Below are positions 1 to 64,000 of a stretch of DNA of 64,000 bases, piece after piece; the stretch's first letter is position 1, and every line of letters starts with the position of its first letter. Below the pieces are notes generated by a model. The model searched no databases. It had not been told where the DNA came from and saw nothing but the letters and a program-made list of their open reading frames with translations. The DNA is taken from contig CANFUT010000012.1 in assembly GCA_947450325.1 (NCBI GenBank), positions 1 to 64,000 on the forward strand. The letters run 5' to 3'. The stretch comes from Flavobacteriia bacterium (GTDB taxonomy: Bacteria; Bacteroidota; Bacteroidia; Flavobacteriales_D; Crocinitomicaceae). Position numbers and translations under genes: made by a program.

Positions 1-480
1 AAAAACTTTGTACTGCAGTTCCTATTGGAGCTGAAGGAGTAGTATTAACTGTAGCTGTTACTGCAAAACGACTGGTACTTTCACAACCACCTGTCGTTTG
101 AGTAGCATAATAAGTTGTTCCATTAGCTAATGCTACAGATGTTGACAATGCCGAACCACCAGTGGAAGCCGCATACCATTTTATCGAAGTTCCTGTTGCG
201 CTTAAATTGGCTATTGTTGGAAAACTCGCTGAACAAAAACTTTGCGCTGCAGTTCCTGTTGGCGCTGAAGGAGTCGTATTTACTGTCGCTGTTACTGCAA
301 AACGACCGGTGCTTTCACAACCGTTTACCGTTTGAGAGGCGTAATAAGTTGTTCCTGTTACCAATGATACTGAAGTTGATAATGCTGAACCACCGCTTAC
401 AGCCGCATACCATTTGATCGAAGTTCCTGTTGCGCTCAGATTGGATATTGTTGGCGAATTTGCAGAACAAAAACTTTGCA
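1..480 (-). repeat. Tandem 234-bp coding repeats (78-residue Ig-like modules)
   Basis: The same sequence block recurs with an exact period of 234 bp; the landmark aaaaactttg is found at 1, 235 and 469. Two units are visible and a third begins at the window edge. The units are highly similar at the DNA level, which suggests recent duplication and possible copy-number variation. Confidence 0.9.
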
Positions 481-1966
481 ATGCAGTTCCTGTGGGCGCT
501 GAAGTAAGTGAAGAACTAGTTATCGAAATTTCGTCGAGTCTAATTTCATCTCTATTTCCTGATCCTGAACCGCTCCAATAATACACCCAACGAATTTGAA
601 CTTCTGGTTGATTTTCACAAGCTGAAGGAAGTGTAATTGGACCGAAGTTCGTAGGTCCTGCGTTTGCGCTATTAAACTCTATGACAGTCGTTGCTCCAGG
701 TAAGTCGGTGTAAGAACCAGAATTTCCAACCCTATATTGTGCTCTTAATAAATATCTATTTCCACCACTAGTTTGTCTTGCAGCAGTCCAAGAAACTTGA
801 ACATTATTTCTGCAAGTTGTTTTCAATGAAACAACCGCTTCACCACAATTTCCAGATGTTGTTGAAACGCGCCCAGGACTAGTATTTAAAAATGAAAAGC
901 CATTAGCAGCCAGTCCAGTAATTCGACTTTGTGCAGCATAATTATATCCCCAAACATAATCTTGGGTTGCTGAATTAGTTAAGGTTGGGTCGACGGAATT
1001 TACAGTTCCCCAATGAAAAATCATATTGGATGGATAAGTACCTATTGCACTTGTACTTGGCCAATTTGTAAAACTGTAATTTGCTGACGATAAATCAAAA
1101 ACAGAAGGATTAGTCAACCTTTGAATAGATGAAGGTATTGAGTTTTGAAACGACACATCATCTAAAAAAATATTTGCGGCGTTACTGGTACTATTTCGTC
1201 CATAAAACATTACACTTTTTATTGAAGCGTTATTTGCGATTTGTGATTTTGACAAATCATTTCCAACAAGAAAGCCATTAACGTACAAATCAAATTTATT
1301 GATCGCAACTGTTTGAGAAACTCCATTGTAAGAATAAGTTACATTGCCGCTTGATTTATTGTTGCCAACAATTTCAAAGTCATAGTAAATACCTGACTTT
1401 AAAGTTGAATAAGCACTATTTATTAAGCTCTGATCCCAACTTGATCCATTTCTATTTTCAAAAGTAATATTTCCACCTGACTTAAATGTGAACCTAAATC
1501 CTGAGAATGTTTCAGTACCAGTGAAACTATTAGCATCACTGAAACTACTACCATCACCAAAAAATGCATGCCATTCTCCAGAGGAAGCTGTAGATCCAGC
1601 CGATATATCACCGAACATGACTTTAAATCTTGAATAAAAAGTAGTCGCACCTGTTGAACCAACGATTGGGGATATTTTATTTACTAAACTATTAGTCGGC
1701 GCAGATGCTCTTATAAAAGTTCCTGAAGTGCCAAGTGGATTTGATGAAGTAACCGCATTGATTGAACCTCCTCCAGTTCCGATTCTGGCGTAAGTTGAAC
1801 CTGAAATTGTTGGATTGGGAATAAATGACGTACTAAATCCACTAGTTAAACTTGCAGAAGATGTACCAAAATTCTGAACTGATTGACTGAAAAGATTTGA
1901 ATCAAAAAGTACTAAAAAAAGGAAAAAATTTACAAAAATTTTTTCCAGAATAACATTTTTTTTCAT
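1..1966 (-). CDS. Secreted multi-domain repeat protein, 3' end outside window
   Basis: The frame opens with ATG at 1966 and stays open to base 1, so at least 655 residues are encoded and the C-terminus is missing. A hydrophobic signal peptide ending near NLFSQ starts the protein. Next come about 270 residues rich in G, S, T and N that look like a lectin/laminin-type beta-sandwich, a middle beta-domain with a conserved Cys pair, and then tandem Ig-like modules of 78 residues (FCSA at the start, KWYAA in the middle, TYYA..T..GC near the end), the type found in Bacteroidota surface proteins (Ig_7-like). A T9SS sorting tail is expected beyond the left edge but cannot be seen. It is probably a cell-surface or released adhesin-like protein; no catalytic motif was recognised. 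The N-terminal domain assignment is uncertain, the export call is strong. Confidence 0.85.
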   Translation of the reverse strand, partial: MKKNVILEKIFVNFFLFLVLFDSNLFSQSVQNFGTSSASLTSGFSTSFIPNPTISGSTYARIGTGGGSINAVTSSNPLGTSGTFIRASAPTNSLVNKISPIVGSTGATTFYSRFKVMFGDISAGSTASSGEWHAFFGDGSSFSDANSFTGTETFSGFRFTFKSGGNITFENRNGSSWDQSLINSAYSTLKSGIYYDFEIVGNNKSSGNVTYSYNGVSQTVAINKFDLYVNGFLVGNDLSKSQIANNASIKSVMFYGRNSTSNAANIFLDDVSFQNSIPSSIQRLTNPSVFDLSSANYSFTNWPSTSAIGTYPSNMIFHWGTVNSVDPTLTNSATQDYVWGYNYAAQSRITGLAANGFSFLNTSPGRVSTTSGNCGEAVVSLKTTCRNNVQVSWTAARQTSGGNRYLLRAQYRVGNSGSYTDLPGATTVIEFNSANAGPTNFGPITLPSACENQPEVQIRWVYYWSGSGSGNRDEIRLDEISITSSSLTSAPTGTALQSFCSANSPTISNLSATGTSIKWYAAVSGGSALSTSVSLVTGTTYYASQTVNGCESTGRFAVTATVNTTPSAPTGTAAQSFCSASFPTIANLSATGTSIKWYAASTGGSALSTSVALANGTTYYATQTTGGCESTSRFAVTATVNTTPSAPIGTAVQSF

Positions 1967-2290
1967 TAATTAGGTTTCTATTTTTATTCGAAATTACTAC
2001 TTATCAACAGCTGAATGTTAAAAAATCAAAAGTGTCCAGTTATTGTCTAGAATCCGAGTATCGAATCAATTAAACAAGTTATTGATTTGTTGATGTAAAA
2101 GTATATGTTCTTTCCTCCCATTCATTGAACATCCGCTTACACAGCGGTTTTTCATTCATTTTGATAAATGTTTCCAGTTTTTAACAAGCCACAAATTGTA
2201 CTTTTAACTATAAGTGTTGATTATTTAACTATGTTTGTAAGACTATAAATAATACTTTGATAAAAAATACCTCAAGTAATTTGAAGGCAA
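1967..2290. other. Intergenic region between divergent genes
   Basis: These 324 bases separate the divergently transcribed repeat protein and AraC-type regulator and contain no credible gene. A small hairpin followed by T residues lies at 2143-2162 (arms CCGCT/AGCGG), resembling a terminator on the + strand although no + strand gene precedes it. Only an imperfect promoter-like box (TTTG at 2234 and TTTG at 2256) is seen before the regulator. Confidence 0.4.
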
Positions 2291-3463
2291 ATGGCGCAGA
2301 TTGAATACACTTTTATTTTGTTTACAGGTTTAATAGGTTTTTTATTGATATACCTTATGCTCACTAAATATGGTGCAAGTAAACTTATAAATGGGTTTTT
2401 GATTTTCAGTATCGGCATTGCAAGTTTCCGATTTATCGTTTATAGCACTTACAACCTACATTTTCAAAATTTGATTGAGGATTTTAATTCACCATTCAAA
2501 TTTATTTTACTTCTACTTTTTCCAAGTTCATATTTGTATATAAAAGCTATTACTGGCGACCGTCCAATAGATTTCGTTGATGTCTTTAAGCATTTAAGTC
2601 TTCCTCTACTCGCTTTTATTTTTAATATAATTTGCCTGTTAAATCATTATCAACTTTCTTATCTCGCACTTTATGTTAACCTAAGCGTTGCATTATTAAT
2701 GGCAGTCTATTACTTGTATAAAACTTTTTTTGTTTGCTATAAAAAATTGTGGAAAAAGAAAATTTCCGTTAACATTGAGCACCATCAAATAATTAAAAAA
2801 TGGACTATTTTTTACTGCACTATTTGTCTTTTAACAACAGCTCGCGTAACTATTTCTTTCATCTTTGAGCATTCATTATCTTATTCTATTTCGGGAAAAC
2901 ATCTGTCATTGGCTTTAGGTGCGTCCCTTTGGCTATTAGCTTTCATTCGGATATTTAAAACTCCTGAAATCCTTTTTGGAATTCCAAAATTATCTGTCAA
3001 AACGCCTCATTTTGAAGAAGTAAATTTCAGTATTTCTGATGTTTGGAGAATTTCTCCTGAGTTAATTAATTCGAAAAAAGATTTAAAATTAAAAGAGAAG
3101 CTTGATTCTAACGTTTTAGAATTAATTCAAGAAATTGAATATGCTGTTAAAGAAAAACAAATTTTTTATAAACCGAAAGTTTCAATGACTAATCTCGCAG
3201 TTGAAGTGGGTGTTCCAGAAAGTCACTTGAATTATTTGTTTCGATATCATTGCACAATCTCATTTCTCGAATATAAAAATAATGTGCGCATTGCATATTC
3301 AATTTCACTAATTGAAAATGGTTATCTTTCTAAAAGCACACTTGATTCGCTGGCAAAAGACGTTGGTTTTGCTTCTTACAGCCCTTTTTACAATGCTTTC
3401 AAAAAACTACATGGTGTAGGACCGAATGAATTCATGTATAAGTTTAACTACAATCAAGTTTAA
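2291..3463 (+). CDS. Membrane-anchored AraC-family transcriptional regulator
   Basis: This 390-residue protein has an N-terminal half of about six or seven hydrophobic segments (residues 5 to about 225) and a C-terminal AraC/XylS-type DNA-binding domain with two helix-turn-helix units at about 290-385. The hallmark region SLAKDVGFASYSPFYNAFKK is the second HTH, and GPNEF closes the domain. This layout, a 7TM-like sensor fused to an AraC domain, is common in Flavobacteriia and is thought to couple a membrane signal to transcription; the ligand and targets are unknown. It is divergent from the repeat protein at 1-1966, a plausible target (inference). Its TAA overlaps the stop codon of the convergent gene at 3460. 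Confidence 0.88.
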   Translation: MAQIEYTFILFTGLIGFLLIYLMLTKYGASKLINGFLIFSIGIASFRFIVYSTYNLHFQNLIEDFNSPFKFILLLLFPSSYLYIKAITGDRPIDFVDVFKHLSLPLLAFIFNIICLLNHYQLSYLALYVNLSVALLMAVYYLYKTFFVCYKKLWKKKISVNIEHHQIIKKWTIFYCTICLLTTARVTISFIFEHSLSYSISGKHLSLALGASLWLLAFIRIFKTPEILFGIPKLSVKTPHFEEVNFSISDVWRISPELINSKKDLKLKEKLDSNVLELIQEIEYAVKEKQIFYKPKVSMTNLAVEVGVPESHLNYLFRYHCTISFLEYKNNVRIAYSISLIENGYLSKSTLDSLAKDVGFASYSPFYNAFKKLHGVGPNEFMYKFNYNQV

Positions 3464-5187
3464 TTTATTGGAAATAACCTAACTACAATCACCTTTCCAC
3501 AAACTATTTCGCCATTCAACATTCCAGTCACAAAATACGCGCCGTTTGGCATATTTTCAACGTTCACTTGATTACCGTTTGCTTCAGTGATTTCGACAGT
3601 TCTTACCAACTGTCCAAGTTCATTGATGATGTTGAAGGTTCCTGCTTCGCTTGCAGAGATGGTGAAATCTCCATTCGATGGATTTGGTGCTATACCTACC
3701 TCATCAGACTCCAACGTTTCAATTCCAACCACATACGCATTCGTATTCACCGTCGTATTCGTGATAATTGCTGGATTGAAATCAAAGAAAATATATGCTG
3801 TGTTTTTAATTTCAGAATTCAGCGGCAAATTTGGCAACTCATCGATAGCATAAGTAAAAAATCCTTGGCTTCCATCTAAATCATCGCCTGAAGGCAACAA
3901 ATTGATTCCGCTGAATCTGAAAACCACTTCTCTCGTTGTTGGATTCACACCATAAGAAACCGGATGTTTAGAATTGATGAATCTGAAAGTTGATAAATCC
4001 AAGTTGGAAGAAATCGTATCTCTTACCTCCACATTCAACGCTGGGAAATTTCCATCGTTTTGAAAACGCACTGTGTAAATCAAATTTTCTTGCACATCAG
4101 GATTGATAATGGCTGGCAAATTACATTGTTTGTCGTTTGGATCATAAGAATTCAAAACGGTTGTTTGGAAAGGCAAACTGTTAAACATCAAATCTTGTTC
4201 GCCAGACGCAGAAGCTTCTACATAAAAATCGAAAACTGTTCCTGCAGGTGTGTTTCCAGAGAAAGTACAAGGAAAACCAAAAGTAAAACATCCACTCAAA
4301 AATGGAACAGTAACCGTTACCGTATCGTTTGTAAAAGTGGCATTTGCTACATTCGTCAAATCAGGTGTTACTCCTTGTGGAATCGCTATTTTTACGACAG
4401 CATCGGCATAATTTCCACACGAAATATTGCAAATTTCAACCGCTACATTTCCTTTTTCCATAGGTGCGACAAATTGAAAAGCAGAGGCAAATGAAACTTC
4501 CAAATTTGGTGTTACTCCCGTTCCGGAGCATTCTAGCGTAACATTCATTGGCACATTTTCACCTCTTCCCGTTACATCAAATGAATTGATTGTAAAATCT
4601 GGTGAAGTTTGGCTGTATCCATTGTTACTCAACCATGCCTCATTCACACTCACGGTGTAAGGTGTATTCGCAACATCTAATTCTGTGTAATAAGGATTTC
4701 CAAATGAATCTTTTGGGTAAATCGTTGTTGTTACTCCTGCATTGTTCGTCACATCGTAAGGAACATTTGACATGAAAGACGCCGAAGGATTCAACATTGA
4801 AATAATATTAAAAAATCCACAATTCGTGGTGCTTGTAATTACCCATTCGATGGATTGACTTCCGACAACTTGTCCGCCCAAAGTTCCACTGGTAACAGTT
4901 ACGAGCGCATTGTACACGCCTGGTTGACTGTAATCGTGTTCAAAAGCATAGCAAGATTGCGCATTCGGTGACATGTAAGCAATCATCGTGTCTGCTGATC
5001 CGTCTGTCCAATCGACAATAATTTGTGCGCCCGATTCAGCTTGTGATCCCGAGTACAAACACGCAGACATGTTGGAATGACAACCAATTCCTGGTACAGA
5101 ATTGTATTCTAAATTTAAAGAAGTGACCTGAGCAAAACCATTTGTGAAAAACAGAAGAAATAAGGCTAGAGATAATTTTATTTTCAT
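3460..5187 (-). CDS. T9SS cargo protein with type A sorting domain
   Basis: The start chosen is ATG at 5187, which gives a clean signal peptide (MKIKLSLALFLLFFTNGFAQ) and 575 residues; the frame is open for 58 more codons upstream, but that stretch does not look coding. The N-terminal part has PKD-like features (VDWTDGSADT, FEHDYSQPG). Residues about 370-480 match the conserved repeat/DUF11-like domain of Bacteroidota surface proteins (YTVRFQNDGN, AYIFFDFNPAI). The last 80 residues are a Por secretion-system C-terminal (type A) domain with the usual PNPSNG start. The protein should cross the outer membrane through SprA and be anchored or released. The tail ends VIVVR followed by LFPIN, five residues more than such domains usually have, and the stop overlaps that of the AraC gene. 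Confidence 0.88.
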   Translation of the reverse strand: MKIKLSLALFLLFFTNGFAQVTSLNLEYNSVPGIGCHSNMSACLYSGSQAESGAQIIVDWTDGSADTMIAYMSPNAQSCYAFEHDYSQPGVYNALVTVTSGTLGGQVVGSQSIEWVITSTTNCGFFNIISMLNPSASFMSNVPYDVTNNAGVTTTIYPKDSFGNPYYTELDVANTPYTVSVNEAWLSNNGYSQTSPDFTINSFDVTGRGENVPMNVTLECSGTGVTPNLEVSFASAFQFVAPMEKGNVAVEICNISCGNYADAVVKIAIPQGVTPDLTNVANATFTNDTVTVTVPFLSGCFTFGFPCTFSGNTPAGTVFDFYVEASASGEQDLMFNSLPFQTTVLNSYDPNDKQCNLPAIINPDVQENLIYTVRFQNDGNFPALNVEVRDTISSNLDLSTFRFINSKHPVSYGVNPTTREVVFRFSGINLLPSGDDLDGSQGFFTYAIDELPNLPLNSEIKNTAYIFFDFNPAIITNTTVNTNAYVVGIETLESDEVGIAPNPSNGDFTISASEAGTFNIINELGQLVRTVEITEANGNQVNVENMPNGAYFVTGMLNGEIVCGKVIVVRLFPIN

Positions 5188-5448
5188 TTTTAGTATAATT
5201 CGTGTTCCCAAAGTAGACTTGTATCGAAGAAAAAAGTTGCACGAACAAAATTTAGAAGAATTCAAAAGCAGGAAAAAATAGAGGTTTTCTTCAAAATTTC
5301 TAAACTCGAAATGAAACGTTAACCTCTCCAAGCGAATGGCTTTTCTCCTTGATTCCATCAATAAGTAGTTATTGGTTGAGAGTAAAAAAGTTTTATTTTT
5401 TGGACTAAAATAAAAACAAATTTAAACCAAAAAAATGATAACTCTAAT

Positions 5449-5943
5449 TTATTCAATTCGGATTTGATGTTCAAATTTTTCAAAACTTGCATATCCCGTT
5501 GGACCAGCTTGCACAATGATACAATCTATTAAATGGGAAGTTGCCATTGTTTGTGAATGGACTAAAATCGAAAGACTATAATAGTATGACGCCTCTACAC
5601 AAATTGAGTGATTCTTGGGCATATAAATAGCGATTTTGTATTTCACGTCGGCGAAACATAAATATTCGTTAATGTCTTCCAAGGTAATTTCCGATTTATT
5701 GGTTGTCAATATCAGTCGACATTCCTTTTTTCGATTGATACCAACCATTTTACAATCTGAGATACTGCCAAATTTCAAGGTGTCTGAATCATTTACTAAT
5801 TTTAGTTCTATGAGATGTTCGGTAGAATCTTCTATAAACAACTCCATAAAATCAAGACTTAAATAATTTGTGTCACATTGCGTTATACCGATGTTTGATA
5901 TGAACAAAGTAAAGAAAATCAATAGTTTAATGGGGTTTTTCAT
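5449..5943 (-). CDS. Small secreted protein of unknown function
   Basis: The 164-residue product starts with a convincing signal peptide (LLIFFTLFISNIG) and is then a mixed alpha/beta sequence with five cysteines in the mature part (at CD, DC, EC, IC and DCI), compatible with disulfides in the periplasm or outside the cell. I do not recognise the family. It lies alone, about 260 bases away from the T9SS protein ahead and from the next gene behind. The ATG at 5943 is the only good start. Coding is supported by the signal peptide and length, but no motif indicates a role. Confidence 0.65.
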   Translation of the reverse strand: MKNPIKLLIFFTLFISNIGITQCDTNYLSLDFMELFIEDSTEHLIELKLVNDSDTLKFGSISDCKMVGINRKKECRLILTTNKSEITLEDINEYLCFADVKYKIAIYMPKNHSICVEASYYYSLSILVHSQTMATSHLIDCIIVQAGPTGYASFEKFEHQIRIE

Positions 5944-6004
5944 ACGGTTTATAACTAATTTACAATCACAAAGTCATGAATTCCTAAAGCCAAAGCAATT
6001 ATTT

Positions 6005-6067
6005 TTAAAGTTCGGCTTCTTTCGTCTTCGAGGCGATTCTCTTATAAAAGTATAAATCGTAACTCAT
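6005..6067 (-). pseudogene. Possible remnant of an MSYD-family gene
   Basis: An ATG at 6067 opens a 20-codon frame, MSYDLYFYKRIASKTKEAEL, that ends at TAA (6005-6007). Its first residues resemble the N-terminus of the intact protein at 14023-14385 (MSYDIALYRIETKE). An overlapping frame encodes a further plausible C-terminal stretch up to TAG at 5955. This could be a deleted, frameshifted remnant, but the match is short and chance cannot be excluded. Confidence 0.3.
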
Positions 6068-6211
6068 TTTTTGTTCGGTTGTAACGTTTTACTATTGTTG
6101 AAACATTATGGCAAGTTGGCAGCAATACGATTGCCTGTGAGTCAAATGTATAAAAAAAACATTGTGCCAAACTGCTTGGTGCAAGAAACCAAGGTTTGAA
6201 CGTCACTTCTC

Positions 6212-7048
6212 TTACTTTTTATCAGCATAATACTCGTAAGAAACAGTGATTGTGTTATTTCTGCCACCTTTTTCAAATATTTCAACTTTCTCTAGCTGGT
6301 TCTTGTCACTGTAATGGATAATTTCATGCCCATTTCGTCCATCAACTTCAAACGAATACTCATATTGGTATACATTTTTGGATAGGGTTGAATAAGTACA
6401 ATGTGCACCTTCGCTCATGCAGTATTGTTCTTTTCTATCTAACGCTACAGCCTTACTGAAATCAAACCTATGTAAATCTTTATCGTAAAATGCTCTTTTG
6501 TATATATCAAAAGCATCGGGATAAATCATGGTTGGATAATCGAACTTCTGAATAATTGTGTCTCCAATTGCATAAAACTCTAAAAAGAGTTCGTTTTTAT
6601 TTTCGTAGGTGTTTATTACTTCGGCAAACTTGCCATTTTTGCCATACTCAAATTGGAGTGTAAAATAGGGAGGAGACGCGTAAACTTCGTAGTAATCAAG
6701 TTTCTTGTACCGACCTAAGGTGTCAAATTCTGCGTAATAAGTAGGAACAGTGAATCCGTCATCGATCACTTTTATGCTTTTAACACCTTTCAAATTTTGT
6801 TTTGTAAAATGAATTGGGGCCGACGAACGCAGTATATCGGGGAAACGAAAACATGAAATAAATTTAGTGAAAGTAATAATGGCATCTTCACTGGGCTTAT
6901 TTACATAGGAATACTTAAATTCTTCTGCTAATGAATTTTCGATCTCATTTGTTACACTTTCTTTTATTAGAATTGAATCATTTTCTTGACAAAATGATTG
7001 ATTGGCAACAAATAGGAAGAAAAGCGATATTTTATGTAATTTATTCAT
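6212..7048 (-). CDS. Secreted protein of unknown function
   Basis: ATG at 7048 gives 278 residues beginning with a signal peptide (MNKLHKISLFFLFVANQSF, cleavage near CQ). A TTG 12 bases upstream is also in frame but would overlap the preceding gene. The mature part is rich in Y, F, K and E with repeated short beta-type stretches (for example YKKLDYYEVY, YTLQFEYG, YQYEYSFEV), the kind of pattern seen in periplasmic MORN- or YD-like antiparallel sheets, but no family was identified. It starts five bases after the stop of the small repeat protein at 7054-7347, so the two are probably co-transcribed and may act together. Confidence 0.7.
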   Translation of the reverse strand: MNKLHKISLFFLFVANQSFCQENDSILIKESVTNEIENSLAEEFKYSYVNKPSEDAIITFTKFISCFRFPDILRSSAPIHFTKQNLKGVKSIKVIDDGFTVPTYYAEFDTLGRYKKLDYYEVYASPPYFTLQFEYGKNGKFAEVINTYENKNELFLEFYAIGDTIIQKFDYPTMIYPDAFDIYKRAFYDKDLHRFDFSKAVALDRKEQYCMSEGAHCTYSTLSKNVYQYEYSFEVDGRNGHEIIHYSDKNQLEKVEIFEKGGRNNTITVSYEYYADKK

Positions 7049-7053
7049 TGAGA

Positions 7054-7347
7054 TTACCAACTGCGTATAGGCTGAACAGAAACTTGCTTTTGCGGTAAAC
7101 CAAATTCATCTATTTTATAAAAATCGTATCCGCCAGAGTCATTCTGCCGATAAGAGCTTGTCTTTTTCGGTAAACCAAATTCGTCTTTTTTGTAAATGTC
7201 ATAACCGCCAGAGTCGTTCGGTTTATACGAGCCTGTCTTTTTAGGCAAACCAAACTGGTCTTTTTCAAAAATTTCATATCCGCTTTGAGAAAAAGCAGCG
7301 GAAATTCCAGCAAAAAGGAGTGCGATACAAAGTGATGCTTTAATCAT
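7054..7347 (-). CDS. Small secreted protein with 25-residue tandem repeats
   Basis: This 97-residue protein has a signal peptide (MIKASLCIALLFAGISAAFS) followed by three near-identical units of 25 residues (75 bp): GYEIFEKDQFGLPKKTGSYK, GYDIYKKDEFGLPKKTSSYR and GYDFYKIDEFGLPQKQ. After export it would be almost nothing but these repeats, each containing a Y-K-D/E-FGLPKK core. I do not know a function for the motif. Its stop codon lies just before the start of the 278-residue secreted protein at 6212-7048, so they form a two-gene unit. The last unit diverges (QVSVQPIRSW), perhaps by a small frame slip at the end. Confidence 0.7.
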   Translation of the reverse strand: MIKASLCIALLFAGISAAFSQSGYEIFEKDQFGLPKKTGSYKPNDSGGYDIYKKDEFGLPKKTSSYRQNDSGGYDFYKIDEFGLPQKQVSVQPIRSW

Positions 7348-7712
7348 TTTAATTTTTTTAATTCTGCCTACTCCATGCGGTTTTCGGCTACTCCGTTTTT
7401 GTAAATTTACAACTAACTTACTAATAGGTCCTAACTAAAAATATGCCAATATTTCCCGAAAATCTAAAACTACAAAACATTCAACTTCAAACCGATGCAC
7501 TAATCCCCGCACGCCCCGGCGGAGGTGGAAAGCCCACAGCGGTTTTTTACCGCACGGACTTGCAGCCGCAGACGGTTTCCCGATTTTTATCGGGAGGCGC
7601 CAAAAAAAGAAAAAACTTTAATTTACACACATTTAAAACTTACTTTGCAAAACGAGAGTTGTTGTTTGCAAAAGTGGGATTTTGTTCATTGACTTTTCAA
7701 CACTACAACTTT
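7348..7712. other. Intergenic region with GC-rich hairpin cluster
   Basis: About 365 bases without a convincing gene. Around 7508-7600 the base composition turns abruptly GC-rich compared with both sides and holds two perfect hairpins: GCGGT/ACCGC at 7539-7553 (loop TTTTT) and TCCCGAT/ATCGGGA at 7578-7595 (loop TTTT), followed by the palindrome GGCGCC at 7596-7601. A 92-codon open frame crosses it (7443-7721) but its composition follows the hairpins rather than a protein. It may be a REP-like repeat or a folded RNA. Confidence 0.5.
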
Positions 7713-8000
7713 TTACGATAATTGATTAAAATCTTGTCTCCCAATGATTGTCATGATTTCAGCAACTTCCCCATTTATTTTGAAAAAGATGCTATCTACT
7801 CCGCATACACAACGTCTATAACCTGGCTTAATGAAATCAACTGATTCGAAGGCGTTTGGATTTTTAGCAATAAGCTCAAAGTGATCAAAGAAAGATGAGA
7901 AGTATTTGTCGGCTTGCTTCATTCCAAATTTCTCTGCACCATATTGATGAATTCGGATTAAATCTTCTTTTGCAACATTGCTTAATTTAAATTCAGCCAT
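7713..8000 (-). CDS. parE: ParE-family toxin of a ParDE module
   Basis: The 95-residue protein has the RelE/ParE fold signature: an N-terminal helix with VAKEDLIRIHQYGAEKFG, the central region containing QADKYFSSFFDHFELIAKNP and the PGYRRCVCGVDSIFFKI strand, ending with a strand and IIGRQDF, where the ParE family has its conserved R-Q/H-D. ParE toxins poison DNA gyrase, RelE types cleave ribosome-bound mRNA; ParE is the better match here because of the accompanying ParD-like gene. The ATG at 8000 overlaps the end of the antitoxin gene by 8 bases, so translation is coupled and the antitoxin is made first. Confidence 0.85.
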   Translation of the reverse strand: MAEFKLSNVAKEDLIRIHQYGAEKFGMKQADKYFSSFFDHFELIAKNPNAFESVDFIKPGYRRCVCGVDSIFFKINGEVAEIMTIIGRQDFNQLS

Positions 8001-8232
8001 TCAACAACTTTTTAGATTGCTTCAAAATATCTGACTTAGTATCAGTTGTAAATCCAGTATTTTCTGCCCTTTCTAATTTTAGGCGGATGATATCAATCTG
8101 TTTTTGTTGATTTCGAGCCTGACGAATTAAGTCATTAACCAATTCGCTTTTACTTGAATACTCTTTATTTTCAACCTGATTTTTAAGCCATTCATCATTT
8201 GGCTCTGTAAAAGAAATACTTTGTCTTCTCAT
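7993..8232 (-). CDS. parD: ParD-type ribbon-helix-helix antitoxin
   Basis: The 79-residue product begins RRQSISFTEPNDEWLKNQV, a ribbon-helix-helix N-terminus, continues with EYSSKSELVNDLIRQA (the second helix that places the strand in the DNA groove) and ends with a charged flexible tail that would wrap the toxin. It is the first gene of the ParDE pair and represses its own promoter in characterised relatives. A perfect inverted repeat (TGGTGTA, 4-base spacer, TACACCA) lies 14 bases upstream of the start codon and is the likely operator. Confidence 0.85.
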   Translation of the reverse strand: MRRQSISFTEPNDEWLKNQVENKEYSSKSELVNDLIRQARNQQKQIDIIRLKLERAENTGFTTDTKSDILKQSKKLLNG

Positions 8233-8245
8233 AATACTACAATTG

Positions 8246-8263
8246 TGGTGTAAATATACACCA
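8246..8263 (-). promoter_or_regulatory. Palindromic operator of the ParDE module
   Basis: TGGTGTA AATA TACACCA is a perfect 7-bp inverted repeat directly upstream of parD (start 8232). On the minus strand it contains TATATTTA, one base from the Bacteroidota -7 box TAnnTTTG, so a bound ParD dimer would block the promoter. Operator function is inferred from position and symmetry. Confidence 0.6.
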
Positions 8264-8399
8264 TAAACGCATCAATTGGAAAAATTTAGCATTGTTTTTT
8301 TATCAAACTGTCTATTAATTCACCCAATACCGACAAAGTTAGCCTTGCAGTGATTCAATTTCAATTGTAGTCCAAAAGCTTTTTTAAAACACTGCGATT

Positions 8400-8684
8400 T
8401 CACGCAGAAACTGGATTAACTTGAATTTGCCCTCCAATTGCTTTTAAAACTTTCATGATTGTCGCAAATTGCGGTTTTGAACCTTCCGACAAGGCTTTGT
8501 ATAAGCTAGGTCTACTCATTCCTGTATCCTCCGCAATTTTTGTCATTCCAATCGCTCTGGCAATGTGACCAATTGCGTTAATTACATCTTCTGTATTGCC
8601 TTCTTCCAAAACCGTATTCAGATATTCAGCAATCATTTCGTTACTATCTAAATAATCTGCTATTTCAAATTTTGAAGTTCCCAT
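8400..8684 (-). CDS. HigA-like (addiction module) antitoxin
   Basis: This 94-residue protein matches the addiction-module antidote/DNA-binding 'prophage' protein family: an N-terminal region MGTSKFEIADYLDSNEMIAE followed by AIGMTKIAEDTGMSRPSLYK, a clear Cro/XRE-type helix-turn-helix, and a C-terminal stretch (ATIMKVLKAIGGQI). It is the second gene of a two-gene unit, four bases after the toxin, the reversed gene order typical of HigBA. It should neutralise the toxin at 8689-8988 and repress the shared promoter. Confidence 0.85.
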   Translation of the reverse strand: MGTSKFEIADYLDSNEMIAEYLNTVLEEGNTEDVINAIGHIARAIGMTKIAEDTGMSRPSLYKALSEGSKPQFATIMKVLKAIGGQIQVNPVSA

Positions 8685-8688
8685 AATT

Positions 8689-8988
8689 TCATTTGTTTAA
8701 TTGTGCCCAAATTTCCTTTGCCTTCTTAATGTCTTTATCTTGTGTTGATTTGTCTCCTCCAATTAAAAGAATAATGATTTTCCCATCTTTTTCCTTGAAA
8801 TAAATCCTATATCCTTTCGCAAAATTAATTCGCATTTCACGAATTCCATCTCCAACCGGCTTACAATCTCCAAAATGCTCATCATTTTCTAATTTTTGAA
8901 CTCTAAACAAAATTTTTGCTTTTGCTTTTAAATCAGTTAACTTTCTGAGCCATTTATCAAAATCTTTCGTTTTTTCGATCAAGTACAT
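8689..8988 (-). CDS. HigB/RelE-like toxin (Gp49-like family)
   Basis: The 99-residue protein shows the family signature of the phage-derived Gp49-like/HigB killer proteins: FDKWLRKLTDLKAKAKIL near the start, the KPVGDGIREMRINFAKGYRI centre, and the IILLIGGDKSTQDKDIKKA end with I.LL.GGDK..Q..DI. Such toxins are thought to act as translation-dependent mRNA interferases. It is the promoter-proximal gene of the pair; the HTH antitoxin follows after 4 bases. A 7-bp inverted repeat at 8994-9013 just ahead of the ATG is the candidate operator. Confidence 0.87.
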   Translation of the reverse strand: MYLIEKTKDFDKWLRKLTDLKAKAKILFRVQKLENDEHFGDCKPVGDGIREMRINFAKGYRIYFKEKDGKIIILLIGGDKSTQDKDIKKAKEIWAQLNK

Positions 8989-8993
8989 TTGAA

Positions 8994-9018
8994 TTGTATC
9001 TATTTGGATACAAATTTA
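8994..9018 (-). promoter_or_regulatory. Operator and -7 box of the HigBA-like module
   Basis: A perfect inverted repeat TTGTATC (8994-9000), 6-base spacer, GATACAA (9007-9013) lies 5 bases upstream of the toxin ATG. On the minus strand the sequence TAAATTTG (9018-9011) matches the Bacteroidota -7 consensus TAnnTTTG and overlaps one arm. No good -33 TTTG is seen. The arrangement fits autorepression by the HTH antitoxin. Confidence 0.55.
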
Positions 9019-9123
9019 AAGAAAAATTATGACCTTTTAAAATAATTTTAACAAATGAAAAAGGAAATCACAAAATTCCCTACCTTCATTGAACCAATCC
9101 CCTACAAAATTGTATCACCCCAC

Positions 9124-10842
9124 ATGAAATCCATTCTTTGCTTTTTCCTATTGTCATTCAGTGTCGCGGCGCAAGTTCCAAACTTTAAACATAAACCTTT
9201 GGTTTCACCGCCCATTTACTATTTTCCGTTTTACGACAGTGTGCAAATCATTGAGGTAGATTATTATACACAGTCTTTGGATGAAGGCGCACTCCACGAT
9301 GCCATGTATCCGCGCGGCGGTTCTTCGTATTATGATGCGATGTTGGTGAATCGCCCAAATGGTTACCTCGTGAGACACCTCAGCGGGAAAATTATCGCCA
9401 ATTATGGCGTCCTGAATTTGGAGCAACTGGAGTTGACTTCGCCCGATTCTTGTCAAAAAATCACGCACAAACAGCGCCTAAATACCATTCGAAATCAAAG
9501 TTACCATCGACTTGAAAAAGTGCTCAAAGATGTCAACGGCTATGGCTATCGAATCACGCGAGATTTCGTGCCCAAACCACGCACTGAAATGCCTGAAATG
9601 GGCGTCCAACTTTTTGGAATTTTAGATACACTTGGGAAAATTGCCATTCCCATGAACCACGTAGCCATTGATTACGCCAATAGCGAATATTTGGTTTCGC
9701 GATACACGCGCTTATTTGAAACAACAACTTTTCCGCCCATCCAACTGGTAGAAAATCCAAAAATAGCGCATCCCGAAAACAAGGCTTTCGCCATCTACGA
9801 CAGTACTTTTCAATTGACATTGCCCGGTTCTGATCTTCCATTGCGACGCATCGCTCCCAATCGGTTTGCGACGGTTGCGCCTGGATGTATTTCTTTCATG
9901 GACCGCAACGGAACTGGATTGCACCAAAACAATTACCAAGCGCTTCAAGATGCTAGTTACGGTGAATTAATGATTTACACCGCTTACCACAACGATTCAC
10001 TCCTAATGGGTTTGCTTTCGCGCGAATTGGAAGAAATCACACCAGCGATTTACTACGCCATTTTGCCGCAAGAACATGGTTTTCTCTTGGGAAATCCGCC
10101 CAGAAAAAATGGTTATTTGAACTTGCAAGGAAAGACAATTGTTCCTTTTGAGCTGCAAGCTGAAAACATCGAATACCGCCGAGATCATTTCATCGTTTTC
10201 ACGCGCTACGTAGATGTACCCAACGGGAAAATGCTGTGTTCAGGCTTAATCGACACCACGGGAAAAGTCCTATTACCAGCAGAATACTGGGAAATCGGCT
10301 ATTTTCAGAATGAACTCGCGATTGTAAAAAAAGACAACAAATATGGTTTCATCAACCGTTCGGGAGAAATGCTTTGTCCTAATATTTACAATCACATCGG
10401 ACAATTGCACCGCAACTTCATCGAAGTGACAAAAGACAACAAACTTGGCCTCGTGGACCACTTGGGCAAAATCATTCTGGAACCAAATTACAAGGATATC
10501 GTTTGGTCTGATTCGCTCATTCACTACATCAACGACCAAAATGAGTATTTCATTTACGATTTGCGCACAGGGAAAAAATACCAACACAATTTTGGCAAAT
10601 TGATTCTGCAAGAAAACGGTTTGTCGTTCTTCCTAAAAGACAACAAATACGGCTTGGTTAACGCCCAAGGAAAACTCATGCTCCCTGCACAATTCGACAA
10701 AGTGCGCGCCTACCGCAACAACCGCGCGGTGGTGGAAATCAATGGAAAATATGGAATGATTGATGAACACGGAAAAATCGTGCAGGCGATTAAATTTGCT
10801 GGATATGGAAATGATGCGGATGGGAATTATATGTTGAAATAG
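9124..10842 (+). CDS. Secreted WG-repeat protein
   Basis: I prefer ATG at 9124, which starts a signal peptide (MKSILCFFLLSFSVAA, cleavage near AQ) and gives 572 residues; an ATG at 9055 adds 23 residues and would bury the signal peptide. The C-terminal half carries repeated WG-type beta-hairpins such as NKYGFINRSGE, NKLGLVDHLGK, NKYGLVNAQGK and GKYGMIDEHGK spaced about 45 residues apart. The WG (KWG) repeat is abundant in Bacteroidota and is presumed structural or binding; no enzyme motif is present. Base composition is richer in GC than the neighbours. It is a single gene divergent from the HigBA-like module. Confidence 0.85.
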   Translation: MKSILCFFLLSFSVAAQVPNFKHKPLVSPPIYYFPFYDSVQIIEVDYYTQSLDEGALHDAMYPRGGSSYYDAMLVNRPNGYLVRHLSGKIIANYGVLNLEQLELTSPDSCQKITHKQRLNTIRNQSYHRLEKVLKDVNGYGYRITRDFVPKPRTEMPEMGVQLFGILDTLGKIAIPMNHVAIDYANSEYLVSRYTRLFETTTFPPIQLVENPKIAHPENKAFAIYDSTFQLTLPGSDLPLRRIAPNRFATVAPGCISFMDRNGTGLHQNNYQALQDASYGELMIYTAYHNDSLLMGLLSRELEEITPAIYYAILPQEHGFLLGNPPRKNGYLNLQGKTIVPFELQAENIEYRRDHFIVFTRYVDVPNGKMLCSGLIDTTGKVLLPAEYWEIGYFQNELAIVKKDNKYGFINRSGEMLCPNIYNHIGQLHRNFIEVTKDNKLGLVDHLGKIILEPNYKDIVWSDSLIHYINDQNEYFIYDLRTGKKYQHNFGKLILQENGLSFFLKDNKYGLVNAQGKLMLPAQFDKVRAYRNNRAVVEINGKYGMIDEHGKIVQAIKFAGYGNDADGNYMLK

Positions 10843-10932
10843 GATTAATTGATTGGATTGAAAAAAGGAAACGTTTAATAAATCGTACAGAAATTTAACG
10901 TACAAAATATTTTTATTTACGGAATATTTCGG

Positions 10933-10940
10933 TACATTTG
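10933..10940 (+). promoter_or_regulatory. -7 box of the DUF1778/GNAT toxin-antitoxin operon
   Basis: TACATTTG matches TAnnTTTG and ends 16 bases before the antitoxin ATG. The upstream segment carries GTAC at 10885, 10900 and 10932, the first two forming a loose palindrome, which may be operator half-sites. No TTTG is found at the -33 position. Confidence 0.45.
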
Positions 10941-10956
10941 CATAAATATTTCAATC

Positions 10957-11250
10957 ATGGGTACAGCAACTAATGAACATGCACGCTTTGACGCAAGGCT
11001 TCCAAAAGAACAAAAACAATTCTTTGAAAAAGCGGCTTCCTTAGGTGGATACAGAAGTTTGACAGACTTTGTGATATTGACCGTACAAGAAAAAGCGAAA
11101 GAAATCATTCAAGAAAAAGAACAAATCATCGCTTCCGAAAGAGACGGCCAAATTTTCTTTGATGCCATCACCAATCCCAAAAAGCCTTCCAAAACACTTA
11201 AAAATGCACTGGAAGATTATCATGCTTTTGTGGCTAATTCAAAGAAATGA
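10957..11250 (+). CDS. DUF1778 (TacA-type) antitoxin
   Basis: The 97-residue protein has the DUF1778 ribbon-helix-helix signature near its start (ARFDARLPKEQKQFFEKAA, then GYRSLTDFVILTVQEKA) and a long helical charged C-terminal part that binds the toxin in TacA relatives. It is followed by a GNAT acetyltransferase whose ATG overlaps its TGA by four bases (ATGA), the standard arrangement of TacA-TacT modules. It should repress the operon together with the toxin. Confidence 0.88.
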   Translation: MGTATNEHARFDARLPKEQKQFFEKAASLGGYRSLTDFVILTVQEKAKEIIQEKEQIIASERDGQIFFDAITNPKKPSKTLKNALEDYHAFVANSKK

Positions 11251-11738
11251 TTGAACTTTTAGACAAAAAACACAATCGCGAAGATTTTGATTGTGGAAAC
11301 GCGCTGTTGACCAATTACTTGAAAACGCAAGCCAGTCAAGACATCAAACGAAAGTTGGCTGCTTGTTTTGTGCTTTCCGAAAATGGAACGCAAATTCAAG
11401 GATATTACACGCTTTCAACGAATAGCATTTCTTTGAGTAGTTTTCCAACGCACATTCAACAAAAACTTCCCAAATCATACCAAGCGATTCCAACCACTTT
11501 ACTCGGAAGATTAGCGATTGACACAAAGTATCAAGGCCAAGGATTCGGAAAAATCTTGCTGATTGATGCCCTCAAAAGAAGCTACGAACTCGCCCAAGAA
11601 ATAGGCTCATTCGCCGTGGTGGTTGACCCAATCGATGCAGAAGCTGAAAGGTTTTATCAAAAATATGATTTCATTAAACTTCCCGATAGTGAAAAAATGT
11701 TTATTGCCACCAGAACTTTGCAACTGTTATTTGGATAG
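11247..11738 (+). CDS. GNAT-family (TacT-type) toxin
   Basis: This 163-residue acetyltransferase matches the toxin branch of the GNAT superfamily: HNREDFDCGNALLTNYL near the start, the LLGRLAID strand, the acetyl-CoA pyrophosphate loop YQGQGFGKILL, and the C-terminal AERFYQKYDF containing the conserved tyrosine. Characterised TacT proteins acetylate the alpha-amino group of aminoacyl-tRNA and block translation. Neighbour and length (about 160 residues) fit the toxin rather than a free-standing acetyltransferase. Key motifs appear complete, so the toxin is probably active. Confidence 0.88.
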   Translation: MIELLDKKHNREDFDCGNALLTNYLKTQASQDIKRKLAACFVLSENGTQIQGYYTLSTNSISLSSFPTHIQQKLPKSYQAIPTTLLGRLAIDTKYQGQGFGKILLIDALKRSYELAQEIGSFAVVVDPIDAEAERFYQKYDFIKLPDSEKMFIATRTLQLLFG

Positions 11739-12107
11739 GTCATCGTCCAATTATAATTTTTGTTCCTTTTGCTTGATCAAAACGAACCCAAAAATCAAGG
11801 CTGAGTCATCAAGTTAAAGCGCAACTTTTCGTACGAAATCAAATTCTTACCTCGTGCGCTTTATTTTAAAAGCTTCTGAAAACGTGATTTTGTCGGTGAT
11901 CTACTCCGTTGACACTGCGTAGCTTCCTCCAAAAGTCTACATTTTCAGTGCGCCTTTAAAACCCTTTCTTCCAAGGCCGAATATCTACAAAATAAATCAT
12001 AGTCCGCTGATTTCTAATCATCTTGGCAACAAGATATTATGCATCTCTTAATGAATAGGGAATTTTTCTACAAAATAATATTTGATTCGGATATAAACAG
12101 CTACTTC
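11739..12107. other. Intergenic region with a folded element
   Basis: About 370 bases with no supported gene between the GNAT toxin and the convergent esterase. At 11816-11862 the arms AAAGCGCA and TGCGCTTT pair perfectly around a segment that includes the 12-base palindrome TTTCGTACGAAA (11827-11838). The rest shows no structure I can interpret. Confidence 0.4.
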
Positions 12108-13283
12108 TCAATTCTTCACCATTTCAAATTCAAACTCGTTCTTTATTTCGGGTTTAATGATCACGTTGTTGTCTGTTCCAATAATTCCCAACTCTGTATC
12201 CCAACTGCCATTCGTGAATTTAAATTGCGCAGGACTTTGAAGTTCTAAAACGATTTCTCTTTCCAGTTCAGCAGTTTTTTTCATTTCGACTTTGTTAGGA
12301 TTCCAGTCTCCCAAGTTGGGCTGATTGCCGGTAATGTATACTACATCGTCTTTGTTGGTCACTTTTAGGCGGATCGTTACTTTGTATTTTTCAGCGCTCA
12401 ACTCGCTTGCTTGCTTCGATTGGATATTTTTAAAATAACTTTCAAACGCGCGATTCAAACTCGGTGGAAATGTGCTCCAATGGCTGTTATTCGGAAATGC
12501 AGCGGTTTCAACAGTAACATTTTTGTCTTTTAAAGTATCTTTAAAGAACGCATAAACGCTTTCTCGTGCTGGTTTCCAGTCTTGCCAATATTCAATGCCT
12601 TCATCTGCATGACTCAAATAAATGAACGTGGAATTTTTTACTTTCGCATAATCAAAATGAGTGAGTTCTTTGCTCAATTTATTTTCGTCGTAGGCAAGAT
12701 TGGGCGATATCGCAAAGTAATTTCGAAATAAATTGGGCTTCTTCACCAAGGAATACAAAATAAAAGAAGCGCCCAAAGAATGTCCAACCGCAATATTTTG
12801 ATTTAAGGTTCTGTATTTGGTGTTGATATATGGAATTACTTCTGATTCAACGTAGTTCGAAAAATTATCGGCATTTCCATGAAGCGTTCCAGCTTGTTTT
12901 TTGTAGGCTTCCGATTCGATTTTTGGCAGAAAATCATTTCTCCTGGAATAATCGAGTTTTTCATTGTACGGTGACGAAATGCCCACGACAATGAAAGATT
13001 GATCTGCGCCACCTAAAAAGGAAACGATGGAACTGGTGTAATCAAAAAACTCCCTGCTTTGGCTGTCGAAAACATAAATCACATTGAAATATTCATTCGT
13101 TCTCGCATCATATTCTTCCGGCGTATAAATCAAAAGTTCTCTTTCTTGATTCAATGCTTTCGATTGGATTTTCACATTTTCAACGCGCGCACCACGAGGA
13201 GTAGCAGCGAAGCTAATTGTTTGAACAAAAGCATGGTTAAAAAATACCATGAACAAATAAAGGATTCCGAATTTCAATTTCAT
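12108..13283 (-). CDS. Secreted esterase with starch-binding-like domain
   Basis: Starting at ATG 13283 the product has 391 residues with a signal peptide (MKLKFGILYLFMVFFNHAF). An in-frame GTG seven codons upstream is less likely. The main part is an alpha/beta hydrolase of the esterase D/enterochelin-esterase type: VIYVFDSQ, the nucleophile elbow GHSLGAS with the catalytic Ser, an acidic SHADEGIEY region and the catalytic His in NNSHWSTFP. The last 100 residues resemble a CBM20-type module (VYITGNQPNLGDWNP). The enzyme would hydrolyse an ester outside the inner membrane, possibly on a carbohydrate; the substrate is unknown. A -7-like box TATTTTTG lies at 13313-13306. Confidence 0.85.
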   Translation of the reverse strand: MKLKFGILYLFMVFFNHAFVQTISFAATPRGARVENVKIQSKALNQERELLIYTPEEYDARTNEYFNVIYVFDSQSREFFDYTSSIVSFLGGADQSFIVVGISSPYNEKLDYSRRNDFLPKIESEAYKKQAGTLHGNADNFSNYVESEVIPYINTKYRTLNQNIAVGHSLGASFILYSLVKKPNLFRNYFAISPNLAYDENKLSKELTHFDYAKVKNSTFIYLSHADEGIEYWQDWKPARESVYAFFKDTLKDKNVTVETAAFPNNSHWSTFPPSLNRAFESYFKNIQSKQASELSAEKYKVTIRLKVTNKDDVVYITGNQPNLGDWNPNKVEMKKTAELEREIVLELQSPAQFKFTNGSWDTELGIIGTDNNVIIKPEIKNEFEFEMVKN

Positions 13284-13305
13284 ACCGGGCGATTTAATAC
13301 ACACA

Positions 13306-13313
13306 CAAAAATA
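13306..13313 (-). promoter_or_regulatory. Candidate -7 box of the esterase gene
   Basis: On the minus strand TATTTTTG fits TAnnTTTG and lies 23 bases upstream of the ATG at 13283. No -33 TTTG is visible at the right distance, so this is a weak call. Confidence 0.35.
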
Positions 13314-13394
13314 TCAGCTATTTTTGAATAGTTGCGCGCCGAGCAAGTTTTTCTATTTCACAGTTTTGCTCAAACGATAAAACGAAAGCCCTTT

Positions 13395-13685
13395 CTATTC
13401 CAAGTGTTTCGGGAAATCCATCATTTTATGCAGTATTCTAATAACATCAATCTGGTCATTTCCATATTTGAAAAAAACATAGTGAGATAAGGCTTTAAAA
13501 TAGTAGAATTCAGATTTTTGGTTTTTCAACTTCTTGGCTTTCTCTGTATTTTCGCTGAAAAATTCGATTGCTTGAATAATAGATTCGAAATATTTATCCG
13601 CTTGATTTTCTTATCATTCCTGAAAAGTATAAACCCAAATGTCATTTAAATCTTGATAGGCAGCTTCAGTGATTCTATACTTCAT
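13395..13685 (-). pseudogene. parE: Broken ParE toxin gene with two consecutive stop codons
   Basis: Reading from ATG at 13685 gives MKYRITEAAYQDLNDIWVYT and FQE, then TGA (13616-13614) and TAA (13613-13611), then, in the same frame, ENQADKYFESIIQAIEFFSE and on to RILHKMMDFPKHLE with TAG at 13397-13395. The complete 97-codon frame is a typical ParE toxin (compare the intact copy at 7713-8000, which shares QADKYF). Relatives often have Trp-Ser or a similar pair at the interrupted point, so two base changes could explain both stops. The start overlaps the antitoxin stop (ATGA), as in a working module. The toxin should be inactive unless the stops are read through. Confidence 0.85.
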
Positions 13686-13924
13686 AAATGTTTCTTCTTG
13701 ATTTCTTCAAGATGTTTTTTAGGATCATAGTTTTCTACAAAACCACTTTTTTCTCCAATTTCCAGTTCGTTTTGAAGCCACTTATTTTTATTTTCTTCTA
13801 TTTCCAATAATCTAAGCGCTGATCTTACAACATCACTTGCCGAGCTATATCGCCCAGAAGCGACCTCACTACTAATAAAATTAGTAAAATGATCTCCGAG
13901 TAATATGGATGTGTTTTTTGACAT
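13682..13924 (-). CDS. parD: ParD-type antitoxin of the broken second ParDE module
   Basis: ATG at 13924 gives 80 residues: a ribbon-helix-helix start (MSKNTSILLGDHFTNFISSE), the ParD signature GRYSSASDVVRSALRLLE and a charged C-terminal tail. Upstream codons in the open frame run through the promoter and are not coding. The gene is intact although its toxin partner carries two stop codons. A palindrome (TATACCA, 5-base spacer, TGGTATA) lies 21 bases upstream. An orphan antitoxin can still repress its own promoter or interfere with related toxins. Confidence 0.85.
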   Translation of the reverse strand: MSKNTSILLGDHFTNFISSEVASGRYSSASDVVRSALRLLEIEENKNKWLQNELEIGEKSGFVENYDPKKHLEEIKKKHL

Positions 13925-13940
13925 AACTTTTAATTTTAAC

Positions 13941-13963
13941 CAAATATACCAAAGTATGGTATA
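13941..13963 (-). promoter_or_regulatory. Operator and -7 box of the second ParDE module
   Basis: TATACCA (13945-13951) and TGGTATA (13957-13963) form a perfect inverted repeat. On the minus strand TATATTTG (13948-13941) is a perfect TAnnTTTG -7 box overlapping one arm, so a bound ParD would occlude the promoter. The half-site differs from that of the first ParDE module (TGGTGTA) by a single central change. Confidence 0.6.
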
Positions 13964-14022
13964 AGTTGTGTCGATTTTGGGGAATTTAACAGGTTTTGAT
14001 ATACTCCGTTGTTTCGGAATTA

Positions 14023-14385
14023 CTATATTTCCTCCCAACCATTATTTTGGAAATCATATTTCGCAAATTCTCCTGAGTCGGTAAATTCAGAAGCGGTCAT
14101 GCCCACTTCAAAAATGGAGTCTTCATTCCAACTTGCTGTAAAATATACTGCTTCATTGGTCAACAATACTTTGCCAAAGTCTTCGTCGTCGTGATGAAAA
14201 TGAATGCCAAAATCATCTTCTTTTGATATTTCATACGCATAATCCAACAACCTATCTTTTAGTTCTTGAAATTGTTTCGCAGTAAAAGGCACGAATGCGT
14301 CTTCCTTGTCAAAGAAGTTTTCATCGTTTGATTTTTCCTCTTTTTCTTTTGTTTCAATGCGGTAAAGTGCGATGTCGTAACTCAT
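14023..14385 (-). CDS. MSYD-family small acidic protein, unknown function
   Basis: ATG at 14385 gives 120 residues beginning MSYDIALYRIETKEKEE; the frame is open upstream into the neighbouring gene but the conserved-looking MSYD start is preferred. No signal peptide or membrane segment is present, so it is cytoplasmic. The sequence is acidic (HFHHDDEDFG, FTDSGEFAKY) and ends in GWEEI. I believe similar proteins occur in other flavobacteria, but I do not know a function; the size and acidity resemble immunity-type proteins (speculative). It lies 37 bases from the outer-membrane protein gene transcribed ahead of it. Confidence 0.65.
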   Translation of the reverse strand: MSYDIALYRIETKEKEEKSNDENFFDKEDAFVPFTAKQFQELKDRLLDYAYEISKEDDFGIHFHHDDEDFGKVLLTNEAVYFTASWNEDSIFEVGMTASEFTDSGEFAKYDFQNNGWEEI

Positions 14386-14425
14386 TTTATATTCATTTAA
14401 ATTAGCAAAATGACCAAAGATTTCC

Positions 14426-15280
14426 TCAATACAACGCCAAACCAACTTTCACCCCAAATCGGTGATCAATACCGTATTTGGCGATGAAATCGGCTTTCAC
14501 CATTTGGTCGAGGCGCAGGCCGTCGAAAGTGCCGTTTTGGATGTTGAGGCGCTCGTAGTAAAAACTGATGACTGCTGATTTTAGGAGGTCTTTCCAGTGT
14601 AAATCGTTGGTGCGCACGTAGCCGTTTTTGAAGAATGTGTAGGGTTTCATCGTCAATTCCACGGAATAATTGGCTTTGGTGCGAAACAAAATGTTCTCCG
14701 ATTTGCCGTTGCCCAAATAAGGATTTCCATACGAACCAAAAACTGGAAAATCGCAATATCCCCTTTTGACGCTCAACATCAATCCGCCGTATTTTTGCGG
14801 AAAGGGCGAAAACACGATGCCAAATCTGCCAATGTAATTGCCCAAAAAGTCGTGCGTCGTGCTGCCGTTGATTCCTTCTTGGAAAGTGTAAGCCCTCGCT
14901 GAATCGGCTGGCGAACTGTAAGTGGTGTTGAAACTGGAATTGAAATCTTCTCTCACTTCCCGCGAAAAATGTTGCACGTTCAAACCTTTCACCGCTTTCA
15001 AATCGACGCAAAATCCCAACACAAACTGATCTGAAAAAAAGCGCGCCACATTGATACCAAAACTTGCTTGCATGCCGCCTGTCTGCATCATTTTTCCCCA
15101 CGGTGCATAGGTATATTGCCAATTTGCCATGAAAAGATGCGCTTGGGCGTTAGAATCGGGAAATTGCAGGAAGTTGAGCCAAGGTTTGTTTTCAACGAGG
15201 TCTAAGGAGTCTTCGTTTTCGATTTGTGCTTGCAAATGAAAGAAGAACAAACAAAAAAATATGGCGTTGAAAAACTTCAT
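14426..15280 (-). CDS. Probable outer-membrane beta-barrel protein
   Basis: The 284-residue product has a signal peptide (MKFFNAIFFCLFFFHLQAQ) and alternating hydrophobic/polar strands rich in aromatic residues (MQASFGINVARFFSDQFVLG, AVISFYYERL, HRFGVKVGLALY) ending in an aromatic C-terminal residue, as expected for an outer-membrane barrel. No family name can be given. Base composition is more GC-rich than the neighbours. It lies downstream of the infB terminator on the same strand and is probably transcribed separately. Confidence 0.7.
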   Translation of the reverse strand: MKFFNAIFFCLFFFHLQAQIENEDSLDLVENKPWLNFLQFPDSNAQAHLFMANWQYTYAPWGKMMQTGGMQASFGINVARFFSDQFVLGFCVDLKAVKGLNVQHFSREVREDFNSSFNTTYSSPADSARAYTFQEGINGSTTHDFLGNYIGRFGIVFSPFPQKYGGLMLSVKRGYCDFPVFGSYGNPYLGNGKSENILFRTKANYSVELTMKPYTFFKNGYVRTNDLHWKDLLKSAVISFYYERLNIQNGTFDGLRLDQMVKADFIAKYGIDHRFGVKVGLALY

Positions 15281-15315
15281 TTCGATGGGTTGAATGAATT
15301 ACAAATTAAACAAAA

Positions 15316-15343
15316 AATCCCGCTCAAGTGAATGAACGGGATT
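15316..15343 (-). terminator. Rho-independent terminator of rimP-nusA-infB
   Basis: Read on the minus strand, the arms AATCCCG and CGGGATT, extended by a G-T and three further pairs, form a stem with a six-base loop, followed directly by a run of six T. It lies 22 bases after the infB stop codon. Confidence 0.85.
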
Positions 15344-15365
15344 GAATTATTTTGGGATTCGACGA

Positions 15366-18200
15366 TTACAATTTTCTTGCAACTTCCACTTCCTCGAAAG
15401 CTTCCACTACATCGCCAATTTTAATGTCGTTGTATTTGTCAATGTTCAAACCACATTCATATCCTCGTTTCACTTCTTTTTGATCGTCTTTGAAACGTTT
15501 CAATGAACCCAATGTTCCTGTGTGTACCACAATTCCATCGCGGATCACGCGGATTTTCGAATTTCTCTTGATAATACCGTCCAATACGAAACATCCTGCG
15601 ATGGTTCCCACTTTGGTGATATCGAAAGTTTCGCGAATTTCTGCCGAACCAGTGATTTCTTCCAAAATGTCAGGTGAAAGCATTCCTTCCATCGCCGCTT
15701 TGATCTCTTCAATCGCTTTGTAGATAATAGAATACAAACGGATATCGATTTGTTCTGCTTCAGCCAATTTACGCGCTGCAACAGATGGACGCACCTGGAA
15801 TCCAACGATAATTGCATCCGAAGCTGACGCCAAGTTGATATCTGCTTCTGTGATTGCTCCAACGCCTTTGTGAACGATTTTTACTGCAATAGATTCAGTT
15901 GACAAGTTCAACAATGCATCTGACAATGCCTCGATAGAACCATCCACGTCACCTTTCACAATCAAGTTCAATTCTTTGAAATCACCAATCGCCAAACGAC
16001 GACCAATTTCATCCAATGTAATGTGTTTCGTTGTACGCAAACCTTGCTCTCTGTACAATTGCTCTCTTTTGGTTGCAATTGTTCTCGCTTCACGCTCGTC
16101 ATCCAATACGTGGAATTTATCTCCCGCGCTTGGTGCTCCGCCAATTCCTAAAATCGAAACTGGTGCTGCTGGCGTCGCTTCTTTCACTGATTTTCCGCGC
16201 TCATCATGCATTGCTCTTACACGTCCATAATGACGACCAACTAATACAACATCTCCAATTTTCAACGTTCCTTCTTCCACCAAAATGTTGGTTACATATC
16301 CTTTTCCTTTATCCAAAGAAGATTCAATTACTGTACCCAATGCATTTTTGTTTGGATTGGCACGCAAATTCAAGATTTCTGCTTCCAACAATACTTTTTC
16401 AAGCAATTCATCCAAATGCAATCCTTTCTTCGCAGAAATTTCTTGACATTGGAAAGGTCCGCCCCACTCTTCTACCAAGATATTCATGGCAGAAAGTTGT
16501 TCGCGTATTTTGTCCGGATTTGCTCCGTCTTTATCAATTTTATTGATGGCAAAAACCATCGGTACGCCTGCTGCTTGCGCGTGAGAAATTGCTTCTTTCG
16601 TTTGAGGCATCACGTCGTCGTCCGCCGCTACAATGATAATTGCAACGTCAGTTACTTGTGCACCACGAGCACGCATCGCTGTAAAGGCTTCGTGACCTGG
16701 TGTATCCAAGAAAGTCATTTTTCTTCCGTCTGGCAAAGTCAATGAATATGCACCAATGTGTTGCGTGATTCCTCCTGCTTCGCTCGATGTTACATCTGCA
16801 TTTCGGATTTTATCCAACAAAGATGTTTTACCGTGGTCAACGTGTCCCATCACAGTAATGATTGGCGGACGTGGAATCAAGTCTTCTTCTTTGTCTTCAA
16901 CTAAATTGATACTTTCTTGTACTTCAGCGCTTACGAATTCAGTTTCAAAACCAAATTCTTCTGCCACAATTTGAATCGTTTCCGCATCCAAACGTTGGTT
17001 GATTGATGCAAAAATTCCGAGTGACATACAAGCAGAAATTACTTGTGTTGGTCCTACGTTCATCATCGAAGCCAATTCATAAACCGTAACGAATTCTGTC
17101 AACTTGATGATTTTTTCTTGCATTTCGGCTTCCATAGCCTCTTGCTCTCTTCTTTGAGCAAAAGTGTCTCTTTTAGCACGTCTATTTTTAGAACCTTTAG
17201 ATTTTCCTCCTTTGTTAGAAAGTCTTGCTAAAGTATCCTTGATTTCTTTTTGAATGTCTTTTTCAGTCGCAGCCGCTGGTTTTGCAAATCCTCCTGCACC
17301 TCCAGTTCCACTTGGTTTGTGATTTCCTAAGTGTTTTCTGATTTTTGGCGCTGGCGTTCCACCTTTCGGATCGTTTGCCGCTGGCGTTGCGTTTCCTTGT
17401 TTTGTTGGATCAACTTTCTTGATGCGCTTGCGTTTTTTACGCGGTTCATCAGGTCTTCCAGATCCTGGAGTTTTTGGTCTTTCAACTGGAAGTTCAATTT
17501 TTCCTAAAACGGTTGGTCCAGAAAGTACTTTACGTTCCACACGAATCGTTTCGATTTCTCTCGGTGGTTCTGGAGTAACTTCTTCTTTTTCAACAACAGG
17601 TGGTTTAACCGCTACTGGAGCTGCTGCAGGCTTAGCCGGTGCCTTTGGCGCTTCGTATTTTGGTTTAACGTAATCCTGTTTTTTCTTTTTGTCTGGGCGT
17701 GTTTTTGAATTGATTTTATCCAAATCAATTTTACCCAAAACTTGTACTTGCACGTCTCCGCCACCCAATGTTTTCGCACCTTCTTCCATTGCTGGTTCTT
17801 GCGAAACTGGTTCTGGAGCTGCAGGTGCAACTTCTTCTTTAGGAGCTTCCACAACAACGGGAGCTTCTACTTTTGGAGCCACAGGTTTTTCTTTGACTTG
17901 GTTCAACATCGAAATATCGAAATCGTCTTCGTCGTCTTGTGGTTTTTCATCTACTTTAGGGTCGCGCAGACTTACAGTTTCACGTTTTTCACGTTTCACT
18001 GAAGTGAGCTTCGATTGCTCCTTTAATGTTTGATCATCGGCAAATTGCTGACGCAATAATTCGTAGTTTCCATCCTCGAGTTTCGAATTAGGATTTACAT
18101 CCTGCTTGATTCCCTTAGAGTTCAAAAAGTCAATCAATGTAGAAACTCCTACATTCAATTCACCTGCTACTCTGCCTAATCTATGTGTTTTTCCGGCCAT
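15366..18200 (-). CDS. infB: Translation initiation factor IF-2
   Basis: The 944-residue GTPase delivers initiator tRNA to the 30S subunit and promotes subunit joining. Residues 1-55 form an IF2_N domain ([20 protein letters not shown]); residues about 60-350 are a low-complexity linker rich in P, A, K and E; a second IF2_N-like unit follows at about 370-430. The G domain starts near 445 with [13 protein letters not shown] (G1), then DTPGHEAFT (G3) and NKIDKDGA (G4), followed by the beta-barrel and C-terminal tRNA-binding domains. Length is normal for Bacteroidota. It is the last gene of rimP-nusA-infB, 68 bases after nusA, and ends at a strong terminator. Confidence 0.98.
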
Positions 18201-18268
18201 ACTTTTTATTCTCTCCTACTGTAATATTGTAGTTATTTAGTTGTTTTCGGGTAAGTTGGTTTGGTTTA

Positions 18269-19507
18269 TTAATTGTCAAATTCTGCTCTCAAAATCTTGT
18301 GAACTTCAAGCACAGTTTCTTCTTCTAAATCAGTTCTATTTACTAAATCTTCAACAGTCATTTCTAACACAGATTTAGCAGTATCGCAACCAACAGCTTT
18401 CAATTCATCTAGAATCCAGCCATCGATTTCATCTGCGAAGTCTTCCAAATCAACATCATCAACATCAACTTCTCCGTCTCTGTAAACATCGATTTCGTAT
18501 CCTGTCAATTTAGTAGCCAATTTGATATTGTTTCCTCCTTTACCAATTGCCAAAGAAACTTGGTCTGGTTTCAAGAAAACTTTCGCTCTTTTATCTTCTT
18601 CTAAAATTTCGATTGAAGTAATTTTTGCTGGAGAAAGTGCTCTTTGAATAAACAATTGAGAATTCGAAGTAAAGTTGATTACATCGATATTTTCATTGCG
18701 CAATTCGCGAACGATTCCGTGAATACGAGATCCTTTCATTCCAACGCAAGCTCCAACTGGATCGATGCGGTCGTCGTAAGATTCAACAGCAACTTTTGCT
18801 CTTTCTCCTGGTTCACGAACGATGCGTTTGATGGTAATTAAACCGTCAAAAACTTCAGGAACTTCCAATTCGAACAAACGCTCCAAAAATTCTGGTGCTG
18901 TACGAGAAAGAATAATCACTGGACTGCTGTTACGCATATCTACTTTCGCAACCACTGCGCGAATAGATTCTCCTTTTTTGAAATAGTCAGAAGGAATTTG
19001 TTCTGATTTAGGCAAGATCAACTCATTCCCTTCATCATCCAATACCATGATTTCTTTCTTCCAAACTTGGTAAACCTCACCAGTCATGATTTCACCAATA
19101 CGCTCTTTGTAAACTTTGTAAAGGTTGTCTTTCTCCAATTCCAAGATTCTTGAAATCAAGTTTTGACGCAATGACAAAATGTTTCTTCTTCCGAAATCAG
19201 CAAATTTGAACTCTTCAGATACTTCTTCTCCTACTTCAAAATCAGGCTCAATTTTAATAGCATCAGAATACGCAATCTCTGTGTATTCATCTTCCACTTC
19301 ACCGTCCATTACAATTTCTTTGTTCACAAAGATTTGAACGTCACCTTTTTCGATGTTTACAATAACATCAATATGTTCATCGGTATTGAATTTCTTTTTT
19401 AACATCGCACGGAAAACATCTTCCAACACGTGTTGCATCGTTTGTTTATCGATGCTTTTTAATTCTTTAAATTCCGAAAACGAATCAACTAATTCTAAGC
19501 TATTCAT
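18269..19507 (-). CDS. nusA: Transcription termination/antitermination factor NusA
   Basis: The 412-residue protein binds RNA polymerase and nascent RNA to control pausing and termination. It has the N-terminal polymerase-binding domain (to about 125), an S1 domain (GEVYQVWKKEIMVLD region, about 130-200) and two KH domains (DPVGACVGMKGSRIHGIVRE and VSLAIGKGGNNIKLATKLTG). The C-terminal region (about 355-412) is a single short HhH-like helical segment, shorter than in Escherichia coli, as is usual in this phylum. It follows rimP after 7 bases and precedes infB by 68 bases. Confidence 0.97.
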   Translation of the reverse strand: MNSLELVDSFSEFKELKSIDKQTMQHVLEDVFRAMLKKKFNTDEHIDVIVNIEKGDVQIFVNKEIVMDGEVEDEYTEIAYSDAIKIEPDFEVGEEVSEEFKFADFGRRNILSLRQNLISRILELEKDNLYKVYKERIGEIMTGEVYQVWKKEIMVLDDEGNELILPKSEQIPSDYFKKGESIRAVVAKVDMRNSSPVIILSRTAPEFLERLFELEVPEVFDGLITIKRIVREPGERAKVAVESYDDRIDPVGACVGMKGSRIHGIVRELRNENIDVINFTSNSQLFIQRALSPAKITSIEILEEDKRAKVFLKPDQVSLAIGKGGNNIKLATKLTGYEIDVYRDGEVDVDDVDLEDFADEIDGWILDELKAVGCDTAKSVLEMTVEDLVNRTDLEEETVLEVHKILRAEFDN

Positions 19508-19514
19508 TGCTTAC

Positions 19515-19991
19515 TTATTTAAATGAGATAACAATTTTTGTTTCTTTTATTTCTGACATTGGAAGTGTTTCCTCTTCAACAATGGTCTCTTTCTTCTTTT
19601 TGCCTTCAGGTTTTTCTTGTCGCGTCGTTTCCAAAACCAGACTTTCGTTGCTCGCTTCTTTCAAAATTCCTGCTTTTTTTGTTCCGTTGACAAGTACGAT
19701 TTCTACTTCTCGACCAACATTTTTCAGAAATTGTGGCAAAACGCGCAATGGTTTATCCAATCCTGCAGAAGAAACATGGAGTTCAAAATCTTCCTCTTCT
19801 CTGTCCAAATTGTGCTCAACATTTCGTGAAACAGACACACAATCTTCAATCGCAACGTTTCCGTTTTCTTTGTCAATCTCAAGGTTAATAACCATTGATT
19901 TTGAAATAGATACATCTACGATAAACAAACCTCTGTCGAGTTCGTCTATGCGCTCTTGTGCCAATTTTACTACGAGTTCTTTATTAATCAT
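19515..19991 (-). CDS. rimP: Ribosome maturation factor RimP
   Basis: The 158-residue protein assists late assembly of the 30S subunit. Motifs of the family are visible: INLEIDKENGNVAIEDCVSV, then EEDFELHVSSAGLDKPL (the VSSPG-like motif with Ala for Pro) and the C-terminal SH3-like barrel. It heads the rimP-nusA-infB operon, an order conserved across bacteria. Its leader carries a strong promoter (-7 at 20060-20053) and a terminator-like hairpin (20005-20025) 13 bases before the ATG. Confidence 0.95.
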   Translation of the reverse strand: MINKELVVKLAQERIDELDRGLFIVDVSISKSMVINLEIDKENGNVAIEDCVSVSRNVEHNLDREEEDFELHVSSAGLDKPLRVLPQFLKNVGREVEIVLVNGTKKAGILKEASNESLVLETTRQEKPEGKKKKETIVEEETLPMSEIKETKIVISFK

Positions 19992-19999
19992 TTGGATAG

Positions 20000-20025
20000 A
20001 AAAAGAGGGGACTTTATATCCCCTC
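20000..20025 (-). promoter_or_regulatory. Terminator-like leader hairpin before rimP (candidate attenuator)
   Basis: On the minus strand GAGGGGA and TCCCCTC form a perfect 7-bp GC-rich stem with a 7-base loop, followed by TTTTT. It lies between the promoter (20053-20084) and the rimP start codon (19991), so transcripts from that promoter must cross it. This is the form of an intrinsic terminator placed in a leader. In other bacteria NusA autoregulates this operon; attenuation here is an inference. Confidence 0.6.
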
Positions 20026-20052
20026 GCTCTTTTATTGTTCCTAAATACGCGT

Positions 20053-20084
20053 CAAAGATATGCTTTTTTTCTGAATTGACCAAA
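20053..20084 (-). promoter_or_regulatory. Promoter of rimP-nusA-infB
   Basis: On the minus strand TTTG (20084-20081), a 20-base spacer and TATCTTTG (20060-20053) give a complete match to the Bacteroidota primary-sigma promoter. The leader to the rimP ATG would be about 55 bases long. Confidence 0.75.
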
Positions 20085-20111
20085 TATTTGAATAAGACTC
20101 GCTTTGCCATT

Positions 20112-20290
20112 AGATATTCGTAATAGACTTTAAGATGTTAGGATTTTAGGACGTTAAGACTTTTTAATTTTCTAAGGGTTCTCATGTTTTCTAAAAGTAG
20201 CAAAAATCGCGGTTTATTGTTTTCTATTTTTCTACAAGCCGAACCAGTCTTAATATCATAAAATCTTACTATCCTAACATCTTAATATCT
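20112..20290. repeat. Long imperfect inverted repeat (MITE-like or folded RNA)
   Basis: The ends are AGATATT (20112-20118) and AATATCT (20284-20290). Inside lie the perfect 14-base arms TAAGATGTTAGGAT (20131-20144) and ATCCTAACATCTTA (20271-20284) and the 8-base arms TTAAGACT (20154-20161) and AGTCTTAA (20246-20253). No reading frame is present. The element abuts the stop codon of the TPR regulator gene and lies just upstream of the rimP promoter. Confidence 0.6.
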
Positions 20291-21990
20291 CACCCTCGCT
20301 CGCTAACCAACTTCTGCTCACTGTAAACTATAAATTGCTCAACAGAAAGTCCGGTGATTTCTTTGAAATGTTTTTGAAGTTCTCTTTCGTTTTTGAACGG
20401 ATAGTCCGCAATGAGGTTTTGTATGGAAATGTTTTTGCCTTTTTTGATAATTTTCTTGCAAATTTCATCGATGAAGTAATGATTTAAAAATTGCGTGAAA
20501 TCTTTATTCCCAAACAGCGAAATGGCTTTGGCAATGTCACTTTCTTCAGCAACCAATGATTCACTAATTTCTTTGATGGTGATTTCATCAATATTTCTTT
20601 GTTCCTTGATAAAAACCAAGATTTGATTGAAAAGAGAAAATAAGAATTTATTTCTGGATTGTAAGTCGACAATCGACTCGTTAATCAGCGTATCTTGCGT
20701 GGTGTGCTCCACAATGTTCTCAAACAGCGATTTGGTGTATTTTCTGATTCTCAAATACATGACCAATAAAATACCCAAGATAATTATAAAACCTAAAATC
20801 ACAAAAATCGAAATAGTCAATTCAAATTTCTTTTCATTTAAATCTTTTTCCTGATTTTTAATTTTTTGGTTGATTACTTCAAATTGATACAACTCTCTCA
20901 ATTCATCAACACGTGCATAAGATTGCAATTGGGTATTCAAGGTTTCTTCTTTGTCTGCTTTTTCTTTGATTTTTGAATACTTTTCGTATTCGCCCGACTT
21001 GGCGTATAAATTCAAAAAAGCAGCATAAATAAACTCCATATTTTCCTTTGCTCCTGAAATTTGACAAAGATGTAAAGCCGATTTTAAATTCGCTTCAGCA
21101 TCTGTAAAATGATTTTTCTCAATTTGAATTTCAGCATCTTGAACATAAATTTTAACTGCTAACTCTTCCTTGAAATCAAATTTATCAATAATCGCTTTTG
21201 CCTTCTGAATATAAATTTCTGCTTTTTCAGGCTCTTCATTCAACAAATGATTCACAGATAAATTGTAGTAACATGCTGCGATTTTAAATTCATTTTTCAA
21301 AGAAATATAAAGCGTCAATGCTTTATTTGAATACAAAATAGATTCTTCATATCGATGAAAATCAGTAGAAATAAAAGATAAATTCTCATAACACAATGCC
21401 ATGTTCGACTTGTCTTTTTGCCTTTCAAAATATTTGATTGATTGGTCAATATCGTACAATGCTAAATTGTATTTTTTGGCTTTAGCATTTAACAATCCGA
21501 GATTAATCATCGATTCATAAATACTAGTTGAATCTTTTAACGTCTTCGCGATTTTCAAAGATTCATTGTATGCCGTAATTGCTTTTGGCAAGATGTTTTG
21601 AATCTCATAGTTTATTCCAATGTTGTTTAAACACGCTTCTTTGAAACTTAAGTTTTGATTTGCAAATTCAGAATGTAAAGCCGCTGAATAATATTTGTTT
21701 GAAATATAATATACTGATCTATAATAGTGGATCAATCCTAACAAATAGTTTGATCTTGCAATGATTTCTTTATCTCCACTCGTAATTCCTTCGTCTAAAA
21801 ATTTTTCGCTTAATTTTTCAGCAACATTGATTTTATCCGGAATTAATGCCTTAATTTGATTTGATTTCAATTCAGCTTTGGTGGGTTTTTGTGCGTACAA
21901 AAAGTTGAATCCAAAAAAAATGAAGCTCAAAAATAAAATTGATTTTAAACGAAAAAGAAAGCTATGAAAATGGATGCTGTAAAAATGCAT
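20290..21990 (-). CDS. TPR-repeat membrane regulator with AraC-like C-terminus
   Basis: The 566-residue protein begins with a signal/anchor segment (LFLSFIFFGFNFLYAQ). Residues about 55-350 are tetratricopeptide repeats (for example ACLNNIGINYEIQNILPKAI and ACYYNLSVNHLLNEEPEKAE). A single transmembrane segment (about 395-415, FVILGFIIILGILLVMYLRI) follows, and the C-terminal 90 residues resemble a degenerate AraC-type helix-turn-helix (NERELQKHFKEITGLSVEQF). TPRs would sense outside the membrane and the HTH act inside. This layout is a known Bacteroidota regulator type; the signal and targets are unknown. It is divergent from the sirtuin gene at 22217. Confidence 0.85.
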   Translation of the reverse strand: MHFYSIHFHSFLFRLKSILFLSFIFFGFNFLYAQKPTKAELKSNQIKALIPDKINVAEKLSEKFLDEGITSGDKEIIARSNYLLGLIHYYRSVYYISNKYYSAALHSEFANQNLSFKEACLNNIGINYEIQNILPKAITAYNESLKIAKTLKDSTSIYESMINLGLLNAKAKKYNLALYDIDQSIKYFERQKDKSNMALCYENLSFISTDFHRYEESILYSNKALTLYISLKNEFKIAACYYNLSVNHLLNEEPEKAEIYIQKAKAIIDKFDFKEELAVKIYVQDAEIQIEKNHFTDAEANLKSALHLCQISGAKENMEFIYAAFLNLYAKSGEYEKYSKIKEKADKEETLNTQLQSYARVDELRELYQFEVINQKIKNQEKDLNEKKFELTISIFVILGFIIILGILLVMYLRIRKYTKSLFENIVEHTTQDTLINESIVDLQSRNKFLFSLFNQILVFIKEQRNIDEITIKEISESLVAEESDIAKAISLFGNKDFTQFLNHYFIDEICKKIIKKGKNISIQNLIADYPFKNERELQKHFKEITGLSVEQFIVYSEQKLVSERG

Positions 21991-22216
21991 TGACTCTGTA
22001 AGTTTATTGACACTAAATTAACCTATTAATTTCAAATGCTTCAACATTTTATGGTTAAAATATTGCTGAAACGTTAAAATGTACACATCGGTTGTAGTAT
22101 TAAACTTTGCAGGCCAAAACTAAGATATTAATTTATACTATTGCCCATTTTATACATGAAAAAGTTCATTTCTTTTTTAAATTATTAATTTCAAAGCATC
22201 TAAAAATTTACCATAA

Positions 22217-22912
22217 ATGAAACACATTGTCGTTTTGTCGGGAGCAGGAATCAGCGCTGAAAGTGGAATTCAAACTTTTCGCGATTCAAATGGACTTTGG
22301 GAAAATTACGCCATTGAAGATGTTGCTACGCCGCAAGCTTGGGGAAAAAATCCTGCTTTGGTTCAGGAATTTTACAATCTGCGAAGAAAAGCTGTTGTTG
22401 ACGCCAATCCCAATGAAGCCCATTTGTATTTTGCTGCACTTGAAAAAAAGTATAAAATCACCATCATTACGCAAAACATAGACGATTTACATGAACGTGC
22501 AGGAAGTTCAAATGTGCTCCACCTCCACGGAAATATTCGTTTGGCAAAAAGTTCTGGTCCAAATCCAGATAAAAAATTCTATCCGATTGATGGCAGCAAA
22601 ATTAAAACGGGAGATTTATGTGAAGATGGATTTCAACTTCGTCCACATGTGGTTTGGTTTGGTGAAGCAGTTCCCGAAATTGACCGCGCAGCTGAAATTT
22701 GTAAAACCGCCGATATTTTACTTGTTGTTGGAACTTCTTTGCAGGTTTATCCAGCAGCAGGATTGGCATTCGTAACTCCTGATGAAACAATCAAAATCGT
22801 GATTGATCCAAAATGTGAAGAATTAAATGTAAATACTGATTTTATAAAATTGCCGTATTCGGCTGTAGAAGGCGTGAAAGTTTTTGATAGATTGTTGCCA
22901 AATTTTGAGTAA
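22217..22912 (+). CDS. cobB: Sir2-family NAD-dependent protein deacylase
   Basis: The 231-residue sirtuin removes acyl groups from lysines using NAD. Visible motifs are GAGISAESGIQTFRD (NAD binding, residues 9-23), TQNIDDLHERAG (85-96), the catalytic His in HLHGN (His104) and VVGTSLQVYPAAGL. Tyr53 and Arg56 (FYNLR) match the Tyr-x-x-Arg signature of class III desuccinylases/demalonylases, so acidic acyl groups are the probable substrate. The four zinc-binding cysteines of the usual small domain are missing: one Cys (in DLCEDG) remains in that region. It is a single gene divergent from the TPR regulator. Confidence 0.9.
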   Translation: MKHIVVLSGAGISAESGIQTFRDSNGLWENYAIEDVATPQAWGKNPALVQEFYNLRRKAVVDANPNEAHLYFAALEKKYKITIITQNIDDLHERAGSSNVLHLHGNIRLAKSSGPNPDKKFYPIDGSKIKTGDLCEDGFQLRPHVVWFGEAVPEIDRAAEICKTADILLVVGTSLQVYPAAGLAFVTPDETIKIVIDPKCEELNVNTDFIKLPYSAVEGVKVFDRLLPNFE

Positions 22913-22934
22913 AACTCAAGTTCGAACTGTAAAT

Positions 22935-23315
22935 TTAATTTCTAACTACAGCAGTCCAATTTTTTTTCAATTTGATTAATTCCTTCTCAAACAACATCAA
23001 TTTGACTTGCGCCTGTAAACTTTCCGCATTGTCAATAATGGAGTGATAAGCCCCTTGGATGTAACTTAAAATAGAAGAGTTCATTAAAATTTGAGAAGAT
23101 TTGACATCGAAATGGTATGATTCAAAAACATTCCTAATTTTTTGAATATCAGCAAAATCTTTGGCTGATTTTACCTTTTTTTCGGAAAGATTTAATAAAA
23201 TCGGAAGCAACTTTTCATTCAGTTCTATGAAATGACGCAAAACAATTAAAGCATCATTTACTTGTTCAATAGATGACGTCTTTAAAGAGGAAGTATGCAA
23301 AAAATCTGAATTCAT
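22935..23315 (-). CDS. Small helical protein of unknown function
   Basis: The 126-residue product has no signal peptide or membrane segment and is almost entirely predicted helix with regular leucines and lysines (ALIVLRHFIELNEKLLPILL, LMLFEKELIKLKKN). I do not recognise it. It starts with ATG at 23315 and is convergent with the sirtuin gene, from which it is separated by 22 bases. Codon use looks native. Confidence 0.6.
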   Translation of the reverse strand: MNSDFLHTSSLKTSSIEQVNDALIVLRHFIELNEKLLPILLNLSEKKVKSAKDFADIQKIRNVFESYHFDVKSSQILMNSSILSYIQGAYHSIIDNAESLQAQVKLMLFEKELIKLKKNWTAVVRN

Positions 23316-23468
23316 GCCTTTTGATTTAAGTCCAACAAATGGTAAATCCTTGAAAATTAATCTTCAATTAAACCTTAGACGAGAACTTTGTTAAAAGGTT
23401 CACAAAAATATTCAGATTTGTGTAAAGTGTACTTTTGATTGATTAAACGGAAATTTGTCGCTCTCAAA

Positions 23469-24083
23469 TCACATCAAAAATTTTATCGGAACTACGTAAT
23501 ATGATTTTACCTGTTGCCCATTAAATTTTGCCGGAATCCATTTGGGCATGTTTTGAACTAAACGCTTAGCTTCTTTGTCACAGTCAGGACAATCATTAAC
23601 GCCTCTTAAGATTACCACATTTGAAATACTTCCATCTAATCCAACTACAAATCTCAAATAACATTTCCCACCGACTTCCATTTCTGAAGTCAATTTCATG
23701 TTCTTTTCAAGGTACTCAAGAAATTTTATTTTGCCTCCTGGAAATTCTGCTGGTTCATCCAAAATCCAGAAGGGTTCGTCTTGTTCAGGGACTTCAGGAC
23801 AGAAAACAATTCCTGACGATAGAGAATCATCAACCAAAACAGGTGTTGCAGGTTCATCAAAATTTTTAGTTTGACGATATGGAAAAGGATATTTTTTTTC
23901 TTCTTTTTTCGGGTCGATTTTTGGCGCTAATTTTTCATTTTCGATTTTTAAAATGCTGGCGGTTGGCGCAACTAATTTTTCGTTTTCTAAAGCTGGTTTT
24001 TTCTCACTTAAATTTTTTGGCTCTTGTTTGCAAGCTGTCAAAAAAATCAAAATGACGAACAAAAAATAAAATGGTATTTTCAT
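23469..24083 (-). CDS. Lipoprotein with TonB-like C-terminal domain
   Basis: ATG at 24083 gives 204 residues with a lipoprotein signal peptide (FYLLFVILIF-type core and LTAC lipobox). A charged linker rich in K, E and P follows. The last 90 residues form a TonB C-terminal-like domain: AEFPGGKIKFLEYLEKNMK, CYLRFVVGLDGSISNVVILR and WIPAKFNGQQVKSYYVVPI. In Bacteroidota this domain occurs in many envelope proteins besides TonB; a role in energy transduction is not certain since the protein is a lipoprotein without the Pro-rich arm. An upstream ATG (24116) is in frame but would disrupt the signal peptide. Confidence 0.82.
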   Translation of the reverse strand: MKIPFYFLFVILIFLTACKQEPKNLSEKKPALENEKLVAPTASILKIENEKLAPKIDPKKEEKKYPFPYRQTKNFDEPATPVLVDDSLSSGIVFCPEVPEQDEPFWILDEPAEFPGGKIKFLEYLEKNMKLTSEMEVGGKCYLRFVVGLDGSISNVVILRGVNDCPDCDKEAKRLVQNMPKWIPAKFNGQQVKSYYVVPIKFLM

Positions 24084-24119
24084 AAAAATGAAATTTAAAA
24101 ATCTAGCTGAAAACACAAA

Positions 24120-25934
24120 TTATTCCAACTCGGAATTTTCACGTCCACGGAAATATTCCCAGACGATTTTTCCTTTCGCTTGACCGATGACACTCGACAA
24201 ACTTTCAAGATTTGCTTCTTTGATTTTACTCACCGTTTTGAATGCCTTCATCAACTCTTCATGTGTCTTCGGACCGACGCCTTCGATGCTCGTCAACTCG
24301 GAAACAAATGCTCCTTTACTTCGGCGATTTCTGTGGTGCGTAATTCCAAATCTGTGCGCCTCATTTCTGAGGTGTTGAATGACCTTCAAAGACTCAGATC
24401 TCTTGTCCAAATAGATTGGAATGCTATCGCCAGGAAAAAAGATTTCTTCCAATCTTTTCGCAATACCGATAATCGCAATTTTACCTCTCAAACCTAAAGT
24501 CTCTAATGCTTTCAACGCAGCACCCAATTGTCCTTTTCCACCGTCTATAATGATGAGTTGCGGCAAGGGTTGATTTTCGTCCAACATTCTTCGGTACCTT
24601 CTTCCGACCGCTTCTTCCATCGATGCAAAATCGTCTGGACCGACAACTGTTTTTACATTAAAATGTCTGTAATCTTTTTTGCTCGGTTTGGCATTTCGAA
24701 ACACCACGCAAGCAGAAACTGGATTCGTACCTTGTATATTGGAATTATCAAAACACTCGATGTGAACTGGCAGTTCTTTCAAGCGCAAATCTTTTTGAAG
24801 TTGACTCAAAATTCGATCCGTGTGCTCTTCCGGATTTTTGATTCTTTCATGCTTCAGTTTTTCCAAACGGTAAAATTTCGCATTGCGAATCGAGAGGTCA
24901 ACCAAGTGTTTTTTATCGCCTCTTTGTGGAACAAAAAATTGCAATCCAGGAATCTCTAAATCGATTTCCTTTTCAATCAAAATTTCTTTGGATTGACTGT
25001 TGAATCTTTCCCTCATTTCGAGCAATGCAAAAGCGATAATTTCAGCATCCGTTTCATCCAATTTTTTCTTCACCTCGATGGTAAATCCATGAATGATTGC
25101 TCCGTTGCTGATGACGAAATAATTTACAAAAGCTGTCTTCTCATCTTCCACCATCGTGATCACATCCACCTTGTCAACGGTAGGTGAAACAATCGTCGAT
25201 TTAGACTGATAATTTTCCAGTGTTTGAATCTTCTCTTTTATCGCCTGCGCTTCCTCAAATTTGTAGTTTTCCGCAAATTCTTGCATAATTTTGCGTAAAT
25301 GAGTCAAAACAGAACCAATATTTCCTTTTAAAATGGATTCAATTTGATCAATATATTCCTGGTAATTGGTTTCACTTTGGTGTCCAACGCATGGTCCTTT
25401 GCAGTTTCCTAAATGATATTCTAAGCAAACTTTATACTTTTTTTCAGCCACTTTTTTAGCCGATAAATCCAGCGCACAAGTTCTCAATTGATAAATATCT
25501 TTGAGCAAACTGAGCAAGGTATTCATCACTTTTACATTCGCATAAGGCCCCAAATATTTAGAGCCATCTTTCACCAAATTGCGGGTTGAAAATACGCGCG
25601 GAAAAGCTTCTTTTTTGATGCAAATCCATGGATAAGTTTTGTCATCTTTGAGCGCAATATTGTATTTTGGTTGGTACTTTTTTATCAGATTATTTTCCAA
25701 AAGCAAGGCGTCTAATTCTGAATCTACAACCAAATATTGGATGTCTTCAATTTGCCGAACAAGGATTCTCGTTTTGGCATTATCGTGATTTTTTACAAAA
25801 TATGAAGTGACTCTTTTCTTTAAATTTTTCGCTTTTCCGACATACAAAATCACACCATTGATATCATAGTATTGATAAATCCCAGGTTTGTCTGGAAGTA
25901 ATTGCAACTTCAATTTGATGTCTTCTGCCTTCAT
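24120..25934 (-). CDS. uvrC: UvrABC excinuclease subunit C
   Basis: The 604-residue enzyme makes both incisions in nucleotide excision repair. The GIY-YIG nuclease domain is at the N-terminus (GIY at 18-20, YVG at 31-33, with KAKNLKKR). A cysteine cluster (CALDL... and YKVCLEYHLGNCKGPC) about residues 150-185 matches the iron-sulfur ligand region reported for UvrC. The UVR helix pair that binds UvrB (YKFEEAQAIKEKIQTLENY) lies at about 215-240, then the RNase H-like endonuclease (ECFDNSNIQGT, IDGGKGQLGAA, NEAHRFGITHHR) and a C-terminal helix-hairpin-helix (LTSIEGVGPKTHEELM). Length is normal. It stands alone on the minus strand behind the TonB-like lipoprotein. Confidence 0.98.
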   Translation of the reverse strand: MKAEDIKLKLQLLPDKPGIYQYYDINGVILYVGKAKNLKKRVTSYFVKNHDNAKTRILVRQIEDIQYLVVDSELDALLLENNLIKKYQPKYNIALKDDKTYPWICIKKEAFPRVFSTRNLVKDGSKYLGPYANVKVMNTLLSLLKDIYQLRTCALDLSAKKVAEKKYKVCLEYHLGNCKGPCVGHQSETNYQEYIDQIESILKGNIGSVLTHLRKIMQEFAENYKFEEAQAIKEKIQTLENYQSKSTIVSPTVDKVDVITMVEDEKTAFVNYFVISNGAIIHGFTIEVKKKLDETDAEIIAFALLEMRERFNSQSKEILIEKEIDLEIPGLQFFVPQRGDKKHLVDLSIRNAKFYRLEKLKHERIKNPEEHTDRILSQLQKDLRLKELPVHIECFDNSNIQGTNPVSACVVFRNAKPSKKDYRHFNVKTVVGPDDFASMEEAVGRRYRRMLDENQPLPQLIIIDGGKGQLGAALKALETLGLRGKIAIIGIAKRLEEIFFPGDSIPIYLDKRSESLKVIQHLRNEAHRFGITHHRNRRSKGAFVSELTSIEGVGPKTHEELMKAFKTVSKIKEANLESLSSVIGQAKGKIVWEYFRGRENSELE

Positions 25935-26164
25935 AATCCGATGCTAAAGTTACGGAGAAACTTTGTCATTTTTGAACTTGAAAAAGCAATAAAAAAACGA
26001 ATCATTTTTAAATAGAAAAAAGGAAATATTTTTCCAAATGAGAATTAAATTCCAGCAGGATTTTTGAATTAATAAACTGGGATTTTGAAATCAGATTCAA
26101 ATAAAAAAATGAATTTTTTATCCTACGTTTTTATTCCGTAATTTTGTGTTTAAGAATCAAAGAA

Positions 26165-27421
26165 ATGATACTGTCACCAGGTTCAAAAGGTTGGATTTCT
26201 AAGTACAAAAACTTACTTCAAAAAGGAGTGATCAACGTACATATTGACAAACCTGAAGATGTCAAAAAAGACCATTTTCAGCACCTGGTTTTGAACCGTT
26301 CAGGAATCGTTTTTGGCTATGCTTCCGAGCTACTTTTTTGCAATTCTTTGGCTCATCCGAAATGGACAAATGAAGAAAGATTGAAGCTGCTTTTGTTCGA
26401 ATCTCACCTTTTTATTTTTGCAAGTAACGGTGGAGATCCTGTCAAAGATTTCGATAAATTTACAGATTCCTTACTCGATTTTTACGGTCATCACAGCACC
26501 AAATCTTTGTCGCGAATGTTCACTTTTTTCATAAAAGAAAGCAACATTGACAAGCTCGAAAACATCCTGGCAAAGCGCACAGATGTCCGTTTAAATTTAC
26601 TTGAAAATGCGATTTGGGTCAACTATTTGAGCAACTCATTTGTGTATTTAGACATCATTTTATTCGAAGAATTTCTCTTGACAAACCAAGTCATGATGGA
26701 ATCAAAATACGAAGAATATGCTTTAAATGCATTGATCGCTTTGACACTTTCTGCTTATTCTGATGGCGAATTAGAGGAGAAAGAAAAGAAGATTTTTAAC
26801 GTGTTTTTAGCCTCCGCGCACTTCGATGATGACCGAAAAGAATACGCGATTTCGAAGTTTAAAAACGGGGCAAATTTCTCCGATTTTTCACCAGAATTGA
26901 CCAACATTTGGCTCTTCAAAAGGTTCTTATTAGACATCTCTGCACTGACCATTTTTGCCACGCATGAGGCTACTGAGGAGGAGAAAGATTTCCTTCAATT
27001 GCTGTGCGAGCATTTGCAAATTCCCGCCATCGAAATGGAGGAAGCTTTGGCCTTGATGGAGAACTTTATCTTGAATCATACTGAACAAATTGTCTTTTTA
27101 CAGGACAGTAATATGTATGAAAAAATGTACGGAAGTTTGTCAAAAAGATGGATTAAAATCCTCGGAAGAAACAAAGACAAGCTTGCTGCAGAATTGAAAG
27201 AAAGCAAAGAATTGGTTTTTTTAATCAAGAAATCGACCAAGCAAGAATTGACCAAAGAAGAGAAAGAAAAAGTAAAAACGCAATTTTTAGACTTGGCAAA
27301 ATCAATGCCTGCATTGGCAATTTTTCTACTTCCTGGTGGCGCTTTGTTGTTGCCCATGGTACTGAAAGTGATTCCAAGTTTGATACCTTCTGCCTTCAGA
27401 AACAATGAAATTGAATCTTAA
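26165..27421 (+). CDS. LETM1-related biofilm-associated-type protein
   Basis: ATG at 26165 gives 418 residues; an in-frame TTG seven codons upstream is less likely. The middle contains a TerB-like helical segment (LTLSAYSDGELEEKEKKIF). The C-terminal 80 residues carry the LETM1-type ribosome-binding-like signature (LVFLIKKSTKQELTKEEKEK, then the hydrophobic LPGGALLLPMVLKVIPSLIP), here with a single membrane-like hydrophobic stretch. Similar flavobacterial proteins are annotated as LETM1-related and biofilm-associated; their biochemical role is unknown. It is followed by the beta-propeller gene after 9 bases, probably in one transcript. Confidence 0.75.
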   Translation: MILSPGSKGWISKYKNLLQKGVINVHIDKPEDVKKDHFQHLVLNRSGIVFGYASELLFCNSLAHPKWTNEERLKLLLFESHLFIFASNGGDPVKDFDKFTDSLLDFYGHHSTKSLSRMFTFFIKESNIDKLENILAKRTDVRLNLLENAIWVNYLSNSFVYLDIILFEEFLLTNQVMMESKYEEYALNALIALTLSAYSDGELEEKEKKIFNVFLASAHFDDDRKEYAISKFKNGANFSDFSPELTNIWLFKRFLLDISALTIFATHEATEEEKDFLQLLCEHLQIPAIEMEEALALMENFILNHTEQIVFLQDSNMYEKMYGSLSKRWIKILGRNKDKLAAELKESKELVFLIKKSTKQELTKEEKEKVKTQFLDLAKSMPALAIFLLPGGALLLPMVLKVIPSLIPSAFRNNEIES

Positions 27422-27430
27422 CGATACTGC

Positions 27431-28273
27431 ATGAAGATTCAAATACTCCTTATTATTATACTTTTTGCAGGAAATTCGTTTTCTCAAAAGCTGGAAAAAA
27501 TCGCCAAATTGCCCGATTCAATGAAAGAAATTTCAGGGTTGTGCTTTTTGAACGACACAGTTTTGGTGGGTCACAACGACAGCGGAAACGAGCCGATTTT
27601 GTATTTTTTGAATCTCAAAGGACAGAAAATCCACCAAGTGGAAGTGCTGGATGCGAAAAACAACGATTGGGAAGACATTACTTCTGACGGCAAAGGACAT
27701 TTATACATTGGCGATATTGGCAACAACAACAATTCACGCAAAAAACTGCGTATTTACAAGGTTTCCACTTGGAATATATTGAAAAAGAAAGAAGTAAAAG
27801 CGGAAGAAATAGAAATCGATTATGCAGAGCAAAAGGAAATTCCAACTGCGGAAAAAGATTGGCATTTCGACGCAGAAGCAATCGCCTATTACAAAGATTC
27901 GATTTACATTTTCACAAAATGTCGCGCAAAACCTTTTGACGGACGCAGTTTTCAATACGCAGTTTCGACCAAACCCGGAAAATATACCTTGACCAAACGC
28001 TCAGAATTGTATTTAGGAAAAAATGGTTTCTTCAAAGATGCAGTAACCGCTTCCGCGATTTGTGGAGAATATTGCTACATCTTGACCTACAACCGCATGA
28101 TCATCTATAAATTCAATAAGGGGAAATTTGAATACCAAAAGAAAATTTACCTGAAACCCTACACGCAAAAAGAAGCCATTGCCACAAAAGATAATAAAAC
28201 AATCTACATCGCCGACGAAAAACAAAAAATGATTGGCGGCGGAAATTTGTACAAGATTAAATTGAATAATTAG
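27431..28273 (+). CDS. Secreted beta-propeller-like protein
   Basis: The 280-residue protein has a signal peptide (MKIQILLIIILFAGNSFSQ) and blade-like repeats with strand-turn-strand spacing: ISGLCFLNDTVLVGHNDSGN, NDWEDITSDGKGHLYIGDIG, WHFDAEAIAYYKDSIYIFTK and EAIATKDNKTIYIADE. It resembles SdiA-regulated/NHL-like propellers of Bacteroidota. No catalytic signature is evident; binding or carbohydrate-related functions are possible. It lies 9 bases after the LETM1-like gene and 74 bases before the HAD phosphatase. Confidence 0.75.
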   Translation: MKIQILLIIILFAGNSFSQKLEKIAKLPDSMKEISGLCFLNDTVLVGHNDSGNEPILYFLNLKGQKIHQVEVLDAKNNDWEDITSDGKGHLYIGDIGNNNNSRKKLRIYKVSTWNILKKKEVKAEEIEIDYAEQKEIPTAEKDWHFDAEAIAYYKDSIYIFTKCRAKPFDGRSFQYAVSTKPGKYTLTKRSELYLGKNGFFKDAVTASAICGEYCYILTYNRMIIYKFNKGKFEYQKKIYLKPYTQKEAIATKDNKTIYIADEKQKMIGGGNLYKIKLNN

Positions 28274-28347
28274 GGCGACGAAAATCTTGATGGCTCTTAT
28301 GCAGAGCACGCTAGAAAATACTCTGATTGAATCACATAAAATTTAAA

Positions 28348-29019
28348 ATGAACCAAAAACAAATAAATATTTCTCAATTCGAAGCCATAATTTTCGACAT
28401 GGACGGCGTCCTCATCGATTCCGAACCCGTTTGGAAAATCGCGATGGAAGAAGTTTTTTCAGCGGTCGGTTGCAACTTGACCCGCAAAGATTTTGAACTT
28501 ACTGTTGGATTGCGCTTAGACGAAGTGATTTCATTTTGGTACAAAGTAGCACCATGGCAAGGCGCAGGACCAGACGAAGTACTCGCGATGATTGTCAATC
28601 GCATGGTTGAATTGTTGGGTCGCGACGGAAAACCTTTACCTGGCGTCATCGAATCATTACAATATTTCAAATCCAAAGGCTTGAAAATTGGCTTGGCGAC
28701 ATCTTCCTACCAAGTCTTGATTGAATGCGTGCTCGAAACCTTGAAAATCAAAGAATATTTCAACATCACACATTCCGCAGAACACGAAACACATGGAAAA
28801 CCACATCCAGCAGTTTACCTCAAAACAGCACAAATGTTGGCGGTAAATCCTCTAAAATGCTTGGTAATAGAAGACAGCATCAACGGCGTCATCGCAGGAA
28901 AAGCTGCCCGAATGACCGTGGTTTGTGTACCAGAAAAAACGCATTCGCCTAATCCGAAATTGATGGTGGCGGATTATATGTTTGAGGATTTATTTGGGAT
29001 GTTGGAGGAGATGGAGTGA
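28348..29019 (+). CDS. HAD-superfamily phosphatase (HxpB/beta-phosphoglucomutase-like)
   Basis: ATG at 28348 gives 223 residues (an in-frame TTG is found seven codons upstream). The HAD motifs are complete: FDMDGVLIDSEP (motif I with the Asp nucleophile), LATSS (motif II), HGKPHPAVY with the conserved Lys (motif III), and VIEDSINGVIAGKAA (motif IV). The motif I sequence DMDGVLIDSEPVW and cap position match the hexitol/2-deoxyglucose-6-phosphatase group, so a sugar phosphate is the likely substrate. A magnesium-dependent cytosolic enzyme. Promiscuous substrate range makes the precise name uncertain. Confidence 0.88.
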   Translation: MNQKQINISQFEAIIFDMDGVLIDSEPVWKIAMEEVFSAVGCNLTRKDFELTVGLRLDEVISFWYKVAPWQGAGPDEVLAMIVNRMVELLGRDGKPLPGVIESLQYFKSKGLKIGLATSSYQVLIECVLETLKIKEYFNITHSAEHETHGKPHPAVYLKTAQMLAVNPLKCLVIEDSINGVIAGKAARMTVVCVPEKTHSPNPKLMVADYMFEDLFGMLEEME

Positions 29020-29072
29020 TGGAGAGGATTTTAAGACATTAGACAGAAGACCTCAGACTTTAGACAGATCTA

Positions 29073-29108
29073 TTTCCCCCTTTGGAGGGGGACTAAGGGG
29101 GAGGAAAA
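29073..29108 (+). repeat. G/C-tract repeat, copy A
   Basis: The core CCCCCTTTGGAGGGGG can fold as a hairpin (CCCCCT/AGGGGG, loop TTGG) and is followed by ACTAAGGGGGAGG. It ends immediately beside the stop codon of the DUF559 gene (29109). Copy C at 29655-29690 is nearly identical and copy B at 29541-29573 is an inverted, diverged copy. Confidence 0.85.
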
Positions 29109-29474
29109 TCATTCTCCCTTTAAACAATAAACCACATGCTGAATCTGATTTCCAACAGCATCAATGTTTTGAATGACATCGCCTTCTGTGAAACGAATCA
29201 TTGTAAATCCCAAAGATTCAAGTTTTTGTTGCCGATAAGCATCATAACTCGCTTTTGAAAAATGAGAACTTCCATCAATTTCAACGATTAAACCAATTTC
29301 CTGCGCAAAGAAATCTACAATAAAATGGTCGACAGGTATTTGTCTTTTAAATTTTACCCCTTGATTGTTTTTTGATAAAAGTGATTTCCAAATATATTTT
29401 TCAGCCCTCGAAACGGATTCGTTTCGAAGTTCATGGGCAAATCCACGGAGGTCTTTTGAGTAAAAGTTGTTCAT
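29109..29474 (-). CDS. DUF559 endonuclease-like protein
   Basis: The 121-residue protein matches the DUF559 family, a compact PD-(D/E)XK-type nuclease fold related to very-short-patch-repair (Vsr) endonucleases. Visible features are SRAEKYIWKSLLSKNNQGVK, the QIPVDHFIVDFF strand, GLIVEIDGSSHF with the catalytic-type Glu-Ile-Asp, YDAYRQQKLESLG and the terminal strand MIRFTEGDVIQN. Its DNA substrate is unknown. It is a single small gene flanked by inverted copies of a G/C-tract repeat (29073-29108 and 29541-29573), suggesting a compact element rather than an ordinary gene. Confidence 0.88.
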   Translation of the reverse strand: MNNFYSKDLRGFAHELRNESVSRAEKYIWKSLLSKNNQGVKFKRQIPVDHFIVDFFAQEIGLIVEIDGSSHFSKASYDAYRQQKLESLGFTMIRFTEGDVIQNIDAVGNQIQHVVYCLKGE

Positions 29475-29540
29475 TGTAAAAGGTTTTTATTACTTAAATA
29501 TAGGGAAAAATAATTAGAGTGAAACCAAGTTTAAAAAAAG

Positions 29541-29573
29541 GTCCTCCCCCTCGATCCCCCTCCAAAGTGGGAA
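29541..29573 (-). repeat. G/C-tract repeat, inverted copy B
   Basis: Read on the minus strand this is CCCACTTTGGAGGGGG followed by ATCGAGGGGGAGG, a diverged copy of the repeat at 29073 in opposite orientation. It lies 67 bases upstream of the DUF559 start codon, so copies A and B act as terminal inverted repeats of a unit of about 500 bases. Confidence 0.8.
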
Positions 29574-29654
29574 GAATGCCAAATCATCAATAATCTAAAA
29601 AACGAAAATGTTCTAGCAAAGTTTTAAAACTCTATATGTTGGCGAAAATTTGAG

Positions 29655-29690
29655 TTTCCCCCTTTGGAGGGGGATAAAGGGGGAGGAAAA
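29655..29690 (+). repeat. G/C-tract repeat, copy C
   Basis: Nearly identical to copy A at 29073-29108: the same CCCCCTTTGGAGGGGG core followed by ATAAAGGGGGAGG, in the same orientation. Together with copy B it forms an inverted pair about 80 bases apart. Confidence 0.85.
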
Positions 29691-29980
29691 AACGAAAACA
29701 CCAAGTTTTAAGACTTTTTTCGGCCTCAGCAATAAAAGCGTTAAGTAAAATTCCTAATGCTTGACGGCCAAACAAAAGTACTGTTTGAGCATAGACAAAC
29801 TTAGCTATTTATAATAATCGTGGCTGCGAGTTTACTTTTGTTTAGTCACGCATTTGAATATTATAGCTTTGATTGCGTAGCCTTGATCTTTTTTTTTGAT
29901 TCTTTCTTTTTGCATCAAGGCAAAAAAAAGAACAAATCTTTGAATGGACAACAATTTCTCCGCAGAAGAAAATCTAGAGA

Positions 29981-30754
29981 TTAGGATCTCACCACCAACT
30001 TTTCAACCCCAAACAAAACCGGCCTACTCGGCGTAGCATCATTCTCAAAAGGCGCAGTTTGCAAATTCAAAATGTATTTTCCATCAGCGATTTCGTCTGA
30101 AACGTAGATAAATTCTGTGATGGTTTTGTGAAATTGAGGGTTTTCTGGCACTTGCCAAAATGCGTGGTGAAAAGCCAATGCGCCGCCGTCTTGCTCGCGG
30201 TCAACGGATGGGAGATCAATCAATAAATGTTCAACGCCAGCTTGATTTAAAACTTCAATCGCTTCTAATTCAATGTATGGCGGATTGGAAGAGGAATAAT
30301 TTTTGTGCTTTTTGTCGATTTGATTCGGCAAAGTACGAATGATTAATGCTTCCGTTTGCACGCCTTCCAACAAGGATGCAAGTTGCGCTTTCGTGATGAT
30401 GAAATCTTCCACTTTCTCCGTTTCATGCCAACAACTTTCAGGTTGCACAGAAATGACTTGCGCAGTGAAAAAAGCGGTTTTCAAATGCTGATTGATGGAA
30501 TGCACCGTTTCAGTAATGTGACCCAAGCATTCAGTATGTGTTCCGTGTCCGTGTGGATTGAAAAATATATCTCTGAAATTGACGCCACCACCTTCAGCTA
30601 CCGAACCAATAAATCCATTGGCGCGCACCGGCTCAAAAGTCGGCGGTTGCACATACCATGCCCGCGGATTGTTTAAATCATTGGTCAATGGAATGGAAAT
30701 ATCAAATCCTTTATTGGTATCGATAAAAGTGTTTGCGTCTAAAAATAATTTCAT
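29981..30754 (-). CDS. Cyclase-family (kynurenine formamidase-like) hydrolase
   Basis: The 257-residue protein belongs to the metal-dependent cyclase/KynB family. The metal motif HGHGTHTECLGH is the family's HxGTHxD with Glu in place of Asp, then ALIIRTLPNQ and the LLIDLPSVDRE and HHAFW regions that complete the fold. Family members hydrolyse N-formylkynurenine or act on cyclic or formylated intermediates; no tryptophan-catabolism genes are near, so the substrate is open. It is 18 bases downstream of the M48 protease gene on the same strand and may be co-transcribed. Confidence 0.85.
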   Translation of the reverse strand: MKLFLDANTFIDTNKGFDISIPLTNDLNNPRAWYVQPPTFEPVRANGFIGSVAEGGGVNFRDIFFNPHGHGTHTECLGHITETVHSINQHLKTAFFTAQVISVQPESCWHETEKVEDFIITKAQLASLLEGVQTEALIIRTLPNQIDKKHKNYSSSNPPYIELEAIEVLNQAGVEHLLIDLPSVDREQDGGALAFHHAFWQVPENPQFHKTITEFIYVSDEIADGKYILNLQTAPFENDATPSRPVLFGVEKLVVRS

Positions 30755-30772
30755 CTGATAGAGATTTTAAAA

Positions 30773-31609
30773 TCAATGTCTTCCTCCCAAATTTGGAATG
30801 ATAATTTGATCCAATTTGGCCAACATTTGCTGATATTCCGCTTTGTAAGTTTGCGTTCCTCCGCAACCCAAGGTCGTTCTTGCATTATGGAAATGCTCGA
30901 TTCTATTCGTTGGATTTGGGTGCGTACTCAAAAATTCTGGTTGTCTCGCGCCACCTAATTTGGTGATTTTCTCAAAAAATGCTGCGCCACCATCGGCGTT
31001 GTATGCGGTTGGACACAAATATTCTACCGAACGTTGGTCCGCTTCAGTTTCGTGTTCACGTGAAAATTTCAAACCAACAATTCCTGCTGTGATTTCTTTC
31101 AACATTTTTCTGTCTCCAGCTAAAATATCTAGCAAAGTTTGAATTCCGTACATCGTTGTCATTTGACGTGTAGAATGACGCATGTCTGCGTGACCAATTT
31201 CATGACCCATCACGCCGGCCAATTGATCTTCCGTTTCTAAAAATTTCAAAATTCCTGTGTACACATAAATGTAACCACCAGGCGTACAAAAAGCGTTCAA
31301 AATTGTATCGTTTTTGATAATACGCACGCGCCATTTGAAATCGTTTTTATGAGTTACTTTTCCAGAATTCAAAATATTGTTGCGCACTTTGTAAACGTAT
31401 GCGTACACATCTTTGTATTTAGCAGAATCCAACACTGGATATTCAGCTGGATTTCCGTCGATTTCAGCCGCTACTTGCGCACCAAAATCTCTGTCTTGTT
31501 GAATAGTGAAAATATTCACGCCATTTTTTTTGGCTTTGTTGACCAAACTACATGCTGAAATAACAGCAATTGAAATTAGGGTAAGGAAAATTCTAAATCT
31601 GGTTTTCAT
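30773..31609 (-). CDS. M48-family metalloprotease lipoprotein
   Basis: The 278-residue protein has a lipoprotein signal peptide ending in the lipobox ISAC (Cys20). The zinc site HEIGH is at 136-140 (GVMGHEIGHADMRHSTRQ) and the third ligand is in FSREHETEADQRS. It also carries the ILNAFCTPGGYIYVYTGILK strand typical of M48/BepA-like periplasmic quality-control proteases. It would act at the inner face of the outer membrane on misassembled envelope proteins. The cyclase gene follows after 18 bases; the PAP2-like gene precedes it. Confidence 0.9.
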   Translation of the reverse strand: MKTRFRIFLTLISIAVISACSLVNKAKKNGVNIFTIQQDRDFGAQVAAEIDGNPAEYPVLDSAKYKDVYAYVYKVRNNILNSGKVTHKNDFKWRVRIIKNDTILNAFCTPGGYIYVYTGILKFLETEDQLAGVMGHEIGHADMRHSTRQMTTMYGIQTLLDILAGDRKMLKEITAGIVGLKFSREHETEADQRSVEYLCPTAYNADGGAAFFEKITKLGGARQPEFLSTHPNPTNRIEHFHNARTTLGCGGTQTYKAEYQQMLAKLDQIIIPNLGGRH

Positions 31610-31632
31610 GGTATTTTATTTAAATTTTAAAC

Positions 31633-32295
31633 TTATAAATTCGGACTTGGGAAAAATGTCAACATCAAAAAGACGGTGAAAAATCCTAACAAATAGCCCA
31701 TTATACTTTGTCTCAAAGTGTGTTTTCCTAAATACATTCTGGCCGACATAATCAGTCCGCCTAAAATCGCGACGCCGATTATCAAATCGACATCAAAAAT
31801 GATTTGCGTATTGTAATAAGCAACAATGAAACCAAAAAGCATTCCCGCGCCCATAGCATGTAAGCTGATTTTTTCGTAGCGGTTGATCAATCCAGCAATT
31901 GCAGAAGCCAAAACGCCTGCCCAAGGAAGCGAGAAAATGACTTCTGGAACCAATCCACGGGGAATTTGAAACCAAACAAAGGCGCCTAGCATCGCACAAT
32001 AAACCACTGTGATTCCAATCGGGAAATTACGTTCTTCCTTGATGTCCATTTCAACACTTTCGATTCGTTTTTGACGTTTCAACATCAAGAGTGAAAATCC
32101 GGGAGCGATGACAGATAAAATAGTGAACAGCGATAAAATGTGTAGCTTGAATTGCGGTGGCATGAAATACAAGCTGGTTGTCGAACGCAAAGCACTTTCA
32201 TTTTCCGCTGGATAATACATCGCTATCAGCAATCCAAAAACTGGCATAAACAAGGGAATGAAAAGCCAGGACATCAATCTTGCAAATGCTTTCAT
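31633..32295 (-). CDS. PAP2-superfamily-like membrane protein
   Basis: The 220-residue product has about six membrane segments. Two regions resemble degenerate PAP2 (acid phosphatase/lipid phosphatase) motifs: ISLHAMGAG in place of PSGH, and SARMYLGKHTLRQSIMGYLLG in place of SR-x5-H-x3-D. The catalytic His and Asp positions are altered, so phosphatase activity is doubtful. Its ATG overlaps the rpoN stop codon by one base, so both are translated from the same transcript. The function is unknown. Confidence 0.75.
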   Translation of the reverse strand: MKAFARLMSWLFIPLFMPVFGLLIAMYYPAENESALRSTTSLYFMPPQFKLHILSLFTILSVIAPGFSLLMLKRQKRIESVEMDIKEERNFPIGITVVYCAMLGAFVWFQIPRGLVPEVIFSLPWAGVLASAIAGLINRYEKISLHAMGAGMLFGFIVAYYNTQIIFDVDLIIGVAILGGLIMSARMYLGKHTLRQSIMGYLLGFFTVFLMLTFFPSPNL

Positions 32296-33746
32296 TACAA
32301 TTCTTTACGTAAACGTGCAACAGGAATATTCAATTGTTCGCGGTATTTTGCAACCGTTCTGCGGGCGATATTGTAGCCTTTTTCCTTCAACAACAAAGCC
32401 AAACGATCGTCGGTCAACGGTTTCTTTTTTTGTTCACCTTCGATGGCTTCCGACAAAATTTTCTTCACTTCACGGGTAGAAACTTCTTCGCCCGAATCGG
32501 TAGAAAGAGATTCTGAAAAGAAATATTTTAATGGAAAAATTCCGTAACCTGTTTGTACATATTTGCTGTTTGCCACACGAGAAATGGTTGAAATGTCTAA
32601 ATTCACAATGTCGGCAATGTCTTTCAAAATCATCGGACGCAAATTCGTTTCATCACCTGTCAAGAAATATTCTTTTTGGTAATTCATGATCGCATCCATG
32701 GTGAAAAGTAAGGTGTTTTGGCGCTGACGAATGGCATCGATGAACCACTTGGCACCGTCCAATTTTTGCTTCACAAAAGTCAATGCTTCTTTGTCAGATT
32801 TCGACGTTTTTGCTCCTTCAGAATAGCCGCGCAACATGCGTTCATATTCCCTGCTGATTTTCAATTCAGGCGCATTTCTTCCGTTGATTGACAATTCCAA
32901 TTGACCTTCAAATTCGTTGATCACAAAATCTGGAATGATTTGTTGCATCGATTTGGCAGATTCTTTCATAGAACCTCCTGGTTTAGGATTCAATTTAATG
33001 ATTTCAGCGATGGCTTCTTTCAAATCTTCGTCCTCGATTTCCAGTTTTTTCTGGATTTTATCGTAATGTTTCTTTGTAAACTCTTCAAAATGATCTTGCA
33101 AGATTTTCTTTGCAGTAAATTTGGTGATGTCGCCATCTTGCTTGCGCTCCAATTGCAACAACAAACATTCTCGCAAATCTCGTGCACCAACGCCTGCAGG
33201 GTCAAGTTCTTGCACCAAAGACAATACTTCTTCCACTTGCGCTTCGTTCACAATCACATTGGCAGAAAAAGCCAAATCGTCTACAATCGCTTCCACTTCT
33301 CGGTTCAAATAACCTGATTCATCCAAGTTTCCAATGATGGTGTCAGCAATCAAAAATTGTGTGTCGTCCAAATCCAATAAATGCAATTGTTCGGTCAATT
33401 TTTCTTGAAACGATTGTTCCCCAGAAAGCGGAATGACGCGTTCTTCGTCGTCTTTGCTGTGGTTGTTGGCTTGTGTTTTATAGTCTGGCGTGTCGTCATC
33501 CATATAATCCGAGATGTCAAAATCGTTGTCATCGTCGTTGTTGGAATCGTCATTGTCGTACTCGTCGTCGTTGTCGTAATCATCTTCAACATCAGCGCCT
33601 TCTTCCAACGCAGGATTTTCTTCAATTTCTTGTTTGATGCGTTGATCCAATTCCATCGTCGGAACTTGCAACAATTTCATCAACTGAATTTGTTGAGGCG
33701 AAAGACGCTGTTCAAGTTTTTGAGCAAGATATTGTTTTAAAGCCAT
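32295..33746 (-). CDS. rpoN: RNA polymerase sigma-54 factor RpoN
   Basis: The 483-residue sigma-54 starts with the Gln/Leu-rich region I (LAQKLEQRLSPQQIQLMKLL). Residues about 48-88 are a strongly acidic region II with runs of Asp and Asn. Core-binding region follows (LTEQLHLLDLDDTQFLIAD onward), and region III ends with the RpoN box ARRTVAKYRE that contacts the -24 promoter element. It needs an AAA+ enhancer-binding activator, none of which is in this window. The PAP2-like gene overlaps its stop by one base. A -7-like box TATTTTTG lies at 33773-33766. Confidence 0.97.
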   Translation of the reverse strand: MALKQYLAQKLEQRLSPQQIQLMKLLQVPTMELDQRIKQEIEENPALEEGADVEDDYDNDDEYDNDDSNNDDDNDFDISDYMDDDTPDYKTQANNHSKDDEERVIPLSGEQSFQEKLTEQLHLLDLDDTQFLIADTIIGNLDESGYLNREVEAIVDDLAFSANVIVNEAQVEEVLSLVQELDPAGVGARDLRECLLLQLERKQDGDITKFTAKKILQDHFEEFTKKHYDKIQKKLEIEDEDLKEAIAEIIKLNPKPGGSMKESAKSMQQIIPDFVINEFEGQLELSINGRNAPELKISREYERMLRGYSEGAKTSKSDKEALTFVKQKLDGAKWFIDAIRQRQNTLLFTMDAIMNYQKEYFLTGDETNLRPMILKDIADIVNLDISTISRVANSKYVQTGYGIFPLKYFFSESLSTDSGEEVSTREVKKILSEAIEGEQKKKPLTDDRLALLLKEKGYNIARRTVAKYREQLNIPVARLRKEL

Positions 33747-33765
33747 GATTTGTTGATAATAATGG

Positions 33766-33773
33766 CAAAAATA
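33766..33773 (-). promoter_or_regulatory. Candidate -7 box of rpoN
   Basis: TATTTTTG on the minus strand fits TAnnTTTG and lies 19 bases before the rpoN ATG. No correctly spaced TTTG is found upstream, so the call is weak. Confidence 0.35.
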
Positions 33774-33850
33774 CGAATATTTTTCAAGGTTTTAACGCGT
33801 GAAAATCAAATACGGATATTGAATTTTTAGATGCTTTGTTGTACTAAAAA

Positions 33851-36478
33851 CTAGCGAAACTTAATCGCACCTTTTTCTCCTTGCGGGATATCTAAAATCC
33901 ACGTGTAATATCCGATGAAATGTGAATCGAAAAATCCTTTTTGTCTATACGCTTTTTTGGGAATGAATAAGCGATTTTCTTCGGGTAAACCTCTCACTGT
34001 ACTTTGCGGTGCTACACCGTCTTGAAGGCAAGGTGCATCTTTGTATTTTTGATCGAAATTGCTTCCGTATTGCCAAATTTCCTTCCATTCAGTAGGATTT
34101 ACAACTCCAGTTTTTGCATTTTCTGGCGCTAAAATATAGAATCCTCCAAATTGAATTTTATTTCGCAAAGACTCGACCATTCCTAAGGAATAAGCAAACC
34201 CCATGCTGTGCGCAACGATGTAAACCGTATCGTTTTCAGAAAATTCAGGCAATTCATTCAAAATTTGCAACAAGTTTTTCCCCGCAATGCGACCGTGGTC
34301 TTTTCTGTATTTAAATCCTTCTTTATTAGCACGCATTTTCAAAACGTTTTCAGTATGCGATTTTTTCACAAAATACTTCCTCAAATCCGTGTTTTGCATC
34401 CAATAACAAGTGTGTTTTTTAGCGTTTGGACAGCGCTTTGGAAAACTTTGTGCAACGCGTGTGAAGTTCAAAATACTTCCATAATTAGATGTACTTACAG
34501 AAAAATGTCCATCGGCATAATACGTTTCTGTTGGATTGATTCGCTGCGCAAAAAGCAAATTGATTTGGTTCCACGGTTGCCAATAATCGTAGCGATCAAA
34601 AGGATAAATGTGATTCGTAGAATTCTTGTTTTCAAAACCATTGTTGATGATGTCTTGGAAATTCTCTTCCAACGAATGACCCACGGAAGTGGGACGATAA
34701 CCGTTCACGAAAACTAAAATTCTTTTGGCTACATCTTCTTTCTCCTTGGGTGATTCCAATTCTTTTCCATCGTATGAATAGACTTTTTGGGCAATCATTT
34801 TTCTATCCAAATCCATGTAATTGAAAACCACATAATGGTTGGTCACACGCTTCGCATATTTCCAAGCTTCCACTTTCAGCGTATCAGAATTGTGCTGAAA
34901 ACGCATTTTGATTGGTTTTTGATTTTCGTCCACAAAAACATTGAAATACAGAACGGGCAAACGCTTCTTCACTTCCCAATGCGCGGATTTTTGAATTAAA
35001 ATTTCAGCTGATAAGATGCTTCCGCGCTTTTTGTGGAAATCTGGATTGGTAAACAATTTTTTCTTTGCTTCTCGCAATTTCATCCCATCCAATTCGGGCA
35101 TCGGCCCAGAAATAATAGTGAATCTTTCTAGAATCGCATTTCCCCAAGGCAAGGAGCAATAAACGCCAAATGTCGCCGACAGGAACAAACTCCAAACAAC
35201 CAATTTTCGAAAAATACCCCAACGCCATTTGCGCTTTTTCCACGCATTTTTGATCTTTCTTCTGAGCCAAAAAAACAGACCAAAAAAGACTACAAACACA
35301 AAGACATTGAAAATGGTAATGTAATAACCACCCCAGCGGTAAATCGGTTTCAAAATGCTATACTTTACTTGAAAACGAGAAATTAAAAAGTTCTTTCTAA
35401 AAGGTCTTTGAATCGCCTCCAATGGACTTTGATTTGACAAATCGATGTAACCGTGCGTTTCCTTCCAAAAATAATAGGCGATTGTTCCATTATTTGTAGG
35501 CACATTTTCATAAGTGTCAAAACGAGAAAAAGTTCGAATTTCTGACCGCAAAGCCTCGACTTGAGCAAAAGTCAACCGCCGACCGCCGAGGGAATCCATC
35601 AAATTTTCTTTCCGGTTTTCCAGACTGTCTAACGATTTCCAAGCTGGATTGAGCATGCCCATTCCAATCGCCAAAGTGCGCGCGAGTTGGGTGTTTAATC
35701 TTTTGTCATTCGTTTGAAAAGGAACAAATCCCAAGGTTTTATTTTTCAGCATAAAACCCATTTCAGAGGAATCTGCGAACGATGGAATCACGAATAAATA
35801 ATAGGCTTCTTTGGGCAAATCTGTATTCAGTTCAAAAAATTGATTGCGCAATAATCGCATTTGACCTGAATACATTTCCAAAGAATCTTGGGTTGAAAAA
35901 ATCGTTTTAGGAGAGAAAATCTTGGTTTTAAAAGTCGGCAAAATCGCTGCTTCTAGTTCGATTCCTGCTTGTTTGTAAATTTTATTCAGCTCGTTTTCGT
36001 AGTAAAATCGATCGTTTGAAAGTGAAATCAACGGCACGATATACACTTTTTGTTTAACAGTTGGCAGTTGCACACTCATCCATTTGTCAATCAAAACCTC
36101 ACCGTTGTAGAAACTGTAAAAATGCTTTTTCTTTTCCAGTCTCATCGAAAACTGAAAAGTAGAATCATTCAACCAATGTAAAGCGATTTCCTTTTTTCCT
36201 TCCCAACATTTCCAATTTTTGGCGTTGTATTTCGCGTTTGACCTGACTACAACTTGTTGATTGATCATCTGTTTTTCGATAGCGCTAAAGACAGACAATA
36301 CTTTTTTGGACTTTCCAGACTGAAAAGTTGCATTTACAGTTTGATTCGCAATCGTTTTTCCTTCAAAAAATTGAATGGATTTAGTTGGTTTGGGAACAAT
36401 TTGAAAATGCACTTGAGCAGTTAGTTGCCATGAAAACAACAAACCAATCGAGAAAATCACATTTTGCAAACGAAACAT
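33851..36478 (-). CDS. Membrane protein with pseudo-metzincin and alpha/beta hydrolase domains
   Basis: The 875-residue protein has a signal peptide (MFRLQNVIFSIGLLFSWQLT, cleavage near AQ). Residues about 145-315 look like a metzincin-type metallopeptidase domain: LARTLAIGMGMLN sits where HExxHxxGxxH belongs (about 265-277) and ENLMDSLGGRRLTFAQVEAL (291-310) is the region after it, but all zinc ligands are lost. Two membrane segments follow (about 388-404 and 425-441). The C-terminal half is an alpha/beta hydrolase with ILVFVNGYRPTSVG, VYIVAHSMGFAYSLGM (Ser nucleophile) and a late His in DSHFIGYYTW. It would display the hydrolase on one side of the inner membrane. Substrate unknown. Confidence 0.75.
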   Translation of the reverse strand: MFRLQNVIFSIGLLFSWQLTAQVHFQIVPKPTKSIQFFEGKTIANQTVNATFQSGKSKKVLSVFSAIEKQMINQQVVVRSNAKYNAKNWKCWEGKKEIALHWLNDSTFQFSMRLEKKKHFYSFYNGEVLIDKWMSVQLPTVKQKVYIVPLISLSNDRFYYENELNKIYKQAGIELEAAILPTFKTKIFSPKTIFSTQDSLEMYSGQMRLLRNQFFELNTDLPKEAYYLFVIPSFADSSEMGFMLKNKTLGFVPFQTNDKRLNTQLARTLAIGMGMLNPAWKSLDSLENRKENLMDSLGGRRLTFAQVEALRSEIRTFSRFDTYENVPTNNGTIAYYFWKETHGYIDLSNQSPLEAIQRPFRKNFLISRFQVKYSILKPIYRWGGYYITIFNVFVFVVFFGLFFWLRRKIKNAWKKRKWRWGIFRKLVVWSLFLSATFGVYCSLPWGNAILERFTIISGPMPELDGMKLREAKKKLFTNPDFHKKRGSILSAEILIQKSAHWEVKKRLPVLYFNVFVDENQKPIKMRFQHNSDTLKVEAWKYAKRVTNHYVVFNYMDLDRKMIAQKVYSYDGKELESPKEKEDVAKRILVFVNGYRPTSVGHSLEENFQDIINNGFENKNSTNHIYPFDRYDYWQPWNQINLLFAQRINPTETYYADGHFSVSTSNYGSILNFTRVAQSFPKRCPNAKKHTCYWMQNTDLRKYFVKKSHTENVLKMRANKEGFKYRKDHGRIAGKNLLQILNELPEFSENDTVYIVAHSMGFAYSLGMVESLRNKIQFGGFYILAPENAKTGVVNPTEWKEIWQYGSNFDQKYKDAPCLQDGVAPQSTVRGLPEENRLFIPKKAYRQKGFFDSHFIGYYTWILDIPQGEKGAIKFR

Positions 36479-36543
36479 GAAACAAAAATACGCTTAGTTG
36501 CTGTGTTTTTGCTTAAAGATGCAAAAAGCATCTTGATTCTTTT

Positions 36544-37437
36544 TTAAATATTCACAAATACGGCCAATTTCGCACCAATTGCGTCGACCTTGTATTCAGG
36601 AGCGCCTTTTAGAAGTGCTTCAAATTTTTGGCTCATGGTGAAGTATTTATAGACTAAAAATTCCAAAGCTATGGAATGCGTATTTTTCATCATGAAATTG
36701 AATCCGTGCCCAATTCCTAAATTCAACGATGAAATTTTGACATCAGTATCTATTTGTTTTATCCAAGAATATTGAGTAGGCGCTATTGAATCAGTCACGT
36801 AAAAGCTGGTGGAATAGTTCAGTGAATGATATCCAAATTCAACAGGAATGTAGCAAGCAGTATTGCGTTTGTATGCGTCATATTGAAATTGGTATCGCAA
36901 ATTGGCATTGAACGTTGGACTTGCACCAGAAATCAAAGCGTAATTGAGGTTGACACCCACAAAGTTTTTGCGGTTAAAATATTTTCCTGCACCCAATTGC
37001 AAACTGATTGGAAAGTAATATGAATTGTTTAAATTCTGCAAATAATAAGCGTCTGGTTTGAAAGACGCTGTTGGCATATAAGTACCGTAAGTCAAACCAA
37101 CCGAAAATTCAAATTGATTTTCTTTACGCACTTTTACGATTGTATCATTTTTGCTTTTTCTCTCTCTTATAATTTGATTTTCTTCGAAGTAACTGTATTC
37201 TTCTCTAGTCAACGAGTACTTTCTACCATAAAGATCTTGGAAGGTAATATCGCCGTCTTTTTCTTCAAAAATCAAAATTTGCCCTCTCAAAATTCGACCA
37301 TCTTTCATGTGAATGATGTCCACCGTGTTTGGCGGAGTTGTATTTGGTTGTGCAAATACTGAAAGTGCGATAAAACTGAATGTAAAAGCAAGCAAGCTTT
37401 TTTTAACTGCAAAAATTTGGGCAATACAATTTTTCAA
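36544..37437 (-). CDS. Outer-membrane beta-barrel-like protein
   Basis: The frame has a TTG start at 37437 and no suitable ATG; the next in-frame codon upstream is a stop, so TTG is the likely start. The 297-residue product has a signal sequence (AFTFSFIALSVFAQ). Residues about 38-85 form a short DGRILRGQI-type strand region (DIIHMKDGRILRGQILIF) resembling an SH3-like or Lsm-like envelope module. The remainder has alternating beta strands (FEFSVGLTYGTYMPTASF, YALISGASPTFNANLRYQF, YTFSFVV-type ends) and is probably a small outer-membrane barrel. Function unknown. Confidence 0.65.
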   Translation of the reverse strand: MKNCIAQIFAVKKSLLAFTFSFIALSVFAQPNTTPPNTVDIIHMKDGRILRGQILIFEEKDGDITFQDLYGRKYSLTREEYSYFEENQIIRERKSKNDTIVKVRKENQFEFSVGLTYGTYMPTASFKPDAYYLQNLNNSYYFPISLQLGAGKYFNRKNFVGVNLNYALISGASPTFNANLRYQFQYDAYKRNTACYIPVEFGYHSLNYSTSFYVTDSIAPTQYSWIKQIDTDVKISSLNLGIGHGFNFMMKNTHSIALEFLVYKYFTMSQKFEALLKGAPEYKVDAIGAKLAVFVNI

Positions 37438-37518
37438 ACCAATTCGATTTAAAGGTTAAAATTCGATTTTTGAATTACAAAAATAAAAAATGTTTGGTGC
37501 AACAACAGGATTAAAAAA

Positions 37519-38100
37519 TCAAGCTTGTTTCTTCACGTATTTGGTCAAAATGACGATTGTTTGTCCATCTACTTTACCTTCAATTTGTTCGGTATTGTCG
37601 TGAACCAAGCGAATCATTCTGACAGCTGTTCCGATTTTGGCATTTAAGCTTGAACCTTTCACGTCCAAATCTTTGATCAAAGTAACAGTGTCACCTTGTT
37701 GTAAAATCACTCCGTTGCAATCTCTGTGAAATTCTTCATTTCCATCTGAATGTTGATCACCAGAAGCTTCAGCCCAAGCTAACACTTCATCTTCCAAATA
37801 CAACATATCTAAATTGTCAACCGCCCAAGATTCTTGTTTCAATCTGTTCAATAATCTCCATGAAACAACTTGTACCGCAGGAAATTCACTCCACATCGAT
37901 TCGCTCAAGCATTGCCAGTGTTTAGTATCCAACTCCGCTTTTTTCTCAATTTGAGCGATGCAATTCTCGCAAGCATAAATCGCTTCCTCAGCAAATTTCC
38001 CCGTTGAAAAAGGAACATAAAAAAGTTGTAAATTTTCAGTTGATTTACACAATTCACATGCGTTTCCACTTCTTTCTTTCAATTGATCAATTGGTTTCAT
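37519..38100 (-). CDS. PhnA/YjdM-type zinc-ribbon protein
   Basis: The 193-residue protein has the family layout: an N-terminal zinc ribbon with CELC (Cys15, Cys18) and CENC (Cys44, Cys47), a middle helical region, and the C-terminal PhnA domain (GDTVTLIKDLDVKGSSLNAK and VDGQTIVILTKYVKK) that forms a small beta-barrel. It was named after phosphonate utilisation in Escherichia coli but is not part of that pathway; the role is unknown. It is a stand-alone gene; upstream lies a palindrome-rich intergenic stretch. Confidence 0.9.
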   Translation of the reverse strand: MKPIDQLKERSGNACELCKSTENLQLFYVPFSTGKFAEEAIYACENCIAQIEKKAELDTKHWQCLSESMWSEFPAVQVVSWRLLNRLKQESWAVDNLDMLYLEDEVLAWAEASGDQHSDGNEEFHRDCNGVILQQGDTVTLIKDLDVKGSSLNAKIGTAVRMIRLVHDNTEQIEGKVDGQTIVILTKYVKKQA

Positions 38101-38398
38101 TTTGCTGATTTTAATGTTACTATTTAGAAATTAAAACGCCATTAAGTGTTAAAATTTGCAGTGCGAATGTAGGAATTTTTTCGGGATTTTTAGGTGAAAT
38201 CTATCTCAAAATGATTGTTGACATTTTCTCCCCAATTAAAATAATTGTTGGCTTTTGTCATGGTTTTATACAAAAACACACGCCAAAAACAATTTCAATT
38301 ACCGTTACTACGGCGGATTGCATCCGCCGCTAACTATATTAGTTACCTACGGCAACATAATAGTTAATTAGAGAATAAAGAAATTATAAGGCAGAAAA
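38101..38398. other. Intergenic region with REP-like hairpins
   Basis: About 300 bases without a gene. At 38311-38329 an 8-bp perfect hairpin CGGCGGAT/ATCCGCCG (loop TGC) is followed at once by TAACTA TAT TAGTTA (38331-38345). The GC-rich hairpin is out of character with the surrounding sequence. It may be a REP-type repeat or the 3' end signal of the marC transcript. Confidence 0.5.
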
Positions 38399-38989
38399 TC
38401 AAAACAACTCCTGCACATTTGCGGTGAACAATTTCACTGCAATGGCTAGCAAAATGATTCCAAAAACCTTTTTCAAAATCGCGATTCCTCCATCTCCGAG
38501 AATGAGTTCGATGCGTTTGGTGAGTTTTAACACAATGTAAACCAACAAGATGTTGATGATTATTGCAATAACAATATTGATTGCTGCAAATTCTGCGCGT
38601 AGTGAAATAATCGTTGTCATACTTCCAGCACCTGCAATAATTGGAAAAGCCAATGGCACGATGCTCGCCGTTTTTCCTGTCGTATTGTCTCTGAAAAGTC
38701 GGACGCCTAAAATCATTTCCAAACTCATGGCGAATAAAATCAGTGACCCAGCAACTGCAAAAGCTTCAACGTTTACACCAAAAAGACTCAAAATACTTTC
38801 CCCTAAAATCAAAAAACCGATTAAGATTGCCAAAGAAACCAAACTTGCATGCAATGCGTGAATTTCTCCCGCTTGTTCTTTGATTTTCAGAATAATTGGT
38901 ATAGAACCAATAATATCAATGACCGCGAAAAGTACCATTCCAGCTTTGAAAATTTCTGCTGTATTAAAGGACGTAAAAAAATCAAACAT
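38399..38989 (-). CDS. MarC-family membrane transporter
   Basis: The 196-residue protein has six hydrophobic segments with the MarC/NAAT family pattern (FAVIDIIGSIPIILK, FLILGESILSLFGV, GSLILFAMSLEMILG, PLAFPIIAGAGSM). These inner-membrane proteins were once linked to multiple antibiotic resistance and are now regarded as putative amino acid or small-molecule exporters; the true substrate is unresolved. Its start overlaps the end of purN by eight bases, so the two are co-transcribed and translationally coupled. Confidence 0.88.
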   Translation of the reverse strand: MFDFFTSFNTAEIFKAGMVLFAVIDIIGSIPIILKIKEQAGEIHALHASLVSLAILIGFLILGESILSLFGVNVEAFAVAGSLILFAMSLEMILGVRLFRDNTTGKTASIVPLAFPIIAGAGSMTTIISLRAEFAAINIVIAIIINILLVYIVLKLTKRIELILGDGGIAILKKVFGIILLAIAVKLFTANVQELF

Positions 38990-39566
38990 TTCTTGCTTTT
39001 AAAATTGTTTCTTCAATCACCAAAGGAAAATAAGCATGTTCCAAGGCTTGTACTTTTTGTTGGATGGTTTCTATTGTTTCGTCTTCATCCAAATCACAGT
39101 GAAATTGTGCGATTTTTTCGCCTGAATCAAAATCTTCGTTCACAAGATGTATCGTGATTCCAGTTTCTTTTTCTTGATTCGCAAGTACCGCTTCATGTAC
39201 GTATTTTCCGTACATACCAGCGCCACCAAATTTTGGCAACAATGCAGGATGAATATTGAAAATATGATTTGGAAACTGCGCGATCAACGCAACTGGAATT
39301 TTGCGCAAATAACCAGCCAAGACAATGAAATCAATTTCTTGATTTACACAAAACTGTGTGATAAATTCACCATTTTCCACTTCCGCGTTGCTGAATGAAA
39401 AAGTTTGTACACCTATTTTTTTTGCTTCTTCTAGCACTTTGGCGTCGCTTTTATTGGACAAAACAAATTGCACGTGAATTTCAGGATGCGACTCGAAATG
39501 ATGAATCAAATTCAAAGCGTTGCTTCCTTGTCCAGAAGCAAAAATGGCGATGTTTGCTTTTAACAT
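38982..39566 (-). CDS. purN: Phosphoribosylglycinamide formyltransferase PurN
   Basis: The 194-residue enzyme transfers a formyl group from 10-formyl-tetrahydrofolate to GAR in purine synthesis. Family motifs are complete: FASGQGSNALNLI near the start, FIVLAGYLRKIP, the catalytic FNIHPALLPKFGGAGMYG (Asn and His) and the Asp-containing VNEDFDSGEKIAQ. Length is normal. It is the first gene of a purN-marC pair. On the minus strand TACCTTTG (39578-39571) lies only a few bases from the ATG. Confidence 0.96.
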   Translation of the reverse strand: MLKANIAIFASGQGSNALNLIHHFESHPEIHVQFVLSNKSDAKVLEEAKKIGVQTFSFSNAEVENGEFITQFCVNQEIDFIVLAGYLRKIPVALIAQFPNHIFNIHPALLPKFGGAGMYGKYVHEAVLANQEKETGITIHLVNEDFDSGEKIAQFHCDLDEDETIETIQQKVQALEHAYFPLVIEETILKARNV

Positions 39567-39682
39567 GTCACAAAGGTAATGAATTGATTTTGGAAAAGGA
39601 TTTATTAGAAATAACTCAAATTGAAAACAATATTTTCTATCGAAAATCGATTATTTATTATCTTGCAACATATTTGATGATT

Positions 39683-40294
39683 ATGAAAAATATATTTACG
39701 CTTTTGTTAATGATTTCAATCTTGGTTTCTTGTTCAGATTGGAAATACAGTAATGGTGTCAAAAGACAGCAAAAAACCTATTCATACTTAAATCAAAAGA
39801 CACCCTCTGAAAATGAAATTGTCGCTGAAAATAATCTTAAAAAATCCACCTCAGTTGACGAATTCGTTCCTGAAAATCAAATTGGTGAAACAATTGATCT
39901 AAATACAATAAAACAAAATTTATCAATTGAAAATGTTGAAGATAAATCTATTATAGTTAAAACCAAAAAGCTTGAACAAGAAGAAGATTCTATCAAACCT
40001 GAGGTAAATCAAGCCATAGCATATGAGGCGCAAGAGTCAGAAGAAAAAGGTAGAAAAAGCCGAAATTTTGGCGTCGCTGGCTTGATTTTACAAATCACCT
40101 ATATTTTTGGTGTTGTTGGTTTGGTACTTTCAATTATCGGTTTAATCAAAGGCATACAATCATTACGCGCAGATTATAATACTCCAAAAGGTGTAAAAAT
40201 GGCTCGAACAGGAGTTATTTTGTCATCAATAACCATTGGGATATACTTACTGTCAATCATCGCTATTCTCATCTTAATAATTGCTTTCCTTTAA
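39683..40294 (+). CDS. Lipoprotein with DUF4190-like membrane segment
   Basis: ATG at 39683 opens a lipoprotein signal peptide (MKNIFTLLLMISILVSC, lipobox LVSC) and gives 203 residues; the longer frame upstream (from 39395) overlaps purN on the other strand and is not coding. A polar low-complexity middle (about 25-115) leads to two hydrophobic stretches with the DUF4190 pattern (GVAGLILQITYIFGVVGLVL, IGLIKGIQSLRA and MARTGVILSSITIGIYLLSI). The lipid anchor plus two membrane helices is unusual. It precedes two glycosyltransferase genes on the same strand. Confidence 0.72.
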   Translation: MKNIFTLLLMISILVSCSDWKYSNGVKRQQKTYSYLNQKTPSENEIVAENNLKKSTSVDEFVPENQIGETIDLNTIKQNLSIENVEDKSIIVKTKKLEQEEDSIKPEVNQAIAYEAQESEEKGRKSRNFGVAGLILQITYIFGVVGLVLSIIGLIKGIQSLRADYNTPKGVKMARTGVILSSITIGIYLLSIIAILILIIAFL

Positions 40295-40325
40295 TTCATC
40301 GCCATCTTTTTCTTACTTTTGATTC

Positions 40326-41444
40326 ATGGGAAAATCGCCTAGAGTCATTGTAAGCGTAACAAATGATTTGTACACAGATCAACGTGTGCACAAGGTTTGT
40401 CTATTTTTGACTCAGCAAGGTTATTCCGTTTTATTAGTTGGAAGGTTGCGCAAAAATAGTTTACCTCTTGATCGTCCTTACCAAACCCACCGCATGCGAT
40501 TGTGGTTCGATAAAGGTCCTTTGTTTTACGCTGGTTTTTCAATTCGCTTGTTTTGGTTTTTGCTGTTTCGAAAATCTTCTGTTTTAGTTTCGAATGATTT
40601 AGATACATTGCTTCCAAATTATCTCATCAGCAAATTGAAACGTTCGACTTTAGTCTACGACACGCATGAATATTTTACAGAAGTTCCAGAATTGGTAAAT
40701 CGCCCCAAGGTGCAAGCTTTTTGGGAAAAAATCGAAGGTTGGATTTTTCCAAAATTGACTCAAATCTATACTGTAAATCATTCCATTGCGAATCGATACG
40801 AAGCCAAATACGGGAAAAAAGTAGCTGTCGTCAGAAACATTTCTCCCAAATGGCAGGCTTCAACTTTAAAATCAAAAGCTGAATTGGGAATCCCGGAAAA
40901 CAAATTCGTGCTTATTTTTCAAGGCGCTGGAATCAACATCGATCGAGGTGGTGAAGAGGCGGTTTTGGCGATGCAATTGATTGAAAATGCGGTTTTACTT
41001 TTTGTAGGTGATGGCGACGTTATTCCAGCGTTGAAAGAAATGGTTAGTGAATTTAAATTGGAAGAAAAAGTGAAGTTTATTGGTAAAAAACCTTATTCCG
41101 AAATGATGAATTACACGTTTCATGCAGATTTAGGTTTGACGCTTGACAAAGACACCAACTTGAATTACAGATTTTCACTTCCCAACAAAGTGTTTGATTA
41201 CATGCACACGCAAACGCCTATTTTAGCATCCGATTTAGTTGAAGTCAAAAAAGTAGTGATTGAAAATGAAATTGGAATGATTATCAGCGGGCATTCGCCA
41301 GAAAATATTGCGGCAGATATTCAAAAAATTCAAGCTGATCCTGCATTGCTTCAAAAGTGGAAAACCAATTGTTTGACAGCGAGTTTGAAGGAAAATTGGG
41401 AAAAAGAAACCGAAGTTTTGGCACAAATTTATCCAGCCGTATAA
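40326..41444 (+). CDS. Glycosyltransferase (GT4-like)
   Basis: The 372-residue protein is a GT-B fold glycosyltransferase: an N-terminal Rossmann-like domain (VIVSVTNDLYTDQRVHKVC, VLVSNDLDTLLPNYLISKLK, LVYDTHEYFTEVPEL) and a C-terminal nucleotide-sugar domain (LIFQGAGINIDRGGEEAVLA, LLFVGDGDVIPALKEM, EKVKFIGKKPYSEMMNYT) with an acidic DLGLTLDKDTNLNYRFSLPN region. It probably adds a sugar to a lipid-linked or envelope glycan. Its TAA overlaps the ATG of the next glycosyltransferase by one base, so both work in one pathway. Confidence 0.85.
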   Translation: MGKSPRVIVSVTNDLYTDQRVHKVCLFLTQQGYSVLLVGRLRKNSLPLDRPYQTHRMRLWFDKGPLFYAGFSIRLFWFLLFRKSSVLVSNDLDTLLPNYLISKLKRSTLVYDTHEYFTEVPELVNRPKVQAFWEKIEGWIFPKLTQIYTVNHSIANRYEAKYGKKVAVVRNISPKWQASTLKSKAELGIPENKFVLIFQGAGINIDRGGEEAVLAMQLIENAVLLFVGDGDVIPALKEMVSEFKLEEKVKFIGKKPYSEMMNYTFHADLGLTLDKDTNLNYRFSLPNKVFDYMHTQTPILASDLVEVKKVVIENEIGMIISGHSPENIAADIQKIQADPALLQKWKTNCLTASLKENWEKETEVLAQIYPAV

Positions 41445-42565
41445 TGAGTAGAAAAGGCATTCATATCATTTCCTTAGATGTTCCATTTCCTCCGGATTAT
41501 GGCGGAGTTATCGACATTTATTTCCGCGCAAAAGCGCTGAAAGATTTGGGTATTTATGTGATTTTACACTGTTTTGAGTACGGACGAGGGACATACCATG
41601 ATTTTCAAGAAATTGCAGATGAAATACATTATTACAAACGTAAAAAATCACTTTGGTCCAATTTTAAAAAAGAACCTTTTATTGTTGCGACCAGAAATTC
41701 GGAAGTGTTAGTCAATCGTTTGCTTGAAGATGAATTTCCGATTTTAATGGAAGGTTTGCATACGACGTCCATTTTAGCAGACAATCGTTTTGAACACAGA
41801 CAAAAATGGGTACGAATTCACAATGTTGAATGGCAATATTATGAAGCGTTGGCCTATTCAACAAGTTCGCCATTGAAGAAAACCTTTTTCAAAAAAGAAT
41901 CCAAAAAATTAAAAAAATACGAGAAAATCTTGGCAAAAGCAGATCAACTTTTGTGCTTAAACGAACAAGATTTAGCCTATTATGCTGCCATAAATTCCAA
42001 TTCGATTTATTGGGCTGTTGGATGTGATTTCAAAGAATTAAAACATGAAAAGATTGAAAATTTCGCATTGTTTCACGGGAATTTAAGTGTCTCTGAAAAT
42101 GAACGTGCTTTGCGTTGGATCATTGAAAGTTGGGATTCAACTCAAATTCAAATGCAACTGATTGTTGCTGGGAAAAATCCAAGTAAAAGTTTGCAAAATG
42201 AATTAAAAAAACACCCATTTATTTCGCTGAAAAGCAATCCTTCATCTGAAGAAATGGATCAACTTATTCGCACCGCTGAAATCAATCTACTCATTACTTT
42301 TCAATCCACTGGTGTAAAATTAAAGTTGATTAATTCCTTGAATCAAGGAAACCGTTGTGTGGTAAATCCGCTGATGATTGAAGGAACAGACTTAGGACAA
42401 TTTTGCGAAATCATAGACGACGCGGAAGATTTAAACAAAACCATTTCAACCAAGGTGGCGTTTTTAGAAGAAGAAAAATCTAAAAGAATTGACTATTTGA
42501 AAATGCATTTTGAAGCAGTTTCTCAAGCGAGAAAAGTATTGGAAAAAATTGGTTTTGAAATCTAA
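41444..42565 (+). CDS. Glycosyltransferase of the same operon
   Basis: Start ATG at 41444, overlapping the previous stop by one base (TAATG), gives 373 residues; an upstream in-frame extension would overlap the first glycosyltransferase. The protein has an N-terminal domain IHIISLDVPFPPDYGGVIDI (PPxxGG motif of GT-B enzymes), a central helical stretch rich in lysine (KKTFFKKESKKLKKYEKIL) and a C-terminal domain with FALFHGNLSVSENERALRWI and TFQSTGVKLKLINSLNQGN. It is probably a partner of the gene before it in surface polysaccharide synthesis (inference). Confidence 0.8.
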   Translation: MSRKGIHIISLDVPFPPDYGGVIDIYFRAKALKDLGIYVILHCFEYGRGTYHDFQEIADEIHYYKRKKSLWSNFKKEPFIVATRNSEVLVNRLLEDEFPILMEGLHTTSILADNRFEHRQKWVRIHNVEWQYYEALAYSTSSPLKKTFFKKESKKLKKYEKILAKADQLLCLNEQDLAYYAAINSNSIYWAVGCDFKELKHEKIENFALFHGNLSVSENERALRWIIESWDSTQIQMQLIVAGKNPSKSLQNELKKHPFISLKSNPSSEEMDQLIRTAEINLLITFQSTGVKLKLINSLNQGNRCVVNPLMIEGTDLGQFCEIIDDAEDLNKTISTKVAFLEEEKSKRIDYLKMHFEAVSQARKVLEKIGFEI

Positions 42566-42570
42566 ATTTT

Positions 42571-43035
42571 CTAGAAAAACAATCTTCCATTCAACCATTC
42601 AGGATCTAAAATCGCATTTCGTTTTTGATAAAAATCGATCGCCAATTGATTCCATTCTAGCACTTGCCAATCCATCCGTTTAACGCCAGATTCTTTCGCG
42701 ATTGAAACGACTTTATCAAACAATTTTCCACCAATTCCTGAGGTTCTAAATTCGGGCAATACAAAGAAATCCTCCAAGTACAAGCATTTTCCTTTCCAGG
42801 TTGAATAGGATGTGTACCACAAAACAAAACCAACGATTTGTTGCGACTCAATTCCATCAATGATTGAAATTTCTTCTGCAACAATCGCTTCGCAAATTTG
42901 CTCCTCAAATAGATGGATTCCCAACGCTTCAGCAGTATTGCTAACTTCATTGGGTGCCTTTTCATATTCCGCCAACGCCTGAATCAAAAGCATAATTCCA
43001 AATTCATCCCCTTTTTGAGCTGCTCGAATTTCCAT
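42571..43035 (-). CDS. GNAT-family N-acetyltransferase (SSAT-like)
   Basis: The 154-residue acetyltransferase resembles the spermidine/diamine acetyltransferase group: IRAAQKGDEFGIMLLIQALA at the start, LYLEDFFVLPEFRTSGIGGK with the acetyl-CoA loop R-x-x-G-x-G, MDWQVLEWNQLAIDFYQKR at the end. The substrate is probably a polyamine or other small amine. It is convergent with the second glycosyltransferase (5-base gap) and starts within one base of the sprA stop, so it could share the sprA transcript. Confidence 0.85.
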   Translation of the reverse strand: MEIRAAQKGDEFGIMLLIQALAEYEKAPNEVSNTAEALGIHLFEEQICEAIVAEEISIIDGIESQQIVGFVLWYTSYSTWKGKCLYLEDFFVLPEFRTSGIGGKLFDKVVSIAKESGVKRMDWQVLEWNQLAIDFYQKRNAILDPEWLNGRLFF

Positions 43036-46000
43036 TAAAGTCCAGCCAAATTTAATCTGAAACGAATACCTGCACTTGTGTTTCCTGTTGGATAACTCGA
43101 TGCGATTTTCGGTGTGTTGATTACTTGATCGTAGTACAACTGAATCGTCAAGTTTTGACCAATGTTGTAATCCGCAGAAGACTTGATAGAAACAACTCTT
43201 TGTCCAGCTGTTCCTTGACTTGTGTTCTCCTCGATTTTACGAATCACTGTTAAATTATCTCTGAAAGAGAAATCAAAACGAATATTCAACGGTTCTTCCA
43301 AGTTTTTAGATTTGTACTTGATTGGCAATTTCACTTTCGGGAATTTGTATCCAACACCTATCACCCATTCTGTTCCCAAAATTTCAGTAATTTGATTGTT
43401 TGTCAACGCCAAATTCGCACTTCTATCTTTCTTCAATTCGAATTTTGTAATCAATCCTTGACCGTTTACATTCCACGTGGCATCTACACCAATCAATGGT
43501 GAGAATCTTTCAGAAACTGTGATGTTGGTCACATTTCGAGCAACGAAGAAATTGTCGTTTTGATCTAATCCAGTTGCATTTCCATTAACGTCTTGCGTTG
43601 CTTTCAGATTCGTTTGCAATCCACCAACAGTTACAGAAGAACTATATCCGTGACGAACCACAAAATTCTTCACAATTTTCTTCATAAATGGGAACTTTGT
43701 CAAACCATTGTAATTGATATTCCAGTTTGGCAAAGGAAGATTTTTCACTGGATTGATGTTTCCTGAATTAATCTTTTTGTCTGTGTAACTTGTCAAGAAT
43801 GCACCAATCACAACTTCCTGTTGAGTTCCACCATAACCCATTGCGTATCCATTGACCACATTGGTCGAATTAGGGTTTCTTGCTCCTAGCAATTGCGAAA
43901 CTTCTGATCTACTTGCACGCATATTATCGAAAAGCGAAGACTCTAAATTTTTACCCAATTTAGTAAATGCAGAACCCAAAGAAACAGTTGAATAAGTTAA
44001 GGTAGCTGTTTCCATTCTACTTTGACTTTCAAATTTTTGATTGTCGTCGTTCCATCTAAAAAATTCACCTGAACTGACTCCATAATTTCTATTTGCTGTC
44101 AATTCAATACTGAAATCTTTGAACGGTTCTAAAGAAGCACGAGCAGAAATGTTTTGCGTATGCGTAATTGTATATTGACGATTTAACGCGCTATTTTTCA
44201 CCAACCAATCATTGTTCTCAGTAATTCTAGCGATATCATAACCTGTTTCTTTACCACCCAAATTATAACGTTGTTGACCAAAAATAAAACCAGCCATTCC
44301 ATTTTGGTTTCCATTGGTGAAACCTAAAACACTTGAACCTTGATTATATCCAGGCAATAAAGTTCCATCTGTCAACGCATACGTTCCTGACACAGATCTA
44401 ACGGTCATAACCAATCTTCCAAGGAAACCAGAAACGGGACTCACTTTGTCTTTGCGTTTTTCTTCGCGGTCTTTTTTGCGTTTCAAACGACGTTTTTTGC
44501 GTTCGAATTGACGTTTTTTCTTTTCCCACTTGCGAAGTTCCTTCGGTGTCATCTCTTCCACTGGTTTGTCTGGAAGTAATTCTTCTAAAACTTCTTTGGT
44601 TTCAGCTGTTGGTTTTGGATCCGTTTTTTCAGGTCCATCATCCATGTTTTTTACCCCAGTTGCTTTTGCTCTTTGAGGTTTTCCGTCTGAAATTAGCTTT
44701 TGTAAAAATTTGGATTTACTATACAAAGTGGTGAAATTCATTTGAGCTGTTGTATTGAAAACACGGCTATTTTGAATGATATTTCCATATTGACTTTGAC
44801 CTAAAGGTGCGCGTTGCCAATTGAAAGTTCCACTGTATTTTGCATTACCAGTAATCCAATCTAACGCTGGTATTTTATCAAAAGGAACATTGTAAGATAA
44901 ACCATAATCGTGAGTATAATCAATACTTTGACCCAAAGTTTTCATCTGCGCTCGAATCGTATCTTTGAATTCACGGTAATTATTTGGATCCAATTTTTTA
45001 TCAATTCTCCCTTGATTTTCATCAAACAATGAACGATTATTCGCATTGAAAGTAAATTTCAAGTTCTTAGTAATGTCATACCCTAAATTGTAGGAACGAT
45101 TCCAAGTAAATGATTTTACAAACACTGGGTCAAACTCATACCCTGGAGTAATGTTGTTTTTGACTTGACGCTCGTTGTAGCTTCGAATCAAGTCGTTATT
45201 CATCCCAATATTTTTAGGCGTTAAGAAAATGTTTGCATCTCTAATGATGGACCACCATTTAGATTTTTGCATGAATTTGATTTTCTTAAACGGCTCAATT
45301 GGTTTGGCAGTAAATGAATAATTATATGTCAAACCACCGCGCCAAATCTTTGTTCTATCGTATTCCAAATTGAAATCCCTATGTAGGTTTTCACTGTAAG
45401 CATAACTCAGGGAGAAATTTGATACATTCCAAAAATGAGGTTTTGCATTTGCACCTAATTCTTTTCGAACATTGGTGAAATTATAAGACCGTCTTTCTGT
45501 ATAATCCTGACCAGAACGTGCACGTTCTTTTCTTGTAGCTGGATCGTAATCAGCCAATCTAATATCCGGATTGAAAGGATCGTATTCAGGATTTATGATT
45601 CCTACAGAATAGCCATAGAAGAAAGGCAATGCCAATTTCACACGTTTACCAAGGAATTGACCCAACTGAACATTGGTATTGAAATCAAAACCTAATTGCT
45701 GATTACGTTGTCTTTCTTGTACACGACTTTCGATTGAACCCCAGTTTACACCGCTATAATTTCCAGACATGGAAACGGTTGCAAAGTCTGCTGCTTGAAT
45801 TTGCATTCTTGCAACTGCTGCTGATCCACCTTCATTTTGAAAATCAGTCAAACGCAACTCATTCACCCAAATCATCGCGCATTTGGCTTCACCGTCATCC
45901 GCCCAAGGATTGTCAGCTTGCTTGCTTGGATTTCTAATTCCAATCATAATGGAACGAATTCCTTGCAAGTTTGGACTTCCTTTGACTTTGATTAATCTCT

Positions 46001-49000
46001 TTGGGTTTTTTGGATCAATCATCACCCATTCAACATTGTTAGTCAACGTTGAATTTGAAGTTCCTGTGATCGCATTTCGCTTTTTCTTCGCATCCAATAA
46101 ATCATCAAAAATGATTTCAACATTATTCGCTTCTGGCCAAATTGATAAATCATTGTTGTCGTACCATTGACTTTTGGTCATAGGCATTTCATATTCGTAG
46201 TAGTTTTCTGTGAAATCAGTTCCCAAACGAATAAACAAAGTCAAATCCTCATTATTCAATGGTTTGGTTGTTGTGATTTCTTCTGCGTGAACAAACATTT
46301 TCAATTTTTTGTATGTTCTAACATCAAATTGAACGTTTCTGTAGGCTGCTCTTGCATCACCATCTTTCAAGTTACAAACTTCTAATGTCAATGATTGCTC
46401 ATTCAATTGTCTTTGTTGCACTTGAGAAGGATCGACCTCACGGATAATGGATGGAGGAAGCTTATAATTGATTGGATTTCTTTCCGCGTTTTCTTCAAAG
46501 TTTACAGCAGCGATATTGAAAGTTGTCAAGTTTGGATCGGTTACAACTCCTTCACCTGGAGTAACCAAATCTTGTTTGAATCTTCTCCATTCTCCACGAA
46601 TGAATTCCAATTTGGCAAAACGGATAACTACCTCTTCATCAAATTCTTTCAAGAACATTCGCATAAAACGAATTGATCTAAAATCGGTTATTCCATTGAT
46701 TATTTTCTCTGGCTCACTTACTGGAATCTTGTACTGAATCCATCTTTCTCTTTTTGTACTTCCTGCAGGAATAAAAGTTTGAACACTCGTCACAAAATTC
46801 TGTCCAACAATTGTATCACCAGGACGAAGACTCACTTTGTATTGGAAATAACTTTCAGTTTCTGAAATATTATTGTCTTGATTTAAATCTTCTAAGTCAG
46901 GTAAATTTGTCGCTTGTGTGGGATATCCAGCAGCATTTGCTGTATCTGACATGTTGGTTGTATAAGAATTCCCCTCAGTTGAATTGTACTTTTTATAACG
47001 TTCTAAGATATTTGCTTTTTGATTGTCATAAACGTCATCGCGGTAAAATTTATAATTATCACTTGAAGGGTCAGCAATCATTTTCGCTTTCGCCGTTGCG
47101 GTTAAATTTGGATTTGATTGCACCCAATTTACATAATTTGTGTATGCCAATTTTTCTGCAGCATCTTTTCTACCATCTAAACCAACATCTTGATTGGCTC
47201 TTGATTCAGGATCTGTATTAAACGCATTCACAACTACTTGTTGTGTCGAAACATTCGCCCAAGGTGTAGAATCTAAATTGGTTGTGTCTCCTGCAGTTGG
47301 CGGCAAACCATTTTCAAAACTTTTACGAGAATCTGGAAGTACATCTTCAGAAACATTTCCTAAATTGAAATACAAATCACCTCCGTTGTGTGGCGAATTT
47401 GGATTAACACTTTCTGCGTCTTGGTTGAAAGGATCTAAAATCCAAAATTGGATGAATTCGATATTGGTTTGTTCAAAATCATTGGTTGTCAATGCGCGCA
47501 TAATTCCACCCCAACGATTTTCTGGATTGGTGAAATTTCCATTTGCATCAATAGTGGTAGAAGTAGTATCATAATTATACATTCCACGTTCCGTAGGATA
47601 ATACGCTAAATCCAAAAACTGAACGATTGGAACAGTACCATAAGCCAATTGTGAATTCGTGAAAATGTCTGTTTGTTTTACCAAACGCATTCTACTATCC
47701 GATAGCATCGCAGGATCGTCGTTAATGTGTTTTGGTCTTAGTGCGTTATCTGAATAGAATAACTGATCAATTTGGTACCAAGCGACTTTTGCTCTTCTAT
47801 ATCCAGCTGATAGATTTTTAACCGACGCTTCAGGAAACAAAGATGGTTGACCTTGTGGAATAGATGCCATTTTCCAAGCGCTGACACTTTTTAAATCAAT
47901 GGTCGTTTGACTTCCTTCAAAGTCATCAATATACGACATTCCATCTTTGGTAATGGCTTTTGGAACACCAGGAATTAAGTGTGCAACTTCACCTGTGAAT
48001 GAAATGCTTGATTTGGCTTTGGTAGAAATTACTGGCAATAAATCAACCAATTTGGTCAAAAAGGGCAAATCTTTTCTGAAAGCAATATCTAAGCCTAACA
48101 CATTGTTTTTGAATGGCTCACTTCCAATATCTACTTTTTGAGTTACTGGTCGCTCCATCATTCTCATCCAAGTTCCACCAATGTTGAAATCTTCTGAAAA
48201 TCGATAATTCATGTGTGTACCAATCAAAGATTTGGCTTGAAAACCAAAAACGGAATTGCTTTCAATTGAGATTTTTAAAGGTGTGTTAGATTCTAAAATT
48301 CCAGTATTCAAAATTTTGACACGACCCAAATTGTAATCAACGGTAAAATCTTGTCCTTCTACCAATTTGATTCCACCAGCAGTGATTGAAACAGCACCTT
48401 GAGGCACGTTCAATGAATTTAAAGGAATATCTGAAGTGATGGAAGATTGATATTGTCCTTTTAAAACAAATCTATTTTTCAATGGAATCTGTTGAGCGGC
48501 AGTTTTCGTTGAGTCATACAATTCTGTGTAAGCAGTATTATTTACAATCGCTTCAGGAATATTTGCATCTAATAATTTTTGTCTCAAAACTTGACCAAAT
48601 GGTTCAACAGTTGAAAAGTAAATTCGACCGTTTCTTGGATTTACCGTTCCACCTCTTTCAGAGCGGTTTCCTGTGAATGTCATCGGAGCAAAATCGAACA
48701 ATCCATCAGAAAAAGGTTGCTCATTCATATTGATTCTGTCCATCTCAAGCACAGTAACCAATTGTTTATCTTTAATTCCCTCTGCTGGAAAGAAAGGAAC
48801 AAGTAAACTATTCGCTGGATTATTATATAAAACGTCTAATCTGAATCCTGTTTTGTCCAATTGATAAGCACCAATGGAATAAACATTTTTCATCATCAAA
48901 TCCCAAATTCTATTTTTAGGATTGGTCAATGTAGGTTTCAATAATTTCAAAATCAACGCATCTTGACCAGAAATACCGTCTACAGAAAATTCACCAACTT

Positions 49001-50408
49001 GAAAAGTTTCACCTCTATATGTATATTCATATGCTACAGCTAAAACCTCATCATTATTCAAAGGCAAATTCAAGGAAATGAAACCCAATAAAGCGTTGTA
49101 AGAATATTCTTGATCTGTTAATTTTCTTGCGTTCTCAACTTTCTCATAATGTTTGGCTTGCACAAATGGTCCAGGTGCAACACCTTGTGCTGACAAAGTA
49201 GAAACAGCACCAGAAAATCCTCTAATTCCTGATTGTGCAGCGGCCCATTCATACAATCCATTCGCTTCGTTGTCGGGAAACTTCGCATTTGTTAATGAAC
49301 CAGGATTTCCTTCAACGTTTTGTGCTTTTGATTCACCTAAATCGGTAAACGCTACGATATTTCTTGTGTTTTCAGTATTGTTGACGCGATTTGTCAACCA
49401 AACTTCCATTCTTGTTATATTGATTTCCGATTTTGGAATCGGCAAAGTTGACATTGCTTCATCGTATTCATCCCGGAAATTTAAATTGATGAAATAGTGT
49501 CTATTTGCTTCGTAATTGTCTGCGGTAATCTCGAAAGGTTGAACTTGCGCTTTTCCAGTGATGTTGATTTCTTGACGTTTACTTTTAGAAGAAGCCATGA
49601 TTCCATCGATCGTAAATCTTCCAAATTTCATCTGAGAATAAACTCCAAAAAGCACTTGAGAACCTTGAATCAAAGACGTTTTCAAAGGAAGTGTTACGTT
49701 ACCAACTTCCAATTTTTGCATGATTTGATCTTCGTCACCAGTATATCCTAATTTAGTGATGTTATCAAAATCAAAAGCGGCTTGTGTATTGTAACTGGCA
49801 TTTAATTTGATCTTTGTACCAATTTGACCAACTAAATTTAATTGAATTTGTTGCTGGAAATCAAAACGCGTGATTCTTCGCTGTTTGACCGGTAAAATTG
49901 GATTGTCATACCTGGACGAATTGACACCAAACGAAAGCTCGATAGATCCTTGCGGTCTAATACTGATTTCATTGGATCCAAAAATGTTTGTAAAAGCTTT
50001 TCCTGGAATTTTAATTGAAGGTTGAAAACCGCGTTTTGCTTGGGTTTCAGCATCAATTTTTTCTTTCCAGTTTTGTTGCATCGCTTTGCGACGTTCATAT
50101 TCCAAATATTCTTCCAAGGTCATCATGGAAGGATTTCTGTAATTCAAATCTGATTTTCCAATTGTTTCTTTAAAAATATAAGTGCCGGTAGTTGGATCAT
50201 AAACAATGGTAGGACTTACAGAAGATGGATCTCCTAAGTCAAAGCTTTGTTTAGTCGTCTGTGTGGGGTCAATATTATTGTTAATTGGAAACGGTAGCGT
50301 ATCCGGTGGATTGTTTTGCCCGGAGACAAAACTGGCAAACATACACGAAAAGACAAAAATTAATGCCTTAAGGTTCAATAACTTATTAATAAAAATATCT
50401 TTTTTCAA
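43035..50408 (-). CDS. sprA: T9SS outer-membrane translocon SprA
   Basis: The 2,457-residue protein is the giant beta-barrel channel of the type IX secretion system and of gliding. It has a signal peptide (ALIFVFSCMFASFVSG) and many long barrel strands throughout; family signatures such as SFGVNSSRYDNPILPVKQRR, LNLVGQIGTKIKLNASYNTQ, NPTRENRWGGIMR-like and the conserved C-terminal YKFPKVKLPIKYKSKN are visible. The start is TTG at 50408, four bases after ruvA; no ATG fits the signal peptide. A very basic/acidic stretch of about 45 residues (KKRQFERKKRRLKRKKDREE) interrupts the barrel near residue 1975. It would export the T9SS cargo encoded at 3460, 53432 and 56863. Confidence 0.96.
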   Translation of the reverse strand: MKKDIFINKLLNLKALIFVFSCMFASFVSGQNNPPDTLPFPINNNIDPTQTTKQSFDLGDPSSVSPTIVYDPTTGTYIFKETIGKSDLNYRNPSMMTLEEYLEYERRKAMQQNWKEKIDAETQAKRGFQPSIKIPGKAFTNIFGSNEISIRPQGSIELSFGVNSSRYDNPILPVKQRRITRFDFQQQIQLNLVGQIGTKIKLNASYNTQAAFDFDNITKLGYTGDEDQIMQKLEVGNVTLPLKTSLIQGSQVLFGVYSQMKFGRFTIDGIMASSKSKRQEINITGKAQVQPFEITADNYEANRHYFINLNFRDEYDEAMSTLPIPKSEINITRMEVWLTNRVNNTENTRNIVAFTDLGESKAQNVEGNPGSLTNAKFPDNEANGLYEWAAAQSGIRGFSGAVSTLSAQGVAPGPFVQAKHYEKVENARKLTDQEYSYNALLGFISLNLPLNNDEVLAVAYEYTYRGETFQVGEFSVDGISGQDALILKLLKPTLTNPKNRIWDLMMKNVYSIGAYQLDKTGFRLDVLYNNPANSLLVPFFPAEGIKDKQLVTVLEMDRINMNEQPFSDGLFDFAPMTFTGNRSERGGTVNPRNGRIYFSTVEPFGQVLRQKLLDANIPEAIVNNTAYTELYDSTKTAAQQIPLKNRFVLKGQYQSSITSDIPLNSLNVPQGAVSITAGGIKLVEGQDFTVDYNLGRVKILNTGILESNTPLKISIESNSVFGFQAKSLIGTHMNYRFSEDFNIGGTWMRMMERPVTQKVDIGSEPFKNNVLGLDIAFRKDLPFLTKLVDLLPVISTKAKSSISFTGEVAHLIPGVPKAITKDGMSYIDDFEGSQTTIDLKSVSAWKMASIPQGQPSLFPEASVKNLSAGYRRAKVAWYQIDQLFYSDNALRPKHINDDPAMLSDSRMRLVKQTDIFTNSQLAYGTVPIVQFLDLAYYPTERGMYNYDTTSTTIDANGNFTNPENRWGGIMRALTTNDFEQTNIEFIQFWILDPFNQDAESVNPNSPHNGGDLYFNLGNVSEDVLPDSRKSFENGLPPTAGDTTNLDSTPWANVSTQQVVVNAFNTDPESRANQDVGLDGRKDAAEKLAYTNYVNWVQSNPNLTATAKAKMIADPSSDNYKFYRDDVYDNQKANILERYKKYNSTEGNSYTTNMSDTANAAGYPTQATNLPDLEDLNQDNNISETESYFQYKVSLRPGDTIVGQNFVTSVQTFIPAGSTKRERWIQYKIPVSEPEKIINGITDFRSIRFMRMFLKEFDEEVVIRFAKLEFIRGEWRRFKQDLVTPGEGVVTDPNLTTFNIAAVNFEENAERNPINYKLPPSIIREVDPSQVQQRQLNEQSLTLEVCNLKDGDARAAYRNVQFDVRTYKKLKMFVHAEEITTTKPLNNEDLTLFIRLGTDFTENYYEYEMPMTKSQWYDNNDLSIWPEANNVEIIFDDLLDAKKKRNAITGTSNSTLTNNVEWVMIDPKNPKRLIKVKGSPNLQGIRSIMIGIRNPSKQADNPWADDGEAKCAMIWVNELRLTDFQNEGGSAAVARMQIQAADFATVSMSGNYSGVNWGSIESRVQERQRNQQLGFDFNTNVQLGQFLGKRVKLALPFFYGYSVGIINPEYDPFNPDIRLADYDPATRKERARSGQDYTERRSYNFTNVRKELGANAKPHFWNVSNFSLSYAYSENLHRDFNLEYDRTKIWRGGLTYNYSFTAKPIEPFKKIKFMQKSKWWSIIRDANIFLTPKNIGMNNDLIRSYNERQVKNNITPGYEFDPVFVKSFTWNRSYNLGYDITKNLKFTFNANNRSLFDENQGRIDKKLDPNNYREFKDTIRAQMKTLGQSIDYTHDYGLSYNVPFDKIPALDWITGNAKYSGTFNWQRAPLGQSQYGNIIQNSRVFNTTAQMNFTTLYSKSKFLQKLISDGKPQRAKATGVKNMDDGPEKTDPKPTAETKEVLEELLPDKPVEEMTPKELRKWEKKKRQFERKKRRLKRKKDREEKRKDKVSPVSGFLGRLVMTVRSVSGTYALTDGTLLPGYNQGSSVLGFTNGNQNGMAGFIFGQQRYNLGGKETGYDIARITENNDWLVKNSALNRQYTITHTQNISARASLEPFKDFSIELTANRNYGVSSGEFFRWNDDNQKFESQSRMETATLTYSTVSLGSAFTKLGKNLESSLFDNMRASRSEVSQLLGARNPNSTNVVNGYAMGYGGTQQEVVIGAFLTSYTDKKINSGNINPVKNLPLPNWNINYNGLTKFPFMKKIVKNFVVRHGYSSSVTVGGLQTNLKATQDVNGNATGLDQNDNFFVARNVTNITVSERFSPLIGVDATWNVNGQGLITKFELKKDRSANLALTNNQITEILGTEWVIGVGYKFPKVKLPIKYKSKNLEEPLNIRFDFSFRDNLTVIRKIEENTSQGTAGQRVVSIKSSADYNIGQNLTIQLYYDQVINTPKIASSYPTGNTSAGIRFRLNLAGL

Positions 50409-50411
50409 AAC

Positions 50412-50987
50412 TTATAAAATTTTGAGTGCGTCTTTGATTAGTTTTTCAACGGTTTCGTCACCAGTACTCACTTTATCTAAAGCTTTGTCGGCGGCTTTTT
50501 TATCAAAACCTAAGGAAACCAAAGCGGTTAACGCATCAAATCGATTCGTATTGTTTCCAGAGAAAATATTTCCTGCTGAAAAATTGAATTTTAACATTTT
50601 ATCTTTTAGATCTATGATCACACGTTGAGCCGTTTTTACACCAATTCCTTTGATACTTTGAATTGTTCTTACGTCATCCGTTTGGATTGCTTGTGCGATA
50701 TCTTCTGTTGACATCGATGAAAGCATAATCATCGCTGTATTTGGGCCAATACCTGAAACTGAAATCAAATGATTGAACATTTCTCTTTCTTCTTTGATTG
50801 CAAAACCGTAAAGTAATTGAGCATCTTCACGCACAATAAACTGTGTATAAATCAAAATGGATTCATCAGATGAAATAGAAGAAAAAGTATTCAATGAAAT
50901 TTTGACTTCATAGCCAATTCCACCACATTCGATGATGAGATTGGTTGGGTTTTTTTCTATTAATTTACCATTTAGGTGCGTAATCAT
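50412..50987 (-). CDS. ruvA: Holliday junction DNA helicase subunit RuvA
   Basis: The 191-residue protein binds four-way junctions as a tetramer and loads RuvB. Domain I is an OB fold (MITHLNGKLIEKNPTNLIIE, GYEVKISLNTF), domain II carries two helix-hairpin-helix motifs (LISVSGIGPNTAM and IQSIKGIGVKTAQRVI) and domain III binds RuvB (ALTALVSLGFDKKAADKALD). Length is normal. It directly precedes sprA with a four-base gap on the same strand, so the secretion channel gene is expressed behind a DNA-repair gene. RuvB and RuvC are not in the window. Confidence 0.96.
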   Translation of the reverse strand: MITHLNGKLIEKNPTNLIIECGGIGYEVKISLNTFSSISSDESILIYTQFIVREDAQLLYGFAIKEEREMFNHLISVSGIGPNTAMIMLSSMSTEDIAQAIQTDDVRTIQSIKGIGVKTAQRVIIDLKDKMLKFNFSAGNIFSGNNTNRFDALTALVSLGFDKKAADKALDKVSTGDETVEKLIKDALKIL

Positions 50988-51053
50988 TTTTTCAAAGTAT
51001 TGATTAATTGACGTTCATACGCCTAAAAAAGACGTGTGAAGCATCAAAAATAA

Positions 51054-53318
51054 CTATTTGTTTTGAGCATCTACTACTGCCACTTTCACCATATTGATAA
51101 TTTCTCTTACAGAAGCGCCCATTTGAACTACATGTATCGATTTTTTCAACCCTACCAAAACCGGCCCGATTGTTTCTGCTTCAGTCAATTCTTGAAGCAT
51201 TTTGTATGCGATATTTCCTGAAGAAAGATTTGGGAAAATCAAGGTATTTACTTGTTTGTTAGCTAAATTAGAGAAGGAAAATTTCTCATTCATCAGTTCA
51301 CTGTTCAATGCAAAATTCGCTTGCAATTCACCGTCAACACAGATTGAAGGGTGTTTTTCATGCAAAATTTCTACCGCATGCGCCATTTTATCAGCGTCTT
51401 TTCCTGGAGAAGAACCAAAATTAGAATAACTCAACAAGGCAATCTTTGGAATCACTTTAAATTTGCGAATTGTTTTGGCCACATTGCTCGTTATTTCAGC
51501 AATTTCTTCCGCTGTTGGATCCATGTTAATCGTGGTATCCGCCAAAAACAACGGTCCTCTTTTGGTCATTAAGATGTAAAGTCCTGCAATCACATTGACA
51601 TCTTTTTGCGTTCCAACAGTTTGAATTGCTGGGCGTACAACATCTCTGTAATTTCTTGTCAAACCAGAAATCATCGCATCGGCTTCTCCAGTTTCAACCA
51701 TCATCGCGCCAAAATGGTTTCTTTCGCGCATGATTTGAATAGATTCAAACTCTGTAAATCCTTTGCGTTTTCGATTTTCAAAAAATCCTTTCCCAAATCG
51801 AATTCTTCTTTCCTCTTCTTCTTCAGATTTTGGATCAACTATTTCAAATTCAGAGAATTCTAAAGCGTATTCGTTGATTAAACTTTCAATTTTAGCTCTT
51901 TTTCCTAATAAAATTGGATAAGCTATTCCTTCTTCGCTGGCAAATTGTGCAGCTTTTAATATTTTATAATTGTCTGCTTCAGCAAAAACAACTCGTTTTG
52001 GATTGCTTTGTGCTTTGATTGTTAGATTTCGAATCAATTTGTTATCCAATCCCAATCTACTTTTCAACTCCATTTCGTAAGCATCCCAATCTAAAATTGG
52101 ATTTTTGGCAACACCAGAATCCATTGCTGCTTTAGCAACTGCTGGTGCCACGTAGTAAATCAAACGTGTATCCAACGGTTTTGGGATAATTTGCTCTCGT
52201 CCAAAAGAAATGTTTTTGTCGCCATACGCTTCAATTACTTCCTCTGGAATAGTTTCTTTAGCCAATGAAGCAATTGCTTTTACAGCCGCCAATTTCATTT
52301 CTTCGTTGATTGTTGTTGCTCTAACATCCAATGCACCACGGAAAATAAATGGGAATCCAAGAACATTATTCACTTGATTAGGATGGTCTGAGCGACCTGT
52401 TGCCATGATAATATCTTCACGAACAGACATGGCATCTTTGTATGTGATTTCAGGATCTGGATTTGCCAAAGCAAAAACGATCGGATCGTTCGCCATGCTT
52501 GCAATCATATCTTTAGAAACGATATTTCCTTTAGATAATCCTAGGAAAACATCAGCACCAACAAAAGCTTCCACCAGGGAAACTTCCTCATCGTGTGAAC
52601 CAAAAAGTAATTTTTCAGCTTCTAATTCTGTTCTTTTTTTGGACAATAATCCTTTGCTGTCAAACATGAAAATGTTTTCATATTTGGCACCTAATGTCGT
52701 ATATAATTTAGCACAAGACATGGCGGCTGCTCCTGCACCAGAAATAACAATTTTTACATCTTTAATTTCTTTGTTTGCTAATTCCAACGCGTTCAAAAGA
52801 GCTGCTGAAGAAATAATTGCTGTTCCGTGTTGGTCATCATGCATTACAGGAATGTCCAATTCTTCTTTTAAGCGTCGCTCTATTTCGAATGCTTCTGGAG
52901 CTTTGATATCTTCTAAGTTAATTCCACCAAAAGTTGGAGAAATCGCTTTTACGGTTTGAATAAATAATTCAGGATCGCTTGCATCTATTTCGATGTCAAA
53001 TACATCGATATCTGCAAATATTTTAAATAATACGCCTTTTCCTTCCATTACTGGTTTGGAAGCTAACGGACCAATGTCTCCTAAACCTAGAACTGCTGTA
53101 CCATTTGAAATTACAGCAACTAAATTTCCTTTGGCTGTATATTTATAAACATCGTCTTTGTTTTCAGCGATTTTTAGACATGGCTCTGCAACACCAGGAG
53201 AATATGCCAATGAAAGATCTCTTGGAGTTGAGTATGGCTTTGTTGGTACCACTTCTATTTTACCAGGTTTTCCTGATGAGTGGTAATCTAATGCGTCTTG
53301 TTTGCGAACTTTTGCCAT
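51054..53318 (-). CDS. maeB: NADP-dependent malic enzyme with phosphotransacetylase-like domain
   Basis: The 754-residue bifunctional-type malic enzyme decarboxylates malate to pyruvate with NADPH formation. The N-terminal malic domain (LSLAYSPGVAEPCLKIAENK, VMHDDQHGTAIISSAALLNA, VVISGAGAAAMSCAKL) carries the NAD(P)-binding region; the C-terminal 330 residues (from about 425, RVVFAEADNYKILKAAQFA) resemble phosphotransacetylase and serve regulation by acetyl-CoA in characterised MaeB. Length is normal for MaeB. The promoter overlaps the terminator of the gene upstream. Confidence 0.97.
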   Translation of the reverse strand: MAKVRKQDALDYHSSGKPGKIEVVPTKPYSTPRDLSLAYSPGVAEPCLKIAENKDDVYKYTAKGNLVAVISNGTAVLGLGDIGPLASKPVMEGKGVLFKIFADIDVFDIEIDASDPELFIQTVKAISPTFGGINLEDIKAPEAFEIERRLKEELDIPVMHDDQHGTAIISSAALLNALELANKEIKDVKIVISGAGAAAMSCAKLYTTLGAKYENIFMFDSKGLLSKKRTELEAEKLLFGSHDEEVSLVEAFVGADVFLGLSKGNIVSKDMIASMANDPIVFALANPDPEITYKDAMSVREDIIMATGRSDHPNQVNNVLGFPFIFRGALDVRATTINEEMKLAAVKAIASLAKETIPEEVIEAYGDKNISFGREQIIPKPLDTRLIYYVAPAVAKAAMDSGVAKNPILDWDAYEMELKSRLGLDNKLIRNLTIKAQSNPKRVVFAEADNYKILKAAQFASEEGIAYPILLGKRAKIESLINEYALEFSEFEIVDPKSEEEEERRIRFGKGFFENRKRKGFTEFESIQIMRERNHFGAMMVETGEADAMISGLTRNYRDVVRPAIQTVGTQKDVNVIAGLYILMTKRGPLFLADTTINMDPTAEEIAEITSNVAKTIRKFKVIPKIALLSYSNFGSSPGKDADKMAHAVEILHEKHPSICVDGELQANFALNSELMNEKFSFSNLANKQVNTLIFPNLSSGNIAYKMLQELTEAETIGPVLVGLKKSIHVVQMGASVREIINMVKVAVVDAQNK

Positions 53319-53344
53319 GGTGATGAAGTAAATTTATAAGGGGA

Positions 53345-53375
53345 CAAATATAACAAAAAAAGAGGCTATTTTCAA
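53345..53375 (-). promoter_or_regulatory. maeB promoter, overlapping an upstream terminator
   Basis: On the minus strand TTG (53375-53373), a 20-base spacer and TATATTTG (53352-53345) match the Bacteroidota promoter. The -33 element lies in the loop of the terminator hairpin of the preceding gene, and the spacer contains its 3' arm and T-tract. The -7 box ends 27 bases before the maeB ATG. Confidence 0.65.
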
Positions 53376-53390
53376 TGAAAATAGCCTCTT
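53360..53390 (-). terminator. Terminator of the Omp28-like T9SS protein gene
   Basis: The 13-bp perfect inverted repeat AAGAGGCTATTTT (53360-53372) and AAAATAGCCTCTT (53378-53390) with a 5-base loop is followed on the minus strand by seven T. It starts 41 bases after the stop at 53432 and is the strongest terminator in the window. Confidence 0.9.
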
Positions 53391-53431
53391 AAGATGTATG
53401 AGTAAAATAATTTTACTCAAGTATCAAATTC

Positions 53432-55225
53432 TTATTTGATTACAACATTTTGTACTTTAGAAACTCCGTTTCCAGATACTTTAACGATGTAACTTCCACT
53501 TGCAACTGTAGATACAGGAACTGTGATAGTTTGGTTACCAACTACATTGTTAGATACAGTTGAATAAATTACACGTCCTTGTAAGTCTAATAAAGAAACA
53601 GCGTAGTTACCGTTCGTACCATTAAATTCAACGTTTACTTCACTAGAAGCAGGATTTGGGTAAACATTCATTGAAATTTGGCCAGCTAACTCTGAGATTC
53701 CAGCAACTTCAGTTACAGTCATTGCTTTTTCAACAACTTTACCAGTACTGAAAGTTCCAACTGTTAGGAAAGAAATTCCAGCACCTGTTATTTCAAAATT
53801 ACCATTTCCATAACCGCTATCAAACCCATCACCGTATCCATCATATAAAAACACATGGTAGCACTCATTATTAGCCAAAGTTACATTAACATCCGGCTGA
53901 GGAAAGGCACCTGCTGCAGCCGCATCAGTGTATGGTCCACCAGAAGCAACCATTGTTCCCGCTGAATTTTTTATCTCCCATGAAGTTTCAGAACCATAAC
54001 GGTCGCAAGTTAATTTAACAGTCACTTGAGTCGAAACAGAATTCGTAGACATTGTTATTGCTTTTGTTTTAGAAACAATAGCACCAAGTATACCAGCACC
54101 ACCATTAACAGAAGTAATTGTTGAAACAACACTGTTTGTTCCAACAGCTGTGAAAGACATAGCTGGTAAATCAATTTCAGCTGAACCAAAAGCTGGAATA
54201 CTTCCTGTCCAATTAAAAACGGTAGGAGCTCCACCATTGATTGTTGATGAGAAAGCCAAAGATGTTATTTCAGCACCACTGTTTGTAACTTTCACACGAG
54301 GAGTGATTTGTTCACCTGGACAAACATTGAATGAATTGACAATACTTTGCAAAGAAGCTGTTGGATTTGGAACATTTAATAAACTTGGGGACACTTCAGC
54401 AGCAGTGATGATTTGGCTATTTGAATAAGTATTGTGTCCTGAATGCAAGAAAGAGAAAAACTCTAATTGTCCTATATTCACATCAACACCGTTGATTGTT
54501 TGAGGGATAGTAACAGTTACTGTACGCGTGATAACTCCAGTTTGAGAAGCGTCAATTGCTTCACCCCAAGTACCACTTGTGTTTAAATATCCTCTGAAAA
54601 TGTGTTGGTGCAAATAATTTCCGTTTGGTAAAATTGCGGAGGTATTATAAGGTCCATAATTTGTCTGTGGTCCTTCAAAATTATTTTGAACATAACCAAT
54701 GTTCAAATAATGATTTGTACCTGTTGCAAATGGAGAAGTGTAATACATTTCTACAGTCAAAGTCAATTGTCTTGTTGTAGCATCAATTACTGCATCCATT
54801 GCCATATTTACTGGAGAGGCTTCTGCTAAACGAGCAGCTGCCATTGCATCCCAATTTGATCTAGATGTTGCTAAGAAAGTTTCTGTTCCAAAAGCAGTTC
54901 GTTGAATTGATCCAGCTGGATATCCTGCAGGAACCATGAACGCATCCAATGCGGTTCCATCTGTTGTTCTTAAATCTGGTTCACCAGTACTCGGCGTAGC
55001 ATATCCACCTGCGTGAACGTTTACCAAAACAACTCTATTTGGATGAGCAGCAGCTAAAGCATTTGCCATTTCATGTCCATCAGGACAATAACCACAGTGA
55101 ATCCCTGTTAATTCTTCTAAAACCACATTTTTATTTTGTGGTGATTGAGAAACTGGTGTTTGTTGAGCAAAAGAAAATCCTACGCCTAAAACAACGTTCC
55201 CCAAAATGAGTAATGTTTTTTTCAT
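53432..55225 (-). CDS. Omp28-like T9SS cargo protein with thioredoxin-type CxxC
   Basis: The 597-residue protein has a signal peptide (MKKTLLILGNVVLGVGFSFA), a thioredoxin-like/Omp28 domain with NVVLEELTGIHCGYCPDGHE (Cys44, Cys47), a central beta-rich region (SLAFSSTINGGAPTVFNWTG) and a C-terminal Por secretion-system type A sorting domain starting ISMNVYPNPASSEVNVEFNG and ending VQNVVIK. The cargo would be exported by SprA and then anchored or released. The Omp28 CxxC may take part in redox or binding, but its role is unknown. It is a single gene, bounded by its own terminator and a divergent pth gene. Confidence 0.92.
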   Translation of the reverse strand: MKKTLLILGNVVLGVGFSFAQQTPVSQSPQNKNVVLEELTGIHCGYCPDGHEMANALAAAHPNRVVLVNVHAGGYATPSTGEPDLRTTDGTALDAFMVPAGYPAGSIQRTAFGTETFLATSRSNWDAMAAARLAEASPVNMAMDAVIDATTRQLTLTVEMYYTSPFATGTNHYLNIGYVQNNFEGPQTNYGPYNTSAILPNGNYLHQHIFRGYLNTSGTWGEAIDASQTGVITRTVTVTIPQTINGVDVNIGQLEFFSFLHSGHNTYSNSQIITAAEVSPSLLNVPNPTASLQSIVNSFNVCPGEQITPRVKVTNSGAEITSLAFSSTINGGAPTVFNWTGSIPAFGSAEIDLPAMSFTAVGTNSVVSTITSVNGGAGILGAIVSKTKAITMSTNSVSTQVTVKLTCDRYGSETSWEIKNSAGTMVASGGPYTDAAAAGAFPQPDVNVTLANNECYHVFLYDGYGDGFDSGYGNGNFEITGAGISFLTVGTFSTGKVVEKAMTVTEVAGISELAGQISMNVYPNPASSEVNVEFNGTNGNYAVSLLDLQGRVIYSTVSNNVVGNQTITVPVSTVASGSYIVKVSGNGVSKVQNVVIK

Positions 55226-55248
55226 AACTTTATAGTTTTTTGTAAATC

Positions 55249-55256
55249 CAAAAGTA
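55249..55256 (-). promoter_or_regulatory. Candidate -7 box of the Omp28-like gene
   Basis: TACTTTTG on the minus strand matches TAnnTTTG and lies 23 bases upstream of the ATG at 55225. No clear -33 element was found at the expected spacing. Confidence 0.45.
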
Positions 55257-55342
55257 AAGTTTTAATTGATGTATTAAAATTTATACTTCATTTTTTTTTC
55301 TATCATATAAAATCTATTCTTGGAAACCTAAATGTTAACTAC

Positions 55343-55372
55343 TTGTTCATAACCTCCAAATAGCTACTTTTA
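55343..55372 (+). promoter_or_regulatory. Candidate promoter of pth and the DMT transporter
   Basis: TTG (55343-55345), a 19-base spacer and TACTTTTA (55365-55372) match the Bacteroidota promoter with one deviation in the last base of the -7 box. It lies 16 bases before the pth ATG. Confidence 0.45.
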
Positions 55373-55388
55373 CAAAAATTTTCAAGAA

Positions 55389-55952
55389 ATGAAATATTTA
55401 ATCATCGGTTTGGGAAATCCTGGTGCAAAATATGCTGAAACGCGACACAATATTGGTTTCAAAATAGTAGAAGCTTTTGCCAAAGAATGTGGTGGTACAT
55501 TCACAGTTCTAAAACATGCAGAGGTGGCTCAGGTAAGATTTAAAGGCAGACAAATTGTGCTTTTAAAGCCTACAACTTTCATGAATTTAAGTGGAAAAGC
55601 TGTTAACTTTTACATGCAATCTGAAAAAATATTAAAAGAAAATATTTTGGTAATCACTGACGATTTAGCTCTTCCTTTCGGAAAACTTCGAATGAAAATG
55701 AAAGGCAGTGATGGTGGTCATAACGGGCTGAAAGACATACAGGCAACCTTGAATTCCCAAGATTTTACAAGATTGCGATTTGGGGTTGGAAGTGAATTCA
55801 ATAAAGGACAGCAAGTGGATTATGTTTTGGGTGAATGGTCGTCTGAGGAACAAAAATCACTCTCTGAACGAATTGATGTTGCAACTGAATTTATCAAAGG
55901 TTTCACTACTATTGGTGTAAACCTGACAATGACAAATTGGAACAATAAATGA
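55389..55952 (+). CDS. pth: Peptidyl-tRNA hydrolase
   Basis: The 187-residue enzyme cleaves peptides from tRNAs released from stalled ribosomes. Family motifs are complete: IIGLGNPGAKYAETRHNIGF with Asn10 and catalytic His20, LLKPTTFMNLSGKAV, the catalytic Asp region VITDDLALPFGKLRMKMKGS and GHNGLKDI. Length is normal. The TGA stop overlaps the ATG of the transporter gene (ATGA), so the two are translationally coupled. Confidence 0.97.
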   Translation: MKYLIIGLGNPGAKYAETRHNIGFKIVEAFAKECGGTFTVLKHAEVAQVRFKGRQIVLLKPTTFMNLSGKAVNFYMQSEKILKENILVITDDLALPFGKLRMKMKGSDGGHNGLKDIQATLNSQDFTRLRFGVGSEFNKGQQVDYVLGEWSSEEQKSLSERIDVATEFIKGFTTIGVNLTMTNWNNK

Positions 55953-56860
55953 AATTTCAAGATTGGAAAGCACACTTGGCTTTGTTTTTTGTGAACACGC
56001 TGTACGGCGCAAGTCACGTGTTAGCCAAAGGTGTAATGCCCAATTTTTTAACCCCTAGTGTCTTCATCTTATTTCGCGTTTTAGGTGCAACATTGCTTTT
56101 TTGGTTGGTAAAATTATTGCTACCTACTCAAAAAATTGAAAAGAAAGATTACTTACTTCTTGCAGTTTGCGGACTTTTTGGTGTTGCAATCAATCAACTT
56201 TTTTTCTTTTATGGATTGAATTTATCATCTGCTATCAACTCTGGAATCATTATGACAACCAATCCTATTTTGGTAATCATTTTAGCGTATTTTTTAATCA
56301 AAGAAAAAATTACAATATCTAAAATTGCTGGAATTTTAATTGGTGCAGCCGGGGCAATTTTATTGACTTTGGCTGGTTCTTCTGGAAAAGGAGATTCCTT
56401 ACTTGGTGACTTGTTCCTTTTCACAAATGCCTTAAGTTATGCAATCTACTTGGTGATTGCCAAACCGCTCATGAAAAAATACAATCCACTGACGGTGATC
56501 ACTTATGTATTTACATTTGGACTGGGTTTCGTCTTGCTTTTTCCACCAACTTTAACTGAAGTATTTCAAACAGATTTCCAAAAAATTTCACTAGAAATTT
56601 GGGCAAAAATCGCTTATGTGGTGGTGGGAGTGACGTTCTTGACTTACCTATTGACCATGTATGGACTAAAATACTTGAGTCCTTCAGTTTCTAGTGCATA
56701 CATTTATTTTCAACCTGTTTTGGTGATTTTCTTTGCCTTTTTCCTAAGCTATATAGGCTTTGCAGAAGACTATACAGATACCATCACATGGCAAAAAGGT
56801 GTGTATATGTTTCTGATATTTGTCGGCGTTTGGCTCACCACTAGAAAACAAAAAGCTTGA
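55949..56860 (+). CDS. EamA/DMT-family membrane transporter
   Basis: The 303-residue protein has ten hydrophobic helices in two EamA repeats (NTLYGASHVLAKGVMPNFLT to about 135, then SGKGDSLLGDLFLFTNALSY to about 295), with the ISKIAGILIGAAGAILLTLA region between. Drug/metabolite transporters of this type export amino acids, metabolites or nucleotide sugars; the substrate cannot be predicted. It is coupled to pth by an ATGA overlap and is convergent with the CHU_C protein gene, whose stop is 2 bases away. Confidence 0.88.
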   Translation: MKFQDWKAHLALFFVNTLYGASHVLAKGVMPNFLTPSVFILFRVLGATLLFWLVKLLLPTQKIEKKDYLLLAVCGLFGVAINQLFFFYGLNLSSAINSGIIMTTNPILVIILAYFLIKEKITISKIAGILIGAAGAILLTLAGSSGKGDSLLGDLFLFTNALSYAIYLVIAKPLMKKYNPLTVITYVFTFGLGFVLLFPPTLTEVFQTDFQKISLEIWAKIAYVVVGVTFLTYLLTMYGLKYLSPSVSSAYIYFQPVLVIFFAFFLSYIGFAEDYTDTITWQKGVYMFLIFVGVWLTTRKQKA

Positions 56861-56862
56861 TG

Positions 56863-59800
56863 TTATTTTAGCAAATTAACGTGGCCTGTGTACACTTTTC
56901 TTTCATCGTTGTTATTGACTTTGAAAGAAATTCTCCAGACATAAATTCCATCTTGCACTAATCCTGTTGTTTGAATGTAGGTACCATCCCAACCTTCGTT
57001 TACATCATTTGATTCAAAAATAATTTCTCCCCAGCGATCATAGATAGACAAATTGTAACTGTAAGGATCATATCCTGAAGTAAAAATTGGTTTGAAAACG
57101 GGATTGTGCTCATCATCGTCGGGAGTAAACGCATTGGGCACATAAAATATTAACTGTTGGTCATAGGTAATATTAATTGAATAAGTACTCTGACATCCAA
57201 GCGCTGAAGTCGCAGTTAATTCAATCGTGTATCCTAAATCATTTTGCGCATAAGTATGCGAGGGATTCACCGCGGAATCGGTGCCACCATCTCCAAAATT
57301 CCAACTATAAGTGCTTGCGCCTGTAGATAAATTTTCCAAATCAATTGTCGGATTTTCATCTGTTAATTGCAAAGGATTTCCAGTGAAAAAAGCGACAGGA
57401 TTTGACTCTACACAAATATAATTTGCAGCAGAACTTGACCCTGAACATCCATTTAAAGTTGTTGCCAAGGTTACATCATAGCAACCTGCTTGGTCAAAAG
57501 TAAAAGTCGGATTGCAACCTGTTAATGTACTTCCATTACTCAATGTCCAAATACATGCATTTGGATCACTAGTTGAGGTACTTGAAAATTGAACTGTCAA
57601 TGGAACACAGCCTGAAAGCGTATCGGCAATAAAACTCACAACTGGACTCAGATTTACAGTTACAGTTCCCTGTGCGGCAGAACTCGAGCAACCGTTCAAG
57701 GTGTAAACAACAGTGTAGTTGGTGGAAACCATTGGTGAAACTGATATCGCATTGGTGGTTTCTCCATTTGGATTCCATAAAAATGTTCCTCCAGAAACAG
57801 AAGGAATAGCCGTTAAAGTTGCTGTTTGATTTTGACAAATTGATGCATTATTTACCGCAATTGTCGGCGTTGGATTGACAGTAACAGTTGTCGATGTAGA
57901 AACTGATGAGCAACTATTTAAAGTATAGACAACTGAATAATTGCTTGTTAAATTGGGATTCACAGTAATCGAAGCTGTCGTTTCTCCTCCAGGACTCCAC
58001 AAAAATGTTCCTCCAGCAATATCTGATGTTGCAGTAATTGTACCCGAATTTCCAGCGCAAATTGAAACTGAATTTACTGAAAGTGCAGGAATTGGAATCA
58101 CCTCAATACTTGTGGTTCCATTTGCGGAATTTGAACAATTTAAATCACTCACAAAAGTCAATGCGTACACACCTTGTGAATTTCCCAAAGTAATCGGAGA
58201 AGTACTTCCTGTAGCTGCAGTTTGAGCAACTCCATCAATCGTAAAATCAATAGTCCAAGGACCAATTCCTGTTACATTGACATCAATAGGTGATACCGTA
58301 TTTCCAGCACAAAAACTTCCTCCACCAGAAATTATTGCTGTTGGCAAAGTACCTTGACCTTGACTAATTACAATGTTTGAGTTTGGAGAAACACATCCAT
58401 TGATTGTGGTTGATAAAGTGATGGTTCCAGAATTTGAAACAGTGATTGACTGCGTGGTTTCATTCGTGCTCCATAAATTTCCTGTTGCATAATTGGAGGT
58501 CAATTGTACACTTCCTCCAGGACAAAATGTTGTTGGTCCATTTGCAGTAATTGTTGGCGCTGCTGGAGTTGGATTGACGGTTACACTTACAGTTTGCATC
58601 AAACCTGAACAAGCACCAACGGTAGAAACTGGAGTAACTTGGTAAACTACTATTTCGGGATTTGAAGTTGAATTAATGAGTGTATTTGTAATCGTCGAAT
58701 TTGTTTGATTCGTCAAAATTTCACCAGTAATATTTGGATTGTCAATAGCCACCCAAGTAAAAGTTGCAGGAATATCGGTAGTTAAAGGAAGATTAAATGT
58801 ATATCCTGTGCATAAATTTGCAGTAGTCGCGTTGGTCAAAATAGGTGTGTTACCCAAACTTATCGTAGTACTTCCTGTAGCGGTATTGGAACAGTTGGCA
58901 TCGCTAATTCCCGTCAAGGTATAAACACCGACCGCATTTCCTAAATTAATCGGCGAACTAGCACCAACAATTGCTGCTTGTGCAACTCCATCAATTTGAT
59001 AATCAATCGACCAAGGACCGATTCCTGTGACTGCTACTTGAATGGGCGCAATTGGGTCAGAACCACAATAAACTGCACCTCCAGAAATACTCGCAGTAGG
59101 CAATGCGCCTGCCGTTTGCGTAATGGTGATACTTGCTTGTGCCGACGAACAACCGTTTGCATCCGTATAACTTAGCGTATATGTTCCGGAGCTATTGACA
59201 GTGATTGTTTGGGTGGTTTCATTGGTACTCCAAAGATTTCCGACTGTACTGCTTGAAGTCAATTGAACATTTCCTCCCGGACAAAAAGTAGTTGGTCCAT
59301 TTGGTGTAATTGTGGGCGCTGGCAAATTTGTATTTACCGTAACAGCAATATTTTGCGCTGTTCCAATACATGTTCCAGCAGTTGGTGTGACAGTATAATT
59401 TACCACTTGAGAAATCCCAGAAGAATTAGTCAAAGTATTCGAAATCGTTGCAGAATTTTGAGCAGTCAGAGATTCACCAGTCACGTTTGGATTGTCTGTT
59501 GCAATCCAAGAATAAGTCGCCGAAACGTTACTTGTCAATGCTAAATTCAATGCATTTCCTGTACAAATTGTTGCCGTGTTCGCATTCGTCATCGTGGGAA
59601 CTGGATTCACTGTAACTGCAATAGTCTGCGGAGTTCCAGTGCAACCATTCGCTGAGGGAGTTACACTGTAATTCACCACTTGAACATTTGCTGAATTATT
59701 GGTCAATGAATTGTTAATGAGCGTTGCATTTTGAGCGCTTAAACTCTCTCCCAAAACAGAAGTATTGTCAGTTGCAATCCAAGAATAGGTTGTTCCAAAA

Positions 59801-60816
59801 TCACTGCTCAAAGGAATGTTGAGCGTTGAGCCACTGCAAATTGTTGCGGTATTCGCACTTGTCATTGTCGGTGACGGATTGACTGTAACTATCGCAGAAA
59901 TACAAGATGAAGCAGGTGTACAAGATGTTCCAGCATTTCTAACAAAATAGGTCGTGGTGGTGGTTGGAGAAACCGTAATCGAAGTTCCCATTCCTACCAA
60001 TGTTCCGCCGCAAGAACCTGTGTACCATTGCGAAGTGGCTGTTCCACCAACTGCTGTTAAAGTCGTACTTTGATTTTGACAAATGGTCGTATTTCCTGTA
60101 ATATTTGTTGGCGCTACGAGCGGTGTTGGAATCGTTGCTGTTAAATTAGAAACGACAACATATTGTTTGGGATTATTGTAATTGGTTGGAGTCGCTGCTG
60201 ATCTATACAAAATAGTAACCGTTGAAATACAATCAGAAGCTGAACCAACGTTGATTTCATTGTTTCCCCAGCACGTACAAGCTGTTGACATTCCTGCGTT
60301 GTAAGTCAAAGCTGTTGAACCTGAACCAGTAACAGTTCCACCTGTTGAAACGCAAGCTGTTCCCACATTGAAAACATTGACTGCTGCAGCTGCAGAATTT
60401 GTTCCAGAAATGGTGATTTTATCTGTCCACGAACCAAAACCGTCATCGTTTACATCATACAATTTAAAATTCACGGGACCTTGAACTGGTGAACTGAATG
60501 TAATGGTTGTGGTAATTGTTTTGGTTGTATTTGTCGTCCAATCGGTGCTTAGCAACATTCCTTGATTGGCTGCAGAAATTCCGCTGCATCCTCCGCCATT
60601 AACTGTTGAACCTGTTGGAAACCAAACTGGAGAAGCATCTTGCCAAACATTTTCAGAATTCACAATCGTTGCCGACATGGTTATTCCTGAGACAGTGGTG
60701 GTGTAAGTTCTATTGGTTCCAGCGCCGCCATAAGTGCCGCTCCATGGGAATGTAGTTTGGGAAAATAAACAAGAAAATGCTAAGAAAATAGCAGTAGTAC
60801 TAGCAATGAATTTCAT
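56863..60816 (-). CDS. Giant cell-surface protein with CHU_C (type B) sorting domain
   Basis: The 1,317-residue protein has a signal peptide (MKFIASTTAIFLAFSCLFSQ). An N-terminal beta-domain (to about 230) is followed by repeated Ig-like modules with the FCPGGNVQLTSS and NLWSTNETTQ pattern at about 90-residue spacing, then modules with TATLTAIPSVSGGTFLWNPN, and a PKD domain (TYSWNFGDGGTDSAVNPSHT) near 1175-1200. The C-terminal 90 residues are the gliding motility-associated domain (FYVPNAFTPDDDEHNPVF, LSIYDRWGEIIFES, GTYIQTTGLVQDGIYVWRIS), which directs export through SprA by the type B route. It probably works as an adhesin-like surface protein. A -7-like box TACTTTTG is at 60857-60850. Confidence 0.92.
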   Translation of the reverse strand: MKFIASTTAIFLAFSCLFSQTTFPWSGTYGGAGTNRTYTTTVSGITMSATIVNSENVWQDASPVWFPTGSTVNGGGCSGISAANQGMLLSTDWTTNTTKTITTTITFSSPVQGPVNFKLYDVNDDGFGSWTDKITISGTNSAAAAVNVFNVGTACVSTGGTVTGSGSTALTYNAGMSTACTCWGNNEINVGSASDCISTVTILYRSAATPTNYNNPKQYVVVSNLTATIPTPLVAPTNITGNTTICQNQSTTLTAVGGTATSQWYTGSCGGTLVGMGTSITVSPTTTTTYFVRNAGTSCTPASSCISAIVTVNPSPTMTSANTATICSGSTLNIPLSSDFGTTYSWIATDNTSVLGESLSAQNATLINNSLTNNSANVQVVNYSVTPSANGCTGTPQTIAVTVNPVPTMTNANTATICTGNALNLALTSNVSATYSWIATDNPNVTGESLTAQNSATISNTLTNSSGISQVVNYTVTPTAGTCIGTAQNIAVTVNTNLPAPTITPNGPTTFCPGGNVQLTSSSTVGNLWSTNETTQTITVNSSGTYTLSYTDANGCSSAQASITITQTAGALPTASISGGAVYCGSDPIAPIQVAVTGIGPWSIDYQIDGVAQAAIVGASSPINLGNAVGVYTLTGISDANCSNTATGSTTISLGNTPILTNATTANLCTGYTFNLPLTTDIPATFTWVAIDNPNITGEILTNQTNSTITNTLINSTSNPEIVVYQVTPVSTVGACSGLMQTVSVTVNPTPAAPTITANGPTTFCPGGSVQLTSNYATGNLWSTNETTQSITVSNSGTITLSTTINGCVSPNSNIVISQGQGTLPTAIISGGGSFCAGNTVSPIDVNVTGIGPWTIDFTIDGVAQTAATGSTSPITLGNSQGVYALTFVSDLNCSNSANGTTSIEVIPIPALSVNSVSICAGNSGTITATSDIAGGTFLWSPGGETTASITVNPNLTSNYSVVYTLNSCSSVSTSTTVTVNPTPTIAVNNASICQNQTATLTAIPSVSGGTFLWNPNGETTNAISVSPMVSTNYTVVYTLNGCSSSAAQGTVTVNLSPVVSFIADTLSGCVPLTVQFSSTSTSDPNACIWTLSNGSTLTGCNPTFTFDQAGCYDVTLATTLNGCSGSSSAANYICVESNPVAFFTGNPLQLTDENPTIDLENLSTGASTYSWNFGDGGTDSAVNPSHTYAQNDLGYTIELTATSALGCQSTYSINITYDQQLIFYVPNAFTPDDDEHNPVFKPIFTSGYDPYSYNLSIYDRWGEIIFESNDVNEGWDGTYIQTTGLVQDGIYVWRISFKVNNNDERKVYTGHVNLLK

Positions 60817-60911
60817 TAATTGGGAGAGTTTTGATTAATTCTAGCTAATCAAAAGTACCAAAAAATATTAAATTGAAATGAGTGCTAGCACCTCAAAATA
60901 AATTGAAAATA

Positions 60912-61790
60912 TTATTTCCCTTTCAAATCCATTGCTTTCAAAGTGTTCATCATCAATGAAGCAATCGTCATTGGACCAACACCACCGGGAACTGGAGAAA
61001 TGTAAGAACATTTGGGTGCCACCTCATCAAATTTGACATCACCAACCAATTTCCAGCCTGAAACTTTAGTTGAATCTTGCACTCGCGTTGTTCCAACATC
61101 AATGATCACAGCACCGTCTTTCACCATGTCAGCAGTCACAAAATTGGGTTGACCAAGGGCAGCGATGATGATATCGGCTGTCAAACAAATTTCTTTCAAA
61201 TTAACTGTTTGACTGTGCGCTAACGTTACGGTGCAATTTCCAGGTTCAGTATTTTGAGAAAGCATGATACTCAAAGGCATTCCAACAATGTTTGAACGAC
61301 CAATGATTACACATTTTTTTCCCGCTGTTTCTAAATTATTTCTTCGGATTAATTCGATAATTCCTGATGGAGTAGCAGAGACAAATCCAGGTAAATTCAA
61401 TGCCATTTTTCCCAAATTCATTGGGTGAAAACCATCTACATCCTTTTGAGGGTCAATCGCTAAAGTAACTTTCATCTCATCAATGTGCGCAGGCAAAGGT
61501 AATTGTACGATAAAACCGTCGATACTTTTATCTTCGTTTAATTGTTTGACTTTGTTCAATAAAACTTCTTCTGAAACAGAATCATCGTAGCGCATCAAAG
61601 TGCTTTCAAAACCACATTCTTCGCAAGATTTCAGTTTGTTTGCGATGTAAGTCATTGACCCACCATCTGTTCCTACTAAAATCGCTGCTAAATGAGGAAT
61701 TTTTTTTCCTTCCGCTTTCCTTGCTTTAACTTGTTGCGCTATTTCAGCTTTAATGATTCGTGCTGTTTCTTTTCCGTCTAACAATTCCAT
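60912..61790 (-). CDS. folD: Bifunctional methylene-THF dehydrogenase/cyclohydrolase FolD
   Basis: ATG at 61790 gives 292 residues, the normal FolD length; the in-frame ATG at 61847 lies inside the terminator of the gene before it and is rejected. FolD interconverts methylene-, methenyl- and 10-formyl-tetrahydrofolate. The motifs are complete: [20 protein letters not shown] with the catalytic Lys, [28 protein letters not shown] and [13 protein letters not shown], and the late [18 protein letters not shown]. It supplies formyl donors to PurN. A -7 box TATCTTTG sits at 61815-61808. Confidence 0.97.
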
Positions 61791-61807
61791 GCGTTCTGAT
61801 TTTGGGG

Positions 61808-61815
61808 CAAAGATA
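61808..61815 (-). promoter_or_regulatory. Candidate -7 box of folD
   Basis: TATCTTTG on the minus strand is a perfect TAnnTTTG, 17 bases upstream of the folD ATG at 61790, between the DEAD-box terminator and the gene. No -33 TTTG is seen. It supports the shorter folD start. Confidence 0.5.
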
Positions 61816-61842
61816 GTTAGATAATCAGGAATGAAAAAAAAT

Positions 61843-61870
61843 GCCATGAATTATTTAAACAATTCATGGC
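61843..61870 (-). terminator. Terminator of the DEAD-box helicase gene
   Basis: The 10-bp perfect arms GCCATGAATT (61843-61852) and AATTCATGGC (61861-61870) with an 8-base loop are followed on the minus strand by a run of T. The hairpin ends 28 bases after the stop codon of the helicase gene. Confidence 0.85.
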
Positions 61871-61897
61871 AAAAAATATATTGCAAAAAAGAATGAT

Positions 61898-63187
61898 TTA
61901 TCCCTTTTTAGCGGAGAAAAATTTTCTTTTATTCGATTTTGGCGCTGCTGCTTTGTTAGAATTGGGTCTGCCTTGCGCTCCAGGATTTGGCTTTCTTTGT
62001 CCACCGCCACCTTGCGCTTTTTTAGGAGCTGGCGCGTCCATTTTTGGCGCTACTTCCATTGGAAAAGGATGTGTTGTATTTCTTGGAATTTGCAATTTGA
62101 TCAACTTTTCAATGTCTCTCAAATAAGCAATTTCTTCGTGGTCACAGAATGACATCGCCATTCCTTCCAATCCTGCACGACCAGTACGACCGATGCGGTG
62201 AACGTATGTTTCTGGAATATTTGGAATCTCAAAATTGATCACGTAAGCCAATGCATCTACGTCTATTCCTCTTGCTGCGATATCTGTCGCAACCAATACA
62301 CGAATGGTTTTATTTTTGAAATTGGTCAAAGCTCTTTGACGAGCATTTTGTGCTTTGTTTCCGTGAATTGCTTCTGCTTTAATATGGTGTTTCACTAGCA
62401 ATTTAACCACTTTATCAGCGCCATGTTTGGTTCTTGTAAACACAAGTGCCGTATCAATTTCAGGATTTTCTAAAATATGCAATAACAAAGCATTTTTATT
62501 ACCCTTGTCAACAAAGTATAACTCTTGGTCAATCTTTTCAACCGTTGATGAAGGAGGTGTAACCTCAATTTTATCAGGATTTTGCAAGATTGTTCCTGCC
62601 AATTCAACGATTGCTGGTGGCATGGTTGCAGAGAAGAAAAGCGATTGACGTTTGTCTGGAATGACTTTCAAAAGTCTTTTGACATCGTGAATAAATCCCA
62701 TATCTAACATTCTGTCGGCTTCGTCGAGTACAAAAATCTCTACGTGTTGCAAAGAAATTTCTCCTTGAGCGATTAAATCTAATAATCTCCCTGGCGTAGC
62801 TACCAAAACATCGATGCCACTTTTCAATCTATTTACTTGTGCCAATTGGGAAACGCCACCAAAAATAACGGTGTTTTTCAAGGATAAATCAGCGCCATAA
62901 GCAGTTAAACTTTCGCCGATTTGAATGGCTAATTCTCTGGTTGGAGTGACAATCAACGCACGAATTTTGCGTTTGTTTCCATGTTGAATATTTTCAGACA
63001 ATAATTGTAAAATCGGAACAGAAAAAGCGGCTGTTTTACCAGTACCGGTTTGAGCGCACGCCAATAAATCCCCGCCTTTTAAAACGATTGGAATTGATTT
63101 TTCTTGAATTGGAGTTGGGTTTGTGTATCCTTCTTTTTTGAGTGCAGAAAGGATTGGTGCACTTACTTCTAAATCTTCAAAGGTCAT
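61898..63187 (-). CDS. DEAD-box RNA helicase (RhlE-like)
   Basis: ATG at 63187 gives 429 residues and starts the usual RhlE-type N-terminus ([20 protein letters not shown]); an upstream in-frame ATG (63232) adds 15 atypical residues. The helicase motifs are complete: Q motif ([13 protein letters not shown]), AQTGTGKT (I), PTREL (Ia), TPGR (Ib), DEAD (II), SAT (III), [11 protein letters not shown] (V) and [12 protein letters not shown] (VI). The C-terminal 40 residues are basic and Gly/Pro/Asn-rich ([14 protein letters not shown]), an RNA-binding tail. It acts in RNA unwinding during ribosome assembly or mRNA decay. Confidence 0.95.
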
Positions 63188-63308
63188 ATAATCATTGTAG
63201 AAAGCCTTGATGAATATTGAATTGGCTTTCATTTACGACTGCGAAGTAACGATAAATTTTCGGGATACGCAATTTATCAACTTTTTACGGTGCCTGAAAA
63301 GAAACAAA

Positions 63309-63341
63309 AAAGGCTGATTTGTTTTACTCAAATCAACCTTT
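63309..63341 (-). terminator. Terminator of the acidic protein gene
   Basis: The arms AAAGGCTGATTTG (63309-63321) and CAAATCAACCTTT (63329-63341) pair over 13 positions with one mismatch and a 7-base loop, followed on the minus strand by TTTTTTG. It follows the stop at 63348 by 7 bases. Confidence 0.85.
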
Positions 63342-63347
63342 CAATAT

Positions 63348-63704
63348 TTAGTCTTCTTCCTCCCCTTCTTCTTCAGTTTCATCTGCTACATCGTAGTCAT
63401 CATCCACATCATCATCTTCGGTTTCCTCTTCTTTAACATCATCTGGAATGTCATCTTCAAAATCCTCCTCATCGTCATCATCATCATCAATTGGAGCTTT
63501 TACTGGTTTTCCTACTGGTTTGTTTAGTTTAACCAAATAAATGATTTCTTCGGTTTCCCAAAGCAAGGCATCTAAAGTTTCTCCTGTTGGTGTCTTGATT
63601 TGAGTCATTCCTTCTGAAAATCCATCTGGAAAAGCAACTAATAACTGCTTTTTTTGATCGATTGTGAGTTTATCATAACTTACAATGGCACGTTTTTTTG
63701 TCAT
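63348..63704 (-). CDS. Small protein with strongly acidic C-terminal tail
   Basis: The 118-residue protein has a globular N-terminal part (MTKKRAIVSYDKLTIDQKKQ to about residue 65, with LLWETEEIIYLVKLNKPVGK) and a C-terminal 50 residues almost entirely Asp and Glu. It is cytoplasmic and conserved in size in Bacteroidota as far as I can recall, with no known function; the tail resembles nucleic-acid-mimic or chaperone-like acidic tails. It is separated by 9 bases from the gene ahead of it on the same strand (63714 onward), so they are co-transcribed, and it ends in a terminator. Confidence 0.75.
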   Translation of the reverse strand: MTKKRAIVSYDKLTIDQKKQLLVAFPDGFSEGMTQIKTPTGETLDALLWETEEIIYLVKLNKPVGKPVKAPIDDDDDDEEDFEDDIPDDVKEEETEDDDVDDDYDVADETEEEGEEED

Positions 63705-63713
63705 AACAACCTT

Positions 63714-64000
63714 TTATATTTCTAATTTAAGTATTCTGTGAATTGGTAATACTGTATTTTGTTTCAAAACTATTGCTGAATCTGTAACAGCCCAAATGGT
63801 AGTATCAACTCGTTTTTTACCTTGATCGTCTGCAAAATAAATTCTAACTTTTTGGTGTTCTAAATTTCCCAAAGAAATAGCGCGATCTACTGAAGCACGT
63901 CTTTCTTTTTGAGCAGATTCACTTGTTAAGATGTCTTCCTGAGGGAAATGAAAGGTGTGAACCTTTTCTTTTTCTACTAATTGAAATTCGTTGCTTTCCA
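63714..64000 (-). CDS. Conserved-looking small protein, start at or beyond the right edge
   Basis: A frame reading from the right edge to TAA at 63714-63716 encodes ESNEFQLVEKEKVHTFHFPQ, then SAQKERRASVDRAISLGNLE and ends with NTVLPIHRILKLEI. Bases 64000-63999 are TG, so an ATG one base beyond the window could be the start and would give 96 residues; a longer gene is also possible. The sequence is soluble, mixed alpha/beta and unknown to me. It lies 9 bases upstream of the acidic protein and is probably in the same operon. Confidence 0.7.
   Translation of the reverse strand, partial: ESNEFQLVEKEKVHTFHFPQEDILTSESAQKERRASVDRAISLGNLEHQKVRIYFADDQGKKRVDTTIWAVTDSAIVLKQNTVLPIHRILKLEI

Follow-up and report, generated by a model that had tools for sequence, protein, structure and literature searches.

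The DUF559 locus described here is probably one copy of a widespread mobile element that consists of a Vsr-fold nuclease gene bounded by inverted repeats of a C-G-G triplex type. Several sequence comparisons carry this interpretation. Even in distant bacteria the gene is accompanied by the repeats, which frequently form inverted pairs, and units of this kind are found in frame within unrelated proteins, with repeats near both ends of the insert. In one family the repeat variants track the nuclease clades, and the nuclease itself is conserved. From a nuclease that travels with its repeat we infer one that may also cut at it and spread it.

The window, that is, the whole 64-kb stretch of DNA that was analysed, belongs to contig C12, in a genome (G000) of 3.44 Mb. 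The repeat core CCCCCTTTGGAGGGGG, when up to two mismatches were allowed, matched three times in the window (29076-29091 on the plus strand, 29556-29571 on the minus strand and 29658-29673 on the plus strand), against 0.02 matches expected from shuffled sequences; the core of copy 2 carries one mismatch, located in the C tract. This core search, together with Pfam, confirmed the arrangement that had been read from the sequence, a 121-residue DUF559 gene between inverted repeat copies with a third copy beyond (Table 1). The stop codon of the gene is only a few bases away from copy 1, and the third tracts of copies 1 and 2 point toward the gene from either side. The proposed unit of three copies had to be revised: copy 1, the gene and copy 2 make up the gene-bearing unit, and copy 3 belongs with copy 2 to a gene-free back-to-back pair, of which there are others elsewhere in the genome (C16, C7).

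Table 1. Features of the DUF559 locus (positions refer to the window).
Feature	Position	Strand	Remarks
Repeat copy 1	29074..29104	+	Type-A-like, ACTAA second loop; adjoins the 3' end of the DUF559 gene
DUF559 (PF04480) nuclease gene, 121 aa	29109..29474	-	Pfam; E25, D54, E65, D67 invariant
Repeat copy 2	29543..29573	-	Type-B-like, ATCGA second loop; lies in inverted orientation on the upstream side of the DUF559 gene
Spacer, copies 2-3	29574..29655	.	Ends like those of the inverted-pair spacer at G000:C16:32050-32192
Repeat copy 3	29656..29686	+	ATAAA second loop; gene-free back-to-back pair with copy 2

The unit in the window has terminal inverted repeats, a feature of IS elements and MITEs, and at another locus (L033) these form an exact pair of more than 30 nt. 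An insertion sequence with its own DDE transposase was rejected as an explanation because DUF559 is the sole gene in the unit. The window's genome contains one DUF559 gene and 10 copies of the strict 29-base repeat pattern. A tandem arrangement was found in G056, where repeat, gene, inverted repeat, repeat, a second partial DUF559 match, inverted repeat and repeat follow one another. DUF559 matches a few hundred bases apart were also noted at L256/L279 (G127:C114), at L289 (G125:C1:2788352-2789239) and at G056:C3:30401-31157. Some repeats are interrupted by a short palindrome-like sequence containing GGAGAAAAAGCGATAGCTTTTGAAGACTCAGCGATAGC (G000:C8:93560, C10:65864 and C19:22546, corresponding to L014-L016, and L188), which suggests a second repeat family nested in the triplex repeat.

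Each repeat copy consists of three tracts, C5-G5-G5, the predicted layout of a class II intrastrand triplex; copy 1 reads TCCCCCT-TTGG-AGGGGGA-CTA-AGGGGGA. The repeat had been described as hairpin-forming. The repeat itself is real, but it is more than a hairpin, and DNA folding gave modest hairpin energies for the three copies (z -0.97, -2.16 and -1.45). The hairpin-only reading was dropped in view of these weak z-scores and of the three-tract layout as the common feature. Under the search rule for PIT/TM motifs, which specifies the intrastrand triplex layout with a stem of 6-15 nt and loops of 1-6 nt, copies 1 and 3 match with 0 mismatches, and copy 2 falls outside the rule through a single mismatch in its 7-nt stem. 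With their C5/G5 tracts, the window copies differ from the TMECO consensus (CCCTCNCCCN3-6GGGNGAGGGN3GGGNGAGGG), of which a search of 14 other genomes or records with DUF559 found strict copies in 9.

We found no description of a link between DUF559 and such repeats in open-licence PMC articles. Small dispersed repeats were reportedly treated by Elhai and colleagues in 2008. According to the available text of Holder et al. 2015 (PMC4666352), PIT/TM motifs are abundant in some Enterobacteria and Cyanobacteria, the TMECO form has 3,610 copies across 262 proteobacterial genomes and G/C-rich triplex motifs are numerous in some cyanobacteria. The same text describes two kinds of second loop, TTA and CCG, whose copies form inverted pairs, and states that no mobility gene or activity was found near E. 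coli triplex sites (PMC4666352). The repeats of the window's family share the Y-R-R layout and have two similar second-loop types, TTAA-like and CCGA-like, which likewise pair inverted. They differ in that the window variant departs from the TMECO consensus and in that the motifs bracket DUF559 genes, E. coli ycjD included.

We examined the association of gene and repeat in 60 genomes of the window's bacterial family, G000 included. Both DUF559 and the strict 29-base repeat were present in 18 genomes, the gene only in 7, the repeat only in 10 and neither in 25 (p 0.0015); for DUF559 genes of the window clade, the corresponding counts were 16, 1, 12 and 31 (p 4e-6), genome counts that in both cases ignore shared ancestry. 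DUF559 was thus absent from 10 of the 28 repeat-bearing genomes, and the strict repeat from 7 of the 25 with DUF559. The sequence-only reading had named two outcomes that would speak against an element, random placement of the repeat relative to DUF559 genes and orthologues that lack it, and on neither count was the element refuted. An alpha-type copy lay within 400 bp of 12 of the 19 window-clade genes, where 0.03 genes with a strict copy were expected. The seven others, inspected by eye, comprised six with shorter sibling repeat variants and one (L035) with half a copy. At the same distance, the alpha-type repeat accompanied 12 of 19 window-clade genes and 3 of 117 other DUF559 genes. Sister DUF559 clades in the same family have sibling repeat variants of their own, and two genomes, G037 and G014, each carry two DUF559 clades beside different repeat classes (the second class of G014 being assigned by eye). 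Within the family, repeat variants follow DUF559 clades.

The association extends to distant bacteria. Starting from four proteobacterial DUF559 proteins, a scan gave at least 441 loci, of which the best 80, nearly all outside Bacteroidota, were taken; 74 were tested after 6 had been dropped for flanks shorter than 300 bp, and 124 mechanically called ORFs from the same loci served as controls. A triplex motif lay within 300 bp of DUF559 in 59 of 74 loci, compared with 8 of 124 control ORFs (p 3e-27), and on both sides in 34 of 74 compared with 0 of 124 (p 7e-18). A motif-free test gave a similar picture, with an exact inverted repeat of at least 12 nt between the flanks in 36 of 74 loci and 5 of 124 controls. 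Fifteen of the 74 loci had no motif under the definition used. One of the loci without a triplex motif, L101 of Legionella anisa, has an exact 30-nt inverted repeat of other sequence between its flanks, which was the longest length tested.

In E. coli KE47 (4.94 Mb), which has 11 strict TMECO copies, the stop codon of ycjD lies inside a repeat copy, so that the last residues are encoded by the repeat, and a second strict TMECO copy is located about 180 bp past the 3' end of the gene. E. coli ycjD falls within a match of at least 80% in 3,333 of 5,426 genomes. In four ycjD-less strains that were read, efflux genes adjoin sapF instead, and a comparison of presence and absence of ycjD is therefore confounded.

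At class level, DUF559 was found in 122 of 247 genomes. The 136 loci studied at this level (30 and 80 from the class scan and 26 from the family scan) form a score-ranked partial listing, and the 63 of them with DUF559 in frames of more than 300 aa therefore do not represent a natural frequency. Triplex motifs flanked 39 of these in-frame loci on both sides and 14 on one side, leaving 10 with neither; for the other 73 loci the numbers were 28, 27 and 18, all of them counts without control ORFs, and 28 of the 136 loci were without motif under the definition used. Where both sides had a motif, the two nearest motifs were inverted in 22 of 26 distant loci, in 21 of 26 in the order '+,-' with third tracts facing the gene. 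They were inverted in 35 of 40 in-frame class-level loci, in 34 of 40 as '-,+', which is the opposite sense to the distant loci, and in 19 of 30 free-standing class-level loci, near half. Inversion is thus the rule in two of the three sets, its sense differs between these two, and the loci do not share a single architecture.

Reading frames of 920-1,276 aa contain three of the strong family matches. In these frames Pfam placed DUF559 between the pair of B12-binding domains in MetH (L020), within LeuS (L021) and immediately ahead of the SpoIIE domain of a TPR protein (L022). Compared with the solved MetH structure 9ssp, homology of L020 ends at query residue 417, which is the start of the repeat-encoded peptide, and resumes at residue 558. 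Pfam detected no intein in these three hosts. Hosts were assigned for 47 of the 63 in-frame loci (LeuS 26, MetH 8, RecJ 3, RecG 3, SpoIIE 3, AcsA 2, MutS 2), with 16 left unnamed and L285 running into an unsequenced stretch. Beyond L020-L022, LeuS, MetH and SpoIIE hosts were recognized by BLAST against these three and by motifs, and the Bacteroidota hosts RecJ, RecG, MutS, AcsA, IleS, HisF, RluD and HsdR were named by motif reading rather than by Pfam. Outside Bacteroidota, Pfam was run on 10 of 17 frames of more than 260 aa and located DUF559 within MmeI, PriA and PrmC. It also placed the domain next to class II tRNA synthetase and HsdS domains and at the N terminus of frames that contain a Mur ligase, MeaB or a peptidyl-arginine deiminase; in L172 and L159 Pfam gave no host domain. 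A PGYxTAD-like stretch precedes the domain in many of the Bacteroidota in-frame units.

The ends of the inserts were mapped in LeuS, using 26 loci and, for comparison, 27 LeuS proteins without DUF559, a few of which have a bare repeat. A boundary was obtained for 25 of the 26, L265 giving none. On the left, the start of the nearest triplex motif is no more than 15 nt from the end of the insert in 21 of 25 cases; on the right, the end of the nearest motif is equally close in 18 of 25. These counts come without a shuffled control. The 25 placed inserts occupy two host points. Each of the 26 genomes, mostly drafts, with G199 a single contig, had one LeuS match, namely the DUF559-bearing frame, which is 880-1,292 aa long in 25 genomes and 451 aa in G259.

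We also aligned the LeuS editing-domain loop of 30 family genomes, 16 of which have the shortest form. The bare triplex repeat is present in frame in this loop in the window's genome G000 as well as in G050 and G013; it occurs in the opposite orientation in G010 and with extra sequence in G030, and the loop of G020 holds DUF559. This series supports the view that repeat and gene may be forms of one element. By eye, other in-frame short palindrome-like sequences were seen in the loop of G009, G038 and G045 (L221, L232 and L238); the loop may be a general insertion-tolerant spot.

In a tree of 134 DUF559 domains (L310 and L349 left out), based on few columns and with many open forks, a single supported clade of 55 (100/98) unites 52 of 61 in-frame domains and 3 free ones. 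Hosts are mixed on supported branches within the tree, namely LeuS with AcsA-like (100/88), RecG-like with IleS-like (100/90) and MetH with SpoIIE (100/83). The 19 members of the window clade form a supported group; every one is free-standing, and they belong to one family.

The window protein matches PF04480 over residues 9-114 with an E-value of 2.8e-29 and 101.6 bits (gathering score 20.6 bits). For its AlphaFold2 model (pLDDT 88.4), the nearest solved fold is the putative endonuclease NGO0050 (3hrl, E 6.5e-7), followed by the catalytic domain of the homing endonuclease I-Bth0305I (3r3p, E 3.6e-5, TMq 0.62); Vsr itself is a weaker structural match (1vsr, E 1.4e-2). E25, D54, E65 and D67 were invariant in both alignments made, and the catalytic pattern is present in 135 of 136 DUF559 domains. 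dN/dS was 0.03-0.17 in 10 of 12 pairs, the other 2 being saturated. The domain is under purifying selection, which is also compatible with an enzyme useful to the host.

We searched for empty counterparts of these insertions. Neither a target duplication nor a base-exact pair of empty and filled sites was found at the window site, the repeat places of G000, the LeuS loop or the E. coli sites. For the window unit, the genus comparison yielded no base-exact empty site: G035 and G060 are without gene and repeats at this position, but are too diverged for a base-exact comparison, G015 is filled, and G050 has its copy divided between two contigs, apparently because of an IS at the repeat. For eight repeat places of G000, comparison with G015 and/or G050 showed sites that were either shared or messy (C8 and C9 being partly compared). 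At three E. coli TM sites in seven strains we saw remnant or REP-like sequence and no clean insertion. At yraQ-dolP and gabP-gabT (L360/L371 and L363/L369/L370), KE47 has the triplex motif and the other strains compared have REP-like sequence in its stead.

According to our working model, the DUF559 nuclease would recognize a folded form, hairpin or triplex, of its own repeat and would nick or cut at the repeat, or at a target holding such a repeat. Host repair would then copy the unit, or the repeat alone, into a new place by a homing-like copy and paste. Single repeats and pairs elsewhere would represent gene-free derivatives, as REPs and REPINs do for RAYTs. Stop-free in the right frame, the repeats would allow units to survive within essential genes, and for this reason the units would be hard to lose. 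That the nuclease acts on the repeat had been suggested before, and we likewise infer it. More tentatively, and as a possibility that we would not yet call probable, the units may form an ancient cross-phylum selfish class, in which a Vsr-fold nuclease that recognizes a triplex or hairpin end spreads bare PIT/TM repeats as well as stop-free units that install an active nuclease, unspliced, in essential proteins to avoid loss.

Three other explanations have to be weighed. The one closest to our model, with which it overlaps, restricts the nuclease to homing: it would cut repeat-holding sites or the gene-free allele and be copied by recombination between repeats, which themselves spread by other means. 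The fold similarity to I-Bth0305I, the LeuS loop that is occupied by a solo repeat in several genomes but by DUF559 in G020, and the two host points shared by the placed LeuS inserts agree with it; the many different host proteins and sites do not, and repeat variants that change with the nuclease clade suggest that the repeat belongs to the element. We consider homing alone unlikely. It is less likely again that repeats and gene are passive neighbours, the repeats having been moved otherwise, or being terminators or protein-binding sites, and gathering near DUF559 in accessory, tolerant places. Solo repeats are indeed common far from DUF559, a third or so of the repeat-bearing family genomes lack the gene, and other short repeats, seen by eye, share the LeuS loop. 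However, control ORFs from the distant loci rarely had a motif on either side and never on both, the repeat variant tracks the DUF559 clade within one family, and repeats lie near the ends of LeuS inserts, where a terminator or an intergenic site cannot apply. Because repeats are found near the ends of inserts within coding sequence and vary with the nuclease clade, a repeat-bounded element fits better than chance proximity or terminators.

Least probable, by a small step, is a Vsr-like repair enzyme that acts on mismatches linked to cytosine methylation, as proposed for Caulobacter VsrA, or on damage at structured C/G tracts, and is retained beside them for this reason. The available text on Caulobacter VsrA, a DUF559 protein, links it functionally to a cytosine methyltransferase and describes it as responsible for the SOS response in cells without the methyltransferase ScmA, mismatch repair being the authors' proposal (PMC12907096). 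VsrA contains the DUF559 domain, and the PD-(D/E)XK superfamily is common to E. coli Vsr, VsrA and the window protein; the weak fold likeness to Vsr and the strong purifying selection would also suit a repair function. Such a function does not need inverted flanking repeats, in-frame insertion in unrelated proteins or switching between hosts, and flanking repeats are absent from the description of VsrA in the available text of PMC12907096.

The mobile element favoured here resembles several known systems without belonging to them. For RAYT-REP, gene-free single repeats, inverted pairs and co-evolution of enzyme and repeat are described in the available text of PMC3116915, PMC3733652 and PMC6006769. 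Like a RAYT/REPtron, the present unit has one enzyme gene flanked by short structured repeats, which are found singly and in inverted pairs as well. It differs in having a Vsr-type nuclease in place of an HUH Y1 tyrosine transposase, in its C-G-G triad, with the GTAG tag absent beside the three window copies, and in the presence of the DUF559 gene in frame in housekeeping proteins. The RAYT likeness proposed by the sequence-only reading thus extends to the anatomy and not to the enzyme, whose fold is of the Vsr/homing-endonuclease type, and RAYT membership was rejected on account of the wrong enzyme and the missing GTAG; the proposal of a self-spreading element, by contrast, gained strength from the in-frame units, near whose boundaries repeats are located. 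With I-Bth0305I the element shares its second closest fold and the logic of a selfish nuclease. DUF559 units differ from it in having inverted repeats as their boundaries and in keeping to the frame of the host protein, with no intein domain in the three in-frame hosts scanned by Pfam. The element would therefore work like RAYT-REP and homing endonucleases, but lacks a defining feature of each. Rickettsia palindromic elements are palindromic repeats located in frame in protein genes. To our knowledge, they carry no enzyme gene, whereas the present system places solo repeats and also a nuclease bounded by repeats in frame.

Many bacterial genomes contain triplex-type repeats for which no mobility enzyme is known, and DUF559 is a directly testable candidate, in laboratory E. 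coli (ycjD) among others. If this is true, a partnership of enzyme and repeat like that of RAYT-REP would exist on an unrelated fold. Nuclease domains that remain unspliced in LeuS and other housekeeping proteins would also bear on insertion tolerance and on misannotation.

DUF559 genes are carried by plasmids as well. From 34 plasmid records we fetched 15, and 14 with flanks were examined by eye or with a short script. By eye, two Synechocystis plasmid genes had no flanking inverted pair, one of them having a single upstream C/G-tract stretch. Inverted C/G-tract repeats accompany the genes on plasmids of Deinococcus (hpa operon) and Pseudanabaena, and those of Picosynechococcus plasmids are flanked on both sides by C/G-tract repeats, again by eye. 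Defence-type neighbours of DUF559 (DUF499, DUF1156 and BREX PglX) were noted at L079 and L086 on Picosynechococcus plasmids and at L082 in Synechocystis.
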